A stretch of 64,000 bases of DNA from Candidatus Dormiibacterota bacterium (GTDB taxonomy: Bacteria; Chloroflexota; Dormibacteria; Dormibacterales; Dormibacteraceae), in the NCBI GenBank assembly GCA_003139695.1, contig PLJM01000012.1, positions 1-64,000 of the forward strand. Reading direction: 5' to 3'. Positions 1 through 64,000 of this stretch are shown here, piece by piece; the first letter of the stretch is position 1, and the number at the start of each line of letters is the position of its first letter. The notes under the pieces were generated by a model that was given only the letters and a program-made list of their open reading frames with translations, searched no databases and was not told the origin of the DNA. The translations under genes were made by a program, and so were the position numbers.

Positions 1-481
1 CCGCAGAACGGCAGCCAGCGCACCCATCTGCAAGTGACCACCTCGCTCGAGACCTTACTCGGCCTCAATGGCGCTCCTGCAGCGGAGCTGGAGTTCTCGC
101 TTCCCATCTCCTCGAAGGGTCGAGAGACTGGCGTGCGATTGCTCGATCACGAGGATCCTACTCAACTCCGACTCCATGGTCATCGATGTCGGGCGCGCCA
201 AGCGCGTCATCTCGGGACCGGCGCGCAAGGCGCTCAATGCTCGTGACCAGCACTGTGTATGGCCCGGCTGTGACCGGCCGGCGAGCTGGACGTCAGGCCA
301 TCACCTGGTGCACTGGATTCACGGCGGTGGCACGGATCTTCCGAATCTTGCCTTGCTCTGCTATCGGCATCACTGGATGGTGCATGAAGGCAACTGGCAG
401 ATTCTGCGTGGTGATGGCGGACGCATGATGACGATTCCGCCGATGGTGACCTTTGGACCTTCGCCGCGGGGCCCGGACTAA
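1..481 (+). pseudogene. DUF222/HNH endonuclease-like gene, 3' part, frameshifted
   Basis: The 3' end of a gene of the DUF222 plus HNH family common in Actinobacteria; the 5' part lies outside the window. Reading frame 1 from base 1 gives family-like sequence (RTHLQVTTSLETLLGL, then ELEFSLPISSK). From about base 119 the family sequence continues in frame 2 (VERLACDCSITRILL, then the HNH part with CVWPGCDRP, GHHLVHW and LCYRHHWMVHEG) to the TAA at 479-481. The break is at about base 118, where the expected SSK-T-VER has lost two bases. The zinc Cys residues and the HNH His residues are intact downstream, so this is a recent lesion or a sequencing error. Such genes are often multicopy and tied to mobile DNA; no other mobile part is visible here. 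Confidence 0.8.
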
Positions 482-1414
482 CGAAGCTGGCCTAGGCCTC
501 GATTGTCCTTAGGTAGCGCTTCGGTGTCTTCTCGAACTCCACCTGGCAGCCGGCTGAGCAGAACCAGAACGTCGTTCCGTCGAACTCTGACTTGTGGGTC
601 GCCGTCAGCGGGTCGACCGTCATGCCGCACACCGGGTCGGTGGCGAAAACGACGTGCGGCGCCTCGTGCACCGGCTGTTTCGTACCTCTCTTCTGCCGCG
701 CCGCCACGACCTCTGCCAGCGCCAGCAACGCGATCTGCTCCTGCGTGACGCCGCGCACCTTGCCCGCGGGCGTGCGCAACCGTTCGAGCGTGTGCTCGTC
801 GAGGCCTCGCGCCAACAGCTCCGCGCGCACCGCCGCCGCGCGCCGCGTGCTGGCGATCAGGCTGAGGTCGAGGTTCGGATGCGCCAGCGCCGCTTCGGCC
901 GCGTCCTCGTCGTAATGGCCCATCGTCGCCACCACGGCCCACGCGTCGGTTGCCGGCACCGACAAGTTGGCCAGACCGGTATGGCTCACGGTCCGGCTGC
1001 GAAAGCCCGTGAGCTCACCCAGCTTCGCCAGCGTCTCCGCCACCGGCGTTTCGCCGAACACGAGCAGCAGTGGGCGCGGCAATCGCGGCTCTATGAAGAT
1101 GTCGAGCGAACCGCCGCTCGGACATGTCGTGGCGACCATGAGCTCACCGCGCTTGCGGGTCTGCCTGACCTCTTCCGCAGCCACGATCTTGACCAGCTGG
1201 GGAATGCCCTCGGCCAGCGCGCGCAGCGCCTCGCGCCGCACGACGGGCTCGGAGCAGCTTCCGCCGATCCAACCGCGCAAACGGCCGTCGGCGGTGATGA
1301 CCGCTTTGTCCCCGGGGCGCGCCGAGGTAGGCGGCTCGACGCGCACCACAGTCGCCAGCGCGCATGGCGTGCCGTCGGCGGCGTACTCACGCAGCAGCTC
1401 CAGTACGTCGTCGC

Positions 1415-3765
<2,351 letters not shown>

Positions 3766-3769
<4 letters not shown>

Positions 3770-4278
3770 TCGCCTCCTCCCGCCATGGCGGCTTCCTTGC
3801 CGGCCGGCGCCTTCGCAGCAGCCGTCAGCTTGGCCGCATGCTGGACGGCCTTGACTATGTTCATGTAGCCGGTGCAGCGGCAGATGTTGCCGCTGATCGC
3901 CCAGCGGATCTGCTCGTCAGTGGGGTTGGGAATGCGCGAGATCAGCTCTTCTCCGATCAGCATCATCCCCGGCGTGCAGAACCCACACTGGAGACCGTGC
4001 TCCTCGTGGAAGCCGACCTGGATGGGCGCCAGCGCGGCACCTTGCGCAATGCCTTCGATCGTCTTGACCTCGCTTCCGTCGACCTGCACCGCGAGGAGCG
4101 TGCACGACTTGACAGGGTCGCCGTTCACCAACACTGTGCAGGCTCCACAGCTGCTGGTATCGCAGCCGACGTGAGTGCCCGTCATGCCCAGGTTGGTCCT
4201 GATGAAGTCGACGAGCAGAACCCGCGGTTCGATGTCTCCGCTCTTCTCCGCACCGTTGACGCGCATCGACACCTTCAT
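3766..4278 (-). CDS. coxS: Carbon monoxide dehydrogenase, small [2Fe-2S] subunit
   Basis: A 170-residue iron-sulfur subunit that passes electrons from the Mo-Cu site to the FAD subunit. The N-terminal plant-type ferredoxin domain has Cys39, Cys44, Cys47 and Cys59 ([10 protein letters not shown] to SC). The C-terminal domain has CGFCTPG (Cys98, Cys101) and NICRCTGY (Cys133, Cys135). All eight cluster ligands are present. It overlaps coxM upstream and coxL downstream by 4 bp each, in the canonical M-S-L order of form I operons. An Ala/Lys-rich tail follows residue 145. Confidence 0.97.
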
Positions 4279-5150
4279 GCCTTCACCTCCCGAGCCCGGC
4301 CAAGCGCAGTCCTGAGCCCGCGCAGCACATAAACACGAACGATGTCCTTCTTATATGCGGCGGTGCCGCGTATGTCGTCCTTCGGTTCCGCGGCCTCGGC
4401 CGCGAGGCGCGCCGCTTCGACGATCACCTCGTCAGTCGGCTCGTGGCCGACAAGCGCCTTCTCGGCTGCCGTCGCTTTGATGTTGGTTGGCCCGACCGCT
4501 GTGAGCCCAATGCCCGCCTTGGCGATCTTGCTGCCGCTGAGCTCGACGTGGACGGCGACTGCGACCGTCGCGAAATCGCCCACCTTCCGCTCGAGCTTGT
4601 TGTAAGCGCCTCCGGCGGGACCTTTGGGCATCGGGATGCGAATCTCGGTAACTATCTCGTCCGGCCTAAGCGTGGTCGTGAACGGGCCCTGGAAGAAGCC
4701 GTCCGCGGGAATCACGCGCTCGCCGGATTCCGAGCGGGCGATGAGGCTGGCGTCGAGCGCGAGCATCACCGAGCCCCAGTCTCCTGACGGATCGGCGTGG
4801 CATACGGAGCCCGCCATCGTGCCGCGATTGCGCACCAGCGGATCCGAGATCCAGTGCACCGTGTCGACAAGGATCGGGCACAGCCAGGCGAGGTCGGCGT
4901 TGCGCTCGATGTCCACGTGGCGCGCGAGGGCGCCGATGCTCAGGTGGCCGTTGTGGCGTGCGATGCCGTTCATCGCAGGCAGGCGTCCGATGTCGATGAC
5001 AAGAGCAGGCTGAGCAAAACGGAGCTTCAGCATCGGGATGAGGCTCTGCCCGCCGGCCATGATCTTGGCATCATCCCCACGCTGCTTGAGCAGGGCGAGA
5101 GCCTCGACCAGGGTGGCGGGAGCGGCATAGTCGAAAGCTGCAGGAAACAT
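4275..5150 (-). CDS. coxM: Carbon monoxide dehydrogenase, medium FAD-binding subunit
   Basis: A 291-residue FAD subunit of the CoxM/CutM family. The start at 5150 ([11 protein letters not shown]) is chosen because a strong GGGAGGGG ribosome site lies just ahead of this ATG; the open frame continues 88 codons further upstream but that stretch covers the promoter and hairpin. FAD-binding motifs are [13 protein letters not shown] at about 32-44 and [16 protein letters not shown] at about 109-124, the latter a variant of the usual TIGG motif. It is the first gene of coxMSL-xdhC and overlaps coxS by 4 bp. Confidence 0.95.
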
Positions 5151-5175
5151 CGATTCCCCTCCCAGGCAAGCGCAC

Positions 5176-5205
5176 AAAAAAACACTGGGGGGTAGCTCCC
5201 CCAGT
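5176..5205 (-). promoter_or_regulatory. Hairpin plus U-run in the coxM leader
   Basis: An inverted repeat with 8-bp arms, ACTGGGGG (5184-5191) and CCCCCAGT (5198-5205), with a 6-nt loop. Read on the minus strand it is followed by a T run (A run at 5176-5182 on the plus strand). It lies about 25 bp ahead of the coxM ribosome site and, given the promoter at 5214-5242, at or just after the likely transcription start. It could be an operator over the start site, a 5' mRNA stabilising stem, or an attenuator. Confidence 0.6.
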
Positions 5206-5213
5206 ACAACAGG

Positions 5214-5242
5214 GGTATAGCACCCGTTAGTTGCGATGTCAA
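5214..5242 (-). promoter_or_regulatory. Sigma-70-type promoter of coxMSL
   Basis: On the minus strand a perfect TTGACA (5237-5242) is followed after 17 bp by TATACC (5214-5219). Transcription would start near 5205-5208, at the edge of the hairpin. Spacing and -35 box are ideal; the -10 box matches four of six bases. Confidence 0.6.
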
Positions 5243-5292
5243 ACAGGTTGCAGGTCAGGCCCTGAGCCGGGGCGCGCAGGTACGATTCACAA

Positions 5293-6624
5293 GTGGTCGT
5301 CGAGGCCGTCAAGGCACTCAGCGCGGAGGAGATCAGCGAGCTCTGCCTCCGGCATACGCTGTACGACTGGTCTGCGCAGGCCGCGCTGAAGCCGATGGCG
5401 GTGGCGAGCGCCAAGGGCGTCCACTTTCATACAGTCGACGGCCGGCGCTTCATCGATTTCAACAGCCAGCTGATGTGCGTCAATGCCGGCCACGGCGACC
5501 AGCGGATCATCGACGCGATCAAGCGCCAGGCCGAACTTCTCCCCTACATCAGCCCATTCATGGCGACCGAGGTCCGAGCACGACTGGGGCAGAAGCTCGC
5601 GGAGCTCCTCCCTGGCGACATCGACAAGGTTCTCTTCACGCTCGGCGGCAACGACGCGAACGAGAACGCCATCAAGATCGCCCGGACCGTCACCGGCCGC
5701 TCGAAGATCCTCGCGCGCTACCGCTCATACCACGGCGCCACAGGCACCGCCATCCAGGCGACGGGCGACCCGCGGCGCTGGTCGAACGAGGGCGCCGTGG
5801 GGGTCGTCCACGTGCTCGACCCGTATCACGGCATCCAGCGGGGCACCGACAGCGCGGAGGTTGCGCTCGCGATGCTCGAAGAGACGATCCTCCTCGAAGG
5901 CGCCGGCACCATCGCTGCCTTCATCCTCGAGCCGATCACCGGCACTAACGGCATCCTGATCCCGCCCGACGGTTACCTCGAAGGTGTACGCGAGATCTGC
6001 ACCCGGCACGGCATCCTGCTCATCGCCGACGAGGTGATGACGGGTTTCGGCCGTACAGGGCGCTGGTTCGGCGTCGACCACTGGGGCGTCGTGCCCGACC
6101 TCATCACCCTGGCGAAGGGCCTGACCAGCAGCTACGTTCCGCTCGGCGCGGTCGGCATGCGTCCCAAGGTCGCTGCATATTTCGACGATAACGTCTTCTA
6201 CGGCGGCCTTACTTACAACAGCCATCCGATCGGATGTGCCGCGGCGCTGGGTGCTATCCAGGCCTACGAAGAGGACGACATGGTCGGCAACGCACAACGC
6301 ATGGGCGAGATCCTTAAGAAGCATCACCGCCGGCTGCAGGAGCGCCATCCGTGCGTGGGCGCTGTGCGATCGATCGGGTTGTTCGGAGCCATCGAGCTCG
6401 TGCGAGACCGCAAGACATTGGAGCCGATGGCGCCGTTCAACGGCGTCTCGCCCGAGATGAAGGCGATCAGCCAGGCGCTCCTCGACGCGGGGATGTACAC
6501 CTTCGTGCGCTGGAACACGATCATGACCAACCCGCCGCTGTGCATCAGCGAGGCGGAGCTGGACGAGGGCTTCGAGATCCTGGATGGCGTGCTTGAAATT
6601 GGCGACCGCGCTCTGAACAGCTAA
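5293..6624 (+). CDS. Class III PLP-dependent aminotransferase
   Basis: A 443-residue enzyme of the omega-aminotransferase family, divergent from coxMSL. PLP features: GGNDANENAIKIAR near 115, LLIADEVMTGFGRTG near 245 with the PLP-contacting Asp, and TLAKGLTSS near 275 with the Schiff-base Lys. It resembles taurine-pyruvate or beta-alanine-pyruvate aminotransferase-like proteins; the amine substrate cannot be read from sequence. The start is GTG at 5293 in the 142-bp gap shared with the cox promoter. It is one of three class III aminotransferases in the window. Confidence 0.9.
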   Translation: MVVEAVKALSAEEISELCLRHTLYDWSAQAALKPMAVASAKGVHFHTVDGRRFIDFNSQLMCVNAGHGDQRIIDAIKRQAELLPYISPFMATEVRARLGQKLAELLPGDIDKVLFTLGGNDANENAIKIARTVTGRSKILARYRSYHGATGTAIQATGDPRRWSNEGAVGVVHVLDPYHGIQRGTDSAEVALAMLEETILLEGAGTIAAFILEPITGTNGILIPPDGYLEGVREICTRHGILLIADEVMTGFGRTGRWFGVDHWGVVPDLITLAKGLTSSYVPLGAVGMRPKVAAYFDDNVFYGGLTYNSHPIGCAAALGAIQAYEEDDMVGNAQRMGEILKKHHRRLQERHPCVGAVRSIGLFGAIELVRDRKTLEPMAPFNGVSPEMKAISQALLDAGMYTFVRWNTIMTNPPLCISEAELDEGFEILDGVLEIGDRALNS

Positions 6625-6639
6625 CCCCCCGGCCGCCGC

Positions 6640-6685
6640 GGAATCTATAGAAATCTCAGGGATTGCGAGATGCACCGTAGATTCC
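6640..6685. promoter_or_regulatory. Nested inverted repeats upstream of the HTH gene
   Basis: Outer arms GGAATCTA (6640-6647) and TAGATTCC (6678-6685) are perfectly complementary. Inner arms ATCTC (6653-6657) and GAGAT (6667-6671) are also complementary. The structure ends 13 bp before the GTG of the HTH gene, where no clear ribosome site is seen, so it is a likely operator for autoregulation. Confidence 0.5.
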
Positions 6686-6698
6686 TTAAACTACCCGA

Positions 6699-7310
6699 GT
6701 GCGCGGTCTCGAGTCGCAGGCGGCCGGCTGGCTGAGCATCACCGAGGCATCCAAGCGACTCAACATTCACCCCGCGACACTGCGTGATTGGTCGGACCGG
6801 GGCAAGATTCGTACGTTTCGCACGCCGGGCGGCCACCGGCGCTTCAGCGGAGGCGATGTTGATGCTCTTGCCACCGAGGCCGCGCCCGAGCTCGCGCTCT
6901 TCATGAATGCTCTCGTCGGGCAGGCGCGCCTGGCGACCTCGGCCGGCAAGCTCGCGAACGAGTCCTGGTATGCGCGCTTCGACGATGCCGCCAAGCAGCG
7001 GCAGCGCGAGCTGGGCCACGACCTGATGCGAGTCCTGGTCGCGTACCTGGGCGACAACGACAAGGATTGGAGTGGCGAAGTTCAGGAGCTGGGCGATCGC
7101 TACGCAAAGCTCGCCCACGACGTTGGTTTGTCTCTTGGTGATGCGATGCGCGCCTTCCATCTGTTCGACGGCCTGGTCCACTCAAGCGCCAAGCAGCTGT
7201 CGGCCGTACAGGTTGGAGGCCTGGCGGATTTCGAACGTCACGTCGGGTGGTTCCTCAACGAGGTCCGTGTGGCCATGGTCGAGTCTTATTCGGAGGCGGC
7301 GAAAGGATGA
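6699..7310 (+). CDS. MerR/excisionase-type HTH regulator with C-terminal sensor-like domain
   Basis: A 203-residue protein. Residues 12-58 form a MerR-type winged helix (SITEASKRLNIHPATLRDWSDRGKI, then TPGGHRRFS). The remaining 140 residues are helical and vaguely recall RsbRD-type N-terminal sensor domains (LGHDLMRVLVAYLG to AMRAFHLFDGLV); this resemblance is tentative. The GTG start lacks a ribosome site, so the mRNA may be leaderless. Its stop overlaps the next ATG (ATGA), which couples it to the membrane protein downstream. Regulation of that partner, or signalling from it, is inferred from coupling only. Confidence 0.75.
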   Translation: MRGLESQAAGWLSITEASKRLNIHPATLRDWSDRGKIRTFRTPGGHRRFSGGDVDALATEAAPELALFMNALVGQARLATSAGKLANESWYARFDDAAKQRQRELGHDLMRVLVAYLGDNDKDWSGEVQELGDRYAKLAHDVGLSLGDAMRAFHLFDGLVHSSAKQLSAVQVGGLADFERHVGWFLNEVRVAMVESYSEAAKG

Positions 7311-8377
7311 ATACGCTGAACTTTGTGCTGCCGCTGGGCTCATCGGTGCTGAGTTTCGCCTTCGCCGCGATGGTCTTCGACCAGTGGTGGCAGCGGCGTA
7401 AGGCTTTCCAGCTCGTGTGGGGAATCGGCCTGCTCTGGTACGGCATCAGCGCAGGCTGCGAGTTCATCGGCGGAGCCTTCGGTTGGAGCGAGCCGCTGTA
7501 TCGCGCCTGGTACCTCATCGGCGCCTTCTTCGTGGCCGCTTACCTAGGAGCCGGCACGATCTACCTGCTGTCGAAGGCCCGGTTTGGTTACTTCGCCGGC
7601 GCGACTGTTTTGATCGGCGGGCTGCTGTCCCTCCTGTTCAGCCATGCAAATGCCAAGGGCGGCGATGTGCCTCTTTATCCTGGCTCCGCGACTGCCGGAA
7701 CCGTCGCTTTCGTGATTGCCGCCATCGGAGGCATCGCGATAATCGCGGCGACCGCCGTGCGGCCGCGGCTGGCGCCTCACATCGCCATGGGCGTGCTGAT
7801 CATTGGCTCGGTCGCCGTCGCCTATATGACCTTGACCGCGCCATTGGCTGCTCCCGGTTTTGCTCTTGACCCCGCCACCCACGTCCCGGTGGGAACCGCT
7901 TTTCCCGGATACGTCCGCGTCCTCACGGGCCCCTTCAACATCGCCGGGGCGCTGTGCCTGGTATTCGGCGCGATCTACTCGGCGTACGTCTACATGCCGA
8001 AGCGCAAGGTCATGCGCAACAAGGTGAAGACGCCGGTGATCGCGCAGCTTTACGGCGGCGCCGCGGTGGCGGTGAACCTGGTCGCGTCCACGCCAACCGC
8101 TGCCAGCGCCCTGCTCAAGGGCAAGGTGAACTCGCGGGTGCCGGCGACGATCCTGATCGCGCTCGGCGCGTTCATACCGGGGTTGACGAGCGGCCTCAAT
8201 CGGTTTGGCGTGACCTGGTCGTTCTTTCTCGGCGAGTTCCTCGGAGTGCTCCTGATATTCGCCGGCTTCCTCGTGAGCGAGGAGGTCTTCAAGAACATCC
8301 GGGTCGGAGCCACACTATGGTCGCGTGGGCCTTCGGACCGCACGCTGGTCACCGAGGGGAGCTCGTCGGGCGACTAA
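7307..8377 (+). CDS. Polytopic membrane protein of unknown function
   Basis: A 356-residue protein with about eight or nine predicted transmembrane segments spread over residues 5-340 (for example GWSEPLYRAWYLIGAFFVAAYLGAG and ALCLVFGAIYSAYVYMP) and a polar C-terminal tail. No catalytic motif or known transporter signature was recognised. The ATG at 7307 overlaps the HTH stop by 4 bp and follows a GAAAGG ribosome site inside the regulator gene. The convergent lactate permease stops 5 bp away. The pair could be a membrane sensor and its cytoplasmic regulator. Confidence 0.75.
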   Translation: MNTLNFVLPLGSSVLSFAFAAMVFDQWWQRRKAFQLVWGIGLLWYGISAGCEFIGGAFGWSEPLYRAWYLIGAFFVAAYLGAGTIYLLSKARFGYFAGATVLIGGLLSLLFSHANAKGGDVPLYPGSATAGTVAFVIAAIGGIAIIAATAVRPRLAPHIAMGVLIIGSVAVAYMTLTAPLAAPGFALDPATHVPVGTAFPGYVRVLTGPFNIAGALCLVFGAIYSAYVYMPKRKVMRNKVKTPVIAQLYGGAAVAVNLVASTPTAASALLKGKVNSRVPATILIALGAFIPGLTSGLNRFGVTWSFFLGEFLGVLLIFAGFLVSEEVFKNIRVGATLWSRGPSDRTLVTEGSSSGD

Positions 8378-8382
8378 GCGGA

Positions 8383-10290
8383 TCAGGGCGACGGAATGAT
8401 GCCGGGGATCACATATGCCTCGATCATCGCGACCACGCCGACCAGGCTGGTCAGGATGAGGCTGTAACCGATCACCCGGCGGAAGATCGCGCCTTCCGCG
8501 CCGACCATGTTGACGCCGGCTGCTCCCACCGACAGGTTTTGAGGACTGATCATCTTGCCCATCACGCCACCCGAGGAGTTGGTGCCTGCGGTGAGGATCG
8601 GGCTGACGTTTCCCAGCTGCTGGGCGGTCTGCGCCTGCAGCGGCCCGAACAATGTGTTCGAGGAAGTGTCGCTCCCAGTCAGGAAGACGCCCAGCCAACC
8701 GAGGAAGGCGGCAACAAACGGAAATATGAATCCCGTTTTGGAGAGGGCGATGGCCATGCTCGACGTCATGCCTGAGTAATTCATGATCTGGGCGATCGCG
8801 AGGATGAAGGCGATCGTCACGATTGGCAGCGCGAGCTGGCGCAACGTTTTCCCGTAGACCGCGAGGAAATTCACCGATGAACCTCTGAGCCGCATCAACA
8901 GGAATGCGATCAGCCCCGCATAGAAGACGAGCGAGCCGGCTGCGGCCAGGAAGTTCCAATCGAACGTAAGGGGGTACTCGGTGGATGCCGAGGCGATCGG
9001 CTTCTCACGGAAGATCAATGACACCGGCTTGCCGCCGACGATCTGGTACGTACCGGGCCAGTAGAAGTTCCAGTCGGGGAACTTGATAGCCTGCCGGTCT
9101 ATGGTCGGGTCGGGCCCAATCCACGGCTGCGGGCAGAGCTTGAACCCGGGGGTTCCACACTTCAGGTCCGCGGTGAGGTTGGCAGGCGCAGCCAGCGCCG
9201 TCTTTGGATCATTCACCGGGTGGCCCGAGAAGAAGGGCAGGTTGCCCATCTGGCCGACCAGGATGACCACGACAAGCACCACGTACAACCCGAAAGCGCC
9301 CCAGACACGTCCTTGAACATCCGCCTTGGAATCGTCTGGGGCGGGAATCTCGACAGCCGCTGCGGGCAGGCCTGTCGCAGGGCTGATAGGGCGCGGTCTG
9401 ACTGCACCGGCGGTCTCGTGGGCGAACCGCCAGACCTGCGCAGGTCTCCAGAACCGAAGGAGCAGGGCAAGGCAGCCCATCGAGACTAGGGCCGCAACGA
9501 TGTCAGTCAGCTCGGGGCCGACGAAGTTCGAGACGAGGAACTGAACCACCGCAAAGGAGATGCCTGTGACCAAAACCGCCGGCAGGATCTCGCGCATTTT
9601 CCGCCAACCGGCAAGCACGACTATCAGGTAGCCGGGGATGAGGACCGAGAAGATTGGCAGCTGGCGCCCGACCATCGCGGACAGAGCCAGCGTGGTCGAG
9701 GTCACGTCCTTGTGCAGGATCGGGGCGACGAGGCCACCCAGCGTGACAACAGGAATTCCGATCGAGCCAAAGGCCACAGGCGCGGTGTTGGCGAGCAGGG
9801 CGAGGACGGCGGCGCTCACCGGCTCGAAGCCAAGGCTGGCGAGGATCGAAGCGGTGATAGCCACCGGGGCGCCGAAGCCGGCGATGCCCTCGAGCAGCGC
9901 GCCGAAGCTGAAGGCGATGAGCAGGGCCTGCAAGCGGCGATCCTCAGTCAGCCGGGTGAGGGCGCGCTTTATGACGTCGAAGTCGCCGCTCGCCACTGTC
10001 AGGTTGTGGAAGAAGACTGCGTTGAGCACGATCCAGCTGATCGGCCAGAGGCCGAACCCCATGCCCTCTGTGGCGGTTCCGACCGTTACCCCAAAGGGCA
10101 TGCCCCATACAAGCCAGGCGAGGATGGCAGCGGTCGCCATCGCGCTGACGGCGCAAATCCAGGCCGGCAGACGAAGCACCGCCAGCATGATGAAGAGCAC
10201 GTAGAGCGGGAGCCCGGCGACCAACGCCGACACCAGGATGTTGCCGAACACCGGTTGATAAGCCTGGTGAAACGCCAGCAGTATCCCCAT
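8383..10290 (-). CDS. lldP: L-lactate permease family transporter
   Basis: A 635-residue LctP-family membrane protein for lactate or glycolate uptake, probably proton-coupled. Family features: FSFGALLEGIAGFGAPVAI near residue 155, a long run of hydrophobic segments, and the C-terminal SDTSSNTLFGPLQ and TNSSGGVMGKMISPQN stretches. A polar insert of about 100 residues lies around 355-450. The ATG at 10290 is preferred over one 48 bp upstream because GGGGGA lies at a good distance before it. No lactate dehydrogenase genes are adjacent. Confidence 0.92.
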   Translation of the reverse strand: MGILLAFHQAYQPVFGNILVSALVAGLPLYVLFIMLAVLRLPAWICAVSAMATAAILAWLVWGMPFGVTVGTATEGMGFGLWPISWIVLNAVFFHNLTVASGDFDVIKRALTRLTEDRRLQALLIAFSFGALLEGIAGFGAPVAITASILASLGFEPVSAAVLALLANTAPVAFGSIGIPVVTLGGLVAPILHKDVTSTTLALSAMVGRQLPIFSVLIPGYLIVVLAGWRKMREILPAVLVTGISFAVVQFLVSNFVGPELTDIVAALVSMGCLALLLRFWRPAQVWRFAHETAGAVRPRPISPATGLPAAAVEIPAPDDSKADVQGRVWGAFGLYVVLVVVILVGQMGNLPFFSGHPVNDPKTALAAPANLTADLKCGTPGFKLCPQPWIGPDPTIDRQAIKFPDWNFYWPGTYQIVGGKPVSLIFREKPIASASTEYPLTFDWNFLAAAGSLVFYAGLIAFLLMRLRGSSVNFLAVYGKTLRQLALPIVTIAFILAIAQIMNYSGMTSSMAIALSKTGFIFPFVAAFLGWLGVFLTGSDTSSNTLFGPLQAQTAQQLGNVSPILTAGTNSSGGVMGKMISPQNLSVGAAGVNMVGAEGAIFRRVIGYSLILTSLVGVVAMIEAYVIPGIIPSP

Positions 10291-10345
10291 CGGTATATCC
10301 CCCAAACAGCCGACAACTGACCTGACTAAGAGATTCAACTCCGGT

Positions 10346-10362
10346 CTTGCAACATTTGCAAG
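10346..10362. promoter_or_regulatory. 17-bp palindrome upstream of lactate permease
   Basis: CTTGCAA-CAT-TTGCAAG, a perfect 7-bp inverted repeat with a 3-bp centre, 56 bp ahead of the permease ATG. Its size and symmetry suit a GntR- or LacI-type dimeric repressor. Confidence 0.5.
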
Positions 10363-10385
10363 CCAACCTGGAGGTCTGCCGTTAC

Positions 10386-10985
10386 TTAGCCTGCCGGCGC
10401 CACCAGCTGTTGGATCGCTGTCTCAATCGATGCGCCGGGAACCTCGCCGACCATGATCCGCACGACGTGGCCCGTCTTGTCGATCAGAACGTTGACCGGA
10501 AGCCCGACGTCAACCCCATAAGCCGAGGCGATCGAAGCACCGGGGTCGATCACCGACTGGAGAGTCACGTTATCGCCGGCCAGGTACTGGCGCATGCGCA
10601 CGTTGTCGGTTTCCCGGTAGTTCACGGCAAGCACTGCAAAACTGTTTGCGCTGTAACGCTGCTCGAGTGTCTGCAACGCCGGCAGCTCGTCTTTGCACAC
10701 GGTGCACCAGGTCGCCCAGAAGGTGAGCAGCACAGGGCGCGATGCGAAGTCCGACAGGCTGACCTTTTTCCCTTGCAAGTCGTAAGAGGTGAAGTTCGGA
10801 GCGGGCGCGCCGACGCTCGCGTGACCCGCCGCCACCCAGACAGCATTCGAAGACCGGTCAGCGATCACAATTGCAACGCCCGCGGCCGTCGCGACCAGGA
10901 CGACCAGCAGAGGCAGTGCAAGAGCCCACGCCGGCACCGGACGTACGGGTGGCCTCTGGGCGCCTGTTTGTGCCACCGCGTTCAT
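10386..10985 (-). CDS. TlpA/ResA-like membrane-anchored thioredoxin
   Basis: A 199-residue protein with an N-terminal membrane anchor at about 19-42 and an extracytoplasmic thioredoxin fold. The redox motif is WATWCTVC (Cys94, Cys97) and the cis-Pro region is GLPVNVLIDKTG. ResA/TlpA proteins reduce disulfides on apo-cytochrome c or on copper sites such as Cu-A. Its place at the end of the oxidase operon, with a 4-bp overlap with ctaB, supports a role in oxidase or cytochrome assembly. Confidence 0.88.
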   Translation of the reverse strand: MNAVAQTGAQRPPVRPVPAWALALPLLVVLVATAAGVAIVIADRSSNAVWVAAGHASVGAPAPNFTSYDLQGKKVSLSDFASRPVLLTFWATWCTVCKDELPALQTLEQRYSANSFAVLAVNYRETDNVRMRQYLAGDNVTLQSVIDPGASIASAYGVDVGLPVNVLIDKTGHVVRIMVGEVPGASIETAIQQLVAPAG

Positions 10986-11905
10986 ATAGTCACTGACGCG
11001 GCGACCGCTGCAGCAACGAACAGCAGGGCGAGGTAGGCCAGCGAATAGTGGAACAGCGCCATCGCGGACGCGCCATCCCGGCGGCGGGATGCGCGTCCCG
11101 CGAGCCACAGAAACACCGCCCCGAGGGCGATGCACGCCACTGCGTAAATGGGTCCGAGCCACACGATGGGAACGGCGCTGACGCCGAGCATGAGGAATGA
11201 ATAGAACAGGATCGATCGGCGTGTCCGCCTTTCGCCCGCAACCACCGGGAGCATGGGCACCTTGGCGGCCGAGTACTGCCGGCTGAGGAGCAGCGCGAGT
11301 GCCCAAAAGTGCGGCGGCGTCCAGAAGAAGATGATCGCGAAGAGGGCCCATGCGAGCGGGCTCAGAGAACCGGTCACCGCGGCCCAGCCGACCAGCGGAG
11401 GAAAGGCGCCAGCGGCGCCGCCGATCACTATGTTCTGCGCCGTGGACCGCTTGAGCCACATCGTGTATACGAGCACGTAGACCAGGCCGCCGGCGAGGGC
11501 GAGCGCGGCCGCGAGGCGGTTCGCGGTGACTGCGATCAAGGCCACGCCCCCAAGACCGACCGCGATGCCAAACGCGAGTCCCGCAGCGGGACTGATCCTG
11601 CCCGCGGCTATCGCTCGGCGCCGGGTGCGCGGCATGAGCTGGTCGATGTCACGATCGAACCAGCAGTTGACGGCGCCTGCTCCGCCGGCCGCCATGGCGC
11701 CGCCGAGCAGTGAGCCGATGAGCACGCCGGGCGAAGGCCAGCCCCGGGCCGCGACGACCATCGCGCTGAGCTCGGTGACGACCAGCAGCAGGATGATCCT
11801 GGGCTTGAGGAGTGCGACGTAATCGCGGGCGACCTGGACCCACAACGCAAGTAGTGGGCGCGAAGATCCAGCCGCCTGCGGCTTGACCTGGGCCTCAACC
11901 GCCAT
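10982..11905 (-). CDS. ctaB: Protoheme IX farnesyltransferase (heme O synthase)
   Basis: A 307-residue UbiA-family membrane enzyme that farnesylates heme B to heme O, the first step to heme A. The Asp-rich motif NCWFDRDIDQLMPRT is present (polyprenyl diphosphate and Mg binding), as is the second conserved loop ending in VPMLPVVAGER. The start at 11905 (MAVEAQVK) follows GAGAAGGGG; a longer frame upstream overlaps ctaG further and is less likely. The end of ctaG overlaps it by 11 bp. No heme A synthase (ctaA) is seen in the window. Confidence 0.95.
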   Translation of the reverse strand: MAVEAQVKPQAAGSSRPLLALWVQVARDYVALLKPRIILLLVVTELSAMVVAARGWPSPGVLIGSLLGGAMAAGGAGAVNCWFDRDIDQLMPRTRRRAIAAGRISPAAGLAFGIAVGLGGVALIAVTANRLAAALALAGGLVYVLVYTMWLKRSTAQNIVIGGAAGAFPPLVGWAAVTGSLSPLAWALFAIIFFWTPPHFWALALLLSRQYSAAKVPMLPVVAGERRTRRSILFYSFLMLGVSAVPIVWLGPIYAVACIALGAVFLWLAGRASRRRDGASAMALFHYSLAYLALLFVAAAVAASVTI

Positions 11906-12770
11906 GGACTTGCCCCTTCTCAGCCCGTACGCCGAGTTGTCCGCCCAAATCCTCTTCGGCGAGCCACCGGAAAAGGAAAACAATCAGCGCGATCGAGTAG
12001 GTGATCGCGCCGGGAACCCACATCATGCCTCCGGCGAGCTGTTGATCCGTCAGGGCGGAGATGCCTCCGGGCCGCGACGGCAGCAGCGCATACGAATAGA
12101 AAGGGACGGTCGCAAACGACAGGACGCCCGCGAGGCCCCATGACTGCACCATCGCGAGGAACACGTAGCCAGCCCTCTCCAGAGTCCCCAGCGGCGAGCG
12201 GAACGGCCGCTGGTCGATGAGCTGCGCCCAGAACGCGATTCCCAACACCAGGAACAGCGTGTGCTCGAGATGGTGGACCAGGTGGTTACTCAAAGTCAGG
12301 TCATACAGAGGCGGCAGGTGCCACAGCCAGAGGTTGGCGGTTGCCAGAACCCATATGACCGAGGGTCGCGAGACCTGGTGATAGAGAGCTCGAAGCCAGG
12401 CCAACCGAGGCTGCAGAAAGAGCGGGCGCGCTACCGACCGGCGAAGTCGGAGCGGCAGCGCACGCCACATCTGTGTCCACGGCGAGGCGAGCGCCAGCAG
12501 TGGCGCGGCGACGACCATGAGCAGTAGGTGCTGGATCATATGCACCCAGAAAAGCTGGCGCGCCAGCATCTCGATGGGGCTCTGAAGGGCGACAAGAATC
12601 GTAAGCAGGCCGAGCCAGAAGGCAGCCGCACGCCATCGCCCGGCAGAACCATGCCGGCCGCGCGACAGGCCCATGCCTCCGACCACATAAAGGACGGCGG
12701 CCAGCTCGACGCCGATGAGGACGACCGGCTCGAACGGCCAGTACGCGAGGACCCCTAACCCCGGGGGCAT
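11895..12770 (-). CDS. ctaG: Cytochrome c oxidase assembly protein, caa3 CtaG type
   Basis: A 291-residue membrane protein of the CtaG family found with caa3 oxidases. Conserved parts: the His-rich WVHMIQHLLLMVVAAPLLALA near residue 75 and the LSNHLVHHLEHTLFLVLG stretch near 160. About seven transmembrane segments. It starts 1 bp after the subunit III stop and runs into ctaB, so it belongs to the oxidase operon. The family is needed for assembly of active oxidase, probably at the copper centres. Confidence 0.93.
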   Translation of the reverse strand: MPPGLGVLAYWPFEPVVLIGVELAAVLYVVGGMGLSRGRHGSAGRWRAAAFWLGLLTILVALQSPIEMLARQLFWVHMIQHLLLMVVAAPLLALASPWTQMWRALPLRLRRSVARPLFLQPRLAWLRALYHQVSRPSVIWVLATANLWLWHLPPLYDLTLSNHLVHHLEHTLFLVLGIAFWAQLIDQRPFRSPLGTLERAGYVFLAMVQSWGLAGVLSFATVPFYSYALLPSRPGGISALTDQQLAGGMMWVPGAITYSIALIVFLFRWLAEEDLGGQLGVRAEKGQVHGG

Positions 12771-12771
12771 G

Positions 12772-13392
12772 TCAGATGAAATACAGGACTAGGTAAGCGA
12801 CCACGCCGACGCCGGCAAGCATCACCAAGAAGTTGCCGAACGCGGCGGCTGAGGCGGGCCTGGCAGTCGTATCACCGATTGGAGTTGCCTGCGCGATGTG
12901 CGTGCCGAGCCAGATCATGGCCACCACGATCTCGGCCATCAATACGGATTTGAGACCGACGAAAACACTGGCGTAGCCGCCGCCCATCTGCGGATCAAAC
13001 CCCAGGTGCTTGAACTCGTAAACCTGAAATCCGCAACAGAGCACACCCGCCAGCAGCGCCAGCCAGAAGAACATGCGGGCGGTCGATGGGGCTTTCGCCG
13101 CCGAACGGGCACCCATTACAACCAGGCCGGCGCAAGCAACCAGCAACAGCACGATGATCCCGCCGATGTAGCGCCTTGGGTGCACCGTCCAGATGTTCAT
13201 CCAGTTGTCGGCGTTGTTGAGCGCGCGGAGGTAGAAAAACGCGAAGAAGAACGCGACGAACAACATCGCGTTGGCGCCCATGAAGATCCACATACCGACG
13301 CTGCTGACGCGGGCATCGACGTCCGTCGACCACTCGGGCGCGGAAGCCACCAGGTTCGGCAGGCCTCGGGACTGTTGAGACTGTTGGCTCAC
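12772..13392 (-). CDS. ctaE: Cytochrome c oxidase subunit III
   Basis: A 206-residue five-helix subunit III. The N-terminal helix carries SVGMWIFMGANAMLFVAFFFAFFYLR, close to the conserved first helix of short bacterial subunit III. It overlaps the subunit I stop by 4 bp (ATGA). The short five-helix form is typical of Gram-positive and Chloroflexota-type caa3 oxidases. It has no redox centre and stabilises subunit I. Confidence 0.93.
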   Translation of the reverse strand: MSQQSQQSRGLPNLVASAPEWSTDVDARVSSVGMWIFMGANAMLFVAFFFAFFYLRALNNADNWMNIWTVHPRRYIGGIIVLLLVACAGLVVMGARSAAKAPSTARMFFWLALLAGVLCCGFQVYEFKHLGFDPQMGGGYASVFVGLKSVLMAEIVVAMIWLGTHIAQATPIGDTTARPASAAAFGNFLVMLAGVGVVAYLVLYFI

Positions 13393-15308
13393 GACGGGAC
13401 CGGCTCTGCGCCAAAGCCTCGCCGGCCCAAATCAGACGGCCCTCCCAGATCTGCAACGGGTTTTGCGCCGGGGTTGCCGTAGTCATACGGGGAGCCTGTG
13501 AACACCGGAATCTTCTCGAAGTTCCGCCGGCCGAGCGGGGTTGGCAGCATCCATTCGATTGAACGCACCTGCCAGGGGTTCGCCGGCGCCACCTTGAAGG
13601 TGAAGAACCACGACCAGATGACGTTGAAGGCGAAAAACAGCATCGAGGCAAAGAGGATGAAAGCCCAAATCGACACCCAGTCGTTGAGTGTCTGCAGGTC
13701 CACCGCGTACGTCGACACCCGCCGGGGCATGTCCAGCAACCCGGCCGCAAAAAGGGGCATGAATGCCATGTTGAAGGCGATCATCATCCACCAGAAGTGG
13801 ATCTTGCCAAGCGTCTGATTGAGCATGCGCCCTGTCATCTTCGGGAACCAGTAATAGATCGCCGCGATGATGGCGAAGATCTCGCCGCCGACGATCGTGA
13901 AGTGGAAATGCGCCATCGAGAAGTAGCTGCCGTGCAGGGTGACGTCACTCGGCACATCGGACAGGAACACACCTGACAACCCGCCAATGAGGAAGTTGAA
14001 CAGGAAGCCGAGGCAGAACAGCATCGGGACCGACATGGAGATCCGCGCCCGCCACAGCGTTCCGAAAGCGACCAGGAATACGATGCCGGTGGGGATCGAG
14101 ATCATCTCGGTCGAGAACATGAAGAAGGGTCGCAGAGCCGGAGCGATACCGCTCATGAAGAGGTGGTGCTGCCAGACGAACCAGCTGAGCAGCGTCACGC
14201 CGAGCAATCCGACAACGGCCGTCCGGTACCCCCAGAGCGGCTTTCGCGCGAAGTGAGGTAGCAGCTCAAGAATGATGCCGAACGCGGGCAGGATGAAAAT
14301 GTAGACCTCGGGGTGGCCGAAGAACCAGAACAGGTTCTCCCAGAGGTAGGGGCTGCCGCCGGCGGACGAGATGAAGAACGTGGTGTTCAACGTCCTGTCG
14401 AATCCCTGCATGATCAGGGCGGCAGCGAGAATCGGCGCGGCAAAGGTGCCGAGGATGGACGCGGAGAAGACGCCCCACACGAAGATGGGGAGGCGGATCC
14501 AGGTCATGCCTGGCGCGCGGAGCCGGATGACCGTGGTCAGCATGTTGACGCCGGAGACGACCAGCGCCAGGCCGATCAAGGTGAAGCCGACGATGTAGCT
14601 GTCGAAGCCCTGGTCCGCCTGCTCGGAGAGTGGCGTGTAGCCGGTCCAGCCGGTCTGGAAGCCGCCGAAGATTGGCGCGGCAAGCAGGATCACGATCGCG
14701 GGAGGCACCAGCCAGAAGGACAATGCTTCGAGGCGCGGGAAAGCCATCCGGTTCGTCCCGATCATGAGCGGGACGAAGAAGTTGCCGAACGGCCCCACGA
14801 TCGCCGCGCTCGCGACGAAAATCATCATCACGCTGTGCATGCTGACCAGGGTCAGGTACTTGTCGGGGGCAACGATTGGGGGATCGGGCACGAGCAGGCT
14901 CGTCCGAATCAGCATCGCCCCGATGCCGCCAAACAGCATCGCCATGAGCATCGCGACGAGGTACTGGACGCCGATCACCTTGTGATCGAGGCTGAGGTTG
15001 AGGTATCTCCAGGCTCCTGTGTGATCGTCGCCGGCAGGCTGCGGCGTCACGCGCCAGCCGAACAGGCGCGCCAGGGGATAGTTGGCGAAGCCGACGCCGA
15101 CCAGGAACATGATCGAGGCGAAGCTGTATCCGAGCAGGACGCCTGTGTTCTGGGCGTCGTTGAGCAAGAAGCTGTTGCCCAGCTGTTCTCCGACCCAATA
15201 GCCGAAAACCGCAAGCACGATTCCGGTCAGGATGTTCGTCGGGACGACGATCCTGCGTTCACTGCTCTGAATGATTGACGGACCGTCGACGATAGGTGCG
15301 ATTGCCAT
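13389..15308 (-). CDS. ctaD: Cytochrome c oxidase subunit I, A1-type haem-copper oxidase
   Basis: A 639-residue catalytic subunit. Haem and copper ligands are present: His158, His332, His381-His382 (WQHHLFMSG), and His467 and His469 (AHFHFTIVGG). GHPEVY at 331-336 supplies the D-channel Glu334 and the cross-linked Tyr336, which places it in the A1 group with high-yield proton pumping. The ATG at 15308 follows AAGGGGTCC and lies 2 bp after the subunit II stop. The C-terminal extension with NPWQVRSIEW is usual for the family. Confidence 0.97.
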   Translation of the reverse strand: MAIAPIVDGPSIIQSSERRIVVPTNILTGIVLAVFGYWVGEQLGNSFLLNDAQNTGVLLGYSFASIMFLVGVGFANYPLARLFGWRVTPQPAGDDHTGAWRYLNLSLDHKVIGVQYLVAMLMAMLFGGIGAMLIRTSLLVPDPPIVAPDKYLTLVSMHSVMMIFVASAAIVGPFGNFFVPLMIGTNRMAFPRLEALSFWLVPPAIVILLAAPIFGGFQTGWTGYTPLSEQADQGFDSYIVGFTLIGLALVVSGVNMLTTVIRLRAPGMTWIRLPIFVWGVFSASILGTFAAPILAAALIMQGFDRTLNTTFFISSAGGSPYLWENLFWFFGHPEVYIFILPAFGIILELLPHFARKPLWGYRTAVVGLLGVTLLSWFVWQHHLFMSGIAPALRPFFMFSTEMISIPTGIVFLVAFGTLWRARISMSVPMLFCLGFLFNFLIGGLSGVFLSDVPSDVTLHGSYFSMAHFHFTIVGGEIFAIIAAIYYWFPKMTGRMLNQTLGKIHFWWMMIAFNMAFMPLFAAGLLDMPRRVSTYAVDLQTLNDWVSIWAFILFASMLFFAFNVIWSWFFTFKVAPANPWQVRSIEWMLPTPLGRRNFEKIPVFTGSPYDYGNPGAKPVADLGGPSDLGRRGFGAEPVPS

Positions 15309-15310
15309 TG

Positions 15311-16156
15311 TCAGGACCCCTTGACGGGTGGGTGGGGGAAATAGATAGGTGAGTACGGCGGCAAACTGATACCGACATCGTCCTTCTGCACCTGGGCGAT
15401 CCACGTCGCGAAATCAGCCTGCGACACCACCTGGCCGTTCGGATCGGCCATGTGGCCGTGCCATATGCCACAGAGCTCCGCGCACCTGACCTCGAACGAG
15501 CCGGTATTTACGGTGCTCACGTAGGTGATGTTGTCGACACCAGGGTTGGCGTCGGCTTTGACTCCGAGCTGGTAGGCCCAGAACGAGTGAAGGACGTCAG
15601 TGGAGGTCACGTGGAACTCGATGTTGGTGTCGACGGGCAGCATCAGGTGCGCCGACTCGACCCCTCCAAAATCCGGGTATCGGTATGTGAACCACCATTG
15701 CTGTCCGATCACCTGGACCTGCAGCCGGTGGCCCGAAGCCGTGCCGGCCGAGCCCACAGTGCCCAAGGTCGCCTGGCTAGATGCGAAGGTCGTCGCGGCA
15801 GCCGAGTTCGAGAGGCCGCTGATGCCGATGACGGCCAGGAGCAACACGATCACCGCCGTGATCGCGACCCATGCCACCTGCAGGCGGAAGTTTCCATGGT
15901 TGGGCGGTCCGTCTTCGAGCACTGCGCCTGTCTGGCGAAACGCGAAGGCAGAGTAGAGGATGAAGAGCACCACCCCGATGAAAACTGGAGTCGAGATGAC
16001 GAGCATGAGGTCAAGAAGCGAAGTCTCGTCCACGGATTGGGTCGACTGATCGCCAGGAGGTAGATGTACCTGCAGGGCGATGAAGACGCCGATGACGCTC
16101 AGCACGGCCCAAGCGACCAGGAGCCGGAGCGCGTGCGTGCGGTCGGTGCGGTTCAA
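15311..16156 (-). CDS. ctaC: Cytochrome c oxidase subunit II (Cu-A)
   Basis: A 281-residue subunit with two or three N-terminal membrane helices (about 11-30, 55-75, 95-115) and a periplasmic cupredoxin domain. The Cu-A set is complete: His190 (DVLHSFW), Cys225, Glu227, Cys229, His233 and Met236 in CAELCGIWHGHM. There is no C-terminal cytochrome c domain, so electrons must come from a separate cytochrome c or another donor. It starts 3 bp after the stop of the cupredoxin gene upstream. Confidence 0.96.
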   Translation of the reverse strand: MNRTDRTHALRLLVAWAVLSVIGVFIALQVHLPPGDQSTQSVDETSLLDLMLVISTPVFIGVVLFILYSAFAFRQTGAVLEDGPPNHGNFRLQVAWVAITAVIVLLLAVIGISGLSNSAAATTFASSQATLGTVGSAGTASGHRLQVQVIGQQWWFTYRYPDFGGVESAHLMLPVDTNIEFHVTSTDVLHSFWAYQLGVKADANPGVDNITYVSTVNTGSFEVRCAELCGIWHGHMADPNGQVVSQADFATWIAQVQKDDVGISLPPYSPIYFPHPPVKGS

Positions 16157-16159
16157 CAG

Positions 16160-16834
16160 CTACTGGACGACCAGAAGGCCTGACATGTAACCGAATGTCG
16201 ACATCGCGTTCCCGTTCCCGTAGATGCTGCCGGCCCCGCATGGCACGAAGCACTGCCAGCGGAAGATGCCGGCCTTCCCGGTCTTGAAAGAGAAGGTGAT
16301 CTCGTTGTGGCTGCCCGCCGGCGCGGCGTCGGCGATGCCCTGCAGCGGCACGAACACGCCGAGGTCAGGGATGCCGAAGCTGTGAGCGAGAGTGGTGGGG
16401 TCGATGACGGAAAAGTCCCCAGCCTGCGGAGCCCCGTTGTCGTCGAAGTAGCTCATGTGGAAGCTGCCGCCGATGATCCCCTGTGCCTTGGACCAGTAAG
16501 GGTTGCGAAGACCAGACGCTCCATCCTCCTGGTCGATCGAGATCGTGACCACGGAGTTGGCTGGGACCTTGAATATCGTGGTCGGCAGGTAGCTGACCCA
16601 GTCGGGGTGCGGATCGTTCGGCCGGGGAAAGGCGATGGCATCCTGCACCGCCGCGACAGTCTCGAGGTGGATCGACACCCCATTGCCCACTGTCGTCGGC
16701 TGCGCCGTCAGGGTCGTCGGAAAGTGGAAGACGAAGGTGACGAGAAAACCGGTCAGTAGCGCCAAGAGCGCCGCCAACCCGAGCACCACGATGGCCAGGC
16801 GGCCACCGACTCTAGGCGTACGGTCGACTACCAC
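16160..16834 (-). CDS. Membrane-anchored cupredoxin, subunit II-like without a full Cu-A site
   Basis: A 224-residue protein with one N-terminal helix (about 12-36) and an extracytoplasmic cupredoxin-like domain. His151 (TLAHSFGIP) and Cys195/Cys199 (WQCFVPCG) match Cu-A positions. The His expected three residues after Cys199 is absent (the segment reads AGSIYGNG), and the nearest Met residues are 211 and 217. It may bind one copper ion, donate electrons to the oxidase, or act in copper loading. It is the first gene of the oxidase operon proper, next to ctaC. Confidence 0.8.
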   Translation of the reverse strand: MVVDRTPRVGGRLAIVVLGLAALLALLTGFLVTFVFHFPTTLTAQPTTVGNGVSIHLETVAAVQDAIAFPRPNDPHPDWVSYLPTTIFKVPANSVVTISIDQEDGASGLRNPYWSKAQGIIGGSFHMSYFDDNGAPQAGDFSVIDPTTLAHSFGIPDLGVFVPLQGIADAAPAGSHNEITFSFKTGKAGIFRWQCFVPCGAGSIYGNGNAMSTFGYMSGLLVVQ

Positions 16835-16875
16835 TTCGGCGGGAACATATCAGTCCAGCGAATACTTGTAAATGG

Positions 16876-16911
16876 GCAAAATTTTGCGCACTTGCCCGAA
16901 ATTGCCCGAAT
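16876..16911. promoter_or_regulatory. Palindrome and TTGCCC repeats ahead of the oxidase operon
   Basis: GCAAAATTTTGC (16876-16887) is a perfect 12-bp palindrome. It is followed by two tandem copies of TTGCCCGAA (16892-16911), and GGGCAA at 16874-16879 is an inverted copy of the same core. The cluster lies 40-80 bp before the cupredoxin start, in the 102-bp gap after the SCO gene, so it probably holds operator sites of the operon promoter. Confidence 0.5.
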
Positions 16912-16936
16912 TCCGCGGCGCGGCGGCCGGCGCCGG

Positions 16937-17611
16937 TCAGCTCTTCGCCAACAGCCTTATGTCGTTTTCCAGCCAGGTGGGATCCGGCACGTCGGCAAAC
17001 TCGACACGTAAATTCCCCCGCCGGTCGAGCAAGTAGATCACCGCGCTGTGAGCGAGATCACCCGCTGTCGGCTGGACCGTGATCCCATAGTCAGCCCACA
17101 CTCCGGCGAGCTGCGATTTGGTGCCGTTGAGCCACGCATAAGGCTGTCTCAATCCATGCGCCGCGGCGAAGGTCGCAATCGCGGCTGGAGTGTCCACCTC
17201 CGGCCGGACGCTGACGACCACCAACGTTAGGGGGACGCCGGCGCCAAGGTCCGCTTGCACTCCGCCGATCAGGCTCGCCTGCAGCTTGCAGAGCGAGAGA
17301 CATTGCGTGTCGAGGAAGGTCAGGGCAACCACTCTTCCTTTCAACTGCGATAGAGAGACGGCCGTACCGTTCTGGTCCTGCAGGCTGAAGGCGGGCGCGG
17401 CCACCGGCGGGGTCATCACGATGTCGCCGACCAGCGTCGGCGTCGGAGGATGCTGCAGCAACTTGGGTGCGACGATGCCGGCGGCGACGCCGATGACCGC
17501 GGCCAATGCCACGAGCCACACAGCCAGATAGATCCGCCATTGAGGTTCTGTCAGGCGCAGGGTCCGCACGTTCCGTCGGAACATACGCCGACCACGCCCG
17601 GATTTGCCCAC
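16937..17611 (-). CDS. SCO1/SenC-family copper chaperone
   Basis: A 224-residue protein with one N-terminal helix (about 27-50) and a thioredoxin-like domain. The copper ligands of SCO proteins are present: Cys104 and Cys108 (DTQCLSLC) and His188 (DLAHSAVIYLLD). SCO proteins load Cu-A of subunit II, which fits its position just upstream of the oxidase genes. The frame opens with GTG at 17611; an ATG at 17584 is an alternative. It is divergent from the small XRE gene by 36 bp. Confidence 0.92.
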   Translation of the reverse strand: MGKSGRGRRMFRRNVRTLRLTEPQWRIYLAVWLVALAAVIGVAAGIVAPKLLQHPPTPTLVGDIVMTPPVAAPAFSLQDQNGTAVSLSQLKGRVVALTFLDTQCLSLCKLQASLIGGVQADLGAGVPLTLVVVSVRPEVDTPAAIATFAAAHGLRQPYAWLNGTKSQLAGVWADYGITVQPTAGDLAHSAVIYLLDRRGNLRVEFADVPDPTWLENDIRLLAKS

Positions 17612-17647
17612 TTCTGTAACCTGGCCCGGTAATGCGAGTCGAATCCC

Positions 17648-17923
17648 ATGGGAGTTCGCATCAGCCCGACCCGAATCGACCGCGAGCTCGCACGCCGTGG
17701 GTGGAGCGCCACCGACCTTGCGAGGGCATCAGGCTGCAGCGCTTCGACCATCTCGGGCGCGAGACGCGGCAGGCAGGTGACCAATGAGACCCTGACCAAG
17801 ATCGCAGGCGCCCTCCTTAATGCGCCAGTCGTCCCCGGCGTCGACGTGCTGCTCGAGCCGGAGGATGGTCCGCTGGTCGAAGCGCACAAAAACGGACGCG
17901 AGCATCCGGGACTGGCGATCTAG
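17648..17923 (+). CDS. Small XRE-type HTH protein
   Basis: A 91-residue protein that is mostly one helix-turn-helix domain: IDRELARRGWSATDLARASG, then CSASTISGARRGRQVTNETLTKIAGAL. The tail is short and polar with no second domain. It is followed after 33 bp by the predicted selenoprotein gene on the same strand, so the two may share a transcript. Target genes are unknown; the divergent SCO gene is a candidate. Confidence 0.8.
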   Translation: MGVRISPTRIDRELARRGWSATDLARASGCSASTISGARRGRQVTNETLTKIAGALLNAPVVPGVDVLLEPEDGPLVEAHKNGREHPGLAI

Positions 17924-17956
17924 CCGAGAGCGCGTCACCCCGGTAGGCTGATCTGG

Positions 17957-18592
17957 ATGAGTACAAATCCGGCGCCCGCGGATCTGGTCATCTTCTCCGA
18001 CTACGTTTGACCCTGGTGCTACATCGACTCGGTCAGAGTCGAAAAGCTGGAGCAGCAAGGTCTTGTTGACCTGACCTGGCTCCCTTACGAGCTGCATCCG
18101 GAAACGCCAGTCGAAGGGACCCCCCGCGAGGCTTATTTCGGACGCGCGCGCTCGGAGCAGATGCGAAGCCGCCTCGATGACATCGCCGACGAGGTGGGTC
18201 TTGTCATGAAGCAGCGCGATGTGCTGATCAACTCGCGAAAGGCGCTGGGAGCTGCGGAGTTTGCGCGCGAGCACGGCAAGTTCGAGGAGATGCACCGCGC
18301 GCTTTTCAAAGCGCACTGGGAGCTGACCGGCAAGCTCGAGGATGTCGATGATCTCGTGCGTATCGGGACCGAGGTCGGGCTTGATCCGGTCGAATTGCGC
18401 AAGGCGATCGAGGAAGGCCGTTACGAGCAAGTTCTCGATGAGAACCGCCGGCTGGCGGAATCGGTAGGGATCAATGCGATTCCCGCCCATATCTTCGGCC
18501 GGCGCTACCTGGTCCTCGGCGCGCAGCCTTATGAAGCGTTCACGCAGGTGATCGATAAGCTGCGCGAGGAGTCGGCCGCCGGCGGGAAGTAG
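17957..18592 (+). CDS. FrnE/DsbA-family thiol oxidoreductase, predicted selenoprotein (in-frame TGA)
   Basis: Reading from ATG 17957, the frame gives FSDYV, then TGA at 18008-18010, then PWCYIDSVRVEKL and an intact FrnE-like protein to TAG at 18590-18592, 211 residues. FrnE proteins normally have FSDxxCPWCY, so the TGA replaces the first active-site Cys (residue 18); the second is Cys21. The rest is typical: INAIPAHIFGRRYLVLGAQPYE holds the cis-Pro. It is the only in-frame stop, and the sequence on both sides is conserved in style. A SECIS-like hairpin sits in the right place downstream. I read it as selenocysteine (U-P-W-C). The alternatives are a nonsense mutation or a base-call error (TGC/TGT to TGA). 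Standard gene calling would start at 18161 and lose the active site. Confidence 0.82.
18024..18042 (+). promoter_or_regulatory. Candidate bacterial SECIS element
   Basis: A perfect 7-bp stem, TCGACTC (18024-18030) with GAGTCGA (18036-18042), closes a 5-nt loop GGTCA (18031-18035). The loop starts 21 nt after the last base of the TGA. Bacterial SECIS elements lie just after the UGA, with the apical loop about 16-37 nt away and a G among its first two bases; the E. coli fdhF loop also carries GGUC. All these traits are met. Confidence 0.75.
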
Positions 18593-19036
18593 TTACCTGG
18601 CCGACGTCGCGAGCCATTGCCGTGCATTCTCGACAGACGAGAAATACCTGACCTCGATCTCGTTTTCGGCGGCCTTGGCCATGTCATCGATGTTTTTTGT
18701 TGCCGTACCGCTTCTCGGCATCACGATGGCCGCCACCCGTAATCCCGCTGCCAGGGCACGAGGCAACCAGACATCGGTGATCCATTGCAGCTCGGATTGC
18801 TTGATTTCATTCATGTCGCGACCGTCGAAAAGCCATCGAGAGCCTTCGTGATCCGTCATAGCGCGAATCGCCGAATCGAGCACGGCATGCGACTCAGCCG
18901 TGTCTGCCCAGCCCTTGGCCTCGATGTGAACCACGTTCCAGTTGGCGTCCCAGGTCACGTCGGCGACGCCGCGCCGGCTGAAGTACAGGTCGACACGACG
19001 CGATAGATCGTCGTGGAGCGCCGCGTCGGCTGTCAT
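18593..19036 (-). CDS. SpoIIAA/STAS-like protein, copy 2
   Basis: A 147-residue protein resembling the SpoIIAA-like (STAS/Sec14-type) families. It has alternating strands and helices with SRWLFDGRDMNEIKQSELQWI and a C-terminal FSSVENARQWLATSA. It overlaps the stop of a paralog upstream by 4 bp; shared features are the QxWI, W-L/M-P-x-A-x-x-AGLR and FSS-x-E-x-ARQW stretches, so the pair arose by tandem duplication. Proteins of this class may bind small ligands or partner proteins; no function is assigned. Its stop abuts that of the convergent selenoprotein gene. Confidence 0.7.
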   Translation of the reverse strand: MTADAALHDDLSRRVDLYFSRRGVADVTWDANWNVVHIEAKGWADTAESHAVLDSAIRAMTDHEGSRWLFDGRDMNEIKQSELQWITDVWLPRALAAGLRVAAIVMPRSGTATKNIDDMAKAAENEIEVRYFSSVENARQWLATSAR

Positions 19037-19515
19037 CTAGTGGCTGCAACCTCCGACACCCACTGCCTTGCAGCCTCGATCGAAGAAAACGTGCGCGATT
19101 CCAGTCCATGGTGATCAACCAGAACGACGACATCCTGGATCGTCAACCGCCCCAGCCCAGTGCCGGCCGTGACGAACGCCAGCCGCCTGAGCCCTGCCTG
19201 GAGTGCGAGCGGCATCCACTTCTCCTGAATCCATTTCTGGTCTTCATGGACGATCACCCTCAGCTTCCTGGCGTCGCTCACATAGGCGGCCGCACGGTTG
19301 TCCGTGATCGCCTGGATTCCCTTCAGAAGCCCCGCTCGTAGCTCCGCGCTGTTGGCAAAACCCTTCCATTCCGAGAGGACGTGCTTGTGCAGGCTGTCCC
19401 AGCGGATGGAAAGGTACGGCTCGTCGACGTAGACGTCATTGGAAGGTTTGATGCCCAACGGTATACGCCCTGAACGTGTCGCTTCGCATCCCAAAAATCG
19501 GTGGGAAAGACCCAT
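19033..19515 (-). CDS. SpoIIAA/STAS-like protein, copy 1
   Basis: A paralog of the gene at 18593-19036. With the ATG at 19515 it has 160 residues; the open frame runs much further upstream but that part reads as the antisense of the next gene. Conserved stretches: EPYLSIRWDSLHKHVLSEW, then QKWIQEKWMPLALQAGLRRLAF, then RTFSSIEAARQWVSEVAATR. A TTG start about 20 codons later (LGIKPSNDVYVDEPYL) is also possible. It is coupled to copy 2 by an ATGA overlap. Confidence 0.7.
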   Translation of the reverse strand: MGLSHRFLGCEATRSGRIPLGIKPSNDVYVDEPYLSIRWDSLHKHVLSEWKGFANSAELRAGLLKGIQAITDNRAAAYVSDARKLRVIVHEDQKWIQEKWMPLALQAGLRRLAFVTAGTGLGRLTIQDVVVLVDHHGLESRTFSSIEAARQWVSEVAATR

Positions 19516-19575
19516 CAAAATTGATGGCTCAAGGACGACTGATCTGGCGGCCCGCGCCCCTATGATCGGCCCACC

Positions 19576-20772
19576 TTGGCATTCTCGGTCGAAGACCTGG
19601 CCCGAACGGCCCTCGTTAGAATCCTCCCGCGCAGCCGCTACCGCCTCGCCGCGACGACCGACTCGCGATTCGCGTCGTTCGCCGGCAACTCGGCACGGAT
19701 CGCGTACCGGCAGCAAGGCGCCACACCCGCTTTCCTGATCTTCTCCGGGCCGGGCCAGGATCCCCGCGCCGCCGCCACCGCCGCCGCCGCGTGGGCAGCG
19801 GCCAACTGGCGGCCGAACGCAATCCAGCGAAGGGTGCGCCCTGGGGTGGTCGTGGTGCAGGTGGCGCCCGCCGCCGAGCTGACCACGCCCGGGTTGGTGC
19901 CCTCGACCGCGGTGCCGGCAGCGATCTGGACTGTCGACGCGGATAGCGGCCGCACCGAGGCTTCGGGCCAGCCGCCAGGCTCGCCGCCGGCAGTGGAAAT
20001 CAGACGCGCCGGCGCGGCGCTTGCGCAGGGACTGCCCGCTCCTTCTCTGGGCGAGCTCGACCACGCCGAGCGGGAAATCATGCAAATGCGCACGCGCGCG
20101 ATGCCGCAGGCCGTGGGTGGAGTCGTGGGCATCCTGTTGCTCCTCTTCGCGCTGCGCTACGGATTCGGGGCGCTGGGCAGCCTCGGTGCTCTGTTCGGCG
20201 TTCTCGCATCGCCGCAAAGCGCGGCCGCTATGCCAGGAGGCAAGCTGCTAGTCGCCGGCGCGCTCGTTGTCAACGTGCTGATCCTCGCGGGCATCGTCGT
20301 TGGTCTTGGCGTGCTGATCAACGTCAGCAACCTGGCCGCCCGGCTGCCCGGCTTCTCCAGCCCGACGCCCAGAACGCGAACGATCACGTGGGTCGGCTAC
20401 GCCGCGATCATGGTCGGACTCGCCGTGGTGCTCGACGGGGTGATACCTGCCATTGAGCGGACCGGCCCTCAGAACGCCTCGCAATATGCGCATGTCGCGG
20501 TGAGCACCACCGACGACGGCAGCGAAACCTTCGTCATCGTCGGCGGCGACCTTACCGTCGACCTTTCGGCGTGGCCGTCCTCGGAGTGGGCAGGTGTCCA
20601 GTTCAAGACCAGCAACCCGAGCATCCTCAGCCAGGTCCAGCCTCCATCAACGGGAGGTGCCCCGGTCGCAGTATTCATCGCCGATCAGGTGGGCACGGCT
20701 CGCGTTGACGCCGCCTCGACAGACGGTCGTTACACCTTCCAGGTGCGGGTCAACGTCATTGCCAGTGGTTAG
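19576..20772 (+). CDS. Membrane protein of unknown function
   Basis: A 398-residue protein, not recognised. The N-terminal 170 residues are soluble and Ala/Pro-rich. Three hydrophobic segments follow at about 176-200, 225-255 and 270-290. The C-terminal 110 residues look extracytoplasmic and beta-rich (ETFVIVGGDLTVDLS to GRYTFQVRVNVIASG), recalling an Ig-like or cadherin-like domain. The start is TTG at 19576. It stands alone between divergent and downstream small genes. Confidence 0.65.
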   Translation: MAFSVEDLARTALVRILPRSRYRLAATTDSRFASFAGNSARIAYRQQGATPAFLIFSGPGQDPRAAATAAAAWAAANWRPNAIQRRVRPGVVVVQVAPAAELTTPGLVPSTAVPAAIWTVDADSGRTEASGQPPGSPPAVEIRRAGAALAQGLPAPSLGELDHAEREIMQMRTRAMPQAVGGVVGILLLLFALRYGFGALGSLGALFGVLASPQSAAAMPGGKLLVAGALVVNVLILAGIVVGLGVLINVSNLAARLPGFSSPTPRTRTITWVGYAAIMVGLAVVLDGVIPAIERTGPQNASQYAHVAVSTTDDGSETFVIVGGDLTVDLSAWPSSEWAGVQFKTSNPSILSQVQPPSTGGAPVAVFIADQVGTARVDAASTDGRYTFQVRVNVIASG

Positions 20773-20839
20773 TCCGCGGCGATGCCGCACGCCGTGCGAT
20801 TTCGATTCGTCTCTTCCAGTTGATCCAGAATGAGAGGAC

Positions 20840-21277
20840 ATGGAAGAAAGAAGCGAAGAGCAAGTCATAACTCGTCTGTTCGAGCTGGAGAACGATGGGC
20901 AGCCCACCCAGCGAGCCGAGCTCACTGGCGAACGGTTCATCTCCCTGATCCAGGATCCCAACAACGGCTGCGCCTACGTCTTCCAGCACGGTCTGGATGA
21001 GACGGAGGGAGCGGAGGTTCCGCCCGGAACAGAGTTCTGGGAGTACCCCACTCTGGACGAAGCCGAGCGGGCCTACTCGCAGCTGCTCGAGGAAGATCGA
21101 AAGGCGGGGGAGCTGGTGGCGACCGATTCCGACGAGGGAATCGGCGATTCGGAGACTGGCGGTGCCGAGGTCCGCGATCGTTACTCCGCCAGCGACGACG
21201 ATCCGCTCATCGAGAACGGAGAAGATGCGGTGGGGCAACAGACCGACGACGAGTCTTCGGGCGAAACGGAACCGTAG
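20840..21277 (+). CDS. Acidic soluble protein of unknown function
   Basis: A 145-residue, strongly acidic protein. The first 90 residues look folded (FISLIQDPNNGCAYVFQHGLDETEG and FWEYPTLDEAERAYSQLLEEDRKAG); the last 50 are Asp/Glu/Ser-rich and probably disordered. Composition and codon use match the surroundings. No family was recognised. Confidence 0.6.
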   Translation: MEERSEEQVITRLFELENDGQPTQRAELTGERFISLIQDPNNGCAYVFQHGLDETEGAEVPPGTEFWEYPTLDEAERAYSQLLEEDRKAGELVATDSDEGIGDSETGGAEVRDRYSASDDDPLIENGEDAVGQQTDDESSGETEP

Positions 21278-21281
21278 GGGC

Positions 21282-21299
21282 GCCGCCCTGTAGGGCGGC
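21282..21299. terminator. GC-rich hairpin between convergent genes
   Basis: GCCGCCCT and AGGGCGGC form a tight inverted repeat in the 39-bp gap between two convergent genes. There is no clear T run, so it may act as a weak two-way terminator. Confidence 0.4.
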
Positions 21300-21316
21300 A
21301 TCTGATTCGACCAGCG

Positions 21317-22036
21317 CTATCCAGCGCGCCCTTTGCGCCCCTTCCGCAGCATCGCCTCAAGGCCAAAGACCAGTAAGTCCACCGTGTCCGGCCACCCCCG
21401 ATCGGGGTCGCTGGCCCACACGTCCGAGAGCTCTCGGGCAGTGGCCACGCTCTTCGGAAACTGGTCGGGGTGCAGGCTCAGCAACCCGAGCTCGAAACGC
21501 TTGCGCAGCAGCTCGCGATCTCTGATATTGGCCCGCGGATCGGCCTTGGGGCCCGCCGGACGTACCAGTAGGAGGTAACCGGCAAGGAGGTTGGAGAGAA
21601 TGCGGATCAATTTGGCGGCCTCACGTGGTTTGAAGCCGGCACTCAGCAAGATACCGAGCACGTCCTCAATCGGTCTCCAGAAGGCGGAAAGGCTGTCACC
21701 GCTGTAAGCAATTTGAAGCTGGAGTGCCAGCGGCCGTTCGTCCATCTGGTGCCTGAAATTCAGCATCGCCCGCCGCACTCGGTCGGTCCACCTCATGGAA
21801 GCGCGGAACCCGACCGTCAGGTCGAGGCCCTCCATGACGAACTCGGCCATCGTATTGATCAAGTCCTGCTTGTCCCGCACGTGGCGGTAGAGCGCCATCG
21901 GGGTTACGCCGAACTCCGACGCCAAGCGGCGGAGGCTGACCGCATCTAGACCCTCGGTTTCGCCGATCTTCAGCGCCCGCTCGACGATGGCGGCCCGTGT
22001 CAGGCCACGGTGCTTGCCTTGGTCAACATGCGGCAT
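21317..22036 (-). CDS. TetR-family repressor with TetR-class C-terminal domain
   Basis: A 239-residue regulator. The N-terminal HTH reads LTRAAIVERALKIGETEGLDAVSLRRLASEFGVTPMALYRHVRDKQDLI. The C-terminal domain resembles the tetracycline-repressor class. It is divergent from a DrrAB-type exporter, with paired operators between them, so drug- or metabolite-induced derepression of the exporter is likely. ATG 22036 is chosen; TTG 22048 is possible. Confidence 0.9.
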   Translation of the reverse strand: MPHVDQGKHRGLTRAAIVERALKIGETEGLDAVSLRRLASEFGVTPMALYRHVRDKQDLINTMAEFVMEGLDLTVGFRASMRWTDRVRRAMLNFRHQMDERPLALQLQIAYSGDSLSAFWRPIEDVLGILLSAGFKPREAAKLIRILSNLLAGYLLLVRPAGPKADPRANIRDRELLRKRFELGLLSLHPDQFPKSVATARELSDVWASDPDRGWPDTVDLLVFGLEAMLRKGRKGRAG

Positions 22037-22041
22037 GGGTC

Positions 22042-22094
22042 TTGACAAGTATGCGGTGCATACCTACGATTGCCTCAAGGTATACGTTGTATGC
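22042..22094 (+). promoter_or_regulatory. Promoter with two TetR-type operators
   Basis: TTGACA (22042-22047), 17 bp, then TACGAT (22065-22070) forms the exporter promoter. Operator 1, GTATGC-GGT-GCATAC (22049-22063), fills the spacer. Operator 2, GTATAC-GTT-GTATGC (22080-22094), has one mismatch in its symmetry. The centres are 31 bp apart, about three helical turns. A bound TetR dimer would block RNA polymerase. Confidence 0.75.
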
Positions 22095-22182
22095 TTACGC
22101 CACTAACACGACGGGGGACCGTTGGTGGACGGGAACCGGTGTCAGCTCTGAAGCTATTGCCTGGAACAGGGAGACGAGAAGC

Positions 22183-22956
22183 ATGGAAGAGAAGAACGTG
22201 GCGATCCAGGTCCATGGATTGCAGAAGTCCTATAAGAAATTGCAGGTGCTCAAGGGTGTGGACTTCGACGTGTCACGTGGAAGCATCTTCGCGCTGCTCG
22301 GCTCTAATGGCGCCGGCAAGACCACGATCGTGAGAATCCTCACCACCCTCCTCAAGCCGGATGGCGGCACGACGCGCGTCAACGGATTCGACGTCCTGTC
22401 GCAGCCGGCGCGGGTGCGAGAGTCGATCAGCCTGACCGGTCAATTCGCAGCGGTGGACGAGATCCTCACCGGTCGGGAGAATCTGATCATGATCGCCCAA
22501 CTACGGCACGTGAAGGGCGCAGGCAAGGTGGCAGACGATCTGCTCGGACGATTCGGCCTCGCCGACGCTGCCAGGCGCCGGGTGTCGACCTACTCAGGCG
22601 GCATGCGCCGCCGCCTTGACATCGCCATGAGCCTGATCGGCAACCCGCGGATCATCTTCCTCGACGAGCCGACCACAGGCCTCGACCCGGAGGGCCGCAT
22701 CGAGGTGTGGCAGGTGATCCAGAACCTCGCTGACAGCGGCACCACCGTGTTCCTGACGACCCAGCACCTCGACGAGGCCGAGAAGCTCGCCGACCGGATC
22801 GCGATCCTGCACAACGGCACCATCATCGTGTCGGGCACTTTGGAGGAGCTGAGGAAGCTGTTCCCGCCCGCGAAAGTCGAATACGTGGAACGGCAGCCCA
22901 CCCTGGAGGAGATCTTCCTGGCGATCGTCGGAAGCGACAAGAAGGAGCAACCATGA
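22183..22956 (+). CDS. ABC exporter ATP-binding protein, DrrA-like
   Basis: A 257-residue ATPase. Walker A is GSNGAGKTT near residue 46, the signature is YSGGMRRRLDIA near 140, Walker B is IIFLDEPTTGLDPEGR near 160, and the switch His is in LTTQHLDEAEKLADR. The short C-terminal part (PTLEEIFLAIVG) is typical of DrrA proteins. The start at 22183 follows GGGAG; the open frame upstream crosses the operators. It overlaps the permease by 4 bp. Confidence 0.93.
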   Translation: MEEKNVAIQVHGLQKSYKKLQVLKGVDFDVSRGSIFALLGSNGAGKTTIVRILTTLLKPDGGTTRVNGFDVLSQPARVRESISLTGQFAAVDEILTGRENLIMIAQLRHVKGAGKVADDLLGRFGLADAARRRVSTYSGGMRRRLDIAMSLIGNPRIIFLDEPTTGLDPEGRIEVWQVIQNLADSGTTVFLTTQHLDEAEKLADRIAILHNGTIIVSGTLEELRKLFPPAKVEYVERQPTLEEIFLAIVGSDKKEQP

Positions 22957-23714
22957 ACACCCATTTTTTCAGCGACACCAGGGTGATGCTCGGGCGTTCC
23001 ATGCGACACGTCACGCGCAGCGTGGACACCATCATCACGGTCACGATCACGCCGATCGCGATCATGCTGCTGTTCGTCTACGTGTTCGGCGGTGCCATCC
23101 AAACAGGCACCCACAACTATGTGAACTACCTGATGCCCGGCATCCTGCTCATCGCGATCGCCAGCGGCATCTCCTATACCGCTTTCCGCCTGTTCAACGA
23201 CCTGCAGAGCGGCATCTTCGAGAGGTTCCACTCGATGCCGATCGCCCGCTCGTCCGTGCTCTGGGGGCATGTTCTGACCTCACTGGTGTCCAATGCGATC
23301 TCCGTGGTCGTCATCGTCATAGTGGCGCTCCTCATGGGCTTCCGCTCGCCGGCGGGAGTGCTGGCATGGCTGGCCGTGGCCGGCATCCTCGTCCTGTTCA
23401 CGCTCGCGCTGACCTGGGTCGCGGTGATCGCCGGACTCGCGGCATCCTCCGTTGATGGAGCAAGCGCCTTCTCATACCCGCTCGTCTTTCTGCCGTTCGT
23501 CAGCTCGGCATTCGTACCCACTGCCTCGATGCCGGGCCCCGTGCGTGCCTTCGCGGAAAACCAGCCGGTCACCTCGATCGTCAACACGATCAGAGCCTTG
23601 TTCGAGCAGCAGCCGGTCGGAGGCGAAATCTGGATCGTCCTCGCCTGGTGCGCCGGCATCATCCTCATCGCCTATGCGTTCGCGATGGTCGCCTACCGTC
23701 GCAAAATAGCTTGA
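22953..23714 (+). CDS. ABC-2 type exporter permease, DrrB-like
   Basis: A 253-residue membrane protein with six predicted helices and the ABC-2 pattern (YVNYLMPGILLIAIASGISYTA, ERFHSMPIARSSVLWGHV, and FLPFVSSAFVPTASMPGPVRAFAENQPVTSIV). It pairs with the ATPase upstream to export a hydrophobic compound; the substrate is unknown. Expression is expected to depend on the TetR operators. Confidence 0.92.
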   Translation: MNTHFFSDTRVMLGRSMRHVTRSVDTIITVTITPIAIMLLFVYVFGGAIQTGTHNYVNYLMPGILLIAIASGISYTAFRLFNDLQSGIFERFHSMPIARSSVLWGHVLTSLVSNAISVVVIVIVALLMGFRSPAGVLAWLAVAGILVLFTLALTWVAVIAGLAASSVDGASAFSYPLVFLPFVSSAFVPTASMPGPVRAFAENQPVTSIVNTIRALFEQQPVGGEIWIVLAWCAGIILIAYAFAMVAYRRKIA

Positions 23715-23744
23715 ACGGGAACGATGTCCTGAGAGAGGACAATT

Positions 23745-23820
23745 TGGTGGACCCGAGGGGATTCGAACCCCTGACCTTCTGACTGCCAGTCAGACGCGCT
23801 CCCAACTGCGCCACGGGCCC
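23745..23820 (-). tRNA. tRNA-Ala (GGC)
   Basis: A full cloverleaf on the minus strand: acceptor GGGCCCG with CGGGTCC, anticodon stem TCTGA/TCAGA with loop CTGGCAG (anticodon GGC), T arm GGGGTTCGAATCCCC, and discriminator A. The G3:U70 wobble pair, the alanine identity element, is present. CCA is encoded at 23745-23747. Confidence 0.96.
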
Positions 23821-23896
23821 ACGACGGGGAGGAGAAGATGATACCGCCCACCTCTCGCCCGACCCCCCCGACGCCGTTACCATCCAACACAGCCAA

Positions 23897-24577
23897 ATGA
23901 AGCCGCGCGAAATCGAACCTGGCGTCTTGAAGGGCGGAGGATATCTCGCACTCCCCGACGCGCCCGGCCCCCACCCCGGCGTGGTCGTCATCCATGAGGC
24001 CTACGGCCTCAACGACAACATCAAAGACATCGCGGGCCGCTTTGCGGGCCAGGGCTACGCTTCGCTAGCGGTCGATCTGTTCAGCGGACGCAACCGCGCC
24101 ATCTGCATGACGCGCTACATGACCGGGATGCTCATAGGTTCAGTCGACCGCTACGGAATCTCCGATCTGAAGGCGGCCCTCACCCACCTGGCCGCAATGC
24201 CCGAGGTCGATCCCGAACGGATCGGGGCGATCGGCTTTTGCATGGGTGGTGGGTTTGCGATCGCGTGGGCCTGCACCGATCAGCGCCTCAAGGCGATCGC
24301 TCCTTTCTACGGCGCCAACCCACGGCCGCTGGACGCCGTGAAACGCTCGTGTCCCGTCGTCGGGTCATACCCCGAAAAGGACTTCACCGCCGGCGCCGGC
24401 CGCGCCCTCGACCGGGCCCTCGACACCACAGGCATCGCGCACGACATCAAGATCTATCCCGGCGCGGGCCACTCGTTCTTCAACGATCGAGGCCGCGCTT
24501 ACAACAAGCCGGCGGCGGACGACTCATGGGCACGCGTCCTCGGCTTTTTCGGGGAGCACCTGGCGCCGAAGCGCTGA
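23897..24577 (+). CDS. Dienelactone hydrolase family protein
   Basis: A 226-residue alpha/beta hydrolase. The triad of dienelactone hydrolases is visible: Cys115 in GFCMGGG, Asp162 in YPEKD, His192 in GAGHSFF; Glu34 in IHEAYGL is the usual helper residue. Such enzymes open dienelactones in chloroaromatic breakdown, but most family members act on unknown esters. No aromatic degradation genes are near. It runs convergent with the helicase, with a CGCGAC/GTCGCG hairpin (24586-24601) over the gap. Confidence 0.88.
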   Translation: MKPREIEPGVLKGGGYLALPDAPGPHPGVVVIHEAYGLNDNIKDIAGRFAGQGYASLAVDLFSGRNRAICMTRYMTGMLIGSVDRYGISDLKAALTHLAAMPEVDPERIGAIGFCMGGGFAIAWACTDQRLKAIAPFYGANPRPLDAVKRSCPVVGSYPEKDFTAGAGRALDRALDTTGIAHDIKIYPGAGHSFFNDRGRAYNKPAADDSWARVLGFFGEHLAPKR

Positions 24578-24590
24578 GCGGACGCCGCGA

Positions 24591-25814
24591 CTAGGGTCGC
24601 GTGCGAGCGGGCCAACGCCTCCGCCGACTGTGGTTGACAGTCGCCGGCTGCGAAGGACGGTGAGCCGCTGGCAGAGGCCGCGTGCTGCGCTCGCGGTAGT
24701 GCCACGCGCCTTCCTCGAGAAGCCGGTTGGTGTCCAGCTCGCGGATGTCAGGCGCGCCCTGACGGCTCAGCTTGGTCCATGCCAGCTCGTCCTCAGGCGT
24801 CACGAAGGTCAATGCGCGCCCGGCCTCGCCCATGCGGGCGGTGCGGCCGACTCTGTGCGTGAGCCACTGCGCCGAATCGGGCAGCTCGAAGTTGACGACG
24901 AGCCCGACGTGGTTCACGTCGATGCCGCGGGCAGCCACGTTGGTGGCGACGAGGATCTGGCTGCGTCCCTCGCGGAACGACGCCATCGCCCGGTCACGAA
25001 TCGCCTGCGAGAGGTCACCCTGAAGCTCGACCGTGTTGTGGCCCAGCTGACGAAGGCTGTGATTGAGCTTCTTCACGCCGTGCTTGGTGCGCCCGAAGAT
25101 GATCGCCGTGCCACCGTGACGGTGGAGCAGCCGGCTCAGCGTCTGCAGCTTGTGCTCGCGTGCAACGCGCAGCATGCCGTGCTCGAGGGTCGGACCACCT
25201 TCGGTCTTCAGCCTCACCTGCACCGCGTCGTGCGTGTGCTTCTCCGCCATGTTGCTGACCCACGTCGGCATCGTGGCCGACGCCAGCACGGTCTGCGGCT
25301 GGTATGTGAGTCCAAGCAGTTTCTCGACCGACGGCGCGAAGCCGGCGTCGAGCATCTCGTCCGCTTCGTCGAGCACGAGGTACTCGATGCGTGAAAGCGA
25401 CACCTTGCCCTGTCCCACGAGGTCCAGGATCCGGCCCGGCGTGCCGACGACGACGTCGACGCCGCTCTTGAGAGCGAGCCTCTGTGTCGCATATCCGACG
25501 CCGCCGTAAAGAACGGTCGACCGGAGGTCGCACTTCATCGACCGGAGCACCTTCTCCACCTGGAGCGCGAGCTCACGGGTCGGGGTGACGATGAGGGCTT
25601 TCGGCCCGGCGCCGCGCCGAGGCAGCCGCTCGATCATCGGGATCAAGAAGGCGAGAGTTTTCCCTGAGCCTGTGGGCGCTTCGATGACGACATCGCGTCC
25701 TTGCATGAGGGCTGGAATCGCTTCAGCCTGGACTTGAACCGGCTCGTCGATTCCGAGTGCGGCCAGAGCCGCGAGGGTATGCGGGCCTACGCCCGCGTCA
25801 GCGAATGATGACAA
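24591..25814 (-). CDS. DEAD-box RNA helicase
   Basis: A 407-residue helicase core with all motifs: APTGSGKT at 46-53, PTREL near 78, GTPGR near 124, DEAD at 149-152, SAT at 179-181, VATNVAARGIDV near 295 and HRVGRTAR near 320. The basic tail of about 45 residues (RRRRWPARTRP at the end) may bind RNA. The TTG start at 25814 follows AGGAG. Ribosome assembly, mRNA turnover or cold adaptation are usual roles. Confidence 0.93.
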   Translation of the reverse strand: MSSFADAGVGPHTLAALAALGIDEPVQVQAEAIPALMQGRDVVIEAPTGSGKTLAFLIPMIERLPRRGAGPKALIVTPTRELALQVEKVLRSMKCDLRSTVLYGGVGYATQRLALKSGVDVVVGTPGRILDLVGQGKVSLSRIEYLVLDEADEMLDAGFAPSVEKLLGLTYQPQTVLASATMPTWVSNMAEKHTHDAVQVRLKTEGGPTLEHGMLRVAREHKLQTLSRLLHRHGGTAIIFGRTKHGVKKLNHSLRQLGHNTVELQGDLSQAIRDRAMASFREGRSQILVATNVAARGIDVNHVGLVVNFELPDSAQWLTHRVGRTARMGEAGRALTFVTPEDELAWTKLSRQGAPDIRELDTNRLLEEGAWHYRERSTRPLPAAHRPSQPATVNHSRRRRWPARTRP

Positions 25815-26080
25815 CGTTTTCTCCTGATCCTCTCTAAGGTCGTATTTGCCGCGACGATCAGGACACCGTTACCGATTACGGCGAGAGAGGACCCGAGCGA
25901 GCGTGCCGGCAGGAACCGGCCGAGGCACTCACTGTACCGGTTTCGCCGAAATCCCGTTTCACACACGCTGCGGCTCAAGTTCAGCAGCCAGTTCCCTGAG
26001 GGCAGCTCGTCGCGCCGGATCACACGGACGGCACTACGACTTTTTGAGCAAAACCTTTGGAAGCGGTACCCTCGCCAAAC
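25815..26080. other. Intergenic region without clear features
   Basis: Between the helicase and a small membrane protein gene. It must hold the helicase promoter on the minus strand and one for the downstream gene, but no convincing -35/-10 pair or repeat is seen. Overlapping open frames here are non-coding by composition. Confidence 0.5.
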
Positions 26081-26566
26081 ATGAACGCCATGGTCGACAG
26101 GTTCGGGCGGACTGGGTTCGCGGCCCTCTCGAGCCTGATCTGGGCGGTGCCGATGGCCGCCTGGGCGGGCTCCGCCGACCTCTCCCCAGTCGACAAGACC
26201 GCCTACCCTTGGATCGCCCTCGGGATCGGGCTCGTGATGCTCGCCGTCTGGATCGTGCTCCTGACCCGGCTCGGCCGTATCCCCGTCTCGACTCGACAAC
26301 GGCGCTTCGATATCGGCCAGATGTCCCGGCCCGAGCGGATCTGGATCCTCGCCGGCGCCGCCTTCGCGACGGGGCTGATCGCCTGGTTGAACGCCGCCGC
26401 CACGGTCGATTGGGGCCCGTTGGGCACCGCGGTCGGCGCGGGCAAAGCTGGGCCGACGGTACTTGCGGCGGCCCTGGCGGCCTTCCTGCTCGTGATGCTG
26501 ATCGGAGCCTGGTTCAGCTGGCGCAGAGCCACCGCCGCTTTCCAGACGAGGACTGGCACTCGCTAG
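26081..26566 (+). CDS. Small four-helix membrane protein of unknown function
   Basis: A 161-residue protein from ATG 26081, with four hydrophobic segments (about 12-32, 42-64, 82-105 and 125-150 residues in). A charged cytoplasmic loop, STRQRRFDIGQMSRPERI, joins helices 2 and 3. An earlier non-ATG start at 26057 is possible. No family recognised. Confidence 0.65.
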   Translation: MNAMVDRFGRTGFAALSSLIWAVPMAAWAGSADLSPVDKTAYPWIALGIGLVMLAVWIVLLTRLGRIPVSTRQRRFDIGQMSRPERIWILAGAAFATGLIAWLNAAATVDWGPLGTAVGAGKAGPTVLAAALAAFLLVMLIGAWFSWRRATAAFQTRTGTR

Positions 26567-26666
26567 ATCACCGACGCCCCCGGTCTGGAATAGTTGCCTG
26601 CGCAAGCAAGTAGTAGTACTTAGCTGCGGCTGGAAAGGCTGCTTCAAATTCCAGGAGGAACACACA

Positions 26667-27212
26667 ATGGTCAGGTACGAAATCGATCCAAGTCACACCA
26701 ACGTCGGGTTTTCGGCGAAGCATCTGGCGGTGTCCACCGTGCGCGGGCACTTCAGCAAGTTCGACGGCTTCTTTGAGGGCCCCGACGACGACTTCACCAA
26801 GGCACGCGGCGAGGTCAAGATCGATGTCGCCAGCCTCAGCACGAAGACGGACCAGCGAGACAACCACCTTCGCTCGGCCGACTTCTTCGACATCGAGAAG
26901 TTCCCATACATGACCTACAAGCTCACCGGTGTCGAGCACGTCGAAGGAGACACCTACAAGGTCAAGGGCGAGCTCACGATCAAGGACACCACCAAGCCGA
27001 TCACGCTGGAGGCCACCCTCGAGGGCCGGGTCGCTGACCCGTTCGGCGGCAAGGAACGCCTTGGCGTCACCGCCAAGGGCCAGATTAACCGGATGGACTT
27101 CGGGCTGAACTGGGACGGCCTCGCGGGGGCGATACCCATGGCGAGCCACACCATCAAGCTTGAGATCGACGCCGAGATCGTCGTCAAGACCGCGGAGCTG
27201 GCACAAGCGTAA
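26667..27212 (+). CDS. YceI-family lipid-binding protein
   Basis: A 181-residue single-domain YceI/lipocalin-like protein: YEIDPSHTNVGFSAKHLAVSTVRGHF at the start, then the usual DNHLRSADFFDIEKFPYMTYKLT and TKPITLEATLEGR. Family members bind polyisoprenoid or other amphiphilic molecules. There is no signal peptide, as in many Actinobacteria. The ribosome site AGGAGG is strong and a terminator follows. Confidence 0.93.
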   Translation: MVRYEIDPSHTNVGFSAKHLAVSTVRGHFSKFDGFFEGPDDDFTKARGEVKIDVASLSTKTDQRDNHLRSADFFDIEKFPYMTYKLTGVEHVEGDTYKVKGELTIKDTTKPITLEATLEGRVADPFGGKERLGVTAKGQINRMDFGLNWDGLAGAIPMASHTIKLEIDAEIVVKTAELAQA

Positions 27213-27229
27213 TCACGAGTTCCCCGACA

Positions 27230-27259
27230 GAGGGCAGGGGAATCCCTGCCCTCTTTTTT
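27230..27259 (+). terminator. Intrinsic terminator after the YceI gene
   Basis: GAGGGCAGGG (27230-27239) and CCCTGCCCTC (27244-27253) form a 10-bp stem with a 4-nt loop, followed by six T. Confidence 0.92.
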
Positions 27260-27289
27260 ATCTCTAAACCAGGAGGTCCAGCACTTACC

Positions 27290-27733
27290 ATGAGCGCCGT
27301 GTCAAAGGTCAGTCGAGCGAAAGCAGTGCAGCTTTGGGAAGGTTTGTCCCGAGCGCACAGCACGATGACGGCTGCGATCGAGAAGGACATGCAGCCCGAG
27401 GCAGGCATGCCTCTCGCCTGGTACGAGGTTCTGCTGCACCTCACTCGCGCACCGCAAGGGTCGATGCGTTACCAGGACCTGGCGAAGGTTGCCGGCATCA
27501 CCGACAGCGGGGCCTCCCGCCGCCTCGAACAGATGGTCAACGCAGGTCTCATCGATCGCAAGTCCTGCCCGACCGACCGCCGCGGCGTCTACGCGCACAT
27601 CACGCCGGCGGGACAGACCGGTTTCGAGAAGGCGCACACGGTGTTTCTACTAAGTCTCGACCGCAACCTGGCCAGCCACCTCGAACCCGATGACGCGGAT
27701 GCGATGAGCGCCGCCCTCGCGCGCCTGTCCTAA
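27290..27733 (+). CDS. MarR-family transcriptional regulator
   Basis: A 147-residue winged-helix regulator. The DNA-binding part reads MRYQDLAKVAGITDSGASRRLEQMVNAGLIDRKSCPTDRRGVYAHITPAG, with the conserved DRR wing. An AGGAGG ribosome site precedes the ATG. The target is unknown; it follows YceI after a terminator, and the next gene is convergent. Confidence 0.9.
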   Translation: MSAVSKVSRAKAVQLWEGLSRAHSTMTAAIEKDMQPEAGMPLAWYEVLLHLTRAPQGSMRYQDLAKVAGITDSGASRRLEQMVNAGLIDRKSCPTDRRGVYAHITPAGQTGFEKAHTVFLLSLDRNLASHLEPDDADAMSAALARLS

Positions 27734-27769
27734 GAGTCCGACGCCCCTCTGGGCGACGTCGGGTGCGGC

Positions 27770-28747
27770 TTAGCCCTCCACCACCCTCAGGGAGGATCGC
27801 ACGACCACGGGCGGCGCCTTTTCTCGCGTCCAGTTCAAGAAGACGATGACTCCCAGCAGCAGAGCGGTGCCCACCAGCTGGATCGGATAGATCGGCTGGT
27901 TGAAGCCCCATGGCGGCGGCGCCGACGCGATGAGCGTGGCAGCGACGGGGTAGGCCATCTCGGCGATCGTCGCCAGCGAGGCCGGCGTCTTCGACAGCGC
28001 GCGGTAATAAAGGAGCAGCGCCAGCAGCCCAGGCACGATGGCGATCGCCAGCAGGTTGGGCACGAAGTCGCTGAACCGGTAGTGGCCGAAACCGCCGAGC
28101 CCGTTCTGCACCAGGACCACGACGATGAGCACTGGCAGCGCAAGAGTGAAGCGCAGCGCCGTCATGCTCCAGAAGGAAATCGAGCCGAGTGCAAAACGTC
28201 CAAGCACTGTGCCGCTGGCCCAAAGGACTGCCGCGCCCAGTGCCAAAAGCCCAACCTCGATGCGCCCGTTCTGCAGAGCCGAGATCGGTGACAGCGGGTC
28301 GCTGGCGAAAACGACCATGTAGACAGCGATGATCGCAACCGCGGCCGCCGGCCAGAACCACGGCCGCCGGCGCTCGCCGAGGACGATCCAGGCCAGCACG
28401 ATCGCGATCAAGGGCTGGGTCTGCTGCAGCACGAACGTCTCCGCGAACAGCTGATGCTGGGCGGCGATCGCGAACGATGCAGTGAAAAGGATCGTCGCCA
28501 GCGCCTGCGCGCCTGCCGCGATGATCCCCACCGCCGTCCAGCCCCGCGCGCCTAATAGCCGGAGCTCTTGGCGGCTGCGAATCAGCACGGGCAGCAGGAA
28601 AAAGGTGATGAGCGCGTCCTCGGCGACGACTATCTGGGTTGCGCTGAGGTGCTGGACCAGCTGGTTGCGAAAGTAGGCGTCCGACGCCCACATGGTCGCC
28701 GCGAGCGCCACAAACACGACCGCATAACGATCGATTACCCGATTCAT
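27770..28747 (-). CDS. EamA/DMT-superfamily transporter
   Basis: A 325-residue protein with ten predicted helices in two EamA repeats (first ending near ERRRPWFWPAAAVAIIAVYMV, second ending near GTALLLGVIVFLNW). DMT proteins export amino acids or other metabolites; the substrate is open. The ATG at 28747 (MNRVIDRY) marks the start of the first helix; the longer frame is unlikely. It follows the PaiB-like gene by 43 bp. Confidence 0.88.
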   Translation of the reverse strand: MNRVIDRYAVVFVALAATMWASDAYFRNQLVQHLSATQIVVAEDALITFFLLPVLIRSRQELRLLGARGWTAVGIIAAGAQALATILFTASFAIAAQHQLFAETFVLQQTQPLIAIVLAWIVLGERRRPWFWPAAAVAIIAVYMVVFASDPLSPISALQNGRIEVGLLALGAAVLWASGTVLGRFALGSISFWSMTALRFTLALPVLIVVVLVQNGLGGFGHYRFSDFVPNLLAIAIVPGLLALLLYYRALSKTPASLATIAEMAYPVAATLIASAPPPWGFNQPIYPIQLVGTALLLGVIVFLNWTREKAPPVVVRSSLRVVEG

Positions 28748-28790
28748 CGGCCCTATTTCAAACGGGCCCGGCGCGCGATTGCTTCCACCT

Positions 28791-29411
28791 TCACGGTCGC
28801 GGCCGATCCTGAAGCGAGGCCTCGATGACCTCGGCCGCCCGGACATCGCCGGCGCGCCCGCTTTCCCGAAGGTGGTCGGCGACTTTCTGCTTGGTCTCGG
28901 CCGTGCCGGCCGGGCCCGTTTTGAACTTGATGTGGCTCCTCACGATCCGCAGCCGCATGGTGGCGAGCCGCCGCAATCGCGCGCCATAGAACTCGCCCAC
29001 CCGGACGGGCTCGTAGGTGGCGCCTGGCTCGTATGAGCGCAGGAGGCGCTGCAGCGCGCCGGCGACGTCCTCTGGATCGGTTGAGATTCGCTCCGCATCA
29101 CACTCGAAGGCCACGGCTCGGAAGTGCAGGGTTGCGCGTCCGGCATCTCGTTCGTCGACCCAATGATGGGGCGACCACGCCAGATAGTCCGAGACGAAGA
29201 ACGTGACGTGCGGGTTCGCTCTCACTGCGTCAAATGTCGGGTCGGCCTGCACGCAATGCAGCTCGATGACGTCGTCTGTCCTGACGAAGGGCAGGATGCT
29301 CACCTGCGGATACCCTTCGGGAGGGCACGCGATCAGCGTGCCGTGGCGCATCTCCGCCACGAATCGGTCGGCGGCCTGCTGATCGGGTGGGTAATTGGAG
29401 CTGGCGAACAC
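28791..29411 (-). CDS. PaiB-like FMN-binding protein
   Basis: A 206-residue protein of the PaiB family with a split-barrel FMN-binding fold: MFASSNYPPDQQAADRFV, then GTLIACPPEGYPQVSILPFV, then HVTFFVSDYLAWSPHHWVDE. PaiB was described as a negative regulator of sporulation and protease genes in Bacillus, but many members are probably flavin enzymes. It lies upstream of the DMT exporter on the same strand. Confidence 0.8.
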   Translation of the reverse strand: MFASSNYPPDQQAADRFVAEMRHGTLIACPPEGYPQVSILPFVRTDDVIELHCVQADPTFDAVRANPHVTFFVSDYLAWSPHHWVDERDAGRATLHFRAVAFECDAERISTDPEDVAGALQRLLRSYEPGATYEPVRVGEFYGARLRRLATMRLRIVRSHIKFKTGPAGTAETKQKVADHLRESGRAGDVRAAEVIEASLQDRPRP

Positions 29412-29436
29412 CTCACCAGTTTCGCTCAGTGCGCGG

Positions 29437-30729
29437 CTAGCAGGCTTGGGCGTTGTGTCCGAATGCTGCGTACAGGCCGCCGATGCCTGTCGTCATCGAT
29501 CCCGCGTACGTGTAAAGACCAGGTGCCGGCGCGAGTCCGGGGTCCTCCCCGTCGCGAGCAAACCAGTTGAGGAAGACCTCATCCTGTGGGTGCCAGACAT
29601 AGCCGGCCGCAGGATTGGGGTTGCCCGGCATCGAAAACCACACCCCGGACAGAACATCCCCGGTCTCGAGATCGGAAGCACATGCGCCGGGCGGGGCGGT
29701 TGGGATCTGGTACGGCTGAACCAGATTGATGCCGAACGGATTGTCGATCCACTCGGCGACCTCGTGGCTTAGGGAGTTGATGTCGGAAAGGCCCACGTAC
29801 GGAGGAGTCCGAAAAGTATTGGGCGTGAGATACGCCGCGTAGACGAACGTACGGATCTTGTCTTTACCGGCGAGGGAGATCGGCGCATCGCTGGCCGGCG
29901 AGCCTGCACCGTGGCCGCCAACGATGCAGCAGTGAAGGAGGTTGCCGTCCGAGTAGAGGCCGACGTTGTTGGTCAGAAAGATCGGAAGGGTGGTGGGCTT
30001 GAGTTTCATGTCGTCGATCACCGCCGCGAGGCGCCCCCTGAACCAGGTCGAATCGACTCGACCGAGCAGCACCCCGACAGGGTTCAATACGGCGACACCC
30101 TCGGTCTCAGGAACATGGATCGTCACTGTCTTGGCGACGCGCGGCCGGCCGAGAATGATGTGATACCCGGTTCCGACCTTGCCAAACTGAGCCCGGGCGA
30201 AGGCGTCGCCGAACTGGACCGCGGTATCGCTTGAGATCGGGAAGTCGGTTGGCGTGAAGATGGGCGAGGCGACGGTGTCGGCCACGTTGTCCGCACCATT
30301 CATCGACACGGACAGCGCCGTTGGGTAGTAGTTGAGAGGCGAGATGTTGAGGACGGATACGTCCTGGTCCCCGGCCACGAACTTAAACCTCAGCGGGACG
30401 ATCATCGTATCGACCGTTGTCGACCGCCCAAGGCGGGGATCCGAGCCGACCATCGTGAAGGGATACGTGACCCCGTTGGTGGGGTCTTTGAAGCTCGAGC
30501 TCCAATAAGGGACCGTCCGCGGCTTCCTGGTCGAGGCGTTCCCGTTATCGGATGAATCGGACGATGAGGAGTTAGCCCCTTTTTCGCCGCTCGATGCAAA
30601 AACGCCTGCCGACGGGAGCAGCGTGGACACCAGCAGCGCCAGGCCGCACAGCACCCAAGCCACACCCAGCTTTCGAGACTTCAACGACCCACTCCCATCC
30701 TCGTGACTTCGGGCACTTGTGCCCCGCAT
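29437..30729 (-). CDS. Secreted protein with HEVAEW motif
   Basis: A 430-residue protein. A signal peptide is clear at about 17-47 (LKSRKLGVAWVLCGLALLVSTLLPSAGVFA), followed by a Ser/Asn-rich linker and a large extracytoplasmic domain. Near residue 335 SLSHEVAEWIDNPFG resembles a metal-binding HExxx helix, and GNLLHCCIVGGHGAG lies before it. Similar secreted proteins of unknown role occur in soil bacteria. A metallopeptidase-like role is a guess only. Confidence 0.7.
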   Translation of the reverse strand: MRGTSARSHEDGSGSLKSRKLGVAWVLCGLALLVSTLLPSAGVFASSGEKGANSSSSDSSDNGNASTRKPRTVPYWSSSFKDPTNGVTYPFTMVGSDPRLGRSTTVDTMIVPLRFKFVAGDQDVSVLNISPLNYYPTALSVSMNGADNVADTVASPIFTPTDFPISSDTAVQFGDAFARAQFGKVGTGYHIILGRPRVAKTVTIHVPETEGVAVLNPVGVLLGRVDSTWFRGRLAAVIDDMKLKPTTLPIFLTNNVGLYSDGNLLHCCIVGGHGAGSPASDAPISLAGKDKIRTFVYAAYLTPNTFRTPPYVGLSDINSLSHEVAEWIDNPFGINLVQPYQIPTAPPGACASDLETGDVLSGVWFSMPGNPNPAAGYVWHPQDEVFLNWFARDGEDPGLAPAPGLYTYAGSMTTGIGGLYAAFGHNAQAC

Positions 30730-30800
30730 TTAGGGGCTGTGCGAAGAATAAGGGCGGACAGGAGACTTTTCATCTCCCTTAACGCGAATTCTTGTGAGGC

Positions 30801-32366
30801 TTAGCCTTCGTCCTCGGCGACCGCCGACTCCAGGGCGATGTCGGGGTGCTGCACCACGTAAACCTCTTCGCGGCGGTCGTGGCCTTCCAGCCGGCGCTTG
30901 CCGACGCTGACCAACCTGATGTCGTCTCGAAGGATGTCGGCCACGATGGAGTAGGTCGCCTCGGACACCAGGATCTGGTTGCCGACCGCGCGTCGGCGCA
31001 GCTTGGCGCACCGGTTGACGGCGGGCGCCCGGTAGTCCCGATCCTGCGCGTCGGCCTCCCCGGTGAGCACCGCCATGCGGACGCTGATGGGGATCTTGTC
31101 GGTCCATGGTTCGGTCATGAGCGCCTTCTGGGCGTCGAAGGCCGCCGCCACCGCGTCCGTCGCCCGGAGGAAGACGGCGAAGAAGCTGTCCCCCTCCCCT
31201 CGTTCCTTGAGCACCACGCCTCCGTTGCCCTCGATGGCCGCGGTCAGCAGCTGGTCGTGGCGCTTCATCGCCGCGTACATCTGCGCCCGCTTCTGGAGCC
31301 AGATCGGCGTCGACTCGACGACATCGGTCATCAAGAAGGTGACCACGCCGTCCGGCAGGAGCTCGCCGTTGACCGGCCCGGGGGCCGTCAGGGCGACGTC
31401 GCCCGTACCGTCCCTTGGGTTCAGGTTGCTGACAACTGCCAGATAGTCGTCCATGGTCTTGGCCCGGCGGAAGAAGTGGACGTTGTAGGAAGGGAGGTAG
31501 CTCCAGCTCGAAAAGCCGTCCACCACGTCACCGTCCCGGCAGATGTCGGGGGCCAGGCTGAGCAACCGCCCCAGCTTGGCCGTGGTCGGCGGATCGAGGT
31601 TGAGCTCTCGGGCCGCGTCGTCGCTAGTCACCCTGTCGACGGCTTGGTCGGCGTCGACGGCCAGGCGGATCGCCTGGACAAAAATGTCGAGCTCGCCCTG
31701 GGTGTCTCGGGAGCGGTGAAGCTGATCCAGGCTCAGCCTGACCTCGGATTCGCCGTTGGACGCCTCTTCCGGCGCGAATATCGCGATCACGCGCTCGAAG
31801 GTCTCGTCCACGGCGAACTCACGCGTCGCCCCCTGGTAGAGCTCGCCGACTGTAGGCCACCGACCGTTGGCGACGAAGTAGCTCGCTGCCGCCTGCTCGT
31901 AGAGCCAGCCCGAACCGTTCAGCTGCAGGTCCACGCCCAGGGCGACCTCCAGGAAGCCGACCATCGTGCGGTAGAGCTCCTGGACGAAGACGAGACCACC
32001 CACCCCCGCGACCTTGATCTCGCCGTCGAGCCCGAGCGAAGGGTTGGGCTTGGACGCTCCGTCGCTGTAGGTGAAGGCTTCGACCGCGACCAGGTCGCCG
32101 TGGTTTCGCAGCTTGATCCTGGTCTGCGAAACGCGCTGCCCAGGCCCTGTGACGTCGGGGTTGTCGGCCACGTGAACCAGGCCGCCCCGACCCCATGCGC
32201 GCTGGATCGGCGTGCGAAGCTGGGAGACGAGCGAGTAAAAGCGCTGAATGAAGACCAGCGCCTCTTTGCCAACACCCGTGTCGTAGCCGTCCTGGCGGAC
32301 GGCACGCAGGTCCCCCTCCCAGGCGGCTGTGATAGCACCCCTCAAAACAACGACGCCGGGCTGCAT
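30801..32366 (-). CDS. Class III adenylate/guanylate cyclase with unknown N-terminal region
   Basis: A 521-residue protein. The class III cyclase domain is at about 340-505: FLMTDVVEST with metal-binding Asp348, KERGEGDSFFAVF with Lys387 and Asp393, and APAVNRCAKL with Asn451. Lys387 suggests ATP as substrate. The first 335 residues have no recognised domain; they contain VFIQRFYSLVSQLRTPIQRAWG and LVFVQELYRTMVGFLEVALG, two similar helices that hint at an internal repeat. There is no membrane segment. It is divergent from the acylase gene. Confidence 0.85.
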   Translation of the reverse strand: MQPGVVVLRGAITAAWEGDLRAVRQDGYDTGVGKEALVFIQRFYSLVSQLRTPIQRAWGRGGLVHVADNPDVTGPGQRVSQTRIKLRNHGDLVAVEAFTYSDGASKPNPSLGLDGEIKVAGVGGLVFVQELYRTMVGFLEVALGVDLQLNGSGWLYEQAAASYFVANGRWPTVGELYQGATREFAVDETFERVIAIFAPEEASNGESEVRLSLDQLHRSRDTQGELDIFVQAIRLAVDADQAVDRVTSDDAARELNLDPPTTAKLGRLLSLAPDICRDGDVVDGFSSWSYLPSYNVHFFRRAKTMDDYLAVVSNLNPRDGTGDVALTAPGPVNGELLPDGVVTFLMTDVVESTPIWLQKRAQMYAAMKRHDQLLTAAIEGNGGVVLKERGEGDSFFAVFLRATDAVAAAFDAQKALMTEPWTDKIPISVRMAVLTGEADAQDRDYRAPAVNRCAKLRRRAVGNQILVSEATYSIVADILRDDIRLVSVGKRRLEGHDRREEVYVVQHPDIALESAVAEDEG

Positions 32367-32706
32367 AGGCTGCTTGCTCTCCTAAACCGGGCGTTCGACC
32401 CAGATTTGCCGGATTACGCGATAGGACAGGTAGTCTGCCCCAAGTGAGGTCTGCTACATCCAACGTTTCAGAGTGCGCTGCGGGTCTGCAAAAGGGTTGC
32501 AGCCTTCACCCACCCCGTGGGATGTGTACCGGGTGACGGGTCACGACGGCCACCGAGGACCTCCTCTACCTTTATATACGGGGTAGCGACGCCTCGTCGC
32601 CACTTGGGCACTATTGGTCGGAGCCCAGGTCGTTATTGGCGCCGTTCGGGCCCATTTGGTCGCCTCAGCGCACGGTCCGATCACCGTTGGCTCACACTTT
32701 TCCTCA
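32367..32706. other. Divergent control region between cyclase and acylase
   Basis: It must hold promoters for both genes. Visible items are TGCAA-AAGGG-TTGCA, a short inverted repeat near 32488-32502, and an AT-rich TTTATATAC near 32569. No clear -35/-10 pair was fixed. The first part also lies in an open frame that reaches the acylase from 32614. Confidence 0.4.
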
Positions 32707-35277
32707 GTGACGCTCGACCCCGCCGGCGAGGCCCCTCTTAAAACTGACGACCCAAAAACCCCCGACATTCCGGACCTGCCTACCCACACGCAAAGCGCCC
32801 GACGCTGCCCACGCCGCTCCCGGAGCGCGATCAACGCCCTCTTGGCCCTCCTTGTCTCCGGTGCCGTCCTCTACGCCTCCTTCATCGGCGCCGGCCCTCT
32901 CCCGGCCCTCGGCACCGCCTTCAACCCCGCCACCGGCGCCTGGACCATGGCCGCCGACGCCGCCACCGTCCAGAGCCAAACCCTCACCATCCCAGGCCTC
33001 CAGCAACCGGTCCGAGTCATGTTCGAAAAGGACGGCACCGCCCACGTCGTAGCGCAAACCGACGCCGACCTCTTCCTCGCCGTGGGCTACGTGCACGCCC
33101 GCTTCCGCCTCTTCCAGATGGACCTGGAGCGCCGCCAGGGCGAGGGCCTTCTGTCGCAGGTCGTCGGCAAGGCCGCGCTGGACAGCGACCGCTTCGAGCT
33201 ACAGCTCGGCCTCCTGAGAACCGCGCAGCTGGAATGGGCCCAAGCCGACGACACCACCAAAGTCGCGCTGACCGCCTACGCCAAGGGCGTCAACGACAGG
33301 ATCGACGAGGCGAAGAAAACGCATCAGCTCGACGTGATGTTCACGTTGCTCGGCTACCAGCCCCAGCCATGGACGCCGATCGACACCCTCATCGTCAAAG
33401 GCGATATGACGCAGACGCTCAACTTCACCGATACGCCACTGGTGATGGCGCTCCTCAACAAGTCTCTCGGCCCGGACCTCACCCAGCAATGGTTCCCGGT
33501 CCTCCCCCCGAACCCGCAATCGCCCTACGACCCGGGCCCCTATCCGACCCAGGCCAAGCCCGCCCCGATCACCGTCCTGAGCTCGGTCACCGACTCCGAA
33601 GCCGCGACTGCGCTAGCCCTGCACAACCGGCTGGCGAACCTCCCGCCAGGCCTCGTCGCCACCGGCGGCGCCAGCAACAACTGGGCGGTGGCCGGAGCCA
33701 AGAGCGTGAGCGGCGGTGCGCTGATGGCGGGCGACCCCCACCTCCACCTCACCCTGCCTTCGATCTGGTTCCAGCTGACCGAGGACTCGCCCGACTATCA
33801 CACGAGCGGCGTCAGCATCCCCGGCACACCAGTGGTGCTGATCGGCCACAACCAGCACATCTCCTGGAGCCTGACCGACGCCCAGAACCAGCAGACCTTC
33901 TTCTACGAGGAGAAGGAGGACAGCGCTCATCCAGGCCAGTACTTCTGGAAGGACGCGTGGCACAACTACACTTCGGTCAGCTACGACATCCCCGTCCTGG
34001 GCGGCACCACCGACCACCTTGTCGTAAAGCTCAGCACTCATGGACCGGTGATCAGCGAGCGCGGCCTGACCACATCGGTGTGGTGGGCGGGCAACATTCC
34101 ATCGCAGGACTTCAGCGTCCTGATGCATGTCGGCCAGGCTTCCAACTACCAGGAGTTTCGCGACGCGTTGCGCGACTGGCACTCGCCGACGCACAACTTC
34201 GTCTACGCGGATGATGCGGGCAACATCGGCCTGATCTCCGCGGGCTACTACCCGCTGGTGGCGCAGGGCCAGCCGTGGCTGCCGATGCCGGGCACCGGCG
34301 AGTACGACGTCACCGGCACCGTGCCCTACGACGACATCCCGCAGATCTACGACCCGCCGAGCAACATCGTGTGGAGCGCGAACCAGCGACAGGTCGGGCC
34401 CGACTACCCGTACTACATCGGCACTGCCTCGAACTTCTTCGACCCCGGTTACCGGGCGAACGAGATCAAGCGCGTGCTCAGCCAGCCGGGCAAGCTCAGC
34501 GCCGCGGACATGATGGCGCTGCAGACTGACACGCGCGATTTCCTCGCGTCAGAGATCACACCGATCCTCGTACAGGCGCTGGCCGGCGATCAGCTCACAT
34601 CATCCGAACAACAGGCGCGCGATCTGCTGGCGGGTTGGGACTTCCGGATGGAAACGAACTCGGCAGCGGCATCGATCTGGTCAACCTTCTGGCAGTCGTA
34701 CCTCTCGCAAACGTTCGATCCCACGTGGAAGGCCAAGAACGTCACGGTGGACCGGCACGAGCTGGACGATGCGCTGGGTCAGTACCTGGAGGCGTCGACG
34801 ATCGCCGGCGGGAGGCCGTCCTGCCCTCCGAATGCCATCTGTGAGCCACCACCCCCGCCAGCGCCCCCATTGGGCGCGCTCCGCTCCGCGTTCCACGCCG
34901 CGTTCTCAACGCTGAGCACCAAGCTGGGCGGCGATCCCGGGTCGTGGACGTGGGGCAAGCTCCACACCCGCGTGCTCGAGAACCTCGCGCAAATCTCGGG
35001 TCTCAATTACGGTCCGCGGCCCGACCGCGGCGACGGCAACACCCCTCTGGCCGCGGGCGGCGATCCCTCGACCCACGGCCCGAGCTGGCGGATGGTCGTC
35101 GACTGGGGCACCAAGACCTTCAGCGGCATCTATCCCGGTGGGCAGAGCGAGAACCCCGCTTCGACGTGGTACGAGAACAAGGTTGGCGCGTGGTGGAGCG
35201 GCCTGTACGCGCCGATGCTGTCCGCCGACGAAGCGTCATTCGCACCTGGCGTGACGACCTGGGCGATGCAGCCATGA
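32707..35277 (+). CDS. Penicillin acylase-family Ntn hydrolase
   Basis: An 856-residue precursor from GTG 32707 (the frame is open from TTG 32614). One membrane segment or signal anchor lies at about 42-62 (INALLALLVSGAVLYASFIGAG). The autoprocessing site is GGA-SNNWAV with Ser323 as the nucleophile of the beta chain, typical of the family (penicillin G acylase, AHL acylase, cephalosporin acylase). DPHL, ISWSLT and HNFVYAD follow as in other members. The substrate could be an amide such as an acyl-homoserine lactone or antibiotic. A proline stretch (CEPPPPPAPP) near 720 is unusual. It overlaps the small membrane protein gene by 4 bp. Confidence 0.9.
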   Translation: MTLDPAGEAPLKTDDPKTPDIPDLPTHTQSARRCPRRSRSAINALLALLVSGAVLYASFIGAGPLPALGTAFNPATGAWTMAADAATVQSQTLTIPGLQQPVRVMFEKDGTAHVVAQTDADLFLAVGYVHARFRLFQMDLERRQGEGLLSQVVGKAALDSDRFELQLGLLRTAQLEWAQADDTTKVALTAYAKGVNDRIDEAKKTHQLDVMFTLLGYQPQPWTPIDTLIVKGDMTQTLNFTDTPLVMALLNKSLGPDLTQQWFPVLPPNPQSPYDPGPYPTQAKPAPITVLSSVTDSEAATALALHNRLANLPPGLVATGGASNNWAVAGAKSVSGGALMAGDPHLHLTLPSIWFQLTEDSPDYHTSGVSIPGTPVVLIGHNQHISWSLTDAQNQQTFFYEEKEDSAHPGQYFWKDAWHNYTSVSYDIPVLGGTTDHLVVKLSTHGPVISERGLTTSVWWAGNIPSQDFSVLMHVGQASNYQEFRDALRDWHSPTHNFVYADDAGNIGLISAGYYPLVAQGQPWLPMPGTGEYDVTGTVPYDDIPQIYDPPSNIVWSANQRQVGPDYPYYIGTASNFFDPGYRANEIKRVLSQPGKLSAADMMALQTDTRDFLASEITPILVQALAGDQLTSSEQQARDLLAGWDFRMETNSAAASIWSTFWQSYLSQTFDPTWKAKNVTVDRHELDDALGQYLEASTIAGGRPSCPPNAICEPPPPPAPPLGALRSAFHAAFSTLSTKLGGDPGSWTWGKLHTRVLENLAQISGLNYGPRPDRGDGNTPLAAGGDPSTHGPSWRMVVDWGTKTFSGIYPGGQSENPASTWYENKVGAWWSGLYAPMLSADEASFAPGVTTWAMQP

Positions 35278-35642
35278 AAGGCTGGCTGCTGCTTTTCGCT
35301 CTGGTTGGCGGCACCGCCATCGCCTTGGGCGGAGTGTTGGTCGGAGCGTGGTGGCTCGCGTTCCCCGCCGGCATGCTCGTCGGCATCACCGTCCCGCAGG
35401 CGCGATTGGGCGTCCCGGCGGGGGCGCTCGCCGGCCTGCTTGGTTGGAGCGTCCCACTGCTCGTGATCCAGGTCCGCAACGGACTCGGCTCATCGGCGAG
35501 CAGCCTCGCGGCGATCATGGGGTTCACGGGTCAGCCGGCGATCCCGGTCATCCTTACTTGTCTGGTCGGCCTTTTGCTCGGCTTGACAGGCGCGTGGCTC
35601 GCGTCAGCCCTTCGAGGCCTGCTGGTCCCGGCGACTCGCTAA
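35274..35642 (+). CDS. Small hydrophobic membrane protein
   Basis: A 122-residue protein with about four helices (MKGWLLLFALVGGTAIALGG to LVGLLLGLTGAWLASALRG). The ATG overlaps the acylase stop (ATGA), so the two are made together. It may anchor or assist the acylase; no family was recognised. Its stop overlaps that of the convergent beta-propeller gene. Confidence 0.75.
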   Translation: MKGWLLLFALVGGTAIALGGVLVGAWWLAFPAGMLVGITVPQARLGVPAGALAGLLGWSVPLLVIQVRNGLGSSASSLAAIMGFTGQPAIPVILTCLVGLLLGLTGAWLASALRGLLVPATR

Positions 35643-36841
35643 CAGCACGCCTTCATGCCTGTCCCCGGCGACTCGATTGCCGTCCAAAGGAGGCCTCCGT
35701 CAGTGGTTCGTGTGATGCCACCCCTGACAGTGCCATAGCCAAGCTGCGGATCGGCGAACACGAAGTCGGCCGCGATCGGCGCCGCCTGTGAATAGGCGGA
35801 TGCATACAGGTGCCAGGACGCTCCGGCATCGGTTGTCTCGACCAACTGTCCAGGCGCGCCCAGCTGGAGCCAGCGTGACGCAGTCACCAAGACTATCGAG
35901 TTGCTTGCGTCCTTTCCCCGAGCAAGGTAGGTCCACGTCGCACCTCCGTCGGTCGAGCGAAACGCATATTCAACACTCCCGGATTCCTGATATCCGACGA
36001 CCGGTAGAAGGAGGGTCGGTCCGAAAGCGCGCACAAGTCCTGGCTGCAAGTTAAAGCCCGCGCCGACGGATTTGAACCCGGGGGGATCCGGCAGCGGCTT
36101 TCCAGCGATCCAATTTCGTCCGCCATCGATCGTGTAATAGATCACCGGCGCTCGGTTTGGGTCGAACCCATCCAGGAAACCACGATTCGAATCGACGAAC
36201 GAGAGCTCGCCCTTGCACTGGCTGTCTGAAACCCCCTTTGTGCCGAGGGATTCCCAGGTCTTGCCCCCATCAGTCGTATGCCAGATCTGCACCACCTCAG
36301 CGTTGCATTGCGTCTCAGGCGAGCCGCCTGTGCTCAGCCAACCTTCCTGGTCGCTTACGAACGAAAGTTGAGGCCTCGGATAACCTGACATGAAATTCGG
36401 CGGCGTAGGCCTCTGCTGCCACGTCTCACCGCGATCCGTCGAGCGGTACAGATACTGGTCGACCATCAGCGCCCACACCACGGACGAGGAAGGCGCGCTC
36501 AGTTGGGCGCTGGCCGGCAGCGCGATCCGCCCTGGTGGCTTGGCGAGGACTCCGGCCACCGGCACAGAGGTCTGCGCGGGTGTTGGCTCAGGGCTCGCTG
36601 TGGCGGTCGGTGTCGTCGCTGCGACGGGTGGCGGTTGGTTGCGAGCCTGCCGCGCGAGCAGCAGGACACCTACCGTCGCAAACACGAGCACCACCGCCGC
36701 GACTGCGGCCAGCGCCGGCAGAAAGTTGGAGGTCGGCCTCCCTTCGGCCAGCGCCGACGACAACCTGGCGCGAAACTCGGGTGACACACCTTCGCTCCGC
36801 GAATCCAACGCACGTCGCAGCTCGCGCTCTTCTGGTGTCAT
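35639..36841 (-). CDS. Anti-sigma-like membrane protein with beta-propeller domain
   Basis: A 400-residue protein. The first 45 residues are cytoplasmic (MTPEERELRRALDSRSEGVSPEFRARLS), then one helix at about 45-64, a Thr/Pro linker, and an outside domain with Ycf48/BNR-type repeats (YRSTDRGETW, WHTTDGGKTW, YYTIDGGRNW, FRSTDGGATW, VETTDAGASW, TRTTDGGLLW). It overlaps the ECF sigma gene by 4 bp, so a role as its membrane anti-sigma partner with an external sensor propeller is likely, although no classical zinc anti-sigma motif is seen. Confidence 0.75.
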   Translation of the reverse strand: MTPEERELRRALDSRSEGVSPEFRARLSSALAEGRPTSNFLPALAAVAAVVLVFATVGVLLLARQARNQPPPVAATTPTATASPEPTPAQTSVPVAGVLAKPPGRIALPASAQLSAPSSSVVWALMVDQYLYRSTDRGETWQQRPTPPNFMSGYPRPQLSFVSDQEGWLSTGGSPETQCNAEVVQIWHTTDGGKTWESLGTKGVSDSQCKGELSFVDSNRGFLDGFDPNRAPVIYYTIDGGRNWIAGKPLPDPPGFKSVGAGFNLQPGLVRAFGPTLLLPVVGYQESGSVEYAFRSTDGGATWTYLARGKDASNSIVLVTASRWLQLGAPGQLVETTDAGASWHLYASAYSQAAPIAADFVFADPQLGYGTVRGGITRTTDGGLLWTAIESPGTGMKACC

Positions 36842-37479
36842 CGACCCACCTCCAAAACCATTCCGGGCCTCAAAGCAGCGAGGGCTCGATGAATGCGTTG
36901 GCGCGCAGCGCCGGTAGAACAGCCGAGCACGCGGGCAACCTCATCGATCGGCAGGTCGAGGTGGTAGTAGAGGGTCAGGGTCAGCAGGTGATGCTTCGCC
37001 AGCCTGTCCAGGGCCGAATTCAGGTCGATACTGTCTGCCCACCCTCCCTCGCCTGCGGCGACGTGCTCGCGCGGTTCGACCTCGTCCGTGCGAATCACCT
37101 GCCACCACCGCGACCGGCGCACGGTTCGGCACTCGTTGGCGACGATCGCCAGGAACCATGGCCGCAGGTCCGCGCCGTATCGGAACCGATCCAGCTTGCG
37201 CCAGCTCTTCAACGCCGCCTCCTGGACGGCGTCCTCCGCAGCATTCCTGTCTTTCAGCATCGTCATGGCCAGTCGGAAACCTGAGTCGAGGACGGGCGCG
37301 AGCAGCTCACCGAACGCAAAGGCATCGCCGGCCCTCGCGCGCCGGAGTCGCTCCTCCGCCAGCGGATCCCCGATCAAGATGTCCGTAACCGGTTGTACGT
37401 TCGGACAGGCAGTTCTGTTACACCGCCTGACCGGCGATCTCTCGATAGAGGGAGTCCGTCTCCTCGGATGGGCCGACAC
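36838..37479 (-). CDS. ECF-type RNA polymerase sigma factor
   Basis: An ECF sigma-70 factor. Region 2 reads FAFGELLAPVLDSGFRLAMTMLKDRNAAEDAVQEAALKSWRKLDRF; region 4 reads LTLYYHLDLPIDEVARVLGCSTGAARQRIHRALAAL. The frame opens at 37479 (213 residues), but it overlaps the SARP-like gene by 62 bp and the first 34 residues are Arg/Cys-rich; TTG at 37377 gives a more usual 179-residue protein. It forms an operon with the SARP-like gene upstream and the propeller protein downstream. Confidence 0.88.
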   Translation of the reverse strand: MSAHPRRRTPSIERSPVRRCNRTACPNVQPVTDILIGDPLAEERLRRARAGDAFAFGELLAPVLDSGFRLAMTMLKDRNAAEDAVQEAALKSWRKLDRFRYGADLRPWFLAIVANECRTVRRSRWWQVIRTDEVEPREHVAAGEGGWADSIDLNSALDRLAKHHLLTLTLYYHLDLPIDEVARVLGCSTGAARQRIHRALAALRPGMVLEVGR

Positions 37480-38179
37480 CGAGCTCGGACTCCAGCAACC
37501 GCTTGCAGTCCAAGTACGAGCGGATCGCCTCCCCGCGATCGCCGTTGCGCACGTGCATACGCATGAGGCGCCGGTAGCCAGACTCGCGGTACGGCTCCAT
37601 CCGCACCGCCTCTCGCGCGTGCGTCATTGCCAGCTCCACCTCCCCATTCGCGGCGAGCGCCTCCGCCCTGCTGTCCAGAGCCCTGACCAGCGCGGCCGAC
37701 AAGGCCACGCGCCTCCCCTCCGCCCAAGGCCCATCGTCCCCCGGCAAGAAGGGGCGGCGAAGGATCGTCGTCGCGATCAACGACGGACCATAGGCTGCCT
37801 GCGGGTTGCCGCCGGCGACGAACCCTTCAGCCGCATCGACTCCCGCAAGCGCCGCTTCGAGGTCGACCCAGGTGTCGGCCGGCGCCGAGAACTGGTAGCA
37901 ACCGAACGCGTTGCCGATGATGTGCGAACGCACCAGTCCCAACGTCGCCAGGCGCGATCGCAGGCGGCTGATGATCGCGCTTAGCGCGACCGTCCACGAA
38001 GGCGGCAGAGATTCTGGCCACAGGGCTTCAGCCAGCTCGCCCTGCGTGACGGCGCGCTTCCGTTCGCTGACGAGGTAGGCAAGCACGAACCGGCCCTGGG
38101 GCCCGCCCAGCTTCGACTCCCGCAACAGGCGCCCATCACGCTCGGCCTGCACCTCGCCAGAAAGGTAGATTCTTAGCAA
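37418..38179 (-). CDS. SARP/BTAD-type transcriptional activator
   Basis: A 253-residue protein with an OmpR-like winged helix (about 1-95: RIYLSGEVQAERDG, then GRFVLAYLVSERKRAVTQGELAEALWPESLPPSW) and a bacterial transcriptional activator domain (about 100-250: EGRRVALSAALVRALDSRAEAL to LDCKRLLESELGVGPSEETDSLYREI). This is the layout of SARP-type activators without ATPase parts. The TTG start follows CTTTGGAGG. The ECF sigma gene overlaps its end. Confidence 0.9.
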   Translation of the reverse strand: MLRIYLSGEVQAERDGRLLRESKLGGPQGRFVLAYLVSERKRAVTQGELAEALWPESLPPSWTVALSAIISRLRSRLATLGLVRSHIIGNAFGCYQFSAPADTWVDLEAALAGVDAAEGFVAGGNPQAAYGPSLIATTILRRPFLPGDDGPWAEGRRVALSAALVRALDSRAEALAANGEVELAMTHAREAVRMEPYRESGYRRLMRMHVRNGDRGEAIRSYLDCKRLLESELGVGPSEETDSLYREIAGQAV

Positions 38180-38184
38180 TCAGC

Positions 38185-38203
38185 CTCCAAAGATTCTCCA
38201 AAG
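38185..38203 (-). promoter_or_regulatory. Direct heptamer repeats before the SARP-like gene
   Basis: On the minus strand CTTTGGAG occurs twice with an 11-bp period (38185-38192 and 38196-38203). SARP activators often bind heptamer repeats spaced 11 bp apart. The nearer copy also contains the ribosome site GGAGG, so the repeat could be a chance duplication of it. Confidence 0.4.
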
Positions 38204-38254
38204 CCCTCCGGCCAAGATGCTAAGCGTCGGGCCCGTTCGAACCAAGGAGACGCC

Positions 38255-38407
38255 ATGAAGAAGCGAGTCGAGTGTGAGTGCGGTTGGGTGCTGGAAACCG
38301 ATGACGAGGACAAGCTCGTCGCGGGGGTGAAGCAACACGCCTCGGAGGTCCACCACATGGAAGGTGTGACCCGAGAGCAGGTGCTTTCCCAGGCCAAGCC
38401 CGTCTAA
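38255..38407 (+). CDS. Small DUF1059-like protein
   Basis: A 50-residue protein: MKKRVECECGWVLETDDEDK, then LVAGVKQHASEVHHMEG and TREQVL. This matches the DUF1059 pattern of a CxCG start, an acidic DEDEL-like patch and a His-rich VxxHAxxVH helix. AAGGAGA precedes the ATG. The function of the family is unknown. It is divergent from the SARP operon and followed by the YCII gene. Confidence 0.82.
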   Translation: MKKRVECECGWVLETDDEDKLVAGVKQHASEVHHMEGVTREQVLSQAKPV

Positions 38408-38457
38408 CCCACTCAACCACCACGCCACCCTCAGGTGGCCTTATAAGGAGTCAGCGA

Positions 38458-38805
38458 GTGAAATACCTCTACCTTCTCTATGCCGACGAGTCGAAGATGC
38501 CCGCGCCCGGGAGCGCGCAATTCGATGCCCAGAACGCCGGGTACAACAAGTATTTCGAAGAGATCGACGGCAAGGGCATATTCAAGGCCGGCGACCCCGT
38601 CCAGGGCTCGAAAACCTCGAAGACGGTGCGGGTGCGGAACGGTTCCACCCAGGCGACCGCAGGACCCTTCGTGCACGGCGGCGACCAGCTGGTCGGCTTC
38701 TACGTGATCGAAGCCAAGGACCTCGACGAGGCGGTCGCGACTGCGGCCAACTGCCCGGCGGCGCATGTGGGCGCCGTGGAGGTCCGCCCAATCTTCTCGA
38801 TGTAA
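38458..38805 (+). CDS. YCII/DGPF-domain protein
   Basis: A 115-residue protein of the YCII-related family: MKYLYLLYADESKMPAPGSA, then TVRVRNGSTQATAGPFVHGGDQLVGFYVIEAKDLDEAVATAANCPAAHVGAVEVRPI. Members are often near ECF sigma factor genes, as here. The start is GTG with AAGGAG upstream. A strong terminator follows. Confidence 0.9.
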   Translation: MKYLYLLYADESKMPAPGSAQFDAQNAGYNKYFEEIDGKGIFKAGDPVQGSKTSKTVRVRNGSTQATAGPFVHGGDQLVGFYVIEAKDLDEAVATAANCPAAHVGAVEVRPIFSM

Positions 38806-38821
38806 GCGGATTTCGTAACCA

Positions 38822-38849
38822 GGGGCCGGCACGAAGCCGGCCCCTTTTT
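38822..38849 (+). terminator. Intrinsic terminator after the YCII gene
   Basis: GGGGCCGGC (38822-38830) and GCCGGCCCC (38836-38844) form a 9-bp stem with a 5-nt loop, followed by five T. Confidence 0.92.
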
Positions 38850-38941
38850 GTTGCGCCGGGCGCGACCGTTGACGCGCTCGAAACCGAGTGATAGCGTCCG
38901 CGGCAATTCAAGAGGGGTCAGCGCACGCAAGGAGGGGAGCT

Positions 38942-40486
38942 TTGAGCGTCACCGATTCAGCCCACCACGCCGATGAGCAGGACCTGGCGCGGTTCGGCTA
39001 CAAGCAGGAGCTCAGGCGAGTTCTGGGGGTTTACTCCAGCTTCGCCGTCGCCTTTTCGTATATCTCGCCGTCGACAGGCATCTTCACCCTCTTCATCCTG
39101 GGCATCTCTTTGGCGGGTCCGGCGTTCTTCTGGAGCTGGCCCATCGTCGTCGTCGGACAGTTGCTCGTCGGCCTCAACTTCGCCGAGGTGAGCGCGCACT
39201 TCCCGGTGGCGGGCTCGGTATATCAGTGGACCAAATACCTATCCAACCGGACCTATGCCTGGTTCACCGGCTGGATCTACCTGTTCGCCGGTGTGCTGAC
39301 GATCGCCGGAGTCGTGGCGACAGTGCCATTGGTGCTGATCCCCCTGCTGAATAACCTGGGCATGACCATTCCGACGACGCCCGACGCAATCCGCAACACG
39401 GCTGCATTGGTGCTGGTGAGCACCACCTTGCTCAGCATCTTCGGAGTGAGGATCGTCGCGTTCGTGAACAACACGGGCGTGGTGTTCGAGATCGTCGGCA
39501 TGGTCATCTTCGCGCTGATCCTCCTTCTCTTCTATCACCACCAGTCGCCGGCGGTTTTCACCGACTTCAGCTATCTCGGCTCAGGCTTCACCGTTGGAGC
39601 CGGAACCTTCCTGGGCGCGATGTTCATGTCGCTGTTCGTCATCTACGGGTTTGACACGGCCAGCACGCTTGCCGAGGAAACCAAGAACCCGAGGAAGTCA
39701 GCTCCTCAGGCCGTGCTCGCTTCAATCGTCGGCGCGGCCATCATCGGAACGATCTTCCTGGTCGCGGTCATCATCGCCATCCCAGGCGACGTCCATCAGT
39801 TCGTGGCCGATACCGCCGCGGGCAAAAACCCGTTCCCGCTCGTCACGATCATCGAGGCGAACTTCCCCGGTTGGGCCGCCAACCTCTACCTGTTCGTGGT
39901 CGTCGCAGCGATTTACATCTGCTGCCTCGCGATCCAGACCGCGACGATCCGCCTCGCCTTTGGGATGGCGCGCGACGGCAAGCTTCCGCTTGCGAAGTAC
40001 TACAACAACGTCACCCCCAGCCTGCACACCCCGGTGGGCACCTGCATCGTCATCGGCGTGCTGGCAGGTCTCCCGCTCCTCTACTACGCCGGTGCCGCCA
40101 CCATCGCGATCGGCGCCACTGGGATGATCTACCTCTCGTACATCCTCGGGAACATCGCAATCCTGCGCGCCCGCTTTAACGGCTGGCCGAAGGACTCGGC
40201 GCCGTTCAAGCTCGGCAGCTGGGGCACCATCGTCAACATCCTGGCCCTGGTGTGGGGCATCGCGATGGAGATCAACTTCCTGTGGCCTCGCAACCTCGCT
40301 GCCGGATACCAGAACCCGCCGATAAGCGCCTTGCCAAACGTCACGATCCCGTCATTCCTCGGCGGCATCCCGATCTTCGAGGCGACACTCGGAGTGATCA
40401 TCATCGTCGGCGCGATCTACTACCTCATCGCCCAGCGCAACGCGCCCGAAACCGTTCAGCCGACTCAAGCCCAAGCCAACGCCTGA
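38942..40486 (+). CDS. APC-superfamily amino acid/amine permease
   Basis: A 514-residue transporter with about 12 helices. Family features: GYKQELRRVLGVYSSFAVAFSYISPSTGIF at the start, FPVAGSVYQWTKYLSNRTYAW in helix 3, and GFDTASTLAEETKNPRKSAPQAVLASI after helix 6. The TTG at 38942 is chosen because AAGGAGGGGAG lies directly before it; the frame is open from 38888. It leads the amine catabolism cluster; an amino acid or amine such as GABA is a plausible substrate. Confidence 0.9.
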   Translation: MSVTDSAHHADEQDLARFGYKQELRRVLGVYSSFAVAFSYISPSTGIFTLFILGISLAGPAFFWSWPIVVVGQLLVGLNFAEVSAHFPVAGSVYQWTKYLSNRTYAWFTGWIYLFAGVLTIAGVVATVPLVLIPLLNNLGMTIPTTPDAIRNTAALVLVSTTLLSIFGVRIVAFVNNTGVVFEIVGMVIFALILLLFYHHQSPAVFTDFSYLGSGFTVGAGTFLGAMFMSLFVIYGFDTASTLAEETKNPRKSAPQAVLASIVGAAIIGTIFLVAVIIAIPGDVHQFVADTAAGKNPFPLVTIIEANFPGWAANLYLFVVVAAIYICCLAIQTATIRLAFGMARDGKLPLAKYYNNVTPSLHTPVGTCIVIGVLAGLPLLYYAGAATIAIGATGMIYLSYILGNIAILRARFNGWPKDSAPFKLGSWGTIVNILALVWGIAMEINFLWPRNLAAGYQNPPISALPNVTIPSFLGGIPIFEATLGVIIIVGAIYYLIAQRNAPETVQPTQAQANA

Positions 40487-40495
40487 GAAACCGGT

Positions 40496-40526
40496 GCGGG
40501 GCTGGATGCAAATCATCCGGCCCCGC
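40496..40526 (+). terminator. Long hairpin after the APC permease
   Basis: GCGGGGC-T-GGATG pairs with CATCC-G-GCCCCGC around a 5-nt loop, a 13-bp stem with one G-T pair. No T run follows, so termination may be partial, with read-through to the dehydrogenase gene. Confidence 0.6.
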
Positions 40527-40546
40527 ATTCCTGACACCCTGAAACC

Positions 40547-42961
40547 GTGAGAACGCACGCGCGTGCTGTCGTCATCGGCGGAGGCGTCGGCGGAGCCGCG
40601 ATCGTCTACTGGCTCGCGCGCCTCGGCTGGATCGACACCGTCCTGGTCGAACGCGCGCGCGTCACCAGTGGATCCACCTTCCATTCGGCGGGCCTGGTCG
40701 GCCAGCTGCGCGGATCCATCAGCCTCGCCCAGATGATGATGAACTCCGTCGACCTCTACAGGACCCTCGGCGCGGAGGTCGGCCTCGAGACCGGGTGGCA
40801 CGAAGTCGGCTCGCTGCGTCTCGCTTCGAGCCAGGAGCGCATGGAGGAGCTGGCACGCCAGGCCGGGTGGGCGAAGACATTTGGCCTTCCCCTCGAGCTC
40901 ATCTCGGCCCAAGAGGCGCAGCGCATGTTTCCGCCGATGTCTACGGGTGGGGTCCTGGGCGCCGCGTTTCTCCCGACCGACGGTTACATCGATCCCAGCC
41001 AGCTCACCTTCGCGCTGGTCGAAGGCGCTCGCCGGCGAGGCGCGGAGATCTGCGAGGACACCAGGGTCACAGCGATCGACGTCACCGGCGGGAAGGTCCG
41101 GCGCGTCATCACCGACCGTGGCGATATCGAGACGGAGCTGGTGGTCAACGCCGGCGGGATGTTCGCGAGCGAGATCGGCCGCATGGCCGGCGTCAACGTG
41201 CCGATCATCCCGATGGCGCACGAGTACTTGATCACGACTCCTTCCGGGCTGCCACTCGACATGCCGACTATGCGCGACCCATCGCTGCTCGTCTACTACC
41301 GACCCGAATCGGGCGGGCTGATCATGGGCGGCTACGAGCGCGATCCCGCGCCGTGGGGTCTCGACGGCATACCGCCGGATTTCAACGGCAAGCTGCTCGA
41401 ACCCGACTGGGATCGCTTCGAGCCGCTGATGACCAACGCGATAGTCAGAACTCCAGCATTAAAGGACGCAGGAGTCGTGCGCCTGGTGAACGGCCCCGAG
41501 GCTTTCACGCCGGACGGCGAGTTCATCCTTGGCCCGAGCGAGATCCGCGGGTTCTGGGTCGCGGCCGGTTTCTGCGCGCATGGGCTCGCGGGCGCCGGCG
41601 GCATGGGCCGCCTCGTTGCGGAGTGGATGGTCGAAGGACGGCCGAGCCTCGATACGTGGGAGATGGACTCCCGCCGGTTCGGCCGCCACTACGCGAGCCG
41701 CGAGTACACCCTGGTCCGGACGCGCGAGGTGTACTCGACCTACTACGACGTCAAGTACCCAGGCCATGAGAGAAGCGCCGGCAGGCCGTTGCGAGTCTCT
41801 CCGATCTACACAAGGCTGGCCGAGCGCGGCGCCGCCTTCGGCGAAAAGTCGGGCTGGGAACGAGCGAACTGGTTCGAACCAAACGCTGCGGCAGACGACG
41901 AGTCATTGCGGCCGAGGGGTTGGGCCGGGAGGCTGTGGTCGCCGGCAATCGCTGCCGAGCACAGGGCGTGTCGCGAGAACGCGGCCCTTTTCGACTTCAC
42001 GTCGTTCGCGAAGATCGAGATCCGCGGGCGCGGCGCGGCTGCTTATCTCGAGACGCTCTCGGACAACCACGTCGCGCGTGGCATCGGCACGCTGACCTAC
42101 ACGCAGATGCTCAACGCAGGTGGCGGCATCGAGTGCGACTTCACGATCACGCGGCTGGCGGAGGACGGGTTCAGGGTGGTCACCGGCACAGCCTTCGGAC
42201 AGCACGACCTGGCGTGGATCCGCGACCATGCTCCCGAAGACGGATCAGTGCAGGTCGAAGACGTCACGTCGGCATCTGCGTGCATCGGGCTTTGGGGACC
42301 GGCGGCCAGGCAAATCCTCCAAACGCTGACCACGACGGACATCAGCAATGCGGCGTTTCCATACATGACGGCCCAACAGCTTGCCGTCGGGTCGGTGCCA
42401 TGCCTTGCGTTGCGGGTGACATACGTGGGCGAGCTCGGCTGGGAGCTGTACTGCCCTTCGGAGTTCGGCCAGCGCTTGTGGGACACGCTTTGGGAGGCGG
42501 GCCGGAACCATGGCCTCGTGGCCGGCGGCTACAAGGCCGTCGACTCGCTGCGGCTCGAGAAGGGATACCGGGCGTGGGGCTCCGACATCGGCCCCGAGGC
42601 CAACCCGTACCAGGCGGGGCTGGGCTTCTGCGTCAAGCTCGACAAGGGCGATTTCATCGGCCGGCAAGCGCTGCTCAAAGCGCGCGGAACGCCAGCCACC
42701 TCGAGGCTCGCCTGCCTGGTGCTCGACGACCCTCGCTCGGTTGCGCTCGGGTCCGAACCGGTCAAGATCGGCAGCGCCACGGGCCGCGTCACGAGCGGAG
42801 GCTACGGCTACTCGGTCGGACGCTCGATCGCATACGCGTATGTGCCCGCCGATGCTGTGCCTGGTACTCCGGTCGAGGTCGAAATCTTCGGCACGTGGGT
42901 GACAGGCACGGTCTCTGAAGAGCCCCTTTACGACCCGAAAGGCATAAGAGTGCGCGCCTAG
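40547..42961 (+). CDS. FAD-dependent dimethylglycine/sarcosine dehydrogenase-like protein with GcvT domains
   Basis: An 804-residue two-part enzyme. The N-terminal DAO domain has the FAD motif VVIGGGVGGAAIVYWLA (about 8-24) and FHSAG with His46, where related enzymes link FAD covalently. The C-terminal half has GcvT aminomethyltransferase domains (NAALFDFTSFAKIEIRGRGA, then GGIECDFTITRLAEDGF, then GYKAVDSLRLEKGYRAWGSD). Such enzymes demethylate N-methylglycines and pass the formaldehyde unit to tetrahydrofolate. The exact substrate is not clear. GTG start. Confidence 0.9.
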   Translation: MRTHARAVVIGGGVGGAAIVYWLARLGWIDTVLVERARVTSGSTFHSAGLVGQLRGSISLAQMMMNSVDLYRTLGAEVGLETGWHEVGSLRLASSQERMEELARQAGWAKTFGLPLELISAQEAQRMFPPMSTGGVLGAAFLPTDGYIDPSQLTFALVEGARRRGAEICEDTRVTAIDVTGGKVRRVITDRGDIETELVVNAGGMFASEIGRMAGVNVPIIPMAHEYLITTPSGLPLDMPTMRDPSLLVYYRPESGGLIMGGYERDPAPWGLDGIPPDFNGKLLEPDWDRFEPLMTNAIVRTPALKDAGVVRLVNGPEAFTPDGEFILGPSEIRGFWVAAGFCAHGLAGAGGMGRLVAEWMVEGRPSLDTWEMDSRRFGRHYASREYTLVRTREVYSTYYDVKYPGHERSAGRPLRVSPIYTRLAERGAAFGEKSGWERANWFEPNAAADDESLRPRGWAGRLWSPAIAAEHRACRENAALFDFTSFAKIEIRGRGAAAYLETLSDNHVARGIGTLTYTQMLNAGGGIECDFTITRLAEDGFRVVTGTAFGQHDLAWIRDHAPEDGSVQVEDVTSASACIGLWGPAARQILQTLTTTDISNAAFPYMTAQQLAVGSVPCLALRVTYVGELGWELYCPSEFGQRLWDTLWEAGRNHGLVAGGYKAVDSLRLEKGYRAWGSDIGPEANPYQAGLGFCVKLDKGDFIGRQALLKARGTPATSRLACLVLDDPRSVALGSEPVKIGSATGRVTSGGYGYSVGRSIAYAYVPADAVPGTPVEVEIFGTWVTGTVSEEPLYDPKGIRVRA

Positions 42962-42977
42962 GAATTATTTGGTCGAT

Positions 42978-43055
42978 CCTCCCCGCTCGCCGGGGAGGTA
43001 GCCGCGCAGCGGCCGGAGGGGACGTTCAGGTGCGCAGAAACGTCGCGCTCAAACG
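42978..43055. repeat. Palindromic intergenic element
   Basis: CCTCCCCG (42978-42985) pairs with CGGGGAGG (42991-42998), then a GC-rich stretch and a second inverted pair, GGACGTT near 43019 with AACGTCC near 43052. It sits between convergent genes and looks like a REP-type element; only one copy was noticed in the window. Confidence 0.4.
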
Positions 43056-43070
43056 TCCTATGACATTTCC

Positions 43071-43181
43071 AGTCAGGGTCCGCGGCGGCGAGCAGCAGGC
43101 GGGGGGTCCTCCATCCTGCCCGCGCTCGTCTGCCGAAGGTAGTGCTCGAAGTCAGGGTCTGAGGCGGCAAGCAGCAGGCGG
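43071..43181. repeat. Imperfect 32-bp direct repeat at the 3' end of the kinase gene
   Basis: 43071-43102 and 43150-43181 match in 29 of 32 positions and are 79 bp apart. Both encode a minus-strand LLLAA-x-DPD peptide, but in different frames, so the outer copy is out of frame in the kinase gene. Confidence 0.75.
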
Positions 43182-44017
43182 TTGAAATGTTTGTCGGCAT
43201 AACTCCTGAAATCGAAGTCGAGAGTAGAGATCCCGCTCTGTAGGACCCCCCACATCGCCTCGCGGAAGTCGGACATCAGCCGCATCAACCTGAGGGCGGC
43301 CAGGTCCGCGGGCCTCTCGACACCAAAGTAAGCCGCCACCAGCAAACGGTCGTCGTCGACGCTGAAGTCGTGATTGACAGACAGGTTGGCGAGGTCGAAG
43401 AAGCGATCGCCCATGCCGGCGTATTCCCAGTCGACGACGCGGATCTCGCCATCGTCCAGGAAGTTGGCGTTCAGGAGATCGTTGTGGCATGGCACCTGTG
43501 GCTGAGGCCCCCGAGCTCGCCGGATGCGCTCCGAGGCGTGGTGCGCGTGGTCGAACTCGGCTGGGATCCATACCCCGTGCTTCTTAGCCTCCTCACGGTA
43601 TTGATCGACGACGGCGTGCGCGTCAAACCGGCCAGGAATCGCAGCCGCTTTGTGGATCTTTCGCAGGATGGCAGCAACCCTACGAATGCCCTCTGGCGTG
43701 CGGAGCTCCTCCGGAGGGATGCCCTTGCCGCTGATGAAGCGCGTCACCAGCCAGCCCTCCGATTCGACGAAGGCGACCACCGTTGGACCGACACCGATCT
43801 CTGCCGCGCGAAGGCTGGCCGCGTGTTCGGTGGCGCGGTCGATTCCCAGGAGGTTGGTGTCCTTTCCGCCGACGCGCAGCACGAATGAGGAGCCGTCCAC
43901 GTCCACGCGGTAGTTGCGGTTGGTAGTTCCGCCGGAAAGTGCGGCGATCCGTGCCGGCCGACCCGGCCAGAGCCGCTCCAAAGCGGCCGACGCAACCTCC
44001 GTTTCAGTGCCCTCCAT
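43073..44017 (-). CDS. Choline/aminoglycoside kinase-like phosphotransferase
   Basis: A 314-residue kinase-like protein. The ATP lobe has GGTTNRNYRVDVDGSSFVLRVGG. The catalytic loop is PCHNDLLNANFL and the metal site is VVDWEYAGMGDRFFDLANLS, as in choline/ethanolamine kinases. The ATG at 44017 follows GGGGAGAG. The 3' end holds a 32-bp near-repeat that changes the frame of the C-terminal tail. Choline or another amino alcohol is the likely acceptor, which fits the neighbouring dimethylglycine-type enzyme. Confidence 0.88.
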   Translation of the reverse strand: MEGTETEVASAALERLWPGRPARIAALSGGTTNRNYRVDVDGSSFVLRVGGKDTNLLGIDRATEHAASLRAAEIGVGPTVVAFVESEGWLVTRFISGKGIPPEELRTPEGIRRVAAILRKIHKAAAIPGRFDAHAVVDQYREEAKKHGVWIPAEFDHAHHASERIRRARGPQPQVPCHNDLLNANFLDDGEIRVVDWEYAGMGDRFFDLANLSVNHDFSVDDDRLLVAAYFGVERPADLAALRLMRLMSDFREAMWGVLQSGISTLDFDFRSYADKHFNRLLLAASDPDFEHYLRQTSAGRMEDPPPAARRRGP

Positions 44018-44120
44018 CTCTCCCCGATCGTAGGGTAGGCCGACAGGAAGCACGCGCGGCATCCCGCGCCCGTGTTTGAATGTCAGGGCTCTCAATCGAA
44101 GGGTTCAGGAGATGGGTGGC

Positions 44121-45446
44121 GTGAGCATCAAGCCGGCGGCAACCGAGTCCGAGCAGGCAGAGCTGGCCGAGCTGCGCCGGCGCTACATCCCGCGCGGCAT
44201 CACCACAGCTCACCCGATCGTCGCCGATCACGCCAAGGGCGCCGAGCTGTGGGACGTCGCGGGCCGCCGCTATATCGACTTCGCCGGCGGGATCGGCGTG
44301 ATGAACGTCGGCCACGGCCACCCGCACGTGATGGAGGCCGTGAAGGCCCAGCTCGACCGCGTCACCCACACCTCGTTCCAGGTGGTCATGTACGAGTCCT
44401 ACCTGCGCCTGGCCGAGCGCCTTTGCGCGCTGGCGCCGGGCGAGGGCGAGAAGAAAGCGATCTTCTTCAGCACTGGGGCTGAGGCGGTCGAGAACGCCGT
44501 CAAGATCGCCCGCGCCCATACCGGCCGCCCCGCCGTCATCAGCTTCCAGGGAAGCTTCCACGGCAGGACGCTGCTGGCGCTCAGCCTGACCGGGTCGGTA
44601 GTCCCTTACAAGCAGAACTTCGGACCCTACGCGGCCGAGATCTACCAGGTCCCCTTCCCTTACGAGTACCGCGGTTGGAGCACCGAGATGGCGCTCGCCG
44701 GACTGAACGAACTGTTCGAGTCGTCGGTCGCGCCCGAGCGCGTGGCCGCAATCATCATCGAGCCAGTCTTGGGCGAAGGTGGCTTCGTCCCAGCGCCGAA
44801 GGCATTCCTCGAACAGCTGCGCGCGCTGACCAGGAAGCACGGAATTCTGCTGATCGTCGACGAGATCCAGAGTGGTTTCGGGCGCACCGGAAAGTTCTTT
44901 GCCATCGAGCACTCCGGCATATCGCCGGACCTCGTGACGGTCGCAAAGAGCCTCGCCGCCGGCTTTCCGCTGTCAGGAGTTGTTGGGCGCGCTGAAGTGA
45001 TGGATGCGCCTGGTCCCGGCGGCCTAGGCGGTACCTATGGCGGCAATCCTGTCGCGTGCGCGGCCGGCCTCGCGGTGCTCGATGTGATGCGCGATGAGCG
45101 GCTCCCCGAGCGTGCAGCAAGGATCGGCTCGGTCGTCGAAGAACGAATGCGCAGCTGGGCAGCCGAGCACGAGCTGGTCGGCGACGTCAGGGTCATGGGC
45201 GCGATGGCCGGCATGGAGCTCGTGCGCGACCGCAAGACCAAGGAGCCCGCCGACACCGAGACCGCACAGGTCATGGCGCGGGCCCGCGAGCGGGGACTGA
45301 TATTGCTGCGCGCGGGAATCCACCACAACGTGATCCGCACGTTGATGCCGCTGACCATCCCGGACGAGCAGCTCGACGAAGGGCTCGACATTGTCGGCGA
45401 AGCACTCGCTGACGTCGCCGCCACCACGAAGTCGAAGAAGTCATAG
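44121..45446 (+). CDS. gabT: 4-aminobutyrate aminotransferase
   Basis: A 441-residue class III aminotransferase close to Gab[36 protein letters not shown], then [14 protein letters not shown], then [19 protein letters not shown] with the PLP Asp, and [19 protein letters not shown] with the Schiff-base Lys. It converts GABA to succinate semialdehyde and may also act on putrescine-type amines. GTG 44121 is preferred (AGGAG 9 bp upstream); ATG 44112 is too near the ribosome site. PatD follows 19 bp downstream. Confidence 0.93.
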
Positions 45447-45465
45447 CACCCGCAAGGAGGGACAT

Positions 45466-46911
45466 GTGAGCACCACGCTGAAGCGTCACCAGCTGTTCAT
45501 CGGCGGCAAGTGGTCGGACAGTTCGGGCGGCGACGACCAGGAGATCATCAATCCCGCCACTGGCAAGGTCATCGCTCACGTGCCCAAGGGAACCGCCGAG
45601 GACGTCGACCGCGCCGTCGCGGCGGCGAAGAAGGCTTACGACGAGGTCTGGTTCGACACCACGCCCCGCGAACGAAGCGAAATGCTGCTGAAGCTCGCCG
45701 ACGTGATCCTCGAGCACGGCGAAGAGCTCGCGAGCATGGAGTCGGAGAACGTCGGCAAGCCGCGCGCTACGACGCTTTCGGAGGAGATCCCGCCCACGGC
45801 GGACTGCTTCAGGTTCTTCGCCGGCGCCGCTCGCATCCTCGAGGGCAAGTCGGCGGGCGAGTACATGAAAGGTTTCACCAGCATCATCCGCCGCGAGTCG
45901 CTCGGCGTGGTCGGCTCGATCGCGCCGTGGAACTACCCGCTGATGATGGCGGCCTGGAAGCTGGGACCTGCGCTCGCGGCGGGCAACACCGTCGTATTGA
46001 AGCCGTCGGAGTGGACGCCAATGACTGCCCTGCGGCTCGCCGAGCTGGCTGCGGACATCTTCCCGCCAGGCGTGCTCAACGTGATCACGGGCGACGGGGA
46101 GCCGGTTGGCGCAGGCCTCGTACGGCACGCCGACGTCGCGATGGTGTCCTTGACCGGCGACGTCTCGACGGGCAAGGAGGTGGCGCGCGCCGCCGCGGCG
46201 ACGCTCAAGCGGGTGCACCTGGAGCTCGGCGGCAAGGCGCCAGTCATCGTCTTCGACGACGCCGACCTCGAGGCGGTTGTGGAAGGGATCAAGATCGGCG
46301 GCTTCTTCAATGCCGGTCAGGACTGCACCGCGGCCACCCGTGTGATCGCAGGCCCGAAGATCTTCGACAGGCTGCTCGGCGATCTGGTCCCAGCCGTGGA
46401 ATCTCTCAAGGTCGGCGATCCGAAAGCTGACGACACAGAGATGGGCCCACTGGTTTCCGAGGAACAGGCCGAGCGCGTAACCGGGTTCGTCGATCGCGCG
46501 CGCAAGGATGGAGCGAAGATCCTGACGGGCGGCGGCCGGATCAAGAAGGCCGGCTCGTGGTACTCGCCCACGGTCGTGGTGCCTTCAGGTCCGGATGCCG
46601 AGATCGTCAGGCGCGAGGTGTTCGGCCCTGTCGTCACAGTGCAACGCTTCAGCGACGAGGAGCAAGCGCTTGCGTGGGCCAACGGCGTCGACTACGGCCT
46701 CGCGTCATCGGTATGGACGCGCGACGTGGGCAGGGCGCTCCGGATGGCGCGCCGGCTGAAGTTCGGTGCGGTCTGGATCAACACGCACATCCCCGTGGTC
46801 AACGAGATGCCACACGGCGGATACAAGGGCAGCGGTTACGGCAAGGACATGTCGATGTACTCGCTGGAGGACTACACCCAGATCAAGCACGTGATGGCAT
46901 CCCTCGACTAA
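45466..46911 (+). CDS. patD: 4-aminobutyraldehyde (1-pyrroline) dehydrogenase
   Basis: A 481-residue aldehyde dehydrogenase very like E. coli PatD (YdcW): [27 protein letters not shown], the catalytic Glu253 in [23 protein letters not shown] and Cys287 in [11 protein letters not shown], and the [20 protein letters not shown] tail. It oxidises 4-aminobutyraldehyde from putrescine to GABA. The GTG at 45466 follows AAGGAGG. It lies between gabT and a PotABCD-type importer, as ydcSTUV-patD do together in E. coli. Confidence 0.95.
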
Positions 46912-46927
46912 TCACAGGGCAGACCTA

Positions 46928-48031
46928 GTGGCGATCCACTCGCGCGAAGCCAGGCACGGGGCTTCCGCGAAGAGCGCCTTGCGTCCGCCCGCTTTGCGAT
47001 TGGAGGGCGTGCGCAAGAGCTACGGCCACGTGCTTGCGGTGGCAGGCGTCGACCTGACGGTCCAGGAAGGTGAGTTCTTCACCCTGCTCGGGCCGTCGGG
47101 CTCGGGCAAGACGACATTGCTCAGGCTCATCGCGGGCTTCGAAAGGCCCGATGCCGGCACGATCGAGCTGGCGGGGCGCGATGTGACCTCGACTCCGCCG
47201 CATCTGCGGCAGACGAACACTGTGTTTCAGGATTACGCCCTCTTCCCCCACATGACCGTCGCCGACAACATCGGATACGGTCTGCGGATCAAGGGCATCC
47301 CGAAGGCCGAGAGAGAAGAGCGCGTGCAAACGGCGTTGAGCATGGTGAGGCTGGCCGGCCTCGACAAGCGGAAACCGAACCAACTGTCGGGTGGCCAGCG
47401 GCAGAGAGTCGCGCTCGCTCGAGCGGTGGTCAACGAGCCAGAGGTTCTCTTGCTGGACGAACCGCTCGGGGCGCTCGACCTGAAGCTGCGCCAGGAGATG
47501 CAGCTCGAGCTCAAGAGAATCCAGCAGAAGGTCGGGATAACGTTCGTCTACGTGACGCATGACCAGGAGGAGGCTCTCACCATGAGCGACCGGATGGCGG
47601 TGATGGCGGACGGCAAGATCGAGCAGATCGGCCCTCCGGTCGAGGTGTATGAGCGGCCTGCGACCGAGTTCGTGGCAGGTTTCATCGGCATCTCGAACGT
47701 GCTGGAGCGGAATGGGATCCGGTTCGTCGTGCGACCCGAGAAGCTGCACATGCTCGAAGAGGGACAGGAGCCTCGCAGTGGAATGACAGTTGAGTCCGGG
47801 ATCGTGGAGCAGGTCGTCTACGTCGGCATGTCCACCCGGTACATCGTCCGGCTCGACCGGGGAGAGCAGCTCGTCGCAGTACGCCAGAATATGGACGCGC
47901 CTGGCCAGGCGCTGCGGTACGAGGGTCGGCGAGTCCGGCTCGCGTGGGTGCCCGGCCACACCTACGTCCTCGACCACCAGCGCGCCAGGGGTGAGTCGGC
48001 CCTGAGCGAACACGACACAGAAGAGAGGTAA
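46928..48031 (+). CDS. potA: Spermidine/putrescine importer ATP-binding protein
   Basis: A 367-residue ATPase. Walker A is GPSGSGKTT, the signature is [14 protein letters not shown], Walker B is [12 protein letters not shown], and the switch His is in [18 protein letters not shown]-terminal TOBE-like domain follows (about 265-345). The N-terminal 25 residues are extra and polar. GTG start, 16 bp after patD. It energises the PotB/PotC permeases. Confidence 0.94.
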
Positions 48032-48038
48032 AAAAGAG

Positions 48039-49241
48039 ATGAAAACAACAGCTGTCGGGTCGGGCGATTGGTTCCGACTCAGCACTGCCGCCGCGGCCGC
48101 GGTCATCGCGTTGACCGCGTGCGGCTCGACGACGCCAACAGGCTCCACCGCAGCCCCGCCGCCCACTGCAAACATGACGCCGCTGACAACGATCGGACCA
48201 GGCGAGGGCCAGCTCAACCTGATCGCATGGGAGGGCTACACCGACACGTCCTGGGTCAAGCCGTTCACGGCTGCGACGGGCTGCAAGGTCAACGCGCATT
48301 ACGCCGGCTCTTCGGCCGAGATGGTCACTCTCATGGCGAACGGCGGCAGCGGACAGTACGACATGGTTTCCGCATCCGGTGACGCCGATCTGCGCCTGAT
48401 CTATGGCGGGGACGTCCGTCCGATGAACCCGAACCTGATCCCGAACTTCGTCAACTTCCAGGATTACTTCAAAGCGCCGGCTTACAACACCATCAACGGC
48501 ATCCACTACGGGATCTCCCTGCAGTGGGGACCGAACGTGCTCCTGTACAGCACCAAGAAGTTCCCGATTGCGCCGACCAGCTGGGGCGTTCTCTACGACC
48601 CGGCTAACAGTGGATTGATCACCGTGCCGGATAACCCGATCCAGATCGCCGACGCCGCCCTCTATCTGATGAGCACCAAGAAGAGCCTCGGCATTACGGA
48701 CCCGTACGAGTTGACCCAGCCGCAGTTTGACGCCACGATCGCCCTGCTCAAGCAGCAGAAGCCGCTCATCAAGAAGTACTGGGACCTTGCCGGCACCGAG
48801 ATCCAGCTCTTCACCTCCGGCGAGGTGACTGTGGGCGCCGCGTGGCCGTACCAGACAAATACGTTGCAGGCCGCAAGGGTGGCCGTCGCGGACACCATCC
48901 CCACCGAGGGTGCGACCGGATGGGGCGACACCTGGATGCTCGCGACCAACGCGCCTCACCCCAACTGCGCGTACCTGTGGACGAAGTGGGTTAGCACTCC
49001 TCAGGTGCAAGCGGAGCAGGCTCTGTTCTTCGGAGAGACGCCCGTCAACAAACTCGCCTGCGCAGCGATGGAGAAACTTCAGCCGCATTCGTGCGCGCAA
49101 TACCACGCAGACGCGCTTGGCTCGTACTTCAACAGCATCAAGTTCTGGAAGACTCCCATCGCGACCTGCGACGACGGGAGCAAGAACTGCATCGATTACT
49201 CGCAATGGCAGTCGGCCTGGACCACGGTCACTGCCGGCTGA
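48039..49241 (+). CDS. potD: Polyamine-type solute-binding lipoprotein
   Basis: A 400-residue lipoprotein. The signal ends with the lipobox LTAC (Cys28). A Pro/Thr linker precedes the binding domain, which starts LNLIAWEGYTDTSWVKPFTAATGCKV and has SGQYDMVSASGDADLRLI and GEVTVGAAWPYQTN, close to YdcS/PotD proteins. It delivers putrescine or a related amine to the permeases. A stable hairpin follows within 45 bp. Confidence 0.92.
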   Translation: MKTTAVGSGDWFRLSTAAAAAVIALTACGSTTPTGSTAAPPPTANMTPLTTIGPGEGQLNLIAWEGYTDTSWVKPFTAATGCKVNAHYAGSSAEMVTLMANGGSGQYDMVSASGDADLRLIYGGDVRPMNPNLIPNFVNFQDYFKAPAYNTINGIHYGISLQWGPNVLLYSTKKFPIAPTSWGVLYDPANSGLITVPDNPIQIADAALYLMSTKKSLGITDPYELTQPQFDATIALLKQQKPLIKKYWDLAGTEIQLFTSGEVTVGAAWPYQTNTLQAARVAVADTIPTEGATGWGDTWMLATNAPHPNCAYLWTKWVSTPQVQAEQALFFGETPVNKLACAAMEKLQPHSCAQYHADALGSYFNSIKFWKTPIATCDDGSKNCIDYSQWQSAWTTVTAG

Positions 49242-49264
49242 TTGACACAGCTTCCTAGCTGAAA

Positions 49265-50209
49265 GTGGCGGTCGAAGCTGCCGGGCGGCCCCGCAAGAAA
49301 AGCGGGGCCGCTTCCCTTCAGTCATGGTTGTGGCGCCGGCGATGGCTGAGCTCAGCACTATTGCTGACGCCACCGCTGGGCTGGTTCCTTCTGATCTACA
49401 TAGCGTCGCTCGCCCTGCTCCTGGTCACGGCGTTCTGGCAGATCAACTTCTTCACCACGCAAATCGAGCAGGTGTGGAACCTCGACAACTTCCGAACCAT
49501 CGTCTCCGATCCGACCTATCGCATTATCATCGGCCGCACGGTCGCGCTGGCCGCCGTCGTCACCATTACCGACGCCGTCATCGCGTTCCCATTCGCGTAC
49601 TACATGGCACGTGTCGCCTCGCGCCGGATCCAGACGCTGCTGTTCGCCGCCGTGCTTCTGCCGCTATGGGCGAGCTACATCGCACGTATCTACTCGTGGA
49701 TCCTGATCCTCAATCACAGCGGGGTGCTCAACTGGAGCCTGCAGTCGCTTAACCTCCCGCCGGCCGATATCGGCTACACGAATGTCGCGATGTGGATCGT
49801 CTTTTCCTATATATGGCTTCCATTCATGATCATTCCCACCTACGCGGCGATGGAGCGCTTACCGGAGTCCTTGATGGAGGCCGCCGCCGACCTTGGAGCT
49901 CGGCGCTGGCGGGCGGTTCGCGATGTCGTGCTGCCGCTGGCGCTACCCGGAGTCGTGGCCGGCTCCATCTTCACCTTCTCGCTGACGCTCGGCGATTACA
50001 TCACGCCGATTCTCGTCGGCGGTGAGTCATCGGGGTGGCGCTCACTTGGACTGGGTACCGGCTCGACATTCATCGGGAACGTCGTTTATAGCAACGTGGG
50101 CATCGCCAACAACGTGCCTTTCGCGGCCGCCCTGACGATGATTCCGGTCGCGATCATGACGCTGTACTTGCTCGGAGCAAAGCGCCTTGGCGCGTTCGAG
50201 GCACTGTAA
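49265..50209 (+). CDS. potB: Polyamine-type ABC permease, PotB-like
   Basis: A 314-residue permease with six helices and the EAA loop LPESLMEAAADLGARRWRAVRDVVLPLALPGVVAG. The frame opens with GTG 49265, but a strong hairpin covers codons 7-16 and no ribosome site is clear; TTG 49328 (LWRRRWLSSALLL) is an alternative start just after the hairpin. It pairs with the PotC-like permease downstream. Confidence 0.92.
   Translation: MAVEAAGRPRKKSGAASLQSWLWRRRWLSSALLLTPPLGWFLLIYIASLALLLVTAFWQINFFTTQIEQVWNLDNFRTIVSDPTYRIIIGRTVALAAVVTITDAVIAFPFAYYMARVASRRIQTLLFAAVLLPLWASYIARIYSWILILNHSGVLNWSLQSLNLPPADIGYTNVAMWIVFSYIWLPFMIIPTYAAMERLPESLMEAAADLGARRWRAVRDVVLPLALPGVVAGSIFTFSLTLGDYITPILVGGESSGWRSLGLGTGSTFIGNVVYSNVGIANNVPFAAALTMIPVAIMTLYLLGAKRLGAFEAL
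49285..49311 (+). promoter_or_regulatory. Strong hairpin between potD and potB
   Basis: GCGGCCCCGC (49285-49294) and GCGGGGCCGC (49302-49311) form a perfect 10-bp stem with a 7-nt loop and no T run after it. Hairpins at this place in importer operons protect the binding-protein mRNA and lower permease output, as in malE-malF. Confidence 0.7.
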
Positions 50210-50234
50210 GAAAGTGATCGGGGCGCGAGGCTAG

Positions 50235-51041
50235 ATGGAAAGCTTCTGGGCGCGGTTCGCCCTGCGACTGTGGGTCGTCCTGATCCTGCTGTTCTTGTTC
50301 CTTCCGCTCGCCCTGATTCCCCTTTATGCGTTCAACAGCTCGAATATCGAGAGCTGGCCCCTCGCGGGTCTGACCACCAAATGGTTCACGACGACGTGGA
50401 ACGACCCTGACGTGCAGACCGGGTTCGCGCTTTCGCTGAGGGCTGGCCTGACTGCCACAGCTCTGGCTCTGGTCCTTGGCTCATGTGCCGCATTTGCCAT
50501 CCACCGCATGACATTTTTCGGCCGAGACGTGGTGAGCCTCCTGTTCGTGCTGCCTCTCGCGCTGCCGGGCATCGTGACGGGCCTGGCTCTCAATTCTTTT
50601 TTCCATTTCACGGGGATCAGCCTTTCGATCTGGACGATCGTGGTCGGCCACACAACCTTCTGCATCGTGATCGTCTACAACAATGTGCTCGCTCGACTTC
50701 GTCGCACGCAGGGCTCCTTGATTGAAGCGGCGATGGACCTCGGCGCCAACGCGTTTCAGACCTTCAGGGATGTCACCCTGCCGCTGATCGGCACGGCTAT
50801 CGTCTCCGGCGCCATGCTCGCGTTCGCGCTTTCCTTCGACGAGGTGATTGTCACCACCTTCACGGCCGGAGCACAGAACACACTGCCCATGTGGATCTTC
50901 GGCGCCATTCGCCTTGGGCAGAAGCTGCCGGAGGTGAACGTCGTCGTCTCGTTCGTGATCCTGGTCACGATCATCCCGGTGGTCATCGCAGCGCGACTGA
51001 CCGGCGGCAGCGGCATCGCCCGAACGACTACAGCGCGCTGA
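50235..51041 (+). CDS. potC: Polyamine-type ABC permease, PotC-like
   Basis: A 268-residue permease with six helices. The EAA loop reads QGSLIEAAMDLGANAFQTFRDVTLPLIGTAIVSG, followed by SFDEVIVTTFTAGAQNTLPMWIFGAIRLGQKLPEVNVV, typical of PotC. It is the last gene of the importer, 25 bp after potB and convergent with the SRPBCC gene. Confidence 0.93.
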   Translation: MESFWARFALRLWVVLILLFLFLPLALIPLYAFNSSNIESWPLAGLTTKWFTTTWNDPDVQTGFALSLRAGLTATALALVLGSCAAFAIHRMTFFGRDVVSLLFVLPLALPGIVTGLALNSFFHFTGISLSIWTIVVGHTTFCIVIVYNNVLARLRRTQGSLIEAAMDLGANAFQTFRDVTLPLIGTAIVSGAMLAFALSFDEVIVTTFTAGAQNTLPMWIFGAIRLGQKLPEVNVVVSFVILVTIIPVVIAARLTGGSGIARTTTAR

Positions 51042-51050
51042 CGAACTAGA

Positions 51051-51500
51051 TCAGGCGGCCGACTCTAGCTTCGCTTTGGCGTTCTGCATCGCGCCGTCGT
51101 AGTTCTTCACCACGGTGCTCTTGAAGATCATCAACACCAGCGGAAAGTAGAAGGGGCCCTTCGTCATCGTCACGCGGCGTTCGAACCGGGTGCCATCGCC
51201 CTCGGGCGTGAGGATGAACTCGTGGTGAAACACCGAGTTCGAATCCTGTGCATCGAAGGCGACCCGCTTCGGAGATTCGAGTGCCGTGATGGTCACCGCC
51301 GACTTGTTCTGCTTGCCGTTGAGGAGCGCGTCCGCTTGATAGCGCGCGCCGACCGCGGGCGCTCCGGGCTTCTCCGCCGAGATCTTCATCCTGTCATCGG
51401 CGCTGCCCCATTCGCCATGGCGTGAGATGTCAGCGAGGTATTCGAACACCTTCGCCTGGGGAGCCTTGATGCTGACGGTGTACGTGGCGGAATATGCCAT
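51051..51500 (-). CDS. SRPBCC-family (polyketide cyclase-like) protein
   Basis: A 149-residue START-like domain: MAYSATYTVSIKAPQAKVFEYLADISRHGEWGSADDRMKI, then GARYQADALLNGKQNKSAVTITALESPKRVAFDA, and the long C-terminal helix VLMIFKSTVVKNYDGAMQNAKAKL. Such proteins bind hydrophobic ligands; the ligand is unknown. Confidence 0.88.
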   Translation of the reverse strand: MAYSATYTVSIKAPQAKVFEYLADISRHGEWGSADDRMKISAEKPGAPAVGARYQADALLNGKQNKSAVTITALESPKRVAFDAQDSNSVFHHEFILTPEGDGTRFERRVTMTKGPFYFPLVLMIFKSTVVKNYDGAMQNAKAKLESAA

Positions 51501-51556
51501 TTAAGTCGCGCTCCTAGCTAACGGCTGCAGCCACGCGCCGGCTGGTTGGCGTCGCT

Positions 51557-51847
51557 CTATTTGACGACCAGACCAATCAGGCTCGCACCCACCCATAGCG
51601 CAAGTCCCACGCCGATCAGACCGATCTTCTTGTACTTCCAGCCGATCGCCGCGAGCACGAAGACGATGAAAGCGAGGATCTCGAGAATGATGGGTAGGCT
51701 GAAGTGCCCGAGGTCGCCGATGAAGAAAGAGAGCACCCAGGCCGCCAGGCCGATGGCGATCAGGTCGACCTTCTTCAAGCCGAATCCGATCGCGGCGAGC
51801 ACGAACGCGATTAACGCGATGATCTGCAGGATGTTTTCAATGCTCAT
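51557..51847 (-). CDS. Small three- or four-helix membrane protein
   Basis: A 96-residue hydrophobic protein made of two similar halves: ILQIIALIAFVLAAIGFGLKKVDLIAIGLAAWVL and ILEILAFIVFVLAAIGWKYKKIGLIGVGLALWV. The internal repeat is clear and points to a duplicated two-helix unit. No known family. Confidence 0.75.
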   Translation of the reverse strand: MSIENILQIIALIAFVLAAIGFGLKKVDLIAIGLAAWVLSFFIGDLGHFSLPIILEILAFIVFVLAAIGWKYKKIGLIGVGLALWVGASLIGLVVK

Positions 51848-51995
51848 CAGGGCATTATCCCCGAGTTCCCAGCAATTTCACATGTCGCCAGCTACCTGAA
51901 AGCCCATTCGGGCACAGATGGCTGCATCCCAGCGGCCGCGACCCGACCATCAGTGCCCACTTGGTCGTTGCCGGGCCGGACGCCCTCCCGAATTC

Positions 51996-53375
51996 CTACG
52001 CCCTCAGGTCGTGCGCCAGCTCCGCAAAGTTGTCGACGTAGCGCTGCACGTCCTCCTGCGAGTGCTGCACCGACAGCGTCCAGTTCTCTTCCGCCCCCGG
52101 AGCCATGAGCACGCCGCGGTTGCACTGATACAGCCAAGACAGGTAGGCGGTCGGCTTGTCGACACCCAGGTAGTCGCGATAGTTGCGCACCCGCTCAGCC
52201 TTGTAGGTGATGCTGCCTCGGGCGGTCAGGGTCGTGACGTGGAACGGCAGCGCGTTGTCCCTGATCACTCCGTCCAGCCCTCCCTGCAGCACCTCGGCGA
52301 GCGCATCGAAGTGGGCGTATGCCTTCGGCGTCAGGATGTCCTGAAGCGTCACCTTGGCCGCCGCAAGGGTGAGCGGGTTGCCGTTGAACGTGCCCATCTG
52401 GGCTACGCGTTTGTCCTCGATCACCGCCATCACGTCCTGGCGGCCGCCGACGGCCCCACACGGGAGACCGCCGCCGATCGCCTTGGCGAGCGCAATCACG
52501 TCAGGCTGCACGCCAAAACGCTCGGTCGCGCCGCCGCGGGCGATGGTCACACCGGTCTTGACCTCGTCGAAGATCAGGAGTGCGCCGTTGCGGTGGGCAA
52601 TCTCCTTGATCCCGGCCAGGTAGCCGGCGTCCGGCAGAACGATGCCGACATTCATCATCGCGGGCTCGACGATCACCGCGGCGATGTCGTCAGGGTGGTT
52701 CTTGAACGCGCGTTCGAGCGCCGGAAGGTCATTGAAGGGGACGACGGTTGTGAGAGCGACGACCGCCTTCGGGATGCCTTCGCTCTGCGGATAGGACGCC
52801 GGCGATTCGACCGGGCCCATCTGGTCCGGGGGCGGCTCGACGGAGACCATCAGCGCGTCGTGATGGCCGTGGTATGAAGCTTCGATCTTGACCAGCCGCT
52901 CGCGGCCGGTGAAACCTCGGGCGATGCGAACCGCGTCGAGCGTGGACTCAGTCCCGCTGTTGGTAAAGCGCCACTGCGGCAGCCCAAAGCGCCTGGCGAG
53001 TTCCTCGGCGACGATGGCGTCGTCGGCCACCGGCTGGGCGAAGTGCGAGCCCCTGGCGATGCGCTTGGAGACCGCATCCACGATCAGCGGGTGGGCGTGG
53101 CCGACCACCATGACCCCGAAGCCGTTGTGAAAGTCGACGTACTCGTTGCCGTCGACGTCCCAGATGCGGCTGCCGCGCCCGTTCTCGATGAAGATCGGCT
53201 GCGGCGAGGCGTCCTGGAACGAGGAGGGCACCCCGCGGGGGCTGGAAGCACGGGCTTTTCGCCAAAGCTCGTCAGACTTGCGCCGCGCGGCGAGGAACCT
53301 GTCCTCTTCTTTCGCAATCATGGTCTGGACCTTTTCAGCGTTTACCTCGACCGACGTCGCCGTCTTATTTGCCAT
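51996..53375 (-). CDS. Class III aminotransferase, glutamate-1-semialdehyde aminomutase-like
   Basis: A 459-residue PLP enzyme of the GSA-aminomutase-like group: VDGNEYVDFHNGFGVMVVGHAHP, FTNSGTESTLDAVRIARGFTGRERLVKIEASYHGHHD, LLIFDEVKTGVTIARGG, and IALAKAIGGGLPCGAVGG with the PLP Lys. It is longer than HemL, and its place beside amine genes points to amine transamination more than haem synthesis. It is divergent from the PuuB-like oxidase by 89 bp. Confidence 0.88.
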   Translation of the reverse strand: MANKTATSVEVNAEKVQTMIAKEEDRFLAARRKSDELWRKARASSPRGVPSSFQDASPQPIFIENGRGSRIWDVDGNEYVDFHNGFGVMVVGHAHPLIVDAVSKRIARGSHFAQPVADDAIVAEELARRFGLPQWRFTNSGTESTLDAVRIARGFTGRERLVKIEASYHGHHDALMVSVEPPPDQMGPVESPASYPQSEGIPKAVVALTTVVPFNDLPALERAFKNHPDDIAAVIVEPAMMNVGIVLPDAGYLAGIKEIAHRNGALLIFDEVKTGVTIARGGATERFGVQPDVIALAKAIGGGLPCGAVGGRQDVMAVIEDKRVAQMGTFNGNPLTLAAAKVTLQDILTPKAYAHFDALAEVLQGGLDGVIRDNALPFHVTTLTARGSITYKAERVRNYRDYLGVDKPTAYLSWLYQCNRGVLMAPGAEENWTLSVQHSQEDVQRYVDNFAELAHDLRA

Positions 53376-53464
53376 CACCTGGCATCCTAACCCGTTCAGG
53401 ACGGATCAGGTTCGAGGCCTCCCCGGTTTGGAGGTTGCAAGCGCGCAAGCCTCAGGATTGTCGG

Positions 53465-54904
53465 GTGAGCTCGACCGTTACAGCGCTGAACCTGGCCGGC
53501 AAAGCCCTCACCCCCGGCGCCCAGCGCAGCTGGTGGCTGCGTGAGGCGTTGGCGGCCGAGAAGGACGTAGAACCGAGGCCGTTGAAGGGCGATATCAACG
53601 CTGATGTCGTGGTCATCGGCGGCGGATTCACGGGTCTTTGGACCGCCTACCACATGATGCTCGCCAAGCCCGACCTGAAGGTGGTCGTGCTGGAGCAGGA
53701 CATCTGCGGCGGGGGGCCGAGCGGCCGGAACGGCGGCTTCGCGAGTGGTTGGTGGGACGAGCTGGATGGATTGATCGCCCTTTATGGCCAGGACCAGGCT
53801 GTCCGCGCCTGTCGCGCGCTCGGGGACAGCATCAATGCGATCGGCGAGTTCTGCAGCACGCATGGGGTCGATGCCTGGTACAAGCACGCCGGATACATCT
53901 ACGCCGCCACCGCGCCGCAGCACGACGCCGTCTGCGCCGAGATCGTCCACCTGGCGCGCGAGGTCGGAGCGGCGGACGAGCTGCGAGCGCTGACCGCCGA
54001 AGAGTTGAAGGCCCGGTGCGCCTCCCCCGCTTTTCGATCCGGGGCATTCATGCGGGACGGCGCGCAGGTGCAGCCTGCTCTCCTGGCCCGCGGCCTACGC
54101 CGTGTCTTGCTGGAGCGGGGAGTCACCATCCACGAAGGCACGGAGGTCACCCGACTCGACCCAGGTCCGCCGGCCCTCGCCGTCACGCCTGGCGGCAGCG
54201 TGCGCGCGCCAAAAGCAGTGCTCGCGGTCAACGCGTGGGCGGTCGGCTGGCCCCAGCTGCGGCGCCGGCTTGTCGCCTGGAGCAGCTACATCGTGCTGAC
54301 GGCTCCGGCCCCCGAGAAGCTGGCCGCCATCAACTGGACGGGCGGCGAGCTCGTCACGGATTTCCGCACCTCGGTTCGCTATTTCAGGACGACGCGTGAC
54401 GGACGTATCGCGTTCGGGGGCGGCGGCGGCCGCGCCTCCAGCCGGATCGACGACTCGTTCACACGCGATCAGCGCGCGGTCGCAGAAGCGGCCGACGGCT
54501 TCCGTCGCCTGTTTCCGAGCTTTGCGGAGGTGCCTCTCGAGGACGCTTGGGGAGGCCCGATCGACGTGTCGCCGACGCATCTCCCCACCTTCGGCAGCCT
54601 GGCACCTGGCAACGTCTACTACGCGCTGGGCTACACGGGCAACGGCGTCGCACCGAGCCACCTTGCCGGCAAGGTGATCGCCGACCTCGTGAGGGGAGAC
54701 GACACCGATGCCACGCGACTGCCGATGGTAAATCCGAAGCCCCGTATGTTTCCTCCGCAGCCATTTCGCTCGATCGGAGCTGCAGTAATTCGCCGCGCGA
54801 TCATTGCCAAAGACACCGCCGAAGAGCGAGGCGTGCGGCCGAACCCCGTGATGTCCGCCATCGCACGAATGCCCCGCCGGATGGGGTACCTCCTCGGCCC
54901 GTAG
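53465..54904 (+). CDS. FAD-dependent amine oxidoreductase, PuuB-like
   Basis: A 479-residue DAO-family enzyme. The FAD motif is VVVIGGGFTGLWTAYHMM near 48-65, then GGGPSGRNGGFASGWWDEL, a PuuB-like stretch, and the C-terminal GYTGNGVAPSHLAGKVIADLV. PuuB oxidises gamma-glutamylputrescine; the matching PuuA ligase is not in the window, so the natural substrate may be a free amine. The GTG at 53465 is the best start; the upstream frame overlaps the divergent gene. Confidence 0.88.
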   Translation: MSSTVTALNLAGKALTPGAQRSWWLREALAAEKDVEPRPLKGDINADVVVIGGGFTGLWTAYHMMLAKPDLKVVVLEQDICGGGPSGRNGGFASGWWDELDGLIALYGQDQAVRACRALGDSINAIGEFCSTHGVDAWYKHAGYIYAATAPQHDAVCAEIVHLAREVGAADELRALTAEELKARCASPAFRSGAFMRDGAQVQPALLARGLRRVLLERGVTIHEGTEVTRLDPGPPALAVTPGGSVRAPKAVLAVNAWAVGWPQLRRRLVAWSSYIVLTAPAPEKLAAINWTGGELVTDFRTSVRYFRTTRDGRIAFGGGGGRASSRIDDSFTRDQRAVAEAADGFRRLFPSFAEVPLEDAWGGPIDVSPTHLPTFGSLAPGNVYYALGYTGNGVAPSHLAGKVIADLVRGDDTDATRLPMVNPKPRMFPPQPFRSIGAAVIRRAIIAKDTAEERGVRPNPVMSAIARMPRRMGYLLGP

Positions 54905-54912
54905 CGCCTTGG

Positions 54913-55698
54913 CTACTTGATCAGCTGAGTTCGCAGCCGCATCGCCGCGACCGTCACGCCCAACACGCCCAGCGCCGCCAGGTAGGCGACGTCCACCAGC
55001 AACCCCGGGCCGATGGCGCCGGTGGTCAGGCCGCGGATGAGATCGATGCCGTGGTATAGCGGCGTCAGCTCGACCAGGAAACGCAGCACGGGCGGGTAAA
55101 CGGTGATCGGGAAGAAGGTCGCTGAAAAAAGGAACATCGGCTGCAGCGCGAGCTGGATGATGTCGAGGTCCTGCCACTGGCGAATGAAAGTCGTCACCGC
55201 GGCGCCAAGGGACGCGAAGGCGATGCCCACCAGTATCGCCGCAGGGATGGCGAGGATGGCCCACGGCGAGGTGATCAGGTGCAGCGCGAGCATGACCACA
55301 AGAAATCCGACTGAGTAGACGCTGCCGCGCGCGACGGCCCACAGCACCTCTCCAGCCGCCACGTCCTCGACCCCCACCGGGGTCGCGACCATGCCGTCGT
55401 AGAGCTTCACGTGGCGCAGCTTGTAAAACATGTTCATGGTCGTCTCGTAGATCGCGCCGTTCATCGCCGACGACGCCATGAGGGCCGGTGCCACGAACAC
55501 CGCGTAGCTCACCGTGTGGCCACCGCCCACGTCGATGGTTCGGATCAATGAGCCAATGCCAAAGCCGACGCCCAACAGGTAGAGCACGGGTTCAACGAAT
55601 CCCGCAGCCAGCACCTTCCAGAAATGAGGGAACAGCACGAGGTTTCGCTCGATGACATGGATCGATCGGGTCGGCATGCGCAAGGTGCGAATGCTCAC
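54913..55698 (-). CDS. ABC-2 type permease, NodJ-like, second copy
   Basis: A 261-residue permease with six helices: ERNLVLFPHFWKVLAAGFVEPVLYLLGVGFGIG, then APALMASSAMNGAIYETTMNMFYKLRHVKLYDGMVATPVGV, and the FFPITVYPPVLRFLVELTPLYHGIDLIRGL ending. The GTG start overlaps the stop of the first permease (GTGA). It probably forms a heterodimer with it. Confidence 0.92.
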   Translation of the reverse strand: MSIRTLRMPTRSIHVIERNLVLFPHFWKVLAAGFVEPVLYLLGVGFGIGSLIRTIDVGGGHTVSYAVFVAPALMASSAMNGAIYETTMNMFYKLRHVKLYDGMVATPVGVEDVAAGEVLWAVARGSVYSVGFLVVMLALHLITSPWAILAIPAAILVGIAFASLGAAVTTFIRQWQDLDIIQLALQPMFLFSATFFPITVYPPVLRFLVELTPLYHGIDLIRGLTTGAIGPGLLVDVAYLAALGVLGVTVAAMRLRTQLIK

Positions 55699-56476
55699 TT
55701 GATGAGCCTCCGCCGGAGCAATGGCAGAGCGATCACGCCTCCCGCCACTACATAGACGAGGAGGACGGCCAGGTGCAGTGCCGCCTCTGGCATCGCGATG
55801 GTGCCCAGGACGAGTCCGCGGCTCAAGGCCACGCCGTGAGCAAGGGGCGTGGCCCACGCCACTCCCTGCAGCACAAAAGGAAGGCGGCTGATCGGGAAGA
55901 ACGCGCCGCCGAATAGAAAGAGAGGAGTGATGACGAGACGGAAGACAGTTCCCATCACGCTGTCGTTCTTCTGCGTCGACGTGAAAGCGATCAGCGGCGT
56001 GGCAAACGCCAGGCCGCTCAGCGTCGCAGCTGGAATCGCTAGCAGGGACTCGGGCGTGTGGGCCACGCCGAACGCCGCCATCACGATCCAGAAGATCGTG
56101 GCGACCATCAGCATGCGCAGGGTGACCCAGGCCACCTCGCCGATCACCACGTCGCGGACCTTCAGTGGTGTCGCAAGCATCGCTTCGTAGATGCGATCCC
56201 ACAGGATCTTTCCGAGGATCGGGTACGTGCACTCGAATGCGGCGGTCTGCATGGTCGTCGCCGCGAGCAAGCCGGGGGCGAGAAAGTCGATATAGGGCAC
56301 GCCTCCGACCCCACCCGAGCTGCGGTTGACGAGGCTGCCGAGCCCCAACCCCATCGAGGCGATGAAGAAGAGCGGGGTGAAGAACGAGACGGTCAGCGAT
56401 CCCCGCCACTGGCGCCGGAACACGAGCGCGTTGTGCTCGACCACCCGCGCGGCGCCCGCCGGGATAACGGTTGCCA

Positions 56477-56477
<1 letters not shown>
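55695..56477 (-). CDS. ABC-2 type permease, NodJ-like, first copy
   Basis: A 260-residue permease of the same type: VEHNALVFRRQWRGSLTVSFFTPLFFIASMGLGLG, then APGLLAATTMQTAAFECTYPILGKILWDRIYEAMLATPLKV. It is a distant paralog of the next gene, with shared spacing of helices. The start shares one base with the ATPase stop (TGATG). Confidence 0.92.
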
Positions 56478-57412
<935 letters not shown>

Positions 57413-57490
57413 AGGTCGGCCTAGCAATATAGAGCCAGGCCGATTCCCCTGAGCTAGGGGAGGTTTGCGGAGTCCAGTCTGTCTTGGGCT

Positions 57491-57520
57491 TGACACGTGA
57501 CCATATGGTCACGTATAGTT
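57491..57520 (+). promoter_or_regulatory. Promoter with 20-bp palindromic operator
   Basis: TTGACA (57491-57496), 18 bp, then TATAGT (57515-57520). The spacer is filled by ACGTGACCATATGGTCACGT (57496-57515), a perfect 20-bp palindrome. The ArsR-type gene starts at 57528, so autoregulation is expected. Confidence 0.8.
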
Positions 57521-57527
57521 TCGCCTT

Positions 57528-58307
57528 ATGGACGAGGTTTTCAGGGCGATGGCGGATCCCACGAGGAGGGCCCTCCTCGATGAGCTTTTCCGCCAGGACG
57601 GGCAGACTTTGAGCGCGCTCGGGGCGCGGTTTTCGATGACGCGCTTCGGCGTGATGAAGCACCTCAAGCTGCTGGAGGAGGCCGGTTTGGTCGTGACCAA
57701 GCGTCGGGGCCGCGAAAAGCTCCATTTCCTGAACCCAGTCCCCATCCGGCTCGTCCTTGACAGGTGGGTCAGCAAGTACGCCGAGCCCTGGGTCGCGTCG
57801 TTGAGCGACCTGAAGACCACATTGGAGGCAAGCATGGAAAAGGTTTTCGAGATCTACATCAAGACCACCCCGGAACGTCTGTGGCAGGCGATCACGGATC
57901 CCGTGATGCGAAGCAAGTACCACTTCGGAGTCGGGATCAAGTCCGACTTCAAGCCCGGCTCGCGCTACGAGCAGCGCCATCAGAATGGCCCAGACCTGCT
58001 AGGCGAGGGCGAGAACCTCGAGGTCGACCCGCCACACCGGCTGGTCCAGAGCATGAGGGCGCTGTGGGGCGACGACGTCAAGGCAGAAGGAACGTCGCGG
58101 GTCACCTGGGAGATTCACCCCGTCGGCGACTCCTGCTACCTGAAAGTTACGCACGACCAGCTCCGCGAGGGAGCCAACAACCAGCTATACGGCGGCTGGC
58201 CGATGATCCTATCCGGCCTGAAGACGCTGCTCGAGACCGGCGAGCTGCTGACCACGCCAGGCTCGCAGATGTACGCCAACCCGGCTGCGGGCAAGAGGGG
58301 CCGCTGA
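57528..58307 (+). CDS. ArsR-family regulator fused to an AHSA1/SRPBCC domain
   Basis: A 259-residue fusion. Residues 1-95 are an ArsR winged helix (FRAMADPTRRALLDELFRQDGQTLSALGARFSMTRFGVMKHLKLLEEAGLVVTKRRGREKLHFL) without obvious metal Cys. Residues 103-245 are an AHSA1/START-like domain (VFEIYIKTTPERLWQAITDPVMRSKYHFG to GGWPMILSGLKTLLETGE). The second domain may sense a hydrophobic ligand. The two are usually separate neighbouring genes; here they are one protein. The mRNA leader is very short. Confidence 0.9.
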   Translation: MDEVFRAMADPTRRALLDELFRQDGQTLSALGARFSMTRFGVMKHLKLLEEAGLVVTKRRGREKLHFLNPVPIRLVLDRWVSKYAEPWVASLSDLKTTLEASMEKVFEIYIKTTPERLWQAITDPVMRSKYHFGVGIKSDFKPGSRYEQRHQNGPDLLGEGENLEVDPPHRLVQSMRALWGDDVKAEGTSRVTWEIHPVGDSCYLKVTHDQLREGANNQLYGGWPMILSGLKTLLETGELLTTPGSQMYANPAAGKRGR

Positions 58308-58388
58308 CCGACACCTTCGATGGAGAGGCCGGGCCCGCGCTCGGCCTCCCCCCTCCCTCCCTGCAGGGGCCTTCCATCTATATAAGCG

Positions 58389-58412
58389 AATAATCGTTTA
58401 TTATCCTATACT
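58389..58412 (+). promoter_or_regulatory. AT-rich inverted repeat and -10 box of the Fic gene
   Basis: AATAA-TCGT-TTATT (58389-58402) is an inverted repeat directly before TATACT (58407-58412). The ATG at 58420 is only 7 bp after that box, so the transcript is probably leaderless and the repeat a repressor site. Confidence 0.5.
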
Positions 58413-58419
58413 GCTGGCC

Positions 58420-59517
58420 ATGGCCCTCTTCGCCACCCCTCCCAAGTCCTCCGCGATCCTTCGGCGCCTGGAGGAGCTCGATGAGCTGCGTCGCTATCTG
58501 GCCCATGACCTGGGCGACTCGGCGCAGCCCTGGACTGGCGCGCTACGCCGGCTGGCCGCAGCGGAAGCCACTGTCGGCTCGACCTCGATTGAGGGTTATG
58601 GCGCCAGCCTCGAGGACACGGTCGAGATCCTTGCCGGGCGCCATCCCGCCGGCGCCTCCGACGAGACGCAACGAATCATCGCCGCCTACGCCCAGGCGAT
58701 GGACAGGGTCGCCGTACTCGCGGACGACACGCGCTTTCGGTGGTCGGCGCAGACCATGCTCGACCTGCACTTCCTGGTTTGCCACCCCCAGCCCCAAGCC
58801 GGCCCGGGCCGCTTGCGCGAGGGCAGCGTGATAGTCACTCGTGGATTGGGACGGGATCCCTACCGTCCACCGCACTCGAGCGACGTGCCCGCACTGGTCG
58901 GCGAGGTGGCTACATGGCTCGACAAGGGCGACCTCGCCCGGTACCCAGTCGTCCGCGCCGCGATGGCCCACCTGAACCTCGTGTCTATCCACCCGTTTCG
59001 CGATGGCAACGGAAGGCTGGCGCGCATCGTCCAATCATTGGTGCTGGCGAAGGAGGGTTTGCTCCGCCCTGAGCTGGTATCGATCGAGCCGTACCTCGGG
59101 CGGCACACGCGCGAGTACTACACAGTGCTCGAGGCGGTTCAGGGGCCTTCATTCGATCCTGACCGTGACGCATCGGCGTGGGTCGAGTTCTGCATCGAGG
59201 CACATGTCTTCGAGGCGGTGGAGCGGCGTCGCTGGCTGGAGATCGCGAACGCGCGGCACGATTTCTGCGAGCACCTGGCGCGCGATCAGGGCTATCCGGA
59301 GCGATTGGTCGGCGCCCTCGACCAAGCGCTGCTCGGGTTGCCGATAACCAACGCCGACCACCGGCGCGAGGCAAACATCGCGAGCCCGACGGCGACCCAG
59401 GACCTGCAGCGCCTGCGTCATGACGGATGGCTCGACCAGGAGGGCGGCGGCCGTTCGCTCCGATACGTCGCAAGCAGAAAATTGCAGGAGCGATGGGCAT
59501 CGTCTCGCTCAGGTTGA
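58420..59517 (+). CDS. Fic-domain AMP transferase, class II
   Basis: A 365-residue Fic protein. The catalytic motif HPFRDGNGRLAR is at 191-202. The inhibitory helix motif (S/T)xxxE(G/N) is present before it as S54-TSI-E58-G59, so it is a class II (N-terminally autoinhibited) enzyme. The C-terminal part (about 270-360) looks like a winged helix (ANIASPTATQDLQRLRHDGWLDQEGGGRSLRYV). It would transfer AMP to a protein target or itself and may also bind its own promoter. There is no toxin-antitoxin partner next to it. Confidence 0.92.
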   Translation: MALFATPPKSSAILRRLEELDELRRYLAHDLGDSAQPWTGALRRLAAAEATVGSTSIEGYGASLEDTVEILAGRHPAGASDETQRIIAAYAQAMDRVAVLADDTRFRWSAQTMLDLHFLVCHPQPQAGPGRLREGSVIVTRGLGRDPYRPPHSSDVPALVGEVATWLDKGDLARYPVVRAAMAHLNLVSIHPFRDGNGRLARIVQSLVLAKEGLLRPELVSIEPYLGRHTREYYTVLEAVQGPSFDPDRDASAWVEFCIEAHVFEAVERRRWLEIANARHDFCEHLARDQGYPERLVGALDQALLGLPITNADHRREANIASPTATQDLQRLRHDGWLDQEGGGRSLRYVASRKLQERWASSRSG

Positions 59518-59561
59518 ATGGATAACACAGGGATACGCACAACACTCGTTCGAAAAGCAGC

Positions 59562-60203
59562 TCACAGCAGCTGGCTGATGAATGTTTCCGTGAGCCAGGC
59601 CTGAAAGCGCTTCGGGGACCAACCTCGACGGTGGACCAGCATGTAGTACATCCCCGGACCCAGCAGCCAGACGATGTCTGCGGCGGCTGCCGGCTCAAGG
59701 CCCTTTTTGAGCCTGCCCTTACGCATGAGGTCGGCGATTACGTTGGCAGCACCTTGGCGATGCTGCGCGAGATGCGATTCCCAAAGCGCGCGAGCATCTG
59801 GGTCAACCCCGGCTGCACCTCTCAACGCCTCATGGATGCCGGCCATCCGACCGTCCATCTCGGTCACCATCTCGGCGTAAAGCGCCAGGTACTTTCGAGG
59901 ATTGCGCTCTGCGCGGATTGCCTTGGATCGTGGCCGCTCGGGTAGGGGCACTGGCTCGTCGTCACCGACGATCGCCACATCAAGCGCCGTCTTCAGCAGT
60001 TTGGGTTTGCCACCCACTGACGTGAACACGGTCGCGCGGCTGACGCCGGCGGCGGCCGCAATGTCGTCGATGGAGGTTGCGGCGTACCCGTGCTCGGAGA
60101 ACAAGCGACCGGCGGCGGCGATCACAGCCTCTCGAGTCGACTGCGCCTGGGCCCCGCGCAAGGTCGATTGGTAGGTCCGCTTGACTTCCGGTCCAGCTTT
60201 CAT
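59562..60203 (-). CDS. TetR-family transcriptional regulator
   Basis: A 213-residue regulator. The HTH is REAVIAAAGRLFSEHGYAATSIDDIAAAAGVSRATVFTSVGGKPKLLKTAL. The C-terminal ligand domain is not typed. It is divergent from the SnoaL/NmrA pair, with two matching operators in the 47-bp gap, so it likely represses both itself and that pair. Confidence 0.9.
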   Translation of the reverse strand: MKAGPEVKRTYQSTLRGAQAQSTREAVIAAAGRLFSEHGYAATSIDDIAAAAGVSRATVFTSVGGKPKLLKTALDVAIVGDDEPVPLPERPRSKAIRAERNPRKYLALYAEMVTEMDGRMAGIHEALRGAAGVDPDARALWESHLAQHRQGAANVIADLMRKGRLKKGLEPAAAADIVWLLGPGMYYMLVHRRGWSPKRFQAWLTETFISQLL

Positions 60204-60204
60204 C

Positions 60205-60239
60205 AGACTCTTAGTCTAACGACCAGACCTACAGTCTGG
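60205..60239. promoter_or_regulatory. Twin TetR operators
   Basis: AGAC-N5-GTCT occurs twice, at 60205-60217 and 60225-60237, exactly 20 bp apart. The second is part of a longer perfect repeat, CCAGAC-CTACA-GTCTGG (60223-60239). They lie on one helix face between divergent genes. Confidence 0.78.
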
Positions 60240-60250
60240 CGTATTGAGAG

Positions 60251-60679
60251 GTGGCAAGCGTGGACATTCGTACATCATCCGGCCTGGCGGTGGCTGGTCG
60301 CCTTCGTGACGCCACCAACCTTCACGACCTCGAAGCGCTGGTCGGGTGCTTTGCCCCGGACTTCGTGAACGAGACTCCGGCCCACCCCGCCCGCTCATTT
60401 CGAGGTCGCGACCAGGTCCGGAAGAATTGGGCCCAGATCTTTGCCGCCGTTCCCAATCTCGAAACGGAGATCATTGATTCGGCAAGCAGCGGGGACACCG
60501 TCTGGACCGAATGGGAGATGCGCGGCACGCGACTCGACGGCGCCCACCATCTCATGCGCGGTGTGTCTGTCTTCAAAGTCGGCGATGACGTGTTCACGTC
60601 GGTGCGGTTCTACCTGGAGCCCGTGGAGCAGGGCGGCATCGGAATCGACGGCGCAGTGCAATCAGGGCTCGGGCGATGA
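60251..60679 (+). CDS. SnoaL/NTF2-like protein
   Basis: A 142-residue SnoaL-like alpha+beta barrel: DATNLHDLEALVGCFAPDFVNETPAHPARSFRGRDQVRKNW, then GDTVWTEWEMRGTRLDG and GVSVFKVGDDVFTSVRFYLEPV. Family members are enzymes or ligand-binding proteins. It overlaps the NmrA-like gene by 4 bp. GTG start. Confidence 0.88.
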   Translation: MASVDIRTSSGLAVAGRLRDATNLHDLEALVGCFAPDFVNETPAHPARSFRGRDQVRKNWAQIFAAVPNLETEIIDSASSGDTVWTEWEMRGTRLDGAHHLMRGVSVFKVGDDVFTSVRFYLEPVEQGGIGIDGAVQSGLGR

Positions 60680-61566
60680 TCCTCCTGGCGGGCGGGACCG
60701 GTCATCTTGGGAGCGCACTGGTCCAGAGGCTGACGGCTCGCGGCATGGGCGTTCGCGTACTAAGCCGAAACCCATCTCGAGCGCGCGCTTCGGTCCGGGA
60801 AGGCGTTGAGATCGTGACTGGGGACGTTCGCGTTGCGGCTTCCCTGACTGACGCCCTGGCCGGCGTTGAAACCGTGATCTCAGCGGTGACCGGCTTTGGC
60901 CCCGGTGGTGATGGACCTCGAAAGGTCGACCTCGAGGGCAATGCCAACTTGATTGGTGCCGCAACGGCCGCCGGCGTCAAGCACTTCATCCTGATCTCCA
61001 TCCACGGCGCCGCCGCCAACCATGCGATGGAGCTGTATCGAGCGAAGTTCATGGCCGAGGAGCGGCTTCGGGCGAGCGGGCTCGAGTGGACGATCATCCG
61101 GCCGACCGTGTTCATGGAACTGTGGGCCGGCATCATCGGCGACCCGCTGCTCAAGACCGGGACGGCCACGGTATTCGGGCGGGGCGGAAATGCGATCAAC
61201 TTTGTTTCCGTTCAAGATGTGGCTCGCTTCATCGAGCGAGCGATCGTCGACCCAACTTTGCGTGGCAGAACCCTGGACGTTGGCGGGCCGCAAAACCTGA
61301 GCGTGAACGGGTTGGTCGAGATCATCGCCGAGAGCAATGGCCGGCAGGCGAAGGCCCGTCACATCCCAGTGGCGGCCCTGCGCTTGGGTGCATTCGCGTT
61401 ACGCCCGTTCAGGCCCGACATCGCCGGCCTCCTCCAAGCCGCCGTGTTGATGGACACCACGGACATGCGCTTCGACTCAGCCAGGGTCGCGGCCAACCCT
61501 CAAGTTGGCGCTACACAAGTGGCGGAGATCGTGCCCCCAAAGATCAGCATTCCGATCACTGCGTGA
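60676..61566 (+). CDS. NmrA-like NAD(P)-binding protein (atypical SDR)
   Basis: A 296-residue protein with the nucleotide motif LLAGGTGHLGSALVQRL at 3-19 and VLSRNPSRAR after strand 2. HFILISIHGAAANHAMELYRAKFMAEERLRASGLEWTIIRPTVFME is the usual core of NmrA-like atypical SDRs. It may be a quinone or NADPH-dependent reductase, or a redox sensor. It is coupled to the SnoaL gene and controlled by the TetR sites. Confidence 0.9.
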   Translation: MILLAGGTGHLGSALVQRLTARGMGVRVLSRNPSRARASVREGVEIVTGDVRVAASLTDALAGVETVISAVTGFGPGGDGPRKVDLEGNANLIGAATAAGVKHFILISIHGAAANHAMELYRAKFMAEERLRASGLEWTIIRPTVFMELWAGIIGDPLLKTGTATVFGRGGNAINFVSVQDVARFIERAIVDPTLRGRTLDVGGPQNLSVNGLVEIIAESNGRQAKARHIPVAALRLGAFALRPFRPDIAGLLQAAVLMDTTDMRFDSARVAANPQVGATQVAEIVPPKISIPITA

Positions 61567-61591
61567 GCGCGGCGGCTAGACGCACATAAGA

Positions 61592-61613
61592 GGGGCGGCC
61601 GGCGGGCCGCCCC
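61592..61613 (+). terminator. GC-rich hairpin after the NmrA gene
   Basis: GGGGCGGCC (61592-61600) pairs with GGCCGCCCC (61605-61613), a 9-bp stem with a 4-nt loop. A short CCTTG follows rather than a T run. Confidence 0.55.
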
Positions 61614-61681
61614 CCTTGATCAGGGCTAGGCAATCGGCCCATAAAGCACTACGGGCCTCGGTGACAACGGGCAACTCGGAG

Positions 61682-62257
61682 CTAGGTTCGGGCGACGGTC
61701 CTCAACGCCCCGAGCTGGGTTGTCGCCTCGCCGAAATGGACACGGATATGCGACACGCACGGACGGGCCAGGAACTGCCAACCCGGTAGGCCGTCGAGGT
61801 CCTCGAGCTCCTCCCAAACCTGCGGAGTCATGTATTCGGGCTTCGCGGAATGGCGCACCTTCAGGTCGACTTTTGTCGAAAGATCCTCGTTGTCAACGGC
61901 CGCCAACCATGCAACCGTGTTCTGCCGAAGGGCATCGAGGTAGGCCGACACTCTCCTTCGGGGCACGTCCCTCGCGACGGTATCAGCCGCGTCTCGAGAT
62001 GCTCCCGCACCAAAAACAGCGTCCGGGACTTTCAGGTCTTGCCACTCAGCCCCATCGGCCAGCTCGGGCGCCCCACGCATGACGCAATTGACCGCCCAAT
62101 CGATGGTGCGGGCGCAGTGCCACACGGTGAATCCAACGAGATTCGCCGTCGGAAACGATCGTGCCCGCCACTCGTCGTCAGAGGTGCCCTGAGCGAGCTC
62201 GCTCAAGATGTTGAACGAGCCGTTCACCTGGAACTGAAGTAAGCCCTTGGCGTCCAC
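61682..62257 (-). CDS. DinB-like protein
   Basis: A 191-residue helical-bundle protein of the DinB/YfiT type: LLQFQVNGSFNILSELAQGTSDDEW, then VGFTVWHCARTIDWAVN with the first His, and ARPCVSHIRVHFGEATTQLGALR with later His residues. These are the expected metal ligands of the family. Some members are mycothiol- or bacillithiol-linked transferases; most are unassigned. Confidence 0.82.
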   Translation of the reverse strand: MDAKGLLQFQVNGSFNILSELAQGTSDDEWRARSFPTANLVGFTVWHCARTIDWAVNCVMRGAPELADGAEWQDLKVPDAVFGAGASRDAADTVARDVPRRRVSAYLDALRQNTVAWLAAVDNEDLSTKVDLKVRHSAKPEYMTPQVWEELEDLDGLPGWQFLARPCVSHIRVHFGEATTQLGALRTVART

Positions 62258-62428
62258 CGATACTCCTCCCTTGTTTTACGACGGTGGGACAGCACCACAC
62301 TCCGCACGTATGGCACCAGCCCACACAGTGACAGCAGCACAGTAATGGACAAGACGGCTCCTACCAACCAGCAAACATCAGGACGGTCGCCTGAGCTAGC
62401 CCACCACACGTTGGCGAAAACAGTAGCT
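62258..62428. other. Intergenic region with no supported gene
   Basis: It holds the leader of the DinB-like gene. A 96-residue open frame on the minus strand crosses it and has one hydrophobic stretch, but it overlaps both neighbours and has no ribosome site, so it is not called. Confidence 0.5.
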
Positions 62429-63949
62429 TCAGCCTGAGGCGCATTGTCCAGGTGGATTGGTGGACCGGAAAGTTGGCCAGGGCGCGCCATCGACCGCGAC
62501 GTAGCCCCCTGCATCGAGGTCGTTCTGCCAGAAGGGCAGCTGACTCACGGCGACCACCAGGTCCGCGCAGCCACCCCTGAGGCTCTTGCTAACGTCTTCG
62601 ACTTCCGAGGTCACTATGCAGGACGAGTCGCAGACAGTTATGTAACGCGTGGCAGGCAGCAGACCGCTCTCGACATAGAGCCATGGCCGGCCGCCGAGCA
62701 CCAGCAGGCGATCGCTGCTCGAGGCTGCCAGGTGCTGCAGCAACACGGTCTCCGCGTCCTGCTGGCCCACTTCGTTAAACCATTGCTCATATTGGCTTTT
62801 GGTCCTCGCTCCCGAAACGAAGGCCAACCAGTTGCCGTAGTAGGCCGGTAGATCCCAATAGGCGAAGTTGTGGCGGAGAGGTATCTGTGGAGTCCGCGAC
62901 TCCATAACCGCCGTTTGCTGAGAGGGGAGGATCAGGACGGCCTCCGCGAAGATCACCAACGCAAGGGCCGCCTGCGGAGCGAGGTGCCAGCGCCAGCGAA
63001 ATCCAGCTACCCGAAGAGCGATGGCGAAAGCGAGCACCGGGGCCGCCTCATGAAAGAAGTGCGTGTATTCGAGCGGGGTCAAGCTGGACCCGGCCAGACT
63101 CGCGGGCAACCAAACGGCAAGCAGACGGCCCCGCTCCGACTTCGCCCGTATCAGGCAGATCACGCTGATCACGCCCAGCACTGCCAGCCGAAGAAACATC
63201 GGCGCAAAAGTGCCGCCATTGCCATTCAGTGCGTATGTGTGGTCGGACGCCAGAACAGTATTGATGTAAGCCGGAAGCGAACCTTGGACCCAGAGCGCAA
63301 GCAAGGCGGCTACAAGCGTCGCTGCGGCTCCCGCCCCTGCGACCACAAGCCGCACGACCTTCCTGCCGTTGCTCAACAGGGGGATGAGCAACGCAAGGCT
63401 GTCGACTGCGAACGAGGGGCGCATCACGACCGCAACGCCGACCAGCACGCCGGAGGCGAAGATCAGCGGCCAGCGGCGGCTGAAAGCAAGGCGAAGGCTG
63501 GCCAGGAAAAAGGGGAGGGCGGCGATCTCGACGTTGAGAAGGTCGCCGTCCAACGTCGGGATGGAGAGGACGAAACCGGTCAACGCACCCGCCAACGCCG
63601 CGGGCCGCAGCGGCATGAACCGCACGCTGATGACAAAAGTCAGCACAGCTGTCGCGACGACGAACAGGGCCCCCACAATCTGGGTGACAAAGTGGTGCTC
63701 GCGCGCGCCGAGCGCGATCATCCCTTCGTAAAGCCAATAGATGCCCGGGGGTTGGAGATCGTAGGCGCGGGCATAAAGCGGGAGACCCTTCGATGCGGCC
63801 CAAGCGACAGTCGTGAAGACGCCCTCGTCGAAGTACCAGCGAGGCTCGGTCAGGCTCGGAAGGCGGAAGAGAATCGTGCCAACGGCGATGCCGATGAGGA
63901 TCAGCGCCACGTTCCTTCGACGATGCGGTTCGGCGTTGACGGCGTTCAT
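62429..63949 (-). CDS. GT-C membrane glycosyltransferase, ArnT/PMT-like
   Basis: A 506-residue protein with about ten or eleven helices in the first 350 residues and a C-terminal outside domain (about 370-506). RWYFDEGVFTTVAWAASKGLPLYARAYDLQPPGIYWLYEG carries the first-loop Asp-Glu of GT-C enzymes that use polyprenyl-phosphate sugars. The acceptor is unknown. The start at 63949 is 51 bp from the window edge. Confidence 0.85.
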   Translation of the reverse strand: MNAVNAEPHRRRNVALILIGIAVGTILFRLPSLTEPRWYFDEGVFTTVAWAASKGLPLYARAYDLQPPGIYWLYEGMIALGAREHHFVTQIVGALFVVATAVLTFVISVRFMPLRPAALAGALTGFVLSIPTLDGDLLNVEIAALPFFLASLRLAFSRRWPLIFASGVLVGVAVVMRPSFAVDSLALLIPLLSNGRKVVRLVVAGAGAAATLVAALLALWVQGSLPAYINTVLASDHTYALNGNGGTFAPMFLRLAVLGVISVICLIRAKSERGRLLAVWLPASLAGSSLTPLEYTHFFHEAAPVLAFAIALRVAGFRWRWHLAPQAALALVIFAEAVLILPSQQTAVMESRTPQIPLRHNFAYWDLPAYYGNWLAFVSGARTKSQYEQWFNEVGQQDAETVLLQHLAASSSDRLLVLGGRPWLYVESGLLPATRYITVCDSSCIVTSEVEDVSKSLRGGCADLVVAVSQLPFWQNDLDAGGYVAVDGAPWPTFRSTNPPGQCASG

Positions 63950-64000
63950 TTGGAGCTCACGAGCTTACTAGGGTCCGGAGACCCGTCATCGGTCAGATGT

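Follow-up and report, generated by a model that had tools for sequence, protein, structure and literature searches.

A predicted selenocysteine-containing FrnE/DsbA-like oxidoreductase with a U-P-W-C active site in a Dormibacterota-type soil Chloroflexota bacterium

Does a single in-frame TGA at the active-site codon of an otherwise open FrnE/DsbA-like gene mark a broken reading frame, or is it read as selenocysteine (Sec)? The question arises from a locus in a 64,000-nucleotide window (the whole stretch of DNA analysed in this study) of a Candidatus Dormiibacterota bacterium, whose genome assembly comprises 3.3 Mb in 34 contigs and is 94% complete. Read-through translation confirmed the frame proposed in the preliminary description of this DNA: on the forward strand it runs from ATG 17957 to the stop codon TAG (18590-18592) and is interrupted only by TGA 18008-18010, so that the gene (17957-18592) specifies a protein of 211 residues with a predicted Sec at residue 18. 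As had also been claimed, the TGA occupies the position of the first Cys of the C-P-W-C motif of FrnE-type DsbA proteins (context FSDYV-U-PWCY), and mechanical ORF calling indeed yields in this frame a 143-aa fragment (18161-18592) that lacks the active site. In a whole-genome search the Pfam DSBA model (PF01323) aligned across the TGA over positions 2-190 of its 191, and the read-through protein scored 106.2 bits against this model over residues 10-199 (curated cut-off 25.6). The sole Cys of this protein is Cys21 (18017-18019, forward strand), the active-site mate of Sec18. It is invariant in alignments of 12 and 42 sequences, as is Pro176 (18482-18484, forward strand), which, judging from its position, probably represents the cis-Pro of the thioredoxin fold. 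A motif scan for other selenoproteins within the window returned numerous TGA read-through frames whose motifs are attributable to chance; among these the TGA at 18008 stands out. A second PF01323 match in the genome (C2:196405-196863) was considered and rejected; it is stop-free and has a CPFVF site without a second Cys.

Orthologs were sought in 61 genomes, comprising that of the source organism and others of the same genus, family and class. A match at E ≤ 0.001 was found in 47 of them, in most cases with one TGA inside the match. All 30 loci that were read base by base (44-80% identity) carry TGA at the aligned codon, within SDYV-U-PWCY or SDYV-U-PFCY (SGYV-U-PFCY at L029), and at each of them the frame past the TGA is open and conserved to its natural stop. 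Within the ortholog clade of the window, all 42 distinct sequences retain the TGA, down to approximately 45% identity. Members of this clade come from several families within a single Chloroflexota class and from two genomes outside that class, and the named relatives are metagenome-assembled genomes (MAGs) designated 'Candidatus Dormibacteraeota / Dormiibacterota / Chloroflexi bacterium'. A single in-frame stop is a common artefact of draft metagenome assemblies, and a frame broken only once is what would be expected of a pseudogene or a sequencing error, i.e. of a real FrnE gene cut by a spurious TGA. However, the identical codon recurs in dozens of genomes that were assembled separately and represent several families, and random error would not produce conservation that continues past the TGA up to the natural stop. 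Ortholog conservation has already refuted this explanation, which we regard as extremely improbable. The preliminary description had argued that a chance stop would rarely strike this very codon, and had named TGAs scattered over other sites in relatives as counterevidence; the DSBA match spanning the TGA and the exact codon shared by 30 of 30 read orthologs uphold that argument.

Some orthologs end in TGA, which accounts for the rows in which two TGAs were counted; the possibility of a second Sec in these few relatives was rejected, the extra TGA being the codon that naturally terminates their gene, where the match ends. The use of TGA as an ordinary terminator by many orthologs of the same gene also argues against a genome-wide reassignment of this codon, e.g. 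to Trp (code 4) or Gly (code 25), which would equally render the frame uninterrupted. Moreover, Trp is encoded by TGG, selB, selA and tRNA-Sec are present, and the residue found at the site in distant homologs is Cys, neither Trp nor Gly; the probability of reassignment is, in our estimation, vanishingly small.

The pairing of Sec with Cys at codon 18, which had been suggested as a check, was indeed found: TGA in the orthologs corresponds to TGY (Cys) in distant homologs (e.g. SDYV-U-PWC versus SDYV-C-PWC). Among 104 distinct full-length homologs, the site is TGA in 48 and Cys in 56. The Sec form comprises the entire window clade (42/42), single Anaerolineae-type and other Chloroflexota sequences, Nitrospirota and one proteobacterial MAG, while the Cys form is found in Anaerolineae, Myxococcota, Pseudomonadota, Bacillota and others. 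The tree requires at least 4 Sec/Cys changes (counted without direction), compared with an average of 34.8 for shuffled labels, and the 42 Sec sequences of the window clade form a single supported clade (99/99). The Sec-form FrnE-like genes of Nitrospirota and the proteobacterial MAG (L079, L083 and L092) are distant from the Chloroflexota clade.

The genome also encodes the complete selenium machinery. All four components whose presence had been proposed as a test (selA, selB, selC and selD) were identified with scores above their cut-offs: SelB (344 bits, cut-off 242) adjoins SelA (488 bits, cut-off 268) on contig C26, SelD (357 bits, cut-off 125) is on contig C21, and tRNA-Sec with anticodon TCA (69 bits, gathering threshold 47) is on contig C7. 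A lack of selB or selC, which would have spoken against Sec, is thus not observed. Among 400 genomes of the phylum, SelB was detected in 67 of the 69 with the TGA form versus 244 of the 331 without it (the placement of the TGA at the active site was ascertained only for the loci retrieved); the associated Fisher P = 2e-6 is only indicative, since the genomes are related and the numbers were tallied manually from two tables. The two TGA-form genomes without a SelB match (G018 and G251) are both fragmented drafts. At least two further genes of the source genome have TGA at textbook Sec positions. The gene of formate dehydrogenase alpha (FdhA; L164, C6:18095-19957, reverse strand) contains one in-frame TGA, in SCNRT-U-HAPSVAG, at the textbook Sec site. 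A peroxiredoxin-like gene of the AhpC/TSA family (L166, C7:581265-581654, forward strand) has one TGA in the match, within FTGGU, a TxxU motif like that of Sec peroxiredoxins. There is also a second AhpC/TSA-family gene (C16:12528-12896, reverse strand) with one TGA inside the match.

Independent evidence for the Sec reading, absent from the preliminary description, is added by a bacterial SECIS hairpin at 18024-18042 on the forward strand (UCGACUC-GGUCA-GAGUCGA), in which 18024-18030 pairs with 18036-18042 to form a stem of 7 bp, topped by the apical loop GGUCA (18031-18035) 20 nt after the UGA (MFE -10.0 kcal/mol, z -3.5). The published bSECIS model specifies a loop of 3-9 nt, a stem of 4-16 bp, a spacing of 16-37 nt, G in the first two loop positions and MFE ≤ -7.5 (PMC13188914), and the window hairpin conforms to it in every respect (loop 5, stem 7, GGU, spacing 20, MFE -10.0). 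All seven stem pairs are present in 39 of 48 Sec genes versus none of 55 Cys genes; individual pairs form in 88-98% of the 48 distinct Sec sequences and in 18-95% of the 55 Cys sequences at the same positions. At the two top stem pairs the Sec sequences display two-sided changes, with CG, GC or AU replacing UA or CG.

Protein conservation can by itself give rise to a stem at this site, and codon randomisation was accordingly applied to each protein. When the window sequence is taken singly, a stem of 7 bp is rather probable given the peptide IDSVRVE (P = 0.19); the case for a SECIS element rests on the sequence set. Hairpin conservation in the Sec genes exceeds what the protein sequence imposes: 6.67 of 7 stem pairs were observed versus 5.29 expected, with a maximum of 5.75 in 300 codon-randomised sets, while the Cys genes equal the null (3.98 observed, 3.90 expected). 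The synonymous codons of the stem are fixed (ATC 40/40, GAC 41/41 and GTC 42/42); GTC makes up about half of the Val codons, yet it encodes the stem Val in every case, and the synonymous codons of invariant Val, Pro and Leu residues outside the stem vary.

The relatives, the hairpin and the full selenium machinery support the selenoprotein reading put forward in the preliminary description, and we consider it almost certain that the product of the gene is a FrnE-type DsbA thiol/selenol oxidoreductase of 211 residues, probably located in the cytoplasm, with Sec18 as the predicted nucleophile, inserted under the direction of the SECIS element. The ribosome at UGA 18008-18010 would insert Sec through the action of SelB and Sec-tRNA(Sec) bound to the hairpin just downstream, with Sec supplied by SelD, SelA and tRNA-Sec. 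From their positions, Sec18 may serve as the selenolate that attacks disulfides (or may act in thiol oxidation), and Cys21 would then resolve the selenylsulfide. The protein has no further Cys, and so the enzyme would have to be recycled by a partner, e.g. thioredoxin or a low-molecular-weight thiol. Termination at UGA is always in competition with Sec insertion, and it is conceivable that the codon is regulatory, Sec being incorporated only if selenium is plentiful and a functional 143-aa product, started at ATG 18161 (which opens the remainder of the frame), being made otherwise. This is very unlikely, since neither the first strand nor the active site is contained in such a fragment, and it is the U-P-W-C site that exhibits the strongest conservation in both alignments (12 and 42 sequences).

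The full-length selenoprotein, modelled by AlphaFold2 from 42 sequences with Sec represented by Cys (pLDDT 94, pTM 0.89), is predicted to adopt the thioredoxin fold with a helical insertion that characterizes the DsbA family. Its best match among solved folds is FrnE of Deinococcus radiodurans (TM 0.83, range 0.80-0.86), SCO1869 of Streptomyces coelicolor being another of the top folds, and D. radiodurans FrnE is also the best sequence match (E 6.5e-19). These matches, the U-P-W-C motif and the lack of a signal peptide evident by eye in the 211 residues would place the protein in the FrnE subfamily (cd03024 / COG2761). FrnE proteins are described as oxidoreductases of the DsbA family that reside in the cytoplasm and have CP(W/F)C sites; that of D. 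radiodurans (DR_0659; PDB 5cnw, 5co3, 5cp1 and 5xwh) acts as a disulfide reductase/isomerase and contributes to stress tolerance (PMC8945050). The window protein resembles the latter in its active site and DsbA-like domain and may have a similar activity and location, but its predicted nucleophile is Sec in place of Cys. It also differs in the absence of the C-terminal CxxxxC (residues 239-244 in D. radiodurans FrnE), a feature of many, though not all, FrnE members that is likewise missing from those of D. maricopensis and S. roseofulvus; for members of this kind, to which the window protein belongs, another route of regeneration is presumed (PMC8945050). The C-terminal half also aligns with another protein of thioredoxin fold, the Rcas_1661 family thioredoxin-like (seleno)lipoprotein (NF041057), a listed DsbG-like selenoprotein. 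Membership of that family was rejected, the match (51.9 bits, cut-off 190; model of 247 positions) covering residues 92-201 only.

The finding leaves knowledge of Sec coding unchanged. The gene is a new member of an established family of Sec-DsbA selenoproteins (UxxC, PF01323/COG2761) known since 2005, when nine sequences of COG2761 were described from the Sargasso Sea (PMC1088965). The family recurs in the GOS data as 'DsbA 1', with 63 sequences (PMC2398784), and a list of 2026 includes PF01323 as 'DsbA-like protein form 1' (PMC13188914). The window protein shares with them the DSBA domain, Sec in the first position of UxxC, the downstream bSECIS and widespread Cys homologs. However, the known members, of which NIP15863.1 is one example, are listed mainly from marine metagenomes, whereas the window clade is that of Dormibacterota-type soil Chloroflexota, with U-P-[WF]-C and Sec only. 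Such a Sec-only FrnE clade seems to be unreported: a search covering part of the literature returned nothing on the use of Sec by Dormibacterota, and one for FrnE together with selenoprotein gave no relevant paper. We are inclined to believe that it represents an ancient Sec-only lineage, maintained without Cys reversion across several families of Dormibacterota-type soil Chloroflexota, with the sister Anaerolineae switching between Sec and Cys. If so, FrnE would be a core, otherwise misannotated, Sec-decoding client in a largely uncultured soil group. Since standard gene calling yields a fragment without the active site, many Chloroflexota genomes probably carry a wrong annotation of this enzyme. 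For testing why Sec stays at a disulfide-oxidoreductase site, the clade provides both a naturally occurring, well-sampled set of FrnE enzymes with Sec or Cys and a SECIS under measurable synonymous constraint.

The genes next to the FrnE gene in the window (SCO1-like, HTH and SpoIIAA-like) had no match beside the orthologs and gave no operon clue. Two adjacent proteins encoded downstream on the reverse strand (18593-19036 and 19033-20217), the first of them SpoIIAA-like according to Pfam, are approximately 36% similar to each other, and this pair is probably the result of a tandem duplication.
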